The position numbers and the translations under genes were made by a program. Below the pieces are notes generated by a model. The model made no database searches. It was not told the DNA's origin and saw only the letters and a program-made list of their open reading frames with translations. From IMG/VR virus record IMGVR_UViG_3300024255_000099, positions 1 to 30,915 of that record: DNA of 30,915 bases; one strand, 5' to 3'. Positions within the stretch are counted from its first letter, which is position 1. Every line of letters starts with the position of its first letter. This DNA comes from a virus. Positions 1 to 30,915 of the stretch are shown here, one piece after another.

Positions 1-116
1 GTACTTTTTGTTACTTGACTAGACGTGTTATCTAATAACCATTGCTGTATACTACTGCCGCCGGTTTTAGGAATATGTACAAAGATACTATTATAGTCTT
101 TGATAATTACAGCCAT
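1..116 (-). CDS. Sulfotransferase-like protein, N-terminal fragment (cut by window edge)
   Basis: The minus strand is open from an ATG at 116 to the window edge, giving 38 residues. They begin MAVIIKDYNSIFVHIPKTGG and continue SSIQQWLLDN. The segment FVHIPKTGGSSI is the signature of the PAPS 5'-phosphosulfate-binding loop of sulfotransferases (Sulfotransfer_2-like), placed right after a first beta strand as in that family. The family moves sulfate from PAPS to carbohydrates or other acceptors. The ATG overlaps the stop of the gp4-like gene as TAATG, so translation is probably coupled. The acceptor-binding part lies outside the window, so substrate and integrity are unknown. The family call rests on one short but very characteristic motif. 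Confidence 0.7.
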   Translation of the reverse strand, partial: MAVIIKDYNSIFVHIPKTGGSSIQQWLLDNTSSQVTKS

Positions 117-553
117 TATCTTCTTTTGCCATTATGAAATATATCTTGTTCTGTTACAATTCTAAAAAAGATACCTTTTTGTTTACAATAGGCTCTTGCT
201 GCTTCCCATTTAGCTTGATTAACTATCCAAGCTGCTTGATTATGTCTACTACGACCTAGTTTTTCTTTTATTGTTTGATTTTCAGGTTTAACTTCAATAA
301 GCTCAACACGTTGCTTACCGTTTTTATCAGCATAAGCAATAAAAAAGTCTGGTACATATACTGTGTGCTTACCTGTTAACGGATTTCTATAAGGAATTTT
401 AATTGCTTCACTTGCCCATTTTGCAACACTTGGGTGTTCGTCACAGAATCTCATAAATGTAAACTCCCAACTACTGCGATAAGTTGGAGTTTTTGTCCCT
501 ACAAATTTGTCAGGGTTTTTAAGAGAATATTTTCCTTGTGCAAATCTTCCCAT
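116..553 (-). CDS. gp4: Head completion protein gp4-like, PD-(D/E)xK nuclease fold
   Basis: This 145-residue protein matches the size and pattern of T4 gp4 (gp50/4), which completes the DNA-filled head before tail joining. A restriction-endonuclease-like core is visible: E30 in the helix SSWEFTFMRFC, D69 in YVPDFFIAY, then E87 and K89 in ELIEVKP. Together these are an E...PD...ExK metal-binding set, as in TnsA-type nucleases. The N-terminus MGRFAQGKYSLKNPDKF is typical of marine T4-like versions. The start is supported by AGGA six bases upstream. It follows the 122-residue gene after 6 bases and overlaps the sulfotransferase-like gene at TAATG. Function is by family; whether it cuts DNA here is unknown. 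Confidence 0.8.
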   Translation of the reverse strand: MGRFAQGKYSLKNPDKFVGTKTPTYRSSWEFTFMRFCDEHPSVAKWASEAIKIPYRNPLTGKHTVYVPDFFIAYADKNGKQRVELIEVKPENQTIKEKLGRSRHNQAAWIVNQAKWEAARAYCKQKGIFFRIVTEQDIFHNGKRR

Positions 554-559
554 ATCATC

Positions 560-928
560 CTAGTATAAAATATTCCTCTGTTCTAGTTTTTCGTATTTTG
601 ATTCTACTTTAAACCCTAGAGTACTAATTTTTTCCCTGTCATAATTTAATACGTTTGCAACAATGTCACTTAATTGAACATTAGTTAATCCTTTGAGTGT
701 ATCAATTAGCTCAAAAACATTTATATTATCAATCTTTGCCTGTTGCAATAGTGCAGTTGATACAGAAATAGCACTTGATTTTTCAAACCCTCTATTTTCA
801 AAATATCCAATTACCGCATCAACTTCTGAAGCAGGATATTCTATTCTATCAGTAAGGTACTTGTTAAAAAATTGTTTTACTTCAGCACCGCTGTCGGTTG
901 ATTCTTGAGTTGGTAAATTAGATGACAT
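560..928 (-). CDS. Conserved phage protein of unknown function (122 aa)
   Basis: A 122-residue acidic, mostly helical protein without signal peptide or membrane segment. The pattern resembles a small protein often found beside gp4 and tail genes in marine T4-like phages: an N-terminal helix with YLTDRIEYPASEVDAVIGYF, a middle helix, then NVQLSDIVANVLNYDREKIS, and a charged C-terminus ending RNILY. Its ATG overlaps the stop of the preceding 468-residue structural gene (TAATG at 926-930), so it is probably translated by coupling and made late. A role in virion assembly is inferred only from position. No catalytic motif is visible. Confidence 0.6.
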   Translation of the reverse strand: MSSNLPTQESTDSGAEVKQFFNKYLTDRIEYPASEVDAVIGYFENRGFEKSSAISVSTALLQQAKIDNINVFELIDTLKGLTNVQLSDIVANVLNYDREKISTLGFKVESKYEKLEQRNILY

Positions 929-2334
929 TATGTATTTCCTAAAGGATTTTTCTGTGCAGAAACAGTACTAGTATTTCCTTGTCCAGTTTCATTAAAGTTA
1001 TTTACTATTTGATTTGCAAGTTGTACTATCTTTTGATTGCCATTTTCGATGGCACTGTCAACTTGAACTAATAATGAATTTTTTTCTGTAGTGTTAAGTG
1101 TGTCCCAAGTTGATAAGTCTGCGGATATTTCAGTTGTTGTACTAATAGCACCGATGGCTAATGATTTTTTAGCTAATGTTTCCTTTAGCTGAGGATTATC
1201 GTTTAACGTTTGTACTACTTCAACTGGCGGATATAATTTATTTTGTTTTTGAGTATTAATTGGTATTGCTTCAGTAGTTTGCGTTCCGTTGCCACCTGAT
1301 TTTGGAAAACTAGTATTTGCAAGACCGCTTACGTTAGTTCCTGTTGCTGTTCTAATAGTTTGTCCTGCAACTTGAAAAGCTTCGTTACGTATACCTTCTT
1401 TAGTAAGATCTTTTGCATTTCTAACTGTGCGAGCTGCTGTAAGTAATGTACCTAAGTCTGCTTTTCCGCTTGCAATGTCACCTAAGACACTAGTTCCGCC
1501 TGCTAATATGCCAGCACTTCCAAATAAACTCGACGAGCTACCTGCCGAAATAGGACTAGGTGTATTATCGTAATGTACTGTTCCAAATCCTTTAGGTGAG
1601 TTACCTTCGTCAATAGGCCCGTCTGCATAAAATACACTTTCGTATGCAACAGTCATAGAATTTTGTACAGGATCAGCTCCAGCAGAATTTTCTAACGTAT
1701 CGTGCTGCCAACTTTCAATTATCGGATTAACTAATGTTAATGTTAGATACTGATGTCGTGCCATCTGACTTATTTGAATACTTGTAAAAAACGGCTCGTA
1801 TTGATTATTATCTAAACCAAAACGATCACCGTTTCTTGGAGAACCCATATATGTATTAAATCTATCATATGGTCTTGCTGACTGGTTAGGTGCGCCTGCG
1901 CCGTCTCTACTTCCGTATGTACCATCTGCAAAATGGTAGTTATAATATGCAGTCCATAATTGAGTAACAATACTATTGTTGTCATCGTGGAATACAATAT
2001 TTACAGGAGCATAATCAATGCGTGTTTGTAAATTCTTTTTACGATTGTATTTGTTCTTAGTTTCAGTTTGTATATCAAACTTTGGCATAGTAACACTTTT
2101 AACTAACATATTAACTTCGTTACTATGACGCTGAACCCATCCAGGTAATATTTTGTTTACTACATTTTCATTTAAGTTAAGTGTTACGTGATATAGAAAT
2201 TTTTGTTTAGGAGCAAGGCGAAAATTATCGTCAGTATACAATCTTGCCGCGTGTGTATAATCGGCCATATCCCCTTTGGGGCTAAGAGCGCCGTTAACTA
2301 AATTATCTAAGAATCCATTGAATATGTTTGCCAT
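928..2334 (-). CDS. Tail tube/baseplate-associated structural protein (gp48/gp54/gp19-like)
   Basis: A 468-residue protein. About residues 40-240 resemble the tail-tube fold: NEVNMLVKSVTMPKFDIQ, then NRKKNLQTRIDYAPVNIVFHDD, parallels the 'tube core, GKxTW, TLTFRDD' layout of the gp19 protein encoded just upstream. The N-terminus MANIFNGFLDNLVNGALSPK and the long Ser/Thr/Asn-rich C-terminal half (about 250-468) are not in gp19. In T4 the tube initiator gp54 and cap gp48 share the tube fold, so a role at one end of the tube is likely. Which one cannot be settled by eye. A GATAAATA motif sits five bases before the ATG and no Shine-Dalgarno is visible. The gene has its own unit, separated from gp19 by a terminator. 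Confidence 0.55.
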   Translation of the reverse strand: MANIFNGFLDNLVNGALSPKGDMADYTHAARLYTDDNFRLAPKQKFLYHVTLNLNENVVNKILPGWVQRHSNEVNMLVKSVTMPKFDIQTETKNKYNRKKNLQTRIDYAPVNIVFHDDNNSIVTQLWTAYYNYHFADGTYGSRDGAGAPNQSARPYDRFNTYMGSPRNGDRFGLDNNQYEPFFTSIQISQMARHQYLTLTLVNPIIESWQHDTLENSAGADPVQNSMTVAYESVFYADGPIDEGNSPKGFGTVHYDNTPSPISAGSSSSLFGSAGILAGGTSVLGDIASGKADLGTLLTAARTVRNAKDLTKEGIRNEAFQVAGQTIRTATGTNVSGLANTSFPKSGGNGTQTTEAIPINTQKQNKLYPPVEVVQTLNDNPQLKETLAKKSLAIGAISTTTEISADLSTWDTLNTTEKNSLLVQVDSAIENGNQKIVQLANQIVNNFNETGQGNTSTVSAQKNPLGNT

Positions 2335-2339
2335 ACTAA

Positions 2340-2347
2340 TATTTATC
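2340..2347 (-). promoter_or_regulatory. T4-type late promoter motif before the tube/baseplate-like gene
   Basis: GATAAATA on the minus strand followed by TTAGT and ATG at 2334. It sits just after the gp19 terminator, so it restarts transcription. The five-base distance to the ATG implies almost no leader. Confidence 0.6.
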
Positions 2348-2373
2348 CAATGTTATTAAGTGCGTATAAAATG

Positions 2374-2395
2374 AAAAAGGGGCAATTAAGCCCCT
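2374..2395 (-). terminator. Rho-independent terminator after gp19
   Basis: The minus strand reads AGGGGC-TTAATT-GCCCCT followed by four more Ts: a six-base-pair GC-rich stem, six-base loop and a T run. It lies about 30 bases past the gp19 stop. Confidence 0.85.
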
Positions 2396-2427
2396 AATTC
2401 TGTTAGACTAGTTAACTAGATAAACTA

Positions 2428-3066
2428 TTAACTTACGCCGGTAGTTGATGCAATAGCTGCAACACTTCTACCAATTGCTGTACCTACTCCGCCGCCTGAT
2501 GCGCCTTGAGTTTGTATAGCATTGTCATATTTAATAGTAAGTGCAACTGTTACTGGTTCGTTAGCACTGTATGCTAATGAATTGTAGTTTGCACTTTCTA
2601 AATAACAACCGTATAATTCAAAAGTGTCTAGTGCTTCGGGTGCGTAGTTACCGTTACCACCGTCTAGAATTTCAATTCTAGTTACAAACTTATAGTCAAT
2701 ACCTGATGCTGCACTAGACTGTTCCATAAAGTCGAACTGTCTTTGTAGTTGTTCGCCAACTAGTTTTTGTACTGCACCTGTTGCATCGTCTCTTAAAGTT
2801 AATGTAATAGCTTCCCAGGTGTGTTTACCTGCAAGATAAACTCTTGAGTTATATACGTCAACAGTCATTGTCTCGAAGCTTACGTTAGGTCTAGTAACAT
2901 CCTGTACCTGTTTAGTTAGTTCAGTAACTTCGCCTGTGCTAACACCAAAGTTCTCCAAACTCACTCTAAAGCGATATTGAAGTTTTGGCATAAGCAACCC
3001 TTGTGTAGAGTTGCTTGCGTCCGAAGCTAATGGAACTGTGATTTTTGATAATGATGAAATAGCCAT
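2428..3066 (-). CDS. gp19: Tail tube protein gp19
   Basis: A 212-residue protein of the T4 gp19 family, which stacks in hexameric rings to form the inner tail tube through which DNA passes. Diagnostic stretches are MPKLQYRFRVSLENFG (about 26-41), TKQVQDVTRPNVSFETMTVD (51-70) and AGKHTWEAITLTLRDD (79-94), the conserved tube beta-sandwich. The C-terminal 25 residues are Gly/Ala/Ser-rich and longer than in T4 (163 residues in all). The ATG has AGGAG about nine bases upstream. It lies just downstream of the sheath gene, the usual gp18-gp19 order, with a late promoter motif in the gap and a rho-independent terminator after the stop. Confidence 0.9.
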   Translation of the reverse strand: MAISSLSKITVPLASDASNSTQGLLMPKLQYRFRVSLENFGVSTGEVTELTKQVQDVTRPNVSFETMTVDVYNSRVYLAGKHTWEAITLTLRDDATGAVQKLVGEQLQRQFDFMEQSSAASGIDYKFVTRIEILDGGNGNYAPEALDTFELYGCYLESANYNSLAYSANEPVTVALTIKYDNAIQTQGASGGGVGTAIGRSVAAIASTTGVS

Positions 3067-3092
3067 TTACTTTGCTCCTAATTTGTTATATA

Positions 3093-3100
3093 TATTTATC
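3093..3100 (-). promoter_or_regulatory. T4-type late promoter motif for gp19
   Basis: GATAAATA on the minus strand, in the gap between the gp18 stop and gp19, 26 bases before the ATG, with TTAGGAGC between. gp19 can therefore be transcribed apart from gp18, as would suit its higher copy demand. Confidence 0.65.
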
Positions 3101-3104
3101 ATTT

Positions 3105-6100
3105 TTACAAGCCTGCTATCTCACCAGTATTTTTAAGTCTGAGTGGAATGTAAACAAACTCAACAGCCTTAACTGGTTCTATGGCAATATCTAAGTATAG
3201 CTCGTTTCGATCAATACGTGCTGGAGTATTGTTGCTATTGTCACATACAACTAAGAAGTCATATAATGCTCTAGCACCAACTAACTCTAAACACAAGCTC
3301 TCTGCTGCCTGTTTGATCTGATCACGTGTGATCTTATCATTAGGTTCAAAGATGTAAGGTTTAGCTAACTTGTTCAATTGTGAACGTAAGTAGATAACCA
3401 AACGTGCTACATTGATCCTATCTAATGAACTTGCTGCTCTTGCACGAGTCTTTTGACCGTAGTTAACAAGACCTGCTCCATTGATAAATGTAATTGGGTT
3501 AACGTTTACACTGTAAAGTGTATCACGCTGTCCTTCGTTTAATGCAACTGAAGTAAATTCGCCTTCTGCATTAACAAAACCTGTTGCTGAAGCATTAGTA
3601 ATGCCGCCTCTTCTTGTGCCTGCTGGTGCAAACCAAGGATAGCTAACTTGGTCACTTAATGCAATAGTACGTAGCATCATATGACTTGGTGGAACAACTA
3701 CGTTGTTACCAGCATTATCGCTTGTAAAGCCCCAAGGGTAAAAAATACCTAGGTATTCGTCTCTACTAACAAGTCCGTCGTCATTGTCTTCAACTGCTAA
3801 TTTAGTGTTCTGACCCCATTCGTTAAGTGTTGTAGCATCTGACGATAATCTAGCTGGAACATCACCTAATATAAATGCACTTAAACCTCTATCAAAGTTT
3901 AAGCTAATCATTTCACCAATTAGTTCTGGATAACCTGGAGTAGCCATTACATTAAAGATTCTTGATTCGTCATCTCTAATTTCTTGGTTACTATTCATAC
4001 CAGCTTGTAATCCTTGTACAACAACTTTACGCTGTGCGTGGCGACCAAATGATCCGCTACCGTCTTCTTGGTTAGCTGATTCAGTAACCCAACGATGTGG
4101 ATGATAACCACTCATTGCTTCGTCGTTGTTAAATCTACCGTTGTCAGCAGTAATGTCAATAGCATTACGTACAAATTTCTTAACGTTAAATCCGCTTCTA
4201 CGTAAATTCCATAACAACATACCTTGTGGATATAGTGCTGGATCTGGAGCATCTGGATCTAAGTAATCACTTAGTAGTAAGTCTGCAATTGCGCCTTCTG
4301 TGCTTAACGCCCCTGCTGTTGACCAACGTGCATCTGCAAATAGTACACCATCTTCAGTAGTTTGGTCTGACTTATCAATCAAATCCCATACTGTAGTTGA
4401 TGCATTATAACGATAAATTGTTGGATAGTTTTCTAAGTCTGCTGTACTAATCCAAAGATCGTTACCAGCTGGTCCTGTAGGCTCTGTAGCCGCAGTAGTA
4501 ATTTTTGCTCCTGCGTGTACGTTTTGATAACCTTTCCAAGTAGTACCATCGTGTACCATCATATCAACTTCGTCAACTACTGAACTATACCATAATGTAC
4601 CGTCTGCTGTTGTTGATGTTGGTGCTGTGGCTGAAGCAGTAAATGTTGAAAGTACTGTCCAGTTACTAATTACTGTTGCTGTAATGCCAATATCTGCAAG
4701 TGCGCCACCAGTGTCAGTAATTTTTATATCACCGCCTTTTGAGTGCGAAATAGTTACTCTGTTAGTTGCATCAATTGAAGCAACAACATTTGTAAATCCT
4801 GCACTATTGATTTTGTTTGCAATTTCTTCTGCATCTGCAACTGCGCCAGCTGCGATAATACTTATAGTTCTTGACGAGTATGTTGATACGCCTGCTGATG
4901 TTTCTGCAAGTGTAAGTCCATATGTGCCAGCACTAATTGAATTTGCTGTTACTGCTGTTGAAGTAACACTAGAAGCACCTGCTGTTGATCTACGGAATAC
5001 TTTAAATTCTGCTAGTTCATCTGCTGCTTCAGTCCAGTTAGACTTTACATAAAGATCGCCTACTGCAAGATTGATCCCGCCGCCTGCTTTATCAAGTGCT
5101 AGTAATGCTTTTGCATTATCATCATAAATTGGTGCAGGAGTTAAATCCCATAATGCAGTGTCTGCATTCCAAACTTTAACTCTCCAACGTGCTCCGCTGT
5201 TTGGTTCTGTTGTTTTAACCCAAACACTGCCTGTTGGACGCGGTTTAGCTGATGCTGTTTTCCACTGTGGAACTGATGTATGAGGATCAATTACTAGTTC
5301 TGGAATAAAGTATGTGCCTGCAGTAATACCAACCTCAGCTAGTAGACCTGTTCCTTCTGCAATTACAATATTATCTGCGTTACTACCGTCATTAAAGATA
5401 ACAAGCTGTCCGTCAATGTTTGCTGCTGTAACGCCTGCATTTGATAAGTTTGAAACATTATTGAATGCTGTAACAACTGCATCAACGTCTGTGCCACTTA
5501 CTGCAACACTTTCGCCATCAACAGTAAATGTGTTTGCATTAGTAATTGTTGTTATTGCTCCACCTGTTACACTTGGTACTGAACCTGTCCAAGCAGTAGT
5601 TCCTACTTTAACCCAAGTACCTAAATAGTTTTTGTAATATATAGTGTATGCTGTAGTTTGTCCTGCAACAACTGCATAATCGCCAATTGCGCCAACTGAT
5701 CCTTTTGGAGCACCACCGGATACTTTCGCTGCGTCAGTAATTACAGTTGGTGCTTTAACTCCGAATGCTTGTCCGCCAGTTGATGTTACGGCTGCGCCGT
5801 TCCATTCAAAAAGACCAAATGCTGTTGATGCAGTATCTACCCAATATGCACCATCTTCTGGAGCACCTGCTGGAGCATCTGCTGATGCTTGTAATTGTCC
5901 TAGGTCTACGTCTGCACGTACAACCCAAGCTCTGTTTGAAACGCCAAGTAATGAGTAAGCTGCTTGCAATCCGTATTCATTTAGCTCTCCTGCGTGAATA
6001 GCATTGTTACTTGCGTCAGTGTAAAAAATTGGATCTCCAAAAGTTTCTGTAAGGTCGCGCTGCGAAGTAAGCAAATAAGGTATACCTGCTTTAGCCTTTG

Positions 6101-6248
6101 TAGTACCTGGAGCAATACCTGTGCCAGCGCCATTAGTTTTATTTTCGGCGGAAGCAACAAATATCAGTGGAACCGTACCCGGTTCAGCTGGTGTGTAAAA
6201 ACTTTCGTCTACTACGCTAACCTGTACGCCTGGTGATGTTAGTGCCAT
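3105..6248 (-). CDS. gp18: Tail sheath protein gp18, enlarged with inserted domains
   Basis: A contractile sheath protein of 1047 residues, against 659 in T4. The N-terminus MALTSPGVQVSVVDESFYTP and the C-terminal third are classic sheath: RSGFNVKKFV, VVVQGLQAGMNSNQEIRDDE, YPWGFTSDN, VNPITFINGAGLVNYGQKT, LDRINVARLVIYL, ending in the assembly arm IAIEPVKAVEFVYIPLRLK. Between roughly residues 130 and 640 lies extra material with Ala/Thr/Gly-rich beta segments. It includes several repeats of the form 'G.xWxxT....xxxYN...xW' (GSVWVKTTEPNSGARWRV, GTLWYSSVVDE, GNDLWISTADLENYPTIYRY). These probably form surface decorations on the sheath. Start: ATG with AGGAGA upstream. A CTAAATA motif about 40 bases upstream may be its late promoter. 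Confidence 0.93.
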   Translation of the reverse strand: MALTSPGVQVSVVDESFYTPAEPGTVPLIFVASAENKTNGAGTGIAPGTTKAKAGIPYLLTSQRDLTETFGDPIFYTDASNNAIHAGELNEYGLQAAYSLLGVSNRAWVVRADVDLGQLQASADAPAGAPEDGAYWVDTASTAFGLFEWNGAAVTSTGGQAFGVKAPTVITDAAKVSGGAPKGSVGAIGDYAVVAGQTTAYTIYYKNYLGTWVKVGTTAWTGSVPSVTGGAITTITNANTFTVDGESVAVSGTDVDAVVTAFNNVSNLSNAGVTAANIDGQLVIFNDGSNADNIVIAEGTGLLAEVGITAGTYFIPELVIDPHTSVPQWKTASAKPRPTGSVWVKTTEPNSGARWRVKVWNADTALWDLTPAPIYDDNAKALLALDKAGGGINLAVGDLYVKSNWTEAADELAEFKVFRRSTAGASSVTSTAVTANSISAGTYGLTLAETSAGVSTYSSRTISIIAAGAVADAEEIANKINSAGFTNVVASIDATNRVTISHSKGGDIKITDTGGALADIGITATVISNWTVLSTFTASATAPTSTTADGTLWYSSVVDEVDMMVHDGTTWKGYQNVHAGAKITTAATEPTGPAGNDLWISTADLENYPTIYRYNASTTVWDLIDKSDQTTEDGVLFADARWSTAGALSTEGAIADLLLSDYLDPDAPDPALYPQGMLLWNLRRSGFNVKKFVRNAIDITADNGRFNNDEAMSGYHPHRWVTESANQEDGSGSFGRHAQRKVVVQGLQAGMNSNQEIRDDESRIFNVMATPGYPELIGEMISLNFDRGLSAFILGDVPARLSSDATTLNEWGQNTKLAVEDNDDGLVSRDEYLGIFYPWGFTSDNAGNNVVVPPSHMMLRTIALSDQVSYPWFAPAGTRRGGITNASATGFVNAEGEFTSVALNEGQRDTLYSVNVNPITFINGAGLVNYGQKTRARAASSLDRINVARLVIYLRSQLNKLAKPYIFEPNDKITRDQIKQAAESLCLELVGARALYDFLVVCDNSNNTPARIDRNELYLDIAIEPVKAVEFVYIPLRLKNTGEIAGL

Positions 6249-6287
6249 ATTATTTCTCCTATTAATAGTGTGAGCATTCGTTACTAT

Positions 6288-6295
6288 TATTTAGC
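6288..6295 (-). promoter_or_regulatory. Possible late promoter motif for gp18
   Basis: GCTAAATA on the minus strand, 39 bases before the gp18 ATG. It matches six of eight consensus bases and is the best candidate in the gap. Confidence 0.35.
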
Positions 6296-6362
6296 CTATA
6301 TAAAATAAAACACCGTAATAAACACCCATAAAAAGGGACCAAAAAGGTGAGGTAAATACAAT

Positions 6363-6698
6363 ATGCGACCATTATGTAAATGCGGGCACCGACCTGCAGC
6401 AATTAATTATAAAAAAGAGGGTAAAACCTACTATCGTACACTATGTGAAAGGTGTTTACGTAACGGTGTTGGACACGGAATTCCTAAGTGGAAACGCACC
6501 GGATATCAGAAAAAAGATAATTGTGAAAAATGTGGGTTCAAATCAAAGCATACTGAACAGTTTAATGTGTTTCATACAGATGGCGATTTAACTAATTGTA
6601 GACCTAGTAATTTAAAAACTATTTGTGCTAACTGTCAACGAGTACTTCAGAAAGAAGGTAGCCGCTGGAAGCAGGGAGATCTAGTCCCTGATTTTTAA
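6363..6698 (+). CDS. Zinc-binding HNH-endonuclease-like protein
   Basis: A 111-residue basic protein with four Cys pairs: CKCGH near residue 5, CERC near 28, CEKCGF near 54 and CANC near 88. The C-terminal half, VFHTDGDLTNCRPSNLKTIC, resembles the HNH pattern 'HH.DGd..Nn...NL..LC..C', with H, D and the two N positions present, though the first canonical His pair is reduced to one. Very similar small proteins are common in marine T4-like phages; some may be DNA-binding rather than cutting. The ATG is preceded by AAGGTGAGG. The gene points opposite to its neighbours, and its last 71 bases overlap the 3' end of the minus-strand kinase gene. Confidence 0.65.
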   Translation: MRPLCKCGHRPAAINYKKEGKTYYRTLCERCLRNGVGHGIPKWKRTGYQKKDNCEKCGFKSKHTEQFNVFHTDGDLTNCRPSNLKTICANCQRVLQKEGSRWKQGDLVPDF

Positions 6699-7188
6699 AT
6701 ATTGTTTCCATTAGTATATGTACGTTTTTCTTTAGTCTTTGTAAATCACCATTATTGTCAATGGTGTAATTACACATCCATTGCTCGATACTCATCGAAC
6801 TAGGATCCTCACTAGGTAAATGATCGCTTCTATCTACCCAAATAGCATAATCAAATATCTCTTCGTTTTGCATTGCAAAAAATTCACGCTTGTTACGCAA
6901 ACCGCAATAGATATCGTGTTCGTCAAATAAGTTACGTCCTAAACGTGCTAGATCATCTTTACAATAGTTGTGTATCATATTATACCATTCAGTACGATGA
7001 TTGTGCCTATCTGCATAGCACTCTTCCTCATTAGCGTACCCGTATTGATCTTTTAAATCATTAAAGATAAAAAGCTCTGAACAAAATTTGCTTGATGATT
7101 GAAATGTATATCCGTATGCTTCTAACATTTCGCATACAGTGTCTTTGCCGTGGCGGCCGTGACCAACAATTAATAGTTTTGGTAGCAC
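6628..7188 (-). CDS. P-loop kinase, deoxynucleoside monophosphate kinase-like
   Basis: A 186-residue protein that starts with a beta strand and Walker A loop (PKLLIVGHGRHGKDTV, G9-x4-G14-K15-D16). The layout fits small nucleotide kinases, and GKDT is the form seen in phage dNMP kinases such as T4 gp1. Further support comes from a helix with LARLGRNLFDEHDIYCGLRN and the strand IFDYAIWVDR, where a Walker B or lid region is expected. It would supply dNDPs for phage DNA synthesis, an early function. The start is a GTG: AAGGAG lies six bases before it and no earlier ATG fits. It sits directly behind a consensus sigma70-type promoter, unlike the surrounding late genes. A dephospho-CoA-kinase-like role is an alternative. 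Confidence 0.65.
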   Translation of the reverse strand: MLPKLLIVGHGRHGKDTVCEMLEAYGYTFQSSSKFCSELFIFNDLKDQYGYANEEECYADRHNHRTEWYNMIHNYCKDDLARLGRNLFDEHDIYCGLRNKREFFAMQNEEIFDYAIWVDRSDHLPSEDPSSMSIEQWMCNYTIDNNGDLQRLKKNVHILMETIFKNQGLDLPASSGYLLSEVLVDS

Positions 7189-7194
7189 AGAATA

Positions 7195-7200
7195 CTCCTT
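7195..7200 (-). promoter_or_regulatory. Shine-Dalgarno site deciding a GTG start
   Basis: AAGGAG on the minus strand is followed by TATTCT and then GTG at 7188. A strong site at ideal spacing fixes GTG as the start of the P-loop kinase, with GTG-CTA-CCA-AAA leading straight into its first beta strand. Confidence 0.7.
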
Positions 7201-7216
7201 AGTAAATATAATTTAT

Positions 7217-7245
7217 ATTATATACTAATTCTGTACAGTTGTCAA
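7217..7245 (-). promoter_or_regulatory. Consensus sigma70-type promoter (early)
   Basis: On the minus strand TTGACA (7245-7240) is followed by exactly 17 bases and TATAAT (7222-7217). Both boxes match the consensus fully. Transcription would begin near 7210 and run into the kinase gene. The spacer holds the perfect palindrome CTGTACAG (7231-7238), a possible operator. Such a promoter serves unmodified host polymerase, so it marks an early gene inside a late region. Confidence 0.8.
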
Positions 7246-7252
7246 GATTTTT

Positions 7253-7468
7253 TTACCAGCGTTGGTCTTTTATTTTCTTAGAATGTTTTGTTGATCTAAT
7301 GGAATTCATTATTCTAAGCAACTGATTTGCTTTAACATTGGAATTCCAACCGTTCTTTGTACCAAAAGTTTTTGAGTATTCACATTCCTCCGAAAACTTT
7401 GCTGCAACTATTTTTTCTAAACACTTTAAATCGTCTTCACTCAGTGACGATATTCCTTTTGGTTCCAT
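7253..7468 (-). CDS. Hypothetical small protein (71 aa)
   Basis: A 71-residue charged protein beginning MEPKGISSLSEDDLKCLEKI and ending in a Lys-rich tail (HSKKIKDQRW). The reading frame is open further upstream, but the ATG at 7468 is chosen because AGGAGA stands seven bases before it. Predicted mainly helical; no known domain, signal or membrane segment is seen. It overlaps the 3' end of the preceding small gene by 32 bases. The sigma70-type promoter for the kinase starts just after its stop. Function unknown. Confidence 0.5.
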   Translation of the reverse strand: MEPKGISSLSEDDLKCLEKIVAAKFSEECEYSKTFGTKNGWNSNVKANQLLRIMNSIRSTKHSKKIKDQRW

Positions 7469-7652
7469 TGTGAAATCTCCTATTATATGCTTGTTCAAAA
7501 CCTTCTTCATAATCATATAACGGAGCCCCATTGCACCCGTTTACCCAAAGTCTTTTAAAGTAACTATCTGCTGATAACAATGCAGTATCATCACTTTCGG
7601 CAATGTGTCCTTTGACCATCCAAAACAGTCTATATGCTTCTTTGTGTGTCAT
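7437..7652 (-). CDS. Hypothetical small protein (71 aa)
   Basis: A 71-residue protein, MTHKEAYRLFWMVKGHIAES, with an aromatic N-terminal helix and a second half (DYEEGFEQAYNRRFHNG) rich in Tyr, Glu and Arg. No family is recognised. The ATG lies inside an 18-base inverted repeat and has no clear Shine-Dalgarno. A TAAATA motif four bases upstream raises the possibility of a leaderless transcript. It sits between the gp13-like gene and another small unknown gene, all on the minus strand. The reading frame is compact and unbroken, but coding status rests on position and composition only. Confidence 0.5.
   Translation of the reverse strand: MTHKEAYRLFWMVKGHIAESDDTALLSADSYFKRLWVNGCNGAPLYDYEEGFEQAYNRRFHNGTKRNIVTE
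7476..7481 (-). promoter_or_regulatory. Shine-Dalgarno site deciding an internal start
   Basis: AGGAGA on the minus strand lies seven bases before ATG 7468. It favours the 71-residue product over a longer reading from 7531, which would overlap the previous gene by almost 100 bases. Confidence 0.6.
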
Positions 7653-7668
7653 ACTGTATTTACAGTAT
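7651..7668. repeat. Inverted repeat over a start codon, operator-like
   Basis: ATACTGTA-TT-TACAGTAT has two perfect 8-base arms around a 2-base centre and covers the ATG of the small gene that begins at 7652. The minus strand also reads TGTAAATA here, one base off the T4 late promoter consensus. It could be a repressor site, a promoter element or both. The half-site CTGT...ACAG recurs as CTGTACAG at 7231-7238. Confidence 0.45.
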
Positions 7669-7700
7669 ATTTAGAGTTGGTGCGCTAACACCAGAGTATT

Positions 7701-8684
7701 TTAGCCTATTGTGAATCCGTAGCCTACACCACCAGCAACTTGCATTGTAAGTTCTAATTCAAGTTTTTCCATTTCAGCAGCAGCTTCTTGTTTAAGAGCA
7801 TCGCCGTTAAGTGCTGATCCACCTTGTGGTCCTGCGATTGTAGCAAATTTACTACGTGCTTCGCCTAGCATATATTTACAACCAGCAAGTGTATAATCTT
7901 TAATCCATTGACTTGCTAGATAGTCTTTAAGTAATTCGCTATCAGGACGATGGTTATAAACATATAATAAAATAGTTTCGTTTGCTCTAGGACGTTGTAA
8001 TAGTGTTAATTTTTTAGTTGTAGTATTCCATTTAAATTCAATGAATGATCCAAACATTCTACCTACTAGTTCTTGGTACTGACTAAACATATCGTATGTT
8101 GCTAGTCCACCTAAGTTAGAACTTGATAATAAGTATGCATTTGTGTATGCTAAACTGAAAGGGTCAAATAAACTTCCTCCACCATTTTCGCCACTATCAT
8201 AAAGTTTTATATTTACAACATCTCCAGTAGTTAATCCTGTGTTAAACGTAATGGTTCTTGCATCATTATCAGTAGAATAATCTGTAGTAACTGTTCCATT
8301 AATTGTTACTACAATAGATTGTACTATTGCTAAATTATAATTTACGTTGAATACTTGCTGAGAGTCTGTTGAAATTAGCGTAGTTGAATAAATTGGGCCT
8401 CCTGATGCTGAAGTACTTGGACGTGATCCTATACTTCTACGAAATGACTTACGAACTTCTACTACTTCATTTGGTAATGTATACTCGTTTTGATCAGGTA
8501 CAGTATCCATAAACAAATAGCTTTCTTCTACTGAGTTATCACTACGTTGTCTAAATTTACTAAGCGACTTAGTTAAAGCAGTTTCGTAATGTATAGGGTC
8601 TAGTTCAACATCAACCATACCTCCGCCTAAGAAAGCATTTACATAGTCAAATATTGCTTGTTTTTGTGTTTGTTCAACTGCCAT
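7701..8684 (-). CDS. gp13: Neck/head-tail connector protein, gp13-like
   Basis: A 327-residue protein. The N-terminus (FDYVNAFLGGGMVDVELDPI, then ALTKSLSKFRQRSDNSVEESYLFM and NEYTLPNEVVEVRKSFRR) follows the connector pattern of short helix, 'VDVEL' strand, helical bundle and 'YTLP..V..V'. The segment DPFSLAYTNAYLL and the end GDALKQEAAAEMEKLELELT with VGYGFTIG are typical of marine T4-like neck proteins. Divergent gp14 and gp15 next to it support a role at the head-tail joint. Residues about 85-165 form an extra Ser/Thr-rich beta insert. Its late promoter motif GATAAATA is 20-28 bases upstream, with ACGGAGAA as ribosome site. Assignment to gp13 rather than another connector is inference. Confidence 0.6.
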   Translation of the reverse strand: MAVEQTQKQAIFDYVNAFLGGGMVDVELDPIHYETALTKSLSKFRQRSDNSVEESYLFMDTVPDQNEYTLPNEVVEVRKSFRRSIGSRPSTSASGGPIYSTTLISTDSQQVFNVNYNLAIVQSIVVTINGTVTTDYSTDNDARTITFNTGLTTGDVVNIKLYDSGENGGGSLFDPFSLAYTNAYLLSSSNLGGLATYDMFSQYQELVGRMFGSFIEFKWNTTTKKLTLLQRPRANETILLYVYNHRPDSELLKDYLASQWIKDYTLAGCKYMLGEARSKFATIAGPQGGSALNGDALKQEAAAEMEKLELELTMQVAGGVGYGFTIG

Positions 8685-8704
8685 TTAAGTTTTCTCCGTC
8701 ATAG

Positions 8705-8712
8705 TATTTATC
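8705..8712 (-). promoter_or_regulatory. T4-type late promoter motif for gp13-like gene
   Basis: GATAAATA on the minus strand, seven of eight bases of the T4 late consensus TATAAATA, 20 bases before the ATG at 8684. A ribosome site ACGGAGAA lies between. Confidence 0.65.
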
Positions 8713-8729
8713 GTAGTTGCTATCGTTAC

Positions 8730-8737
8730 GATAAATA
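8730..8737 (+). promoter_or_regulatory. T4-type late promoter motif for gp14
   Basis: GATAAATA on the plus strand ends at 8737. With T4-like spacing, transcription would begin about six bases later, at or next to ATG 8743, so the gp14 message may be leaderless. The upstream side is the antisense of a minus-strand gene, so a promoter is needed in this 52-base gap. Confidence 0.65.
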
Positions 8738-10119
8738 TGTATATGCCAAGATTAAGTTTATATAAACCAGAACGCGGAAAAGACTTTGAATTCTTAGACC
8801 GCCAAATTAATGAAATGTTCACTATAGGTGGGACAGACCTGTTTGTCCACAAATATACTGGAACAAATGATGGAACAACAGAAAAAGATCATACGCAAAT
8901 ACAGGATATGGTCTTTATGGAAAATCGAGATCGAAAATACGATAAAGACATTTACACTATTCGCGGAATATACAATGTACAAGACATTGATTTTGACCTA
9001 AGCCAATTTGGTTTGTTCTTAAGCAATGATACTTTGTTTATGACTGTGCATATTCAAAGCAGTGTAGAATCAATTGGGCGTAAACTTATGCCTGGTGATG
9101 TTATAGAACTTCCTCATTTAAAAGATGAATATGCAATGAATGATTTTAGTGTAGCACTAAAACGTTTTTATGTTATTGAAGATATTAATAGAGCCGCAGA
9201 AGGCTTTTCACCAACTTGGTATCCACACTTATATAGACTTAAATTAAAACAAATAGTAGATAGTCAAGAATACAAAGATATACTCGACTTACCAGCAAGT
9301 GAAGACTATCCTGAAGATGGAACATTACGTGATATATTAAGTACTTTTGAAGCAGAGATGCAAGTTAATAATGCAGTAGTGTCCGAAGCAGAAGCAAATA
9401 CTCCTAAAAGTGGGTATGATGTCGATAGTAATTTTTATACATTAGCCGCAGACGAAGCTACAGGTAGAGCAAAATTACAGCAAGTTGATGCCGACGGTAG
9501 TACTATTACTGATAAAGCAACTCCTACATCGCACGGTTATAATGGTTTATTAATTGGTGACGAATTTGCCCCTAATGGTAGTAATTTTTCAAGTGGTATT
9601 AGTTTTCCATTAGGTAGTACAGAAGGTGATTACTTTTTACGTACAGACTTTTTACCGCAGCGTATGTTTCGATGGGACGGTAAGCGTTGGCTTAAGGTAC
9701 ACGATGTTAAGAGAGCTCCATTGAATAATGACACTCCAAATACATTACGTGGATCATTCGTTAATGACGTAAACACCTACTTGTATAATACTCCAATAGC
9801 AACTGACTTTATAAGATTAAATGTTGGTGCAACAGAACTTGAAACTGAAATTGCATATATGACTGCAAAATATATTCAATTAGAATTTACTGATAGCCTT
9901 GCACAGGACGGAAGGTTTGTATTAAACTATGACACTGCATCAAATACTAATATGCTATCATCGTATACAGGATCAGACGGCAGTACGCAATTTGTAAAAA
10001 TTACGTTACCTGCAAATGCTGTTAAATACGAAGGACTATATACATTAACCTTACATAATACACGAACACAGCAGCGACAGTCGATATCGCAGGCGCTACG
10101 ACCACAGGCGGATAATTAA
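8737..10119 (+). CDS. gp14: Neck protein gp14, enlarged
   Basis: A neck protein of up to 460 residues; T4 gp14 has 256. Diagnostic stretches of the marine T4-like family are LDRQINEMFTIGGTDLFVHK, QDMVFMENRDRKYDKDIY, RGIYNVQDIDFDLSQFGLFL, GRKLMPGDVIELPHLKDEY and NRAAEGFSPTWYPHLYRLKL. gp14 works with gp13 to close the head and receive the tail. The added C-terminal half (from about 200) carries a Trp module, DYFLRTDFLPQRMFRWDGKR, seen in other virion proteins here. ATG 8737 lies within the promoter motif, so the second ATG (8743, MPRLSL) is the more likely start. No Shine-Dalgarno precedes either. The stop overlaps the gp15 start (TAATG). Confidence 0.88.
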   Translation: MYMPRLSLYKPERGKDFEFLDRQINEMFTIGGTDLFVHKYTGTNDGTTEKDHTQIQDMVFMENRDRKYDKDIYTIRGIYNVQDIDFDLSQFGLFLSNDTLFMTVHIQSSVESIGRKLMPGDVIELPHLKDEYAMNDFSVALKRFYVIEDINRAAEGFSPTWYPHLYRLKLKQIVDSQEYKDILDLPASEDYPEDGTLRDILSTFEAEMQVNNAVVSEAEANTPKSGYDVDSNFYTLAADEATGRAKLQQVDADGSTITDKATPTSHGYNGLLIGDEFAPNGSNFSSGISFPLGSTEGDYFLRTDFLPQRMFRWDGKRWLKVHDVKRAPLNNDTPNTLRGSFVNDVNTYLYNTPIATDFIRLNVGATELETEIAYMTAKYIQLEFTDSLAQDGRFVLNYDTASNTNMLSSYTGSDGSTQFVKITLPANAVKYEGLYTLTLHNTRTQQRQSISQALRPQADN

Positions 10120-11627
10120 TGCAACATTTTTATGACGGACAAATAAGAAAATACCTTGTGCAAATTATGCGCTTAATGAGTAATTTTGGATATAAAACAG
10201 GTGACGGTACTGAAGTTAAGGTTCCAGTTATGTATGGCGATATTACTAGACAAGTAGGATCAATATTAAGAGACAATTCCGAAAACAAAATACCAAGTGC
10301 GCCGCGTATGGCAGTATATATTACTGCACTAGAAATAGATCGCGATAGAACTAGTGATTCTAGTTTTGTAGGTAAAAGACACGTTAGAGAACGTGCTTAC
10401 GACGAAGCAGGAAATGAATACGAAGATTTTCAAGGACGTAATTACACAGTTGAACGTTTAATGCCAAGTCCCTATAAACTAACAGTGAATGTTGACATAT
10501 GGACTACTAACACAACAATGAAACTACAGATTATGGAGCAAATATTAATGCTGTTTAATCCTAGTTTAGAAATACAAACTACAGACAATTACTTAGACTG
10601 GACTAGCTTGACAACTGTAATGTTAGATAGTATTAATTTTAGTAGTAGATCTATTCCTATAGGCACCGAAAGCGAAATTGATGTTGCTAGTTTAACATTT
10701 TCAACTCCTATATACATCAGCGCACCAGCTAAAATAAAACGCCTTGGTGTTATTACTGATATTGTTACTAGCATATTTGATGGTGACGGATACGTCGACT
10801 TCGAATCAATGTTAGAAGGTACTAATTTATTCAGTATCGGAGGATATTCTTCGTCTAGAGTAGAAGGTAACGATAATGTAGTAGATTCTGGAGTATTTCC
10901 AAATGATGGCAACGGTGAACTTGAAATATCTAGTCAAGTTACACGTTATTCAAAAGCTATAGTCGATAATCCGTTGCAAGAACGTATACTACTAATGAAC
11001 GGTAATGCTTCGATACTTACAAATGGATTGCCAGGTGCTGAAAAATGGTCAACTTATATTGATGCACTTCCTGGAAAATATCAACCTGGTTTAAGTATTA
11101 TCTATTTAAGAAAACCGGATATAAATGGATTAATTGCCGGAAGAATTACTCTTAATCCGTTAGACGAAACACAACTAGTTATTGATTTTGATAGAGATAC
11201 GTTACCTAGCAATGATACTATACAAGGTCCTGCTAGAGACACAAATCAATATTCTAGTATTGATTATATAATTGATCCGTTACGTTATGATCCTCAATCA
11301 GATACTTCAAAAGCAGGTGTGCGTTTATTATTACTCGGTGCTATTGGTAGTACTACAAATACCGACGGAGCTGATGCTTGGAAGAATGCTGATAACACAG
11401 ACTTTGTTGCAGGCGCAAATGATATAATTGAATATGACGGATCTAAATGGAATATTATATTTGATGCAAGTAAAGACTATTTGCCCTATAATGACACAAC
11501 TATTACAAAACTATATACTACAAATCTTAACACAGGAGTACAATATTACTGGGACGGTGATCAGTGGTTACTAAGTGTTGACGGAGAGTATGCCAAAGGT
11601 GACTGGTCAATTAACTTATCTGGCTAA
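10119..11627 (+). CDS. gp15: Tail completion/sheath stabiliser gp15, enlarged
   Basis: A 502-residue protein whose first 210 residues follow T4 gp15, which caps the tail tube and sheath and joins tail to neck. The match includes HFYDGQIRKYLVQIMRLMSN at the start, VKVPVMYGDITRQ, then MPSPYKLTVNVDIWTTNTTM with QIMEQILMLFNPSLEIQTTD, and a last strand with TPIYISAPAKIK. T4 gp15 ends near 272. Here about 230 more residues follow, ending in two copies of the Trp motif (IIEYDGSKWNIIF and YYWDGDQWLLSVD). The ATG overlaps the gp14 stop (TAATG), so both neck proteins are translationally coupled. Confidence 0.88.
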   Translation: MQHFYDGQIRKYLVQIMRLMSNFGYKTGDGTEVKVPVMYGDITRQVGSILRDNSENKIPSAPRMAVYITALEIDRDRTSDSSFVGKRHVRERAYDEAGNEYEDFQGRNYTVERLMPSPYKLTVNVDIWTTNTTMKLQIMEQILMLFNPSLEIQTTDNYLDWTSLTTVMLDSINFSSRSIPIGTESEIDVASLTFSTPIYISAPAKIKRLGVITDIVTSIFDGDGYVDFESMLEGTNLFSIGGYSSSRVEGNDNVVDSGVFPNDGNGELEISSQVTRYSKAIVDNPLQERILLMNGNASILTNGLPGAEKWSTYIDALPGKYQPGLSIIYLRKPDINGLIAGRITLNPLDETQLVIDFDRDTLPSNDTIQGPARDTNQYSSIDYIIDPLRYDPQSDTSKAGVRLLLLGAIGSTTNTDGADAWKNADNTDFVAGANDIIEYDGSKWNIIFDASKDYLPYNDTTITKLYTTNLNTGVQYYWDGDQWLLSVDGEYAKGDWSINLSG

Positions 11628-11635
11628 TTACTAGT

Positions 11636-12073
11636 ATGAGTAAGATAGTTTGTAGTGGTGCGCTTTTCTATGCACTAGACACAAAAAGATTTTTGTTTTT
11701 ACACCGTGCTAATGGTAAAACTTCTGGTACTTGGGGACTTGTAGGTGGCGGTAACGAATTAGGTGAATCACCATTTGAAGGATTAACCCGTGAGATACAA
11801 GAAGAAGTTGGCGACTTACCTAAGTTTGTAAAAACTATACCTTTAGAAACATTTGTATCTAATGATGAAAAATTTAATTTTCATACATATCTTGTTGTTA
11901 TAAAAAAAGAATTTTTGCCTAATCTAAATAACGAACACGACGGTTATGCTTGGACCAGTTTTAGTAAATGGCCAAAGACATTACATCAAGGACTGCGTAA
12001 TACATTACAGAATAAAACTAATCTTAGTAAATTAGAAACTGTGTTTCAAGTAATAGATTTATTAGAGGAATAG
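11636..12073 (+). CDS. Nudix hydrolase
   Basis: A 145-residue protein with a complete Nudix box at residues 38-60: GGNELGESPFEGLTREIQEE followed by VGD, matching G-x5-E-x7-REUxEExG with R52, E53, E56 and E57. The box follows GTWGLVGGG, the usual strand before it. Nudix enzymes cleave nucleoside diphosphate linkages in substrates such as NTP variants, NAD or sugar nucleotides; the substrate cannot be told here. It starts nine bases after gp15 without a clear Shine-Dalgarno, so it is probably read on the late gp14-gp15 message. The cupin gene follows directly (TAG-ATG). Confidence 0.92.
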   Translation: MSKIVCSGALFYALDTKRFLFLHRANGKTSGTWGLVGGGNELGESPFEGLTREIQEEVGDLPKFVKTIPLETFVSNDEKFNFHTYLVVIKKEFLPNLNNEHDGYAWTSFSKWPKTLHQGLRNTLQNKTNLSKLETVFQVIDLLEE

Positions 12074-12415
12074 ATGACAGATAATATAAAACAAACAGAC
12101 TACGGTTACGAAGTTGTTTGGACTGACAACGAACATTATTGTAGTAAAATATTAGTTTTTGAAGAAGAAGGCAAACAAACTCGATTACATTTCCACAAAA
12201 ATCGACACAAAAGTTGGTTTGTAAATGCTGGGAAGTTTGAAGTACAATGGGTTGATTCTAAAGACGGTAAAGCATATTCTAAAGAACTTCCAGAAGGTAG
12301 TATTTTTGAAGTGCCTGCACTATTGCCTGTTACACTAAAGAGTTTAGCTGATAACAGTGCTATGGCAGAAACTAGTAATAGCAATGATTTAGAAGATTAT
12401 TATAGGTTAAATTAA
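12074..12415 (+). CDS. Small cupin-domain protein
   Basis: A 113-residue single-domain cupin. Motif 1 is RLHFHKNRHKSWFVNAG, with His39, His41 and His45 as likely metal ligands and Gly53 closing the turn. This is close to the 'H.H....HW.V..G' pattern of the sugar-nucleotide-linked mannose-6-phosphate isomerase type II group. Motif 2 corresponds to PEGSIFEVPALLPVTLKS. The usual motif 1 glutamate is absent. The end is acidic. It directly follows the Nudix gene and its stop overlaps the next start (TAATG), so the three genes form a cassette. Binding or isomerase activity is undecided. Confidence 0.8.
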   Translation: MTDNIKQTDYGYEVVWTDNEHYCSKILVFEEEGKQTRLHFHKNRHKSWFVNAGKFEVQWVDSKDGKAYSKELPEGSIFEVPALLPVTLKSLADNSAMAETSNSNDLEDYYRLN

Positions 12416-12678
12416 TGTTAAAAATAAGCCAATCTAAAGAATTTAAAAAAGACTTTATACAATATAAAAAAGACATTGATCAAATTACTAATGAACGTGC
12501 TAAAGAAAAATGCAAAGATATTTTAAATAAACTATCTAACGAATATAGTTATATTGATGCTACACACGATGCAATTAATAAATCAATTGATCCTACTAAA
12601 ATAAGAGAAAATGTAGAACGTAGTATTGAACTACGCCAAGAATTAAATAAAATAATTAAATATTCGAAAGATCTTTAA
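12415..12678 (+). CDS. Hypothetical helical protein (87 aa)
   Basis: An 87-residue, Lys/Glu/Ile-rich protein, MLKISQSKEFKKDFIQYKKD onward, which reads as three long charged helices with possible coiled-coil character. No domain, signal peptide or membrane segment. Its ATG overlaps the cupin stop, and its 3' end overlaps by 23 bases the convergent fibre gene, with no room for a conventional terminator. It belongs to the same short cassette as the Nudix and cupin genes. Function unknown. Confidence 0.65.
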   Translation: MLKISQSKEFKKDFIQYKKDIDQITNERAKEKCKDILNKLSNEYSYIDATHDAINKSIDPTKIRENVERSIELRQELNKIIKYSKDL

Positions 12679-14494
12679 CTGTAATTGATCCAAACATCGA
12701 AGAGTGACTTGTACATTGATAAACATATGTACCATTGCCGCTTTCAGGAATTCTCCAATACAATGTACCACTAGATTTGCCTTGAGCTGCGCTATTTGTA
12801 CTTACAGTTCCAGTTGATGTAACGTGTACCAAATTACTAGTTAATGCTGTAAGAGTATTATCTTGTATTTCAAATGGATGTCCTGAAATATTATCTAAAT
12901 CAAATGCTATAGTAGTTCCGCTTATAGCGTAGATAGTAGGATTGTTTCCGCTGTAATGACTAGGAAACGTGTATGCACTTGTTCCAACATTATCAACTCT
13001 CAGCATTGCAATAGCAGGTTCATATATTTTTCCTATATCTATACTTGCTGTAGTTACATCACTTAGCGCACTAAACGTAGTTACACCAGATGCTGGAGTA
13101 GTAAATGTAAATGTTCCACTACCATTGGTTGTTAATACTTGATTTAAAGATCCGTCAGTAATTCCTAGATCCGTTAATACTGCTGGTACTACTGGAGGTG
13201 TGTATGTAAACACTCCTGTCGAATCATTGTATGCAATAGCACCATTACCACTTGCTGAGCCTTCTGTTCCAACACTTAGGTCTGTAAGTGCAATTCCGCC
13301 GTCAGCAGCAGCAATAGTAATATTACCACTGCCTAGTAAACTAGTACCGTTTATTGTTTTAATATTTGTGGCACTTACTAAAGTTGCTTGTGCATCAGTA
13401 ATTCCGTATCCTGCTAACGTAGTTGGAGTAGTTGTTAGATCAGCAAATGCCACACTAGTTAGATATGTACTCAAGTCAGGTGGAGTATAACGGAATACTC
13501 CTGTAGTATCATCGTATGATATAGCGCCATCGCCTGTGGCTGCAAGTTCGTTACCAACACTTAAACTTGCCAGTGTAAGTATACTAGGTTTGTTAGTAAC
13601 GTTGCCCCAGTCTAAATAATATGTTCCGTCAAATCCGTCAAGTGTATCAGCATCTGTTCCGCCGCCACCAGTTGTAGCATCAGAACCTGGTGCCCATTTA
13701 GCACCGTCCCACTTTAAAACTTGTCCGGAAGTTGGCGCACTTGTTGTAGTGTCAACATCGCTTAAAAAGTCAATACTAAATGCACTCATATTAATTGTTA
13801 CATCGTCTGAGTCTGTAGCAATAGCAGTTGCTATGTTTGTACCGCCTAATATACTTAATGTATCTGTTACAGCATTAGCTGTTGTTGATCCGTCATCACT
13901 TGTAATTGTAGCAAATAAGTTCTGTGTCGAACCTGTTGCAGGTGCATCTTCAAATGTAAAGTTGCCAGCACCGTCTGTAGTTAGGATTTGTGTCGAATTA
14001 CCATCAGTAATTCCTAGGTCAGTTAGTGCAGCAGGTATTAAATTTGTTGTATCTGTTAAATTAGATAAGTCTGCAGGTATTAAATTTGTTGTATCTGTTA
14101 ACTCTGATATGTCTGCTACAGAAGTAAGATCTGCTTGATTAGCAAGTTCTATCCAAGCGCCTGCGTGTGCATAGTATGCTTTACCTGTGCCGTGTACGTG
14201 TGCAAACATTCCGTGATTGTCTGTTGCACTTGGTAAATCTACAAGCTCAGCATATGCTATCCAGTTTATATCATCGTTTGTTAAAGATACTTTTGCAGAA
14301 AGTGTTGCTTCGCTTACATTGTTTAGATCTGCTCTTGCTATTTCAAAACCGGCTGCATCTTTACCGCTATATACTCTTAAACTATTAGTAACTTTGTTAA
14401 AGAATACTTCACCACTAGATCCTACGTTGCGATCTAAAAAATCAGTAGGTCTTGGTATAATTCTTATTCTATCTACAATCGGTGCTGATGACAT
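12656..14494 (-). CDS. Tail fibre-like protein with C-terminal cupredoxin-like domain
   Basis: A 612-residue repetitive, Thr/Ala/Gly/Asp-rich protein. The N-terminus MSSAPIVDRIRIIPRPTDFL is followed by fibre-type repeats: LTDTTNLIPADLSN twice, LTDLGITDG twice, and paired blocks LSVGNELAATGDGAISYDD and LSVGTEGSASGNGAIAYND. The last 105 residues form a separate domain with His539 (SGHPFEI), Cys594, His597 and Met600 (YQCTSHSSMFG). That is the ligand set and order of type 1 copper sites in plastocyanin-like folds, and similar domains end structural proteins of other marine phages. Late promoter GATAAATA and AAGGAAAG precede the ATG. Copper binding is inference; the domain could serve only as an adhesin fold. 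Confidence 0.8.
   Translation of the reverse strand: MSSAPIVDRIRIIPRPTDFLDRNVGSSGEVFFNKVTNSLRVYSGKDAAGFEIARADLNNVSEATLSAKVSLTNDDINWIAYAELVDLPSATDNHGMFAHVHGTGKAYYAHAGAWIELANQADLTSVADISELTDTTNLIPADLSNLTDTTNLIPAALTDLGITDGNSTQILTTDGAGNFTFEDAPATGSTQNLFATITSDDGSTTANAVTDTLSILGGTNIATAIATDSDDVTINMSAFSIDFLSDVDTTTSAPTSGQVLKWDGAKWAPGSDATTGGGGTDADTLDGFDGTYYLDWGNVTNKPSILTLASLSVGNELAATGDGAISYDDTTGVFRYTPPDLSTYLTSVAFADLTTTPTTLAGYGITDAQATLVSATNIKTINGTSLLGSGNITIAAADGGIALTDLSVGTEGSASGNGAIAYNDSTGVFTYTPPVVPAVLTDLGITDGSLNQVLTTNGSGTFTFTTPASGVTTFSALSDVTTASIDIGKIYEPAIAMLRVDNVGTSAYTFPSHYSGNNPTIYAISGTTIAFDLDNISGHPFEIQDNTLTALTSNLVHVTSTGTVSTNSAAQGKSSGTLYWRIPESGNGTYVYQCTSHSSMFGSITVKDLSNI
14031..14100. repeat. Direct repeat, 28-base copies at 42-base period
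   Basis: The 28 bases at 14031-14058, beginning GCAGGTATTAAATTTG, recur identically at 14073-14100. They encode tandem copies of LTDTTNLIPA in the fibre protein. Identity at DNA level suggests a recent duplication or repeat-length slippage. Confidence 0.85.
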
Positions 14495-14514
14495 ATAACT
14501 TTCCTTAGTTTATG

Positions 14515-14522
14515 TATTTATC
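14515..14522 (-). promoter_or_regulatory. T4-type late promoter motif for cupredoxin-tip fibre
   Basis: GATAAATA on the minus strand, 20 bases before the ATG at 14494, with AAGGAAAG in between as ribosome site. Confidence 0.65.
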
Positions 14523-14576
14523 ATTTCTATTTAATGCCTAGCAGTAGACAACATAAGTACTATTAAAGGAAACAGA

Positions 14577-15116
14577 ATGACAGATTTAGAAATAATTGAT
14601 AATTTTTTACCAGTGAATCAATTTAATAAAGTCCAACAAGACTTAATGTCTAATAAATTACCTTGGTTTGTTAACGATGATATCGTACATACAGATCTAG
14701 GAAATATTGCGTCTAATAAAAAACACAATTGGCAATTATTCCATCTTTTTTATTATAATCCCCTTATGCACTCTGAATATATTAGTGCTATTGAACCAAT
14801 ATTACAACATCTAAATCCATTAGTATTAATAAAAGCTAAAGCAAATACAAATTATGTTACTGAATCAATAGTTGAACACGGAATGCATATTGACATACAA
14901 AATCCTGAATTAAAAAGCATTTTGACTACAGGAATCTTTTATGTTAATAACAACGACGGTTATACGTTATTAGAAGACGGTACTAAAATTGAAAGCGTAG
15001 CAAATCGATTTGTAAGTTTTTCGGCAGAAACTAATCATAGCGGAACAAGTTGTACTAATACTAATCGAAGAGTTGTACTAAACTTAAACTATATTAAACA
15101 AACACAAAAGACTTAA
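14577..15116 (+). CDS. 2OG-Fe(II) dioxygenase (prolyl-hydroxylase-like)
   Basis: A 179-residue enzyme of the small phage 2-oxoglutarate/Fe(II) oxygenase family. The iron-binding triad is visible: His104 and Asp106 (EHGMHIDIQ), and His154 (AETNHSGT). Arg164/165 in NTNRRVVLNLNY is placed to bind 2-oxoglutarate. The strand pair FYVNNNDGYTLLEDGTKIES is typical of the cyanophage versions. Such enzymes hydroxylate protein side chains or small molecules; the substrate is not known. AAAGGAAAC precedes the ATG. The halogenase gene starts 11 bases after its stop, with AGGAG between, so the two oxidative enzymes form one unit beside the fibre genes. Confidence 0.88.
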   Translation: MTDLEIIDNFLPVNQFNKVQQDLMSNKLPWFVNDDIVHTDLGNIASNKKHNWQLFHLFYYNPLMHSEYISAIEPILQHLNPLVLIKAKANTNYVTESIVEHGMHIDIQNPELKSILTTGIFYVNNNDGYTLLEDGTKIESVANRFVSFSAETNHSGTSCTNTNRRVVLNLNYIKQTQKT

Positions 15117-15127
15117 TAGGAGACTAT

Positions 15128-16564
15128 ATGCACATATGCATTGTTGGTACTGGAGCAAGCGGCTGGATTACAGCACACTTTCTTAAAAATAATCCAAAAA
15201 TTAAAAAAATTACAATCATTGGTTCTGATAAAATTCCAACTATTGGAGTAGGCGAAGCAACTACTCACAGTTTTAGAGAGTTTTTATTAAATCGATGCAA
15301 TTTAACAGAAGAAGAATATACAAAATTCTTAATAGATTCTGATGCATCTTTCAAATACGGTGTTAGTTACGAAGGATGGAGTAAGAAGAAATTTTTACAC
15401 CCGTTTGCTATTGGACAACACTTAGGTTACCTATTAGGAAAAAAAGATCCTAATGACAATTATCACAAGTATGTAAGTCCAATACATAATGAAATTTATA
15501 ATAATAAAGTATATCTTGGCACAGATAAACACGAATATTCTTTCCACTTTGATGCTAATAAGTTTATCAATGCAATGACGGAATTAGCTAAATTAGACGA
15601 TAAGATAACACATATTGTCGATACTGTTGTCGAAAGCCAATACGACAATCTAAATAATGTTAGTTGTATTATTACAGATTCAAAGAAAAAAATAACTGCT
15701 GATTATTTTGTTAGTTGTATTGGATCTCAAGCATTTAATAAAACTATCTTTAATGAAGAATATATTTCATATGACGATATACTTTTAACAAACAAAGCAG
15801 TAGCGTGTCCGTTAGCATATTCTGATAGAGCAACTCAATCACACCCTTATACAGTAGCTAAAGCAATGCCTAACGGGTGGCGATGGATTACTCCTACATT
15901 ATCAAGGGTAGGTACTGGTTATGTTTTTAGTGATAAACATATAAGCGTAGACGAAGCAACAAGTCAGTTGTTAGATGATATTGGAGATCGAGATCTTATA
16001 ATTGATCCATTTGTAGTTGATTTTACTCCTAGGCGAGTTAAACAAGTTTTTAAATCAAATATTGCTACTATAGGAATGGCAGCTGGATTTTTAGAACCGT
16101 TAGACGCTCCAGGGCTTGCATTAACTTTAAGGTTTTTAACATTTTTAGAAGATGTATTAGATAATATAGAATCTAAAGATATACAAAAAATAAAGACAAT
16201 GTTAAATCAAGAAGCAGTTATTGATTATAATTTCTTTTGTAGTTTTATTTTACATCAGTATAAAACTTGTAAACGTAGTGACACTGAGTTTTGGATAGAT
16301 CAAAAAAATGTACAATTTGATCCTTATGATGAAATTTTACATCAAGTATTTGATCCTGCAATAACCAAAGCCAATACTCCTGTTTATCCGCAGTCTGTAA
16401 GAGAACCTTGGATGTTTTATAATAGTACTGCTGGCAAAGATATTAGATGGGAAGTAAAAATAGATGAAGACCTTACTGATATTACTGAAACAAAGTTTAA
16501 TGAAAATTTATTGTTTACTCACAAAGAATTGCTCGATAAAATGGTTAAGCAATCTTTAAAATAA
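15128..16564 (+). CDS. Flavin-dependent halogenase (tryptophan halogenase family)
   Basis: A 478-residue FAD enzyme. The N-terminal dinucleotide fold is GTGASGW (Gly7, Gly9, Gly12), followed by TIGVGEATTHSF, diagnostic for the tryptophan halogenase family. Lys76 in DASFKYGVSYEGW sits where the catalytic lysine of PrnA/RebH (Lys79) lies. The halogenase signature WxWxIP appears as WRWITP (251-256) with Thr in place of Ile, followed by RVGTGYVFSD. Glu323 in GFLEPLDAPG matches the catalytic glutamate region. The family adds Cl, Br or I to activated carbons using reduced flavin, oxygen and halide; a cyanophage homologue, VirX1, has been characterised as an iodinating enzyme. No flavin reductase is encoded nearby. 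AGGAG precedes the ATG. Confidence 0.9.
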   Translation: MHICIVGTGASGWITAHFLKNNPKIKKITIIGSDKIPTIGVGEATTHSFREFLLNRCNLTEEEYTKFLIDSDASFKYGVSYEGWSKKKFLHPFAIGQHLGYLLGKKDPNDNYHKYVSPIHNEIYNNKVYLGTDKHEYSFHFDANKFINAMTELAKLDDKITHIVDTVVESQYDNLNNVSCIITDSKKKITADYFVSCIGSQAFNKTIFNEEYISYDDILLTNKAVACPLAYSDRATQSHPYTVAKAMPNGWRWITPTLSRVGTGYVFSDKHISVDEATSQLLDDIGDRDLIIDPFVVDFTPRRVKQVFKSNIATIGMAAGFLEPLDAPGLALTLRFLTFLEDVLDNIESKDIQKIKTMLNQEAVIDYNFFCSFILHQYKTCKRSDTEFWIDQKNVQFDPYDEILHQVFDPAITKANTPVYPQSVREPWMFYNSTAGKDIRWEVKIDEDLTDITETKFNENLLFTHKELLDKMVKQSLK

Positions 16565-16569
16565 TGTAA

Positions 16570-17025
16570 TTAGTCTTCTTCAGCACCCCGGTATACTGAT
16601 ATATTAGGATCAACCCAAGGTTCAGCAACTTTTGCAGCTGGCTGATTCGATATTCCTTCGTGTTCTAAATCCCATTGCCGCGTATCTTCGTTCCAAACAT
16701 AATACTCGTCATCGTTGTTAGGAGTAGGTGAAGGTGTCGGCGCTTCCCATTCTATAGTAGAAGAATTAAACGTCCAACTAGGATACGGCTTTGGCATAAT
16801 AAATGCATCTAATTCACTATTGTATGTATGCCCAATACCGGCATAACAATTTCTAAAGTTTCCATTATAGCTAGTTTGTAGCCAAACACCTTTTAGTCCA
16901 ATAGATTTGATATAGTGCTGCCCTATTGGTTCACTTTTAGGAAATTCTTCATTATAGATATCATTGTTATTAATAACAATAACGTCTATTACTTTATTTT
17001 TTTTAATTTTAACAAAATGTGCCAT
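16570..17025 (-). CDS. Conserved small phage protein at end of fibre cluster
   Basis: A 151-residue protein beginning MAHFVKIKKNKVIDVIVINN and containing NGNFRNCYAGIGHTYNSELD, then FIMPKPYPSWTF and two Trp-rich turns (EWEAPTPSPTP, YYVWNEDTRQWD). The same layout is frequent in marine T4-like phages, usually near tail fibre or accessory genes, and has no proven role. The ATG at 17025 is preferred over a TTG two codons upstream because MAHF is the usual family start; TAAAGG lies upstream. It is the last gene of the right-hand minus-strand cluster and converges on the halogenase, with five bases between their stops. Confidence 0.7.
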   Translation of the reverse strand: MAHFVKIKKNKVIDVIVINNNDIYNEEFPKSEPIGQHYIKSIGLKGVWLQTSYNGNFRNCYAGIGHTYNSELDAFIMPKPYPSWTFNSSTIEWEAPTPSPTPNNDDEYYVWNEDTRQWDLEHEGISNQPAAKVAEPWVDPNISVYRGAEED

Positions 17026-17039
17026 AGTCAACTTTACCT

Positions 17040-18458
17040 TTAGATGTTGTATCTTTTCTTTGCAATCTCATAACTTTTTCTAACATCGCCAGCGGACATT
17101 GCAGAATTATAAATTCTAACCTGTTTCATATATCCTGTAAAGAAAAAATTAGTACTTTCAGCTCCGATTAGAACGTCAGAACCATCTGCACCAGACCAAG
17201 TTCCTGATCCTACTTGTGCTCCGTCTAAATAAACAACTCCTGATCCGCCACTTCGTGTATAAGTAATTTGGTGCCAATTTCCGTCCCAAGCATTTGTTCC
17301 AGCAGCTACGTTACTATTGTAATTTCCATCTTGTACGCCAATTTGTGTATTTCCGTTATTCTTACCTATAAAGAAATCACCGCTTTTATTACCAGCAAGA
17401 GCTTGATAATTTGCGCTAGTGGATCCGGTATATTTGTATACAACACTAAATGTAAATCCATCAAGAAGTAATTCATCTGATATGCCAAATCTAGTTGCAC
17501 AGTGTTCGTTATTACCATCAAATTGAACTGCTTGTTCGTTATCATTATACACTGGCCAATTTACAGCAGTTGCATCATTTCCGCCTACATAGTCTCTCCA
17601 TTTATGATGATTGTTGTTTAGAAGATCTTGTATACTAGGTTCTGTACCATCGCAAACATCAATTCTAGGATCCCAGAATTGTTGCGAGGTTGATGTATTA
17701 GTTGAGTAAAATAAGTAACTTCTATGCATAGCATAAGTAGCACCGTCACGGTACACATAATCTCTACAGTTACCAATTTTAGTCCCGCTTGTATTATATA
17801 TACCAGTCTGCGGATGATCGCTTCCGGTTTCACTTCGATAGGGCCAAGTATGTCCTACAAATAAAAACCATTCATTTGCACCACCTGGCCAACCGCCAGA
17901 GTAAAAATAAGGATTTGTTGTTCGGCCACCGCTTGTTCTAACGTCTACACCGTCATTGGATCGTGTACCCATATAAGTTGAACCGTTACCTACTACACTT
18001 CTTTTCATCCACATACTATGTCTAGTAAATCTAAAATAGTCAATGTTAACATTACTACTGTTCCATCCACCGTCCGCGTTACTAGTCGAATCGTTGCTCG
18101 GTGTGTCCCAAATAATTGCTGTATTTCCGTGAGGATCAGTTGACCAAATTCTTCTATTTTCTGCTGTTGAACCGTTTGCTCCCCAGCTAGTTTCGCCACC
18201 ATTACCAAGGTTCCAGTTTTCTATAGGAAGAAGTGGGTCTCGCCAATCTCTTTGAAACATTCCTGAATCATATTCAGCTATAAGTGTTTCGGTATTTTCT
18301 TCTGTGGGAGTCCAGTGGGTTCCTTGATAAAATTCAACTGCGGATGTTTCTGAATTAAATCTTAAATCTCCTTGTGCTGCGCTTCGTTGTGCAACATTGC
18401 CAGAAGGTAAATTAATAAATCCTGAACTGTTAACTACTGTATTTTTTAAAGTTGCCAT
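17040..18458 (-). CDS. Tail fibre/adhesin with C-terminal LamG-like lectin domain
   Basis: A 472-residue protein. Residues 1-50 (MATLKNTVVNSSGFINLPSG, then RSAAQGDLRFNSETSAVEFY) are the same N-terminal module as in the two genes upstream. About residues 60-290 are an aromatic, Gly/Ser/Asn-rich region of unknown fold. Residues 305-472 look like a concanavalin A/LamG-type jelly roll: AVQFDGNNEHCATRF, GFTFSVVYKYTG, AWDGNWHQITYTRSGGSGVV, YLDGAQVG and GYMKQVRIYNSAMSAGDV. Such domains bind glycans, so this is a candidate receptor-binding protein. GAGGT precedes the ATG. A TATAAATG sequence at the end of the upstream gene could be a weak late promoter. Confidence 0.8.
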   Translation of the reverse strand: MATLKNTVVNSSGFINLPSGNVAQRSAAQGDLRFNSETSAVEFYQGTHWTPTEENTETLIAEYDSGMFQRDWRDPLLPIENWNLGNGGETSWGANGSTAENRRIWSTDPHGNTAIIWDTPSNDSTSNADGGWNSSNVNIDYFRFTRHSMWMKRSVVGNGSTYMGTRSNDGVDVRTSGGRTTNPYFYSGGWPGGANEWFLFVGHTWPYRSETGSDHPQTGIYNTSGTKIGNCRDYVYRDGATYAMHRSYLFYSTNTSTSQQFWDPRIDVCDGTEPSIQDLLNNNHHKWRDYVGGNDATAVNWPVYNDNEQAVQFDGNNEHCATRFGISDELLLDGFTFSVVYKYTGSTSANYQALAGNKSGDFFIGKNNGNTQIGVQDGNYNSNVAAGTNAWDGNWHQITYTRSGGSGVVYLDGAQVGSGTWSGADGSDVLIGAESTNFFFTGYMKQVRIYNSAMSAGDVRKSYEIAKKRYNI

Positions 18459-18470
18459 CTATTACCTCAT

Positions 18471-19466
18471 TTATACCGGATATCTTATAATAACCACGCC
18501 GCTGCCTCCGCTGCCGCCTGCTTTTAGATATGTAGCAGTTCCACCGCCACCGCCGCCTCTGTTTGCCATTGCTGACTGTCCTGGTTCGCCGCTGCCGTGT
18601 TGTCCTGTGCCGCCACACGCACCTACGCCGCTACCACCTTGTCCTACTGGACCAGTGTTACTATAGTTAGGTAGTGGATATACTCCACCTCCGCCGCCGC
18701 CGGCGTAGTATCGTAATTGTCCTGATATCGAAGAAGCAATTCCTGGGCCACCATTGCGACCATAACTTTCTGATAAGAACCAATAATCTGTTCCGCCAGC
18801 GCCACCACCACCGCCGCCGGTATTTTGTTGACCGTCTGATTTGCTGCCGCCATCTGATCCTTGACCTGCTGTTCCTGCGCCACCAGTTGATCCGTTAGAC
18901 CAATTTTGAGTTCCACCACCGCTGCCACCTGCGGCGCCACCTGCAGAATAGTTTCCGCCTCCGCCACCGCCTATAGCTGTTAAACCAAATGCACTTGAAT
19001 TACCACCAGCGCCGCCTTGGCCTCCAGGAGATGAATTAGTTCCTGTGTTTGGTGCTCCGCCGCCGCCTACAACAATAGCATTATTTGCTACAGTACGAAA
19101 TGAAGTACCTTGTAACAGTCCGCCTGCGCCACCACCACCACCGTGATGTCTGCCGCCTGCGCCACCACCAGCAACGATTAAGTATTCAACTTCTCCTGCA
19201 CACACTACGTTAAAACTACCAGCGCCAGTAAAGGTAAATGTTTTGTATCCACCGTGTATCTTTACGTCTACTGCTCCAGTTGCTGTTGCTTTGCATTTCT
19301 TATCTATACAAATCCAGTTAGAGCCATTATATAATTCTACATCGTTTATATCAGTATTAAATCGCATATACCCGACTTGTGGATTAGGTGGTCGATCACC
19401 TGTTATTCCTCTTGGTAACGTAAGAGAACCTGTATCATTGATTGTTAATGTATCTAGTGTAGCCAT
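18471..19466 (-). CDS. Glycine-rich tail adhesin
   Basis: A 331-residue protein starting MATLDTLTINDTGSLTLPRG. The first ~50 residues copy the N-terminal module of its neighbours (VGYMRFNTDINDVELYNGSN). A short beta segment (KTFTFTGAGSFNVVCAGEVE) leads into a ~240-residue Gly-rich domain with many GGGGG runs, ending VVIIRYPV. Gly-rich domains of this kind, which pack as polyglycine helices in the gp38 adhesin of phage S16, recognise host surfaces. The ATG at 19466 overlaps the preceding stop (TAATG) and has GGAGGG ten bases upstream, so a GTG six codons earlier is not used. The Gly runs raise local GC sharply. Confidence 0.82.
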   Translation of the reverse strand: MATLDTLTINDTGSLTLPRGITGDRPPNPQVGYMRFNTDINDVELYNGSNWICIDKKCKATATGAVDVKIHGGYKTFTFTGAGSFNVVCAGEVEYLIVAGGGAGGRHHGGGGGAGGLLQGTSFRTVANNAIVVGGGGAPNTGTNSSPGGQGGAGGNSSAFGLTAIGGGGGGNYSAGGAAGGSGGGTQNWSNGSTGGAGTAGQGSDGGSKSDGQQNTGGGGGGAGGTDYWFLSESYGRNGGPGIASSISGQLRYYAGGGGGGVYPLPNYSNTGPVGQGGSGVGACGGTGQHGSGEPGQSAMANRGGGGGGTATYLKAGGSGGSGVVIIRYPV

Positions 19467-21262
19467 TAGCTGCCAACCCTCCACTTAGTTGCATCGTATA
19501 TTTGTTTAATTTCTATAGCACTTAGTTCTCTAGTATAAACTGCCATAAAATATATCCATCCTTGCCACCTTGTACCAGTATAACCAACTCCGTGTCGTAT
19601 ATCAGTAGTTGCATTTGCTGTAGTAGCATATCCGCCAGCGTCTGCTGATGTATATTGTGCTCCGTTTTTATACCAGTACGATCTATTCTTAATTTGATTT
19701 CTAGTACTGACTATAAATGCAGTTTCATTAACTGTACCTAAGAAGTTACCGTCGCTGCCTCTTCCAACATAAGGTGATCCATTAGGTCCGTTGGTTCCAA
19801 AGTAGTAACTAACACTTCCGCCTGGTTCGTGTGTCCAAGTTCCTGAGCCGCCATATGATTGATCGTGAAGGTTTCTACGTCCAGATAACGTTGTTGGCGT
19901 TAACCACATCATAATAGTTTGAGCTCTTGAAAAGTCCATAGTTCTTGCATTATAAGGAACTGTAAGGTTTGAACTACCGTCAAAATACAATCCGCCGCCA
20001 TTTTTACCGTCTTTTCTTAAATATCCGTTTGAGAAAGAAGCGTGATTACTATTGCCACTTAAATCTCTAATTGTTCTGTTTCGCCACTTTTCGTCATTTA
20101 GACAAATGTGTTTACTCATATCAAATGCATATACTAGGCCTTCCTTAGAAGCACCATATAAATTATCAAGTTCTATTTGGCCGCCGTCTAATACTCCAAC
20201 CTGTCCAACATCTCTTTTGTATCTTATAACTACAATACCACTTCCGCCAGCACCACCTGACGATGCTGAGCCGCCATTACGACCACTGCCGCCACCGCCT
20301 CCGCCTGTGTTTGGTTGTCCATTTTTTCCTGTAGGCTCTATTGCGCCATCATATATATCACTTGCACCAGCACCAGTGCCGTCGTTGGGGCGATCGCCGT
20401 AGCCACCGCCGCCTTTGCCGCCGTCACCTGGTTCGGCATTGCTCGAGCTACCGTGAACTCCACCGCCACCACCGCCTGAATACCAAACTTGAGCACCAGT
20501 TATTGCACTTGGTTTACCTATGCCGCCGTTGCCTGACTTAGCTGCTGTCCAATTTCCTCCAGGAGCTCCAGCACCGCCACCGCCTCCTGTTGGATATCCG
20601 TTTGTACTTGATCCTCGTCCTTGACCGCCATTAAATCCTTGGCCTGCTGTTCCTGCTGCGCCTGCTGGACTGTGTCCTTCACCGCCTCCTGAACCGCCAG
20701 ATCCTGCATCGTATGTACTCCAAGATCCACCTTTTCCGCCGCCTATTGAAGTTAAACCAAGTGCGGTTGAGTTTCCGCCTCTGTTAGCTCTAGGCATTCC
20801 GCTATAGCTGCCTGGATTACGTTCTCCAGTTCCGCCAGCTCCTACTGAAATAGGATAGCTTCCTGGAGCTAGATCCATTTTTCCTGATAAGAAGCCGCCG
20901 CCTCCGCCGCCGCCTCCGACCCAAGCGCCACCACCACCGCCACCAGCAACGATCAAGTATTCAACTTCTCCAGCTTGTGTTACGTTTAAAGTTCCTGCGC
21001 CTTGTTCATTTGTAAATACGTGTACAGTATACGGAACTCCGTTTTCTACTATATTATAAGTTTTTTCTGCTCCGGAAGCCGATGCTTGTATACTACCATC
21101 TGTTTCTCGCCATTGACCGTTACTATAATACTCTAGTTGATTTAAAGTTGTATTGTATCTTACGTATCCTTCCACAGGACTTCCCGGGCGTTGAGCAGTT
21201 GTTCCCGAAGGAATAGTTATAAATCCCGTATCATCAATGTTAGTATTTTTTAGTTGTGCCAT
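19466..21262 (-). CDS. Tail adhesin: glycine-rich domain fused to LamG-like lectin
   Basis: A 598-residue three-part protein. Residues 1-52 (MAQLKNTNIDDTGFITIPSG, GYVRYNTTLNQLEYYSNGQW) are the shared N-terminal module. About residues 65-360 are a Gly-rich domain (AGEVEYLIVAGGGGGGAWVG at its start, SGIVVIRYKRDVG at its end) parallel to the one in the next gene. About residues 375-598 are a LamG-like domain: LVYAFDMSKH, RDLSGNSNHASFSNG, GGGLYFDGSSNLTVPYN, AQTIMMWLTP, SYWYKNGAQ and IYFMAVYTRELSAIEIKQIY. It therefore combines the adhesive parts that are separate in the two downstream genes. The start is three bases after the previous stop; the ribosome site is weak, so coupling is likely. Confidence 0.83.
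   Translation of the reverse strand: MAQLKNTNIDDTGFITIPSGTTAQRPGSPVEGYVRYNTTLNQLEYYSNGQWRETDGSIQASASGAEKTYNIVENGVPYTVHVFTNEQGAGTLNVTQAGEVEYLIVAGGGGGGAWVGGGGGGGGFLSGKMDLAPGSYPISVGAGGTGERNPGSYSGMPRANRGGNSTALGLTSIGGGKGGSWSTYDAGSGGSGGGEGHSPAGAAGTAGQGFNGGQGRGSSTNGYPTGGGGGAGAPGGNWTAAKSGNGGIGKPSAITGAQVWYSGGGGGGVHGSSSNAEPGDGGKGGGGYGDRPNDGTGAGASDIYDGAIEPTGKNGQPNTGGGGGGSGRNGGSASSGGAGGSGIVVIRYKRDVGQVGVLDGGQIELDNLYGASKEGLVYAFDMSKHICLNDEKWRNRTIRDLSGNSNHASFSNGYLRKDGKNGGGLYFDGSSNLTVPYNARTMDFSRAQTIMMWLTPTTLSGRRNLHDQSYGGSGTWTHEPGGSVSYYFGTNGPNGSPYVGRGSDGNFLGTVNETAFIVSTRNQIKNRSYWYKNGAQYTSADAGGYATTANATTDIRHGVGYTGTRWQGWIYFMAVYTRELSAIEIKQIYDATKWRVGS
19477..19482 (-). promoter_or_regulatory. Shine-Dalgarno site for a TAATG-coupled start
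   Basis: GGAGGG on the minus strand, ten bases before ATG 19466. It lies inside the 3' end of the upstream adhesin gene and supports ATG 19466 as start, since the alternative GTG at 19484 lies upstream of this site. Confidence 0.5.
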
Positions 21263-21265
21263 TAC

Positions 21266-22120
21266 TTATTTCTTCAACTCATCTATCTCTAGTTTTAAAC
21301 TTTTAATTGCTTCAATTAAATAAGCAGTTAGTTTTGTATATTTAATTCCAACAACATCATTGTTTGTATCACGAGTAACTAACTCCGGTAAAACTTCTTC
21401 GGTCCATTCAGCAATTAGTCCGCTTTCGTGTTCGTTATTATCTAATCTATCATAAGTTACGCCGCGTAAATTTAATATACTAGTTAACGCATCTTGGATT
21501 GGATTGATGTTTTCTTTAAGTGCAATACTTGAAGTTTCAACAATACTTACAGCAGTTACCTGACCACCAAAGCCAGCTCCGCCGGATACTACTAATGCTC
21601 CAGACGTAGTTGAACTAGAAGCAGTACTTGCAGAAGCTCTTAACTCAGCAGTAGTTAATCTGCCAGGGTTTGGTACAAAGTTTAGTCTGCTGCCATCTGC
21701 TACACTTAGTGTATCTTCTGTTCCAGTAGTACCATCGGACATAGTAATATAGTAAGTACTATTATCTGCTGCTGTTCTATTTGTAACTGTTAGTGAAGGT
21801 GCCGTCCAACTTAAAGTGCCGCTACCGTCTGTTTGTAAAACATTACTTGCTGCACCGTCATCTGCTGGAAATGTTAACGTATAGTTACCAGCAAGTGCTG
21901 CTGGGGCTTTAAGAAGAGCATAATTAGTATCGCCGTCTCCTAATCTAATACCGGCATTTGAACTGGTGTATAAATCTTTAGTAAATTCTGTAACACCTGT
22001 ACCATCAGGTGCTAATACAATATTTGAATTAGATTCACGTGACGTAAATGTGTTTGTTGATGTAGAAAGACTTCCCAAAACCTGTCCACCTACTACTCCT
22101 GATGTAATTTTTCTTGGCAT
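21266..22120 (-). CDS. Tail fibre protein with S74 intramolecular chaperone
   Basis: A 284-residue fibre. The N-terminal part is a Thr/Ser/Gly-rich fibre region with repeats such as VLQTDGSGTLSW. From residue 197 it carries a Peptidase_S74 (intramolecular chaperone) domain: SSIALKENINPI with the likely cleavage Ser197 and the conserved Lys, then ILNLRGVTYDR, HESGLIAEWTEEVLPELV, VGIKYTKLTAYLIEAIKSLK and a closing coiled coil. In known cases this domain makes the fibre trimerise and then cuts itself off, so the mature fibre may be about 196 residues. The usual SD after the Ser position is SS here. AAGGAAG precedes the ATG. Confidence 0.88.
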   Translation of the reverse strand: MPRKITSGVVGGQVLGSLSTSTNTFTSRESNSNIVLAPDGTGVTEFTKDLYTSSNAGIRLGDGDTNYALLKAPAALAGNYTLTFPADDGAASNVLQTDGSGTLSWTAPSLTVTNRTAADNSTYYITMSDGTTGTEDTLSVADGSRLNFVPNPGRLTTAELRASASTASSSTTSGALVVSGGAGFGGQVTAVSIVETSSIALKENINPIQDALTSILNLRGVTYDRLDNNEHESGLIAEWTEEVLPELVTRDTNNDVVGIKYTKLTAYLIEAIKSLKLEIDELKK

Positions 22121-22130
22121 TGTTTCTTCC

Positions 22131-22466
22131 TTATGTAGTTGCTGTTTCTATACCGTAAACCATAACTGCTGTATTAGCCTGCGATGAACGTGCATAGATT
22201 TGTCTACTAGCATCAATTACTACACCAGTTCTTTCTAGAACACCGTTTGGTAGTATTTCTGTTTCGTATTCCAAATAGTCATCTGCTACTGGTAAAGTTG
22301 CGCCAGTTGGGTCTGTTTTAGCTATAGCTAATCTAACTGTAATGCTAGTTGAGTTTTTGTTGCATATACTTACCGTAGCTACACTAAACGTAGTCACCGG
22401 TACCAAATATATTGGTGTATATGTTGTAGCAGCTAAATCTGCTGATCCTAATATTCCGTTTGCCAT
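22131..22466 (-). CDS. Small virion structural protein (111 aa)
   Basis: A 111-residue beta-rich protein (MANGILGSADLAATTYTPIY, TFSVATVSICNKNSTSITVR, EYETEILPNGVLERTGVVID) with a short sandwich layout. Similar proteins sit between large tail proteins and fibres in marine T4-like phages and are thought to be part of the virion; the exact role is not known. GGAGA precedes the ATG. The gene lies 20 bases after the giant tail gene and 10 bases before the S74 fibre. A late promoter motif within the 3' end of the giant gene may drive it. Confidence 0.65.
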   Translation of the reverse strand: MANGILGSADLAATTYTPIYLVPVTTFSVATVSICNKNSTSITVRLAIAKTDPTGATLPVADDYLEYETEILPNGVLERTGVVIDASRQIYARSSQANTAVMVYGIETATT

Positions 22467-22486
22467 TTTTTAATCTCCAATTTTAA

Positions 22487-25400
22487 TTATCTCAGGAAGT
22501 AGTTGTATGCTAAAGGTAATCCTAATACTGTTCCATTAAACACTACATTTGCATTTATATTTATCGGACTTCCGCTTAGTGTTGTTATAGTGTCGGCTCC
22601 GATAAATATGTCACCTGCTGTTACGCTGTTAACATTCAATGTTGCACCACCACCGCCAATTTGTGACTCAATATATGCTTTAACTGCACGTTGTGTTGGT
22701 ACTACCGAATCACTATTTGCAGTAAAGAACGGATCTGTACTAAATTCCGTAACACTTGCTGAGTTACCACCTAGTGTAACTTCTCCCAATGAAAGTTCTT
22801 GTAGTCCTGCAATGTTAAATGCATCAGCATTCAATGTTGCAACACCAGTTGATTGTTCAATAGTAAACAAGTCACCAACTCTAAAGTTACCATCTTGGTC
22901 TGTAGCAGTGTAGAACACTCTACCACCGTCAAAGTCGCTAGTTTCTTTTACTTGATTTGGTGCATTGACTGGTACGCCCGGATAGTTAGTGTCAGTAAAT
23001 CCGCCTGTGCCAATATCTAAGAAATCGTGTCCTGTTAAACGCACTTGTGAGAACCTAATACGTAACTCTACAGGATCGCCATCTGGTAAATCATCATCTA
23101 CTGTTATACTAGGCGATACCTGTAAGAAAGCGGTATAACTTCCATCGTTTGATCCTAAGAAACTTACTATATTAACTAGTTTATAGAACTCTCCTGGTAA
23201 GCTCGCAAATTCTACATTAGCGCCGTTTACTGGACGACTAGTTAATCTACGTACAGCAATAAATGCTCCAGCTTGCGGGAAGTTTGCATTACCGTTTGAG
23301 GTTACTGCATTTATTTCTGCTGTTGAACTTGTAAATCCTGTACCTCTATTATTGAATGTTGGATTTGCTAGAGCACCGTTACCAATTTGTGGTACTAGTA
23401 CAACGTCATCAACATTGTTAGGATCTGTTATAGTTATTGTTGGCGCACTTGTATAGCCGCTTCCTGGTTCTGTTATTCTAATAGCAAAAATTTGTTCATT
23501 TGCTACACTTGCTCTACCTTTTGCAGGTGTATTAATTTTAGCATATTTTCCTGCTGTTCCTGCTCCTGGTAGTAACATTACAAATTTACCTTCTTGTGCA
23601 GGATTACCAAATGCTATTGCATTAAATCCACCTGTAGTAGCTGTTCCAGTTAATGTATATGACTGCCAATACAATCCATCGTGACTATATTGAACTTCGT
23701 CAGTATCATCACTTGAAATAACAAATGTACCCTGTCCGTATGCTATTTTACGTTCTGTAGCAGTTAGTGGAAGTGTAAGTGTGTTTTCGTACCAAGTAAC
23801 ACCGTCTAGTGAGTACATAATACCGTTTGTACCACCAAGTGCTACAAACTTACCATTACCCCATACAATATCTGTTACTGCTGCAAAACTTGCCGGAGCT
23901 GTTACGCCTGTCCAACTAATTCCATCTTCAGAATATGCTGCACTTGTAGTTCCGCTGTTAATAGCAACAAACTTACCTGCGCCGTATACCATTTCACCAA
24001 ATCCATTTGCTGGAAGTGCTGTGCCAGTTACGCTCCAAGTTTGGCCACCATTGTCTGAATATGCAACATCTTGATCTGCGTCACTAATAACAACAAATCT
24101 TGCTGTAGCAGCAGCAACTTGACCAAATGCTATAGTATTTTCACCTGTTGCATTAAACGATCCTGGTAACGAACTAGTTGACCACGTATCTGCATCGCTT
24201 GAGTAAGCAACTGTGCCGTCGCCGTCTGCAATTAATACTACTGCACTGGGTTGGAATGTACTCGAGCCATCATCTTGTAAACCGTCTGCAATACTTGCCC
24301 AATTTCCGCTTGGTAAAGTAGGTAATACTTCTGAAGTCCAAGTTTCGCCATCAATACTTACTGCTCCATTTGTTCCAGCGCCAACTGCAAGGAATTTTCC
24401 TGCTTGTGCAGTTCCTGCAAGATCAAAATCTACAATAGCACCTGTTACACTGTTTACTGTTGTTACAGTTATTGTAATATCGTTAGCTGTAGTGGCTCCG
24501 CCAACGTTTGTTCCTACAATAGTTAACGTGTCAAGTCTTGCATAATCTGTACCTGCAGCATTAATAGTTACATAATATTTACTTCCGTTACGAGTAACAT
24601 CAAAAGTTGCTCCAGAGCCGTTGCCACCTGTGTGACTTATTCCTGTATACTGTGCTGCTGTTTGAATCCATTCAACATCATACCAAGTAGTTGATGTTGG
24701 CATTGTAATACTATTGCTTGAATTAGTCGGAGCAGTAATTGAAACTCTTGGTTCAATTTGATATGTTGAAGAACTGTTAGGAGCAACAATAGGTGTTCCT
24801 GGAACTACGTGATCCCAGCCTGCAACACCATCTGATTCTCTTACAACTGTTGCTTCTTTAGTACCTGCATTGTATGTGTTAATAATTGCATACTGTCCTA
24901 TACCAGCAGCACCTATAATATATACTTTCATACCCGGATATGCTGAACTTAATGAACCGTCAGTAGCACTTAGGAATAATCCTGTTGTACTACCACTTTG
25001 TGCAACGTTACTTGATATTACATACCCGCTACCGCCTAGTGCAATATCTGGGTTTGCATCTTGATCAACATAAGCATAGTTAAATGCTCCATCACGGAAT
25101 TCATTTGCAACTACTACTTCATTAGACCCTGGGCCAAATATACTAAGTGTTGCCTCAGTGTAATCATTACCTGCGTGGGTATATTCAACTGATAACAGTT
25201 TTACATTATCTGTATTAACTTGTCCAATAGTTGCATTATACTGTGTGCGGTTGTCAACTACTGCTGTAACTGCTGTTTCGTCTGGATCAACTCCTGTTGC
25301 TACGGAACCAAAGTCACCATATGAGTTGTTACCGTTTGTTGCACGTACTCTACCACCTGTTTCTGCAAGATAGCCAATGTGTGAGTAATATGTAAACACT

Positions 25401-28400
25401 GATACAAGTTCTGCTCTACCATTGTTAAGAATGTGTGCGCCAATACCGTCACTTATAACCTGTGTAAAGTCATTTGACACCATTGAGTCATTGCCGCCAT
25501 TGTGTAATGCTCCGTCAATTTTTTGTCCAGTTGCTGCATTACCAAATGTTGTAACACCTTGTATGTATGGTGAACGTGTAATAATCCAAGTACGGAAATC
25601 ATCTGGGCCCCAACCTGGATCTAACGAGCAATATGCTCCTGCACTTACTTTACTATAATTAAATGCATTTTCTGGTAACAAGTCACCTTTTAATCCGTTA
25701 AGAGTACAGTTTCTTACACCTGTAGCATCTCTAAGGTAGAACATATCTTCTTCTTGCGATCCTGTTACACTGTTATTGTAGAAACGTGCAACATATCTTG
25801 AAGCATAATTTCCTGTCCACATCAAATCATATTTTAACGCATCGATATAGTAATCAACATCTCTAGCACAAAGAACTTCGTTATATGTATAACCGTTCCA
25901 AATGCTGCCGCTTGCTGCACCAGCAATTTGAACATCGATCCAGGCTGCAATTTCAGCTTTTATAAAGTCTCTATTACGCTCTAACTGTAGTTTTGCATAA
26001 TATCTATTTTGGTCTTCAGTTGCACAAACAGCACCTTCATTAGTTGCTCCAAATATAACTGCATCAATAATTCTTGAACTTGCTGTTATTCTTGTAATAG
26101 CTGTTGAATCACCTGCAACGTTTGCTACTGCTTCAGTAGTTAGTGCATTTACTATAGCATCTCTAGTTATTGTTTTTTGCTTTCCAGTATAAACTTCGAC
26201 AGCAGTTTTACGCAAGTATGCGTGTGCTGCTTTTAGTGTTCTGTAATTACTGTTTAACGCAAAGTCAAATCTAACAGCTTCTAGTATCTTACGGATATCT
26301 CTTATACATTTAATTTGAAGATATTTAACTTTTGTTATTCCAGATTGAGTTGAAGTTGCGCTTGGGAACACTGTATTTGAAGCGCCTAATCCACTGTTGC
26401 AACTTACTGTAATATCCTTAATATTAACTATATCGCCTGCTGATAATCCGTGAGTACTTGTAGTTACTATGGCATAACCAGTAACATTATCGTATACAAA
26501 ATTAGTTACTGCTAATACTGTTCCGTTTGCTTTGGTAACTGTTCCTCCGCTAACATATGTATGAACTAAAGAATGTTTACCTACATATATGCGGAATTGA
26601 GTAGTCGTTAACGATGTACTGTCAACCGCCCAGTCAGTGTGCCAAGCAACAACATTTAAATCATCTACAACATTTTGAATAACAGTGTCTTCTGCTGCTA
26701 CAAGTGCATTAGAAGCACTAATTAGTGCTGTTGTTGTATTAACGCCATTTGCTAGTGTTGGATTAACAAGCGTAGTTGTAGTGCCAACTGCATCCGGACC
26801 ATTAGTAATAATGTCAACAATATCTTCAACATTGTTAGCAATTTCAGTAATACTACCTACATTACCTGTTTCTACTTGTAGTACTGCTGTCTGTTTAGGA
26901 TTTGCAATATTTGTATTACCTGCTACACTTTGTGCTGTAGTTTTTAAATAGTTAATTGATGCAACACATTCTGTTTTTAGAGAAGCAGGAAGTTGATCAT
27001 ATGTTTCATCGTCGCCATCCCAATACGACAATCCGGCTATTACAGCCATTGAATTGCCGCCATATGTTAAGTCATAGATTAACGAATCAATAATAAATCC
27101 AGTATCACGTCGACTGTCAGTTTTTCCATATTTTAGTGTTGGATATTCTGTATCTAAGAACGCAATTACTTCTGCTTTTAAGAAGTCTTTGTTTGCTATA
27201 AGATTTTCTCTAGCATTTTCTAAAATTGAACTATAGCCTGTAGGATCTGTATAGTATCCTGCACTCATAGTTTTTAGTCCGTAGTCAATTTGATATTTCA
27301 TCATATCAACTAGACTTTCTACAGCATTTTCTTGTGCGGTTATAGCGTATGGCCAGTTTTGATCTTGTGGCTCAGTATTACCAGTACTAGCAGTTACAGT
27401 TGTTCCTACAACAATGTCTCCAACTACTTCGGCAATTCTGTCAAACGTTGCTACGGTGTTTGGAGTATCTGTTGATGGTGTTGTTTTTCCAGCAGCAATA
27501 ACCTTTGTCGAACGCAGTTCGTCACCTAGTATAGCACAATATGCCGGTACTCTAATTGGTAGAACTTCGTAATGTTCTCCTGTAGATACTTTAACTAGTG
27601 TTTGAGGTACATCACGAGCTGGAATTTCGCTAGTATCACCTGCTGTAATTGTATCTGTAATTATTTTAACTAAACTTTGTATTTTAGTATATACACCTGT
27701 TTCTGATACAAGCGTTGTGCTTGTAAATTGATCAACAATTGCTGTACTATCATCTGTAACATTTTGATAAATTGCGCTCGGTGCTTCATTTTTAAGAATT
27801 GCATCAACAACAGTTAGCATATAATTGTATGCTGCAACTGATTGTGCAGATTCTGCTGCTAAGCCTGCACCGCCGTATGGTTTATCTTCTGATGCAGCTG
27901 AAAATTCGCCATCTGCACTAAATCCATTTACAAACGAAAGTGCTGCTGCTCTTGATTTCAAGTTGCCGCCGTGGCTAATATCCCATATTAATCTATCAAC
28001 AATATTTCCAACGTCACGTTTACACTTGTCTTCACCGTAAGTAAAATTATTCCAAATACCTGATCCACCTGCATTTGCAATTTGATAGTTAATCCAAGAT
28101 CCAACTTCTTCTTGTATAAAGATTCTGTTTAATTCTAACAAATACTGTGCATTAGGATTCTTCGGTCCTTGCTCAATTTGTTCGCAAGCATAACGTATTG
28201 ATTTAAATGGTCTATCAACACTACCACCTGATTCCGGAAACGGTCTATCAATACCGTGTTCTGACACATAATAAATGTCTTCAATAGTTTGTAAAAACTC
28301 CCAGTCAGGAATTCCTGATGCTCCTACTGTTAATACTTGCCCTTCTAAGCCAACTGGTAGTCTTGTTGGAGCACTACCGCTATAATAAACTAAGTCACCA

Positions 28401-29887
28401 GCTGTAGTAAGGACACTAGCTTCTGAACCAACTGCTAGAACACTCCAATATGAACCACTGTCTGCTAAGTCTGGACGTGAACCTTGCGCTCCGCCGCCTG
28501 CACCTAATAGTGTTTCTGTTGAATAATCATCGCCTTCTGAGATATGATATAAAGTACAATAGTAACTGTTGTCACCATAACGAACAACATCACCTTCGTA
28601 ATATTCTTGGTCGTCTAACCACTCGCCTCTCCAACGGAATCCTTCATTTAGCAATTTCCAATATGTTGGGTTAGGTGGTTGCTGTCCTTCTTCGTGATCT
28701 AAAATACATAAGTAGGTAAACCCGCCTAAGCGTACAACTTCGCCTACTTTATAATGTTGATTAGCACTATCTTCATTCCAGTCGCCTATAAATCTAAAAC
28801 CTTCTGAAAATAGATCCCAGTCAGTTGGCGATTCTGAAGTATATGCGCCGCCCGATGTATATGTTGTAAATGTTGTTGTATTTAAAGGTGCTGTTAGCTC
28901 TGCATCTGTGTACAAGTCAAACGTGTTTACACTAATTACATCTATATATAACGTTAGTCCGTTAATTTCGGTCATACCTACGACATCATCAATTACAATC
29001 TGTCTAGTATCTTGTAATCCGTGAGCTGCACTAGTTACTGTTGCTGTAGCATCTTGTGTTATGTTAGTAATTGCACCACTTTGCGGACCTGGAGTAATTA
29101 CTGAATGATTAGTTCTTGCAATATATTGGTTTCCACCATATCGAACAACATCACCTGGTTGATAATCTCTGTAAGGGCTCCAGTCGTTTTCGTATTGAAA
29201 CCCTTCTACAAATTGACTCCAATTTGCAGAATCTGTTCCTAAATCAGACGTGCTAGTATGTGCCGTAGTACAAATCCAAACGCCTGCTCCGTAACGTACT
29301 AAATCATTATATTTGTATCTTGTAGTTTTTGTCCACTCGCCTTTATATTCTAAACCTTGATTAAACGTGTCCCAATTTGAAATATCAGCTTCTAATCCAT
29401 CTGCGGCAGTTGCAGTTGAAACGTGTAGTGTTTTACAAACATAAGTTGAGCCACCGTATTTTACAAAATCATTAATTCTGTATCTAGTAGATGTAGACCA
29501 GTCGCCTTGCCAGTCTAAACCTTCAGCATAAGCGTCCCATTTTGCAATGTCAACTTCTAAGCCATCTGTAGCGTCTATAGCAGTAGCAGCACTAGTATGC
29601 GAAGTATTTGCAATATAGAGTCTTGCGCCATAGCTAACTATGTCGTTAACGTAATATACAGTATCTACAGTCCACTCACCCTTCCAAGTTTGACCGTCAC
29701 TTACTAAGTTCCATTTACTCGGAACAATGTTTAAATCTGCAAAGAAGTCTGTATCACTACTATGTCCTATTACACAAATATATGTTTTGCCACCAAAGGC
29801 AACTACATCATCTTGATAGTAGACATTTGATGCTGTCCAGTTACCTTTCCAAACAAATCTAATTCTACCTAGTTTAAATTCTGCCAT
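22487..29887 (-). CDS. Giant multidomain tail protein (2466 aa)
   Basis: The largest gene here, probably a distal tail or baseplate-attached protein. Residues 12-490 hold seven copies of a ~50-residue repeat (WKGEW....YY.ND.V.YG...Y...HTS) like chitin-binding CBM5/12 modules. From about 540 (YYVSEHGIDRPFPESGGSVD, FKSIRYACEQI) a pectate-lyase-like region begins; a beta-helix-like stretch near 1450-1550 includes GAHILNNGRAELVSVFTYYS. About 1823-2100 is a propeller-like region with six Asp-box motifs (SEDGISW, SLDGVTW). The last ~190 residues (GHDFLDIGTGGF, TDQDGNFRVGDLF, VVPTQRAVKAYIESQ) are shared with the next gene upstream. ATG with TAGGA upstream. Glycan binding is inferred; no hydrolase active site was identified. 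Confidence 0.85.
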   Translation of the reverse strand: MAEFKLGRIRFVWKGNWTASNVYYQDDVVAFGGKTYICVIGHSSDTDFFADLNIVPSKWNLVSDGQTWKGEWTVDTVYYVNDIVSYGARLYIANTSHTSAATAIDATDGLEVDIAKWDAYAEGLDWQGDWSTSTRYRINDFVKYGGSTYVCKTLHVSTATAADGLEADISNWDTFNQGLEYKGEWTKTTRYKYNDLVRYGAGVWICTTAHTSTSDLGTDSANWSQFVEGFQYENDWSPYRDYQPGDVVRYGGNQYIARTNHSVITPGPQSGAITNITQDATATVTSAAHGLQDTRQIVIDDVVGMTEINGLTLYIDVISVNTFDLYTDAELTAPLNTTTFTTYTSGGAYTSESPTDWDLFSEGFRFIGDWNEDSANQHYKVGEVVRLGGFTYLCILDHEEGQQPPNPTYWKLLNEGFRWRGEWLDDQEYYEGDVVRYGDNSYYCTLYHISEGDDYSTETLLGAGGGAQGSRPDLADSGSYWSVLAVGSEASVLTTAGDLVYYSGSAPTRLPVGLEGQVLTVGASGIPDWEFLQTIEDIYYVSEHGIDRPFPESGGSVDRPFKSIRYACEQIEQGPKNPNAQYLLELNRIFIQEEVGSWINYQIANAGGSGIWNNFTYGEDKCKRDVGNIVDRLIWDISHGGNLKSRAAALSFVNGFSADGEFSAASEDKPYGGAGLAAESAQSVAAYNYMLTVVDAILKNEAPSAIYQNVTDDSTAIVDQFTSTTLVSETGVYTKIQSLVKIITDTITAGDTSEIPARDVPQTLVKVSTGEHYEVLPIRVPAYCAILGDELRSTKVIAAGKTTPSTDTPNTVATFDRIAEVVGDIVVGTTVTASTGNTEPQDQNWPYAITAQENAVESLVDMMKYQIDYGLKTMSAGYYTDPTGYSSILENARENLIANKDFLKAEVIAFLDTEYPTLKYGKTDSRRDTGFIIDSLIYDLTYGGNSMAVIAGLSYWDGDDETYDQLPASLKTECVASINYLKTTAQSVAGNTNIANPKQTAVLQVETGNVGSITEIANNVEDIVDIITNGPDAVGTTTTLVNPTLANGVNTTTALISASNALVAAEDTVIQNVVDDLNVVAWHTDWAVDSTSLTTTQFRIYVGKHSLVHTYVSGGTVTKANGTVLAVTNFVYDNVTGYAIVTTSTHGLSAGDIVNIKDITVSCNSGLGASNTVFPSATSTQSGITKVKYLQIKCIRDIRKILEAVRFDFALNSNYRTLKAAHAYLRKTAVEVYTGKQKTITRDAIVNALTTEAVANVAGDSTAITRITASSRIIDAVIFGATNEGAVCATEDQNRYYAKLQLERNRDFIKAEIAAWIDVQIAGAASGSIWNGYTYNEVLCARDVDYYIDALKYDLMWTGNYASRYVARFYNNSVTGSQEEDMFYLRDATGVRNCTLNGLKGDLLPENAFNYSKVSAGAYCSLDPGWGPDDFRTWIITRSPYIQGVTTFGNAATGQKIDGALHNGGNDSMVSNDFTQVISDGIGAHILNNGRAELVSVFTYYSHIGYLAETGGRVRATNGNNSYGDFGSVATGVDPDETAVTAVVDNRTQYNATIGQVNTDNVKLLSVEYTHAGNDYTEATLSIFGPGSNEVVVANEFRDGAFNYAYVDQDANPDIALGGSGYVISSNVAQSGSTTGLFLSATDGSLSSAYPGMKVYIIGAAGIGQYAIINTYNAGTKEATVVRESDGVAGWDHVVPGTPIVAPNSSSTYQIEPRVSITAPTNSSNSITMPTSTTWYDVEWIQTAAQYTGISHTGGNGSGATFDVTRNGSKYYVTINAAGTDYARLDTLTIVGTNVGGATTANDITITVTTVNSVTGAIVDFDLAGTAQAGKFLAVGAGTNGAVSIDGETWTSEVLPTLPSGNWASIADGLQDDGSSTFQPSAVVLIADGDGTVAYSSDADTWSTSSLPGSFNATGENTIAFGQVAAATARFVVISDADQDVAYSDNGGQTWSVTGTALPANGFGEMVYGAGKFVAINSGTTSAAYSEDGISWTGVTAPASFAAVTDIVWGNGKFVALGGTNGIMYSLDGVTWYENTLTLPLTATERKIAYGQGTFVISSDDTDEVQYSHDGLYWQSYTLTGTATTGGFNAIAFGNPAQEGKFVMLLPGAGTAGKYAKINTPAKGRASVANEQIFAIRITEPGSGYTSAPTITITDPNNVDDVVLVPQIGNGALANPTFNNRGTGFTSSTAEINAVTSNGNANFPQAGAFIAVRRLTSRPVNGANVEFASLPGEFYKLVNIVSFLGSNDGSYTAFLQVSPSITVDDDLPDGDPVELRIRFSQVRLTGHDFLDIGTGGFTDTNYPGVPVNAPNQVKETSDFDGGRVFYTATDQDGNFRVGDLFTIEQSTGVATLNADAFNIAGLQELSLGEVTLGGNSASVTEFSTDPFFTANSDSVVPTQRAVKAYIESQIGGGGATLNVNSVTAGDIFIGADTITTLSGSPININANVVFNGTVLGLPLAYNYFLR
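22558..22565 (-). promoter_or_regulatory. Possible internal late promoter in 3' end of the giant gene
   Basis: GATAAATA on the minus strand, about 90 bases before the 111-residue gene. It would let the fibre genes be transcribed independently of the 7.4-kb giant gene. It lies within coding sequence, so chance occurrence is possible. Confidence 0.35.
23665..24365 (-). repeat. Six Asp-box (BNR-like) repeats in the giant tail gene
   Basis: Motifs SIDGETW, SSDADTW, SDNGGQTW, SEDGISW, SLDGVTW and SHDGLYW recur roughly every 40-50 residues, each about 20-30 residues after a strand such as GKFVAINSG or GKFVALGGT. This is the Asp-box pattern S-x-D-x-G-x-x-W of beta-propellers, including sialidases. 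Only the scaffold is recognised; no sialidase arginine triad was identified. Confidence 0.75.
28420..29854 (-). repeat. Seven CBM5/12-like repeats in the giant tail gene
   Basis: Repeat starts lie near residues 12, 68, 126, 181, 232, 364 and 418. Each has a Trp/Gly opening (WKGNW, WKGEW, WQGDW, YKGEW, YENDW, FIGDW, WRGEW), a central 'DxVxYGGxxY' strand and, in most copies, a His in a final '(T/S)xH'. The gap between copies five and six holds an inserted beta domain (about 260-355). Copies differ widely, so the array is old. Confidence 0.8.
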
Positions 29888-29914
29888 TTTTTATTCCTAC
29901 TTGCACGTTATGTA

Positions 29915-29922
29915 TATTTATC
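29915..29922 (-). promoter_or_regulatory. T4-type late promoter motif for the giant tail gene
   Basis: GATAAATA on the minus strand in the 56-base gap, 27 bases before the ATG at 29887, with GTAGGAAT as ribosome site between. Confidence 0.65.
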
Positions 29923-29943
29923 ATATTATGATCTCTTTGTTTT

Positions 29944-30915
29944 TTATTGCATTGTCTCGTCGAACGGTTTTAACATTAGCATTTGACTTACAATAGTTCC
30001 TGATACTGCTGTTTGTTGTGTTGTAATATTTCCTGCTCCGTCATCAGACTCAAAAGTTCCGTCAAATACAACATCTGCAGGTATAATAACATACTGTCCT
30101 GAGTTTGTATTAATTTCATTTTCATCAAGACCGCCTATTAATACTCTACCAGCTTGCAACTTATTAACTTCTAATGCTTCACCACCAACACTTAGTCTAT
30201 CTGAGAGGAATGTTGCAATAGCCCTTTGAGTAGGAACAACATTATTTGAATCTGCACTAAATGTTCCGTCTGTTGAAAATTCATTAACTACAGCACCTGA
30301 TCCACCTAGTCTGACTCCGCCTAGTGCTAGTTCACTTAGGCCATCTAAGTCAAAGAATTCAGCACTAATAGTAACAACTCCTGTTGCTTGTTGAACACTA
30401 AACAATTCACCAGTTCTAAAGTTACCATCTTGGTCTGTACTCACATAATAAACTCTTCCGCCGTTTGATTCGTAAACTTCGTTTTCAGGAGCAGCACTAA
30501 AGAATGCACCTCCTGAGTAAACTGTTGGATAGTTTGTTTGTACAAAGTTTCCAGTACCGATATCTAAGAAATCGTGACCACTAATTCTACACTGAGCATA
30601 TTTTTCTCGTAATGTTACTTGTGTTCCGTGTTGCACAACGTATTCAACATCTAATCTTGGAGATATTTGAAACTGTACTAACTTAGTTTCGTTGCCAGTT
30701 CCATCATCGCCTAAATCTGTTACACTAACTCCACTAAATGTAGCAAGTGTACCTGGTTCCAATGCATTAGGATCTATTACACCTGCAATGCTAATCTGTA
30801 CACCAGGTCCGGGTATGCTTTCTACACCCGAAACTGTAAGTACGTTACCAACAGGAATATCATCAGCAACCCCGTCTCCAATAATTGTAATTGTACTTGA
30901 AGTATTTCTATACCC
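29944..30915 (-). CDS. Virion structural protein, C-terminal part (cut by window edge)
   Basis: The minus-strand frame is open from the window edge to a stop at 29944, giving 323 residues with no start. A TTG at 30762 lies inside the frame and is an ordinary Leu codon. About residues 110-290 repeat the C-terminal module of the giant protein: GHDFLDIGTGNFVQTNYPTV, GGRVYYVSTDQDGNFRTGEL, LGGVRLGGSGAVVNEFSTDG and NVVPTQRAIATFLSDRL. The last ~40 residues, after DVVFDGTFESDDGAGN, are unique. The two genes look like paralogues that place different upstream domains on one C-terminal base. The gene is probably large; what lies before is not visible. Confidence 0.8.
   Translation of the reverse strand, partial: GYRNTSSTITIIGDGVADDIPVGNVLTVSGVESIPGPGVQISIAGVIDPNALEPGTLATFSGVSVTDLGDDGTGNETKLVQFQISPRLDVEYVVQHGTQVTLREKYAQCRISGHDFLDIGTGNFVQTNYPTVYSGGAFFSAAPENEVYESNGGRVYYVSTDQDGNFRTGELFSVQQATGVVTISAEFFDLDGLSELALGGVRLGGSGAVVNEFSTDGTFSADSNNVVPTQRAIATFLSDRLSVGGEALEVNKLQAGRVLIGGLDENEINTNSGQYVIIPADVVFDGTFESDDGAGNITTQQTAVSGTIVSQMLMLKPFDETMQ

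Follow-up and report, generated by a model that had tools for sequence, protein, structure and literature searches.

A virus-encoded flavin-halogenase-fold protein with a conserved non-canonical catalytic and halide site, found beside a prolyl-hydroxylase-fold oxygenase gene

The window analysed here, a virus record of 30,915 bases, carries structural genes of a T4-like myovirus (head closure, tail tubes, sheath, neck adaptor gp13, gp14-like and gp15) and two adjacent genes that encode a 2OG-Fe(II) oxygenase and a flavin-halogenase-fold protein (Table 1). A first-pass annotation made from the sequence had proposed these two reading frames, each with its own ribosome-site-like sequence, and both the coordinates and the sites are borne out, with a gap of 11 nt between the genes and one ribosome-binding-like site (AAAGGA and AGGAG) ahead of each. 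Its placement of the pair between two blocks of fibre genes holds on the right, where the block comprises a LamG-like protein, two Gly-rich (PF21722/phrog_2295) proteins, an S74 chaperone and a 111 aa fibre protein, but not on the left, where there is a single fibre/connector gene, preceded by gp14, gp15, Nudix and cupin genes. Both genes are under purifying selection, with dN/dS of about 0.10 for the flavoprotein and about 0.06 for the oxygenase when compared with a close relative. Elsewhere in the window, the interval between the sheath gene and gp13 contains a phrog_38514 protein that weakly resembles dNMP kinases (6628-7188) and overlaps a weak HNH-like reading frame on the opposite strand (6363-6698).

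Table 1. Genes and catalytic codons at and around the oxygenase-flavoprotein pair
Feature	Coordinates	Strand	Basis
Cupin (cysteine dioxygenase-like, phrog_7851)	12074..12415	+	in gp14-gp15-Nudix run upstream
Tail-fibre/baseplate connector-like gene, left neighbour of the pair	12656..14494	-	phrog_677 2e-42
2OG-Fe(II) oxygenase, 179 aa, prolyl-hydroxylase (PHD/P4H) fold	14577..15116	+	phrog_274 9.9e-45, alignment, AF2, fold matches
PF04820 flavin-halogenase-fold protein, 478 aa, DAPG subfamily	15128..16564	+	PF04820 3.7e-69, phrog_2928 2e-85, AF2
Codon of Lys76, PrnA Lys79 equivalent (catalytic lysine)	15353..15355	+	HMMER alignment to PrnA
Codons W251-R-W-I-T-P256, WxWxIP variant	15878..15895	+	invariant in subfamily
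Codons D326-A327-P328-G329, catalytic Glu/halide site	16103..16114	+	alignment to PrnA, VirX1
153 aa protein, phrog_7759	16570..17031	-	homologues in 29 fetched loci
Fibre/adhesin block right of the pair	17040..22466	-	profile matches

The sequence GATAAATA occurs 8 times in the window against 2.7 expected by chance (at 2340, 3093, 8705, 14515, 22558 and 29915 on the minus strand and at 8730 and 22601 on the plus strand), several times 28-35 bases ahead of structural genes, and probably represents the phage's late promoter box. No exact copy precedes the oxygenase-flavoprotein pair, though one heads several of the structural genes; the oxygenase gene is preceded, at a suitable place, by a conserved but degenerate near-late-promoter sequence, ATAAGTA. 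A scan of positions 14000-17200 for sigma-70 promoters and terminators gave matches that were not above chance.

The HxD...H triad reported for the oxygenase by the first-pass annotation is present (H104, D106, H154) and is joined by a 2OG-binding arginine (R165), all four residues being invariant in an alignment of 20 viral homologues and accompanied by the double-stranded beta-helix of the 2OG-Fe(II) oxygenase superfamily. The AlphaFold2 model is good (pLDDT 88), the best Foldseek matches are prolyl hydroxylases, and the top structural matches are PHD2 (Z 15.8, 3.4 Å over 160 residues) and the Pseudomonas putida P4H (Z 14.9), which have the fold and the Fe/2OG residues in common with the window protein but are only 13-15% identical to it; the likeness is one of fold only. 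The substrate of the oxygenase is predicted from this modelled fold to be a protein. Both family assignments had been called firm: this stands for the PF04820 assignment of the flavoprotein, whereas that of the oxygenase rests on fold and conserved residues, its Pfam match (PF13640, 2OG-FeII_Oxy_3, E 0.0035) lying under the cut-off. PHROGs labels the oxygenase cluster 'DNA endonuclease V', an identity that we set aside given the motif, Pfam and fold evidence against it: a Pfam search at E 10 gave no DenV family match, and the fold lists give 2OG oxygenases only. Because of the conserved triad, the prolyl-hydroxylase fold and an S-SSM7 homologue that is annotated denV and matches 2OG-FeII_Oxy_3 at 5e-9, the label looks like a propagated error. 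Members of phrog_274 that carry both the 2OG motif and a PF13640 match are the window gene, locus L009 5435-5989 (the S-SSM7 'denV') and L007 8962-9573. 'Ferrochelatase'-labelled phage proteins also fall in 2OG clusters (L006 1025-1666, L007 9563-10195, L117 3919-4527); the family of the L117 protein, which bears HxD...H and occurs next to halogenases, seems to be a further group of 2OG oxygenases and is possibly the source of that label.

For the flavoprotein, the halogenase fold and cofactor site proposed in the first-pass annotation are backed by the profile matches, by the AlphaFold2 model (pLDDT 83, pTM 0.86) and by structural matches to AbeH (Z 40.9), PrnA (Z 39) and VirX1 (Z 35.9), the range across PrnA, RebH, AbeH and VirX1 being 35-41. 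The C-terminus of the model is weak, with pLDDT below 50 at residues 406-423 and 441-455, in the region that shapes the substrate pocket. The GxGxxG, Lys76 and WRWITP motifs are all present as proposed: the FAD motif comprises G7, G9 and G12, the last kept in the window protein but not in every subfamily row, and the FAD-sensing glutamate is E43 in VGE, while Lys76 falls on PrnA K79 and is invariant in alignments of 50 and of 19 rows. At the WxWxIP motif the protein reads WRWITP, and since the same Ile-to-Thr change recurs in other phage halogenases (WETP, WNTP, WKTP, WDTP) we rejected it as a mark of novelty by itself. Tryptophan halogenases bear a Trp4 substrate motif, YY...E..NFW or its group B form (PMC8269204); this motif was looked for in the C-terminus of the flavoprotein and is absent, so that on its sequence the protein would not be a tryptophan halogenase and the label 'tryptophan halogenase' does not describe it. 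The earlier observation that no flavin reductase is seen extends from the window to 17 related virus records, all fragments, in which PF01613 found no match, consistent with use of a host reductase.

The most distinctive part of the protein is its catalytic and halide site. In the HMMER alignment to PrnA, E323 falls on PrnA E343 and D326 on the catalytic E346, and A327, P328 and G329 align with PrnA S347, T348 and G349; because the PrnA reference, 2jkc, is itself an E346D mutant, the alignment register is unambiguous. We therefore rejected Glu323, the catalytic glutamate proposed in the first-pass annotation, in favour of Asp326, which holds the E346 place in all subfamily members. The site thus reads D-A-P-G in the window protein versus E-S-T-G in PrnA and VirX1. 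Glu346 orients HOX and takes up a proton (PMC9764358), and according to one review a Glu-to-Asp change alone can keep low activity (PMC8407142), so D326 need not signify new chemistry. Halide binding rests on two backbone NH groups, those of T359 and G360 in RebH (PMC5945002, PMC7336383), within the Thr-Gly of the Fx.Px.Sx.G motif, where the window protein has Ala327-Pro328-Gly329. As proline has no backbone NH, one of the two halide-holding amides would be lost at P328, and halide choice or efficiency should consequently differ from that of ESTG enzymes. The earlier suggestion of a possibly different halide or substrate preference is thereby upheld, on other and stronger grounds than the one it gave, Thr for Ile, a change that other phage halogenases show as well. 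A literature search for proline in a halogenase halide site found nothing. Two other phage PF04820 proteins read GSPG at this loop (L101 2350-3828 and L115 2356-3828); in them both the Glu and the Thr amide would have been lost a second time.

The fetched viral loci yielded 196 distinct PF04820 proteins, and the group of the window protein was the only one found to read D-A-P-G; in 7 phage halogenases (L179, L184, L188, L192, L196, L199 and others) the motif search hit another stretch, AMKY, and left the catalytic loop unread for this count. A second viral retrieval, seeded on GWRWIT and HPYTVAK so that WRWIT but not DAPG was part of the seed, gave 42 loci, equivalent to 23 distinct proteins at <90% identity, with D-A-P-G in all 41 that span the site and GWRWITP in all 42. 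These proteins are about 37-48% identical to the window protein over the alignment and form one long-stemmed clade (SH-aLRT 100, 22 rows) apart from VirX1 and from bacterial relatives, in a tree built by a quick method with the motif columns retained. Two scans of 84,980 bacterial and archaeal species, one genome each, found no DAPG-bearing halogenase relative: the first, with a small clade alignment, gave no relative, and the second, with a broader alignment and a direct search for EPLDAPG, found through another stretch relatives with EST- or EAT-type loops. When two subfamily members were compared with 50,697 phage records, the top matches reached about 30% identity, and no isolate gave a close match. 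Within this scope of fetched viral loci, species genomes and phage records, where pattern seeding can miss members, the subfamily is apparently virus-only, and no isolated phage seems to carry it. Other loops found in phage halogenases are EATS, ESNG, QATS and GSPG. As judged from these alignments, what sets the flavoprotein clade apart is its strictly conserved non-canonical catalytic/halide site, the pairing with an oxygenase being already of a known kind.

Comparison with characterised relatives sharpens these differences. VirX1 (PDB 6QGM), a cyanophage Syn10 protein identical to syn9 gp42, is likewise a viral PF04820 flavin halogenase of the same fold (3.2 Å) with the catalytic lysine and no tryptophan motif, and its gene follows tail-fibre assembly genes and precedes 2OG oxygenases, much as the window gene lies near fibres and an oxygenase; it has, however, E-S-T-G and WNIP where the window protein has D-A-P-G and WITP, is about 24% identical to it and falls in a separate clade. 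The tryptophan 7-halogenases PrnA and RebH share with the window protein the fold, GxGxxG, the Lys79 equivalent and most of WxWxIP, and differ from it in the catalytic Glu (Asp in the window protein), in the halide Thr (Pro) and in carrying the Trp4 YY...E..NFW. The brominating, open-pocket enzymes BrvH and Xcc4156 (Z 38-40 to the window model) similarly have no Trp4 motif and an altered halide loop (T-S and T-N), but at the first halide position, where the window protein has Pro, they retain Thr and with it the backbone amide. In the Pelagibacter phage HTVC008M, gp078-gp079 is a 2OG oxygenase gene with a PF04820 gene directly after it, and the pair shares with that of the window a place downstream of gp13-gp14-gp15; its halogenase is of the EATS type and the pair lies between terminase genes, not fibres. 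QhpG is a halogenase-like flavoprotein that acts on a protein; its sequence match to the window protein is not significant (E 0.02).

Across phages, 2OG oxygenases are enriched beside halogenases, making up 71 of 161 (44%) operonic neighbours versus 214 of 1,296 (16.5%) for other genes (odds ratio 4.0, p 3e-14; 135 halogenase representatives at 70% identity, with the operonic neighbours of the remaining non-2OG genes of those loci as control), with a weaker enrichment by distance (2OG share of 0.40 at distance 1 versus 0.25 at distances of at least 3, p 3e-5); these figures are approximate because 2OG genes from halogenase loci served as seeds for the 2OG models, which overlook at least one 2OG group, and because the loci are not fully independent. 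The co-occurrence survey that the first-pass annotation had proposed as a check thus came out in its favour, including in the phage of VirX1 and in HTVC008M, and the examples of HTVC008M gp078-gp079, S-SSM7 and syn9 (gp42 being VirX1) mean that the pair arrangement is of a known kind. The two genes are nonetheless not fixed to each other. A near relative, L018, has an oxygenase 85% identical to that of the window in the same fibre neighbourhood and jumps from the equivalent of position 15104 to 17040, so that 15105-17039 is missing and with it both the flavoprotein gene and that of the 153 aa phrog_7759 protein; no PF04820 match was found in its 12 kb record, a fragment. Of the 37 loci where a relative of the window oxygenase occurs, 27 show no halogenase, and only 5 of 23 subfamily members have an adjacent 2OG oxygenase (8 of 23 within three genes). 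The proposed two-gene unit therefore stands as adjacency and enrichment and fails as a fixed arrangement; we rejected an obligate operon, and the oxygenase and flavoprotein are best read as a dispensable cargo cassette.

Phage halogenases in general have among their neighbours carbamoyltransferases, glycosyltransferases, sugar epimerases and kinases, Gly-rich fibres and fibre-assembly genes, a setting in keeping with the decoration of fibres or surface glycans. Within the DAPG subfamily the fibre-embedded position is not conserved, members often lying amid quite different genes, and it is thus weak evidence for a virion-protein target, a proposal of the first-pass annotation of which the pairing is upheld by enrichment and the positional argument is not; with such varied surroundings, different phages may have different targets. 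For the window locus the first guess would be modification of adhesins, and it is no more than a guess. A conserved small partner gene upstream of DAPG members was considered and rejected, as the 110-120 aa genes found there are unrelated or lineage-specific. Among sampled non-2OG neighbours of halogenases, about one in nine belongs to a phrog_7084-like family of 230-290 aa with a P/W-rich N-terminus and 'CP...GY' (L174 7336-8031, L122 3882-4622, L100 7541-8368 and about 17 more), for which no Pfam family was found. NodU/Nol-like carbamoyltransferases lie directly beside phage halogenases, together with 2OG oxygenases (L169 4086-5798, L108, L126, L154, L178, L186 and S-SSM7 L009). Literature searches found nothing on phage prolyl hydroxylases with tail fibres, and the literature examined names no natural substrate of phage halogenases.

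Sequence and predicted structure thus give an FAD fold, Lys76, no Trp4-type C-terminal motif and a loop changed from E-S-T-G to D-A-P-G. The account that we tentatively favour, at a little under an even chance, is an oxidative-tailoring cargo cassette in a T4-like aquatic phage, with halogenation of a large substrate and altered halide handling. The first gene would provide an Fe(II)/2-oxoglutarate oxygenase of prolyl-hydroxylase fold that hydroxylates a protein, and the second a flavin-halogenase-fold enzyme of the apparently virus-only subfamily. A host reductase would supply FADH2, which would react with O2 to give the flavin hydroperoxide. The next step would be oxidation of an anion bound by the Pro/Ala loop and by the one amide left, that of Gly329. 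Through the tunnel the oxidant would then reach Lys76/Asp326 and there may halogenate an electron-rich group of a substrate that is large or loosely bound, the candidates for this substrate being a virion protein, a surface glycan or a host metabolite. Against this account, the WxW motif and the lysine, both kept, are compatible with ordinary halogenation, and most subfamily members lie beside neither fibres nor 2OG oxygenases, an observation that speaks against a virion target common to them all and against a pathway of two enzymes. The flavoprotein might be an ordinary VirX1-type phage halogenase paired by chance with an abundant enzyme class, its D-A-P-G a neutral loop variant. We regard this as unlikely, though a serious contender: Lys76, GxGxxG and WxW are retained, T4-like marine phages are rich in halogenases as well as in 2OG oxygenases (PMC3037559), the two genes separate freely in L018 and other loop variants exist among phage halogenases, but DAPG and WRWITP are invariant across a long-stemmed clade whose members are only about 37-49% identical to the window protein, where a neutral variant would drift, and the proline is without the backbone NH that the halide needs.

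The remaining readings partly overlap with these and with each other. A role in small-molecule auxiliary metabolism, in which a host metabolite is modified or a halogenated antimicrobial is made and the oxygenase is unrelated, is rather unlikely in our estimate; subfamily loci often lie amid genes other than fibres, antibiotic protection was proposed earlier for cyanophage prnA (PMC2984593) and the pair is not headed by the exact GATAAATA box of the structural genes, yet no biosynthetic partner genes are seen, the missing Trp4 motif makes free tryptophan an unlikely substrate, and the conserved near-late-promoter ATAAGTA stands at the right place. Loss of a halide amide, Glu-to-Asp, Ser-to-Ala in the Fx.Px.Sx.G signature and Ile-to-Thr in a motif said to prevent monooxygenation would all suit a flavin monooxygenase or oxidase that oxygenates an aromatic protein residue, as does the halogenase-like peptidyl-Trp dihydroxylase QhpG (PMC7876137), whose NCBIfam model matches the phage family member L035 at 4.4e-6 and the window protein only at the weak level given above. 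Such a non-halogenase is nevertheless improbable, since the halogenation lysine is strictly kept, WxW and the Pro of the shielding motif are retained, and the nearest folds are Trp halogenases. That the virus-only subfamily has lost the canonical halide site altogether and puts its flavin hydroperoxide to another use, for example oxygenating or in some other way oxidising an aromatic residue of a phage or host protein, and that in this phage it acts beside an oxygenase that modifies the neighbouring adhesins, we consider a long shot.

Phage halogenases occur in many marine phages, and the contrast between the DAPG proteins and VirX1 (ESTG) constitutes a natural experiment on the role of the halide loop and on whether this fold can leave halogenation. 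The presence/absence pair formed by the window and L018 narrows the candidate targets of the flavoprotein. For annotation, phage PF04820 matches are not to be taken as tryptophan halogenases.
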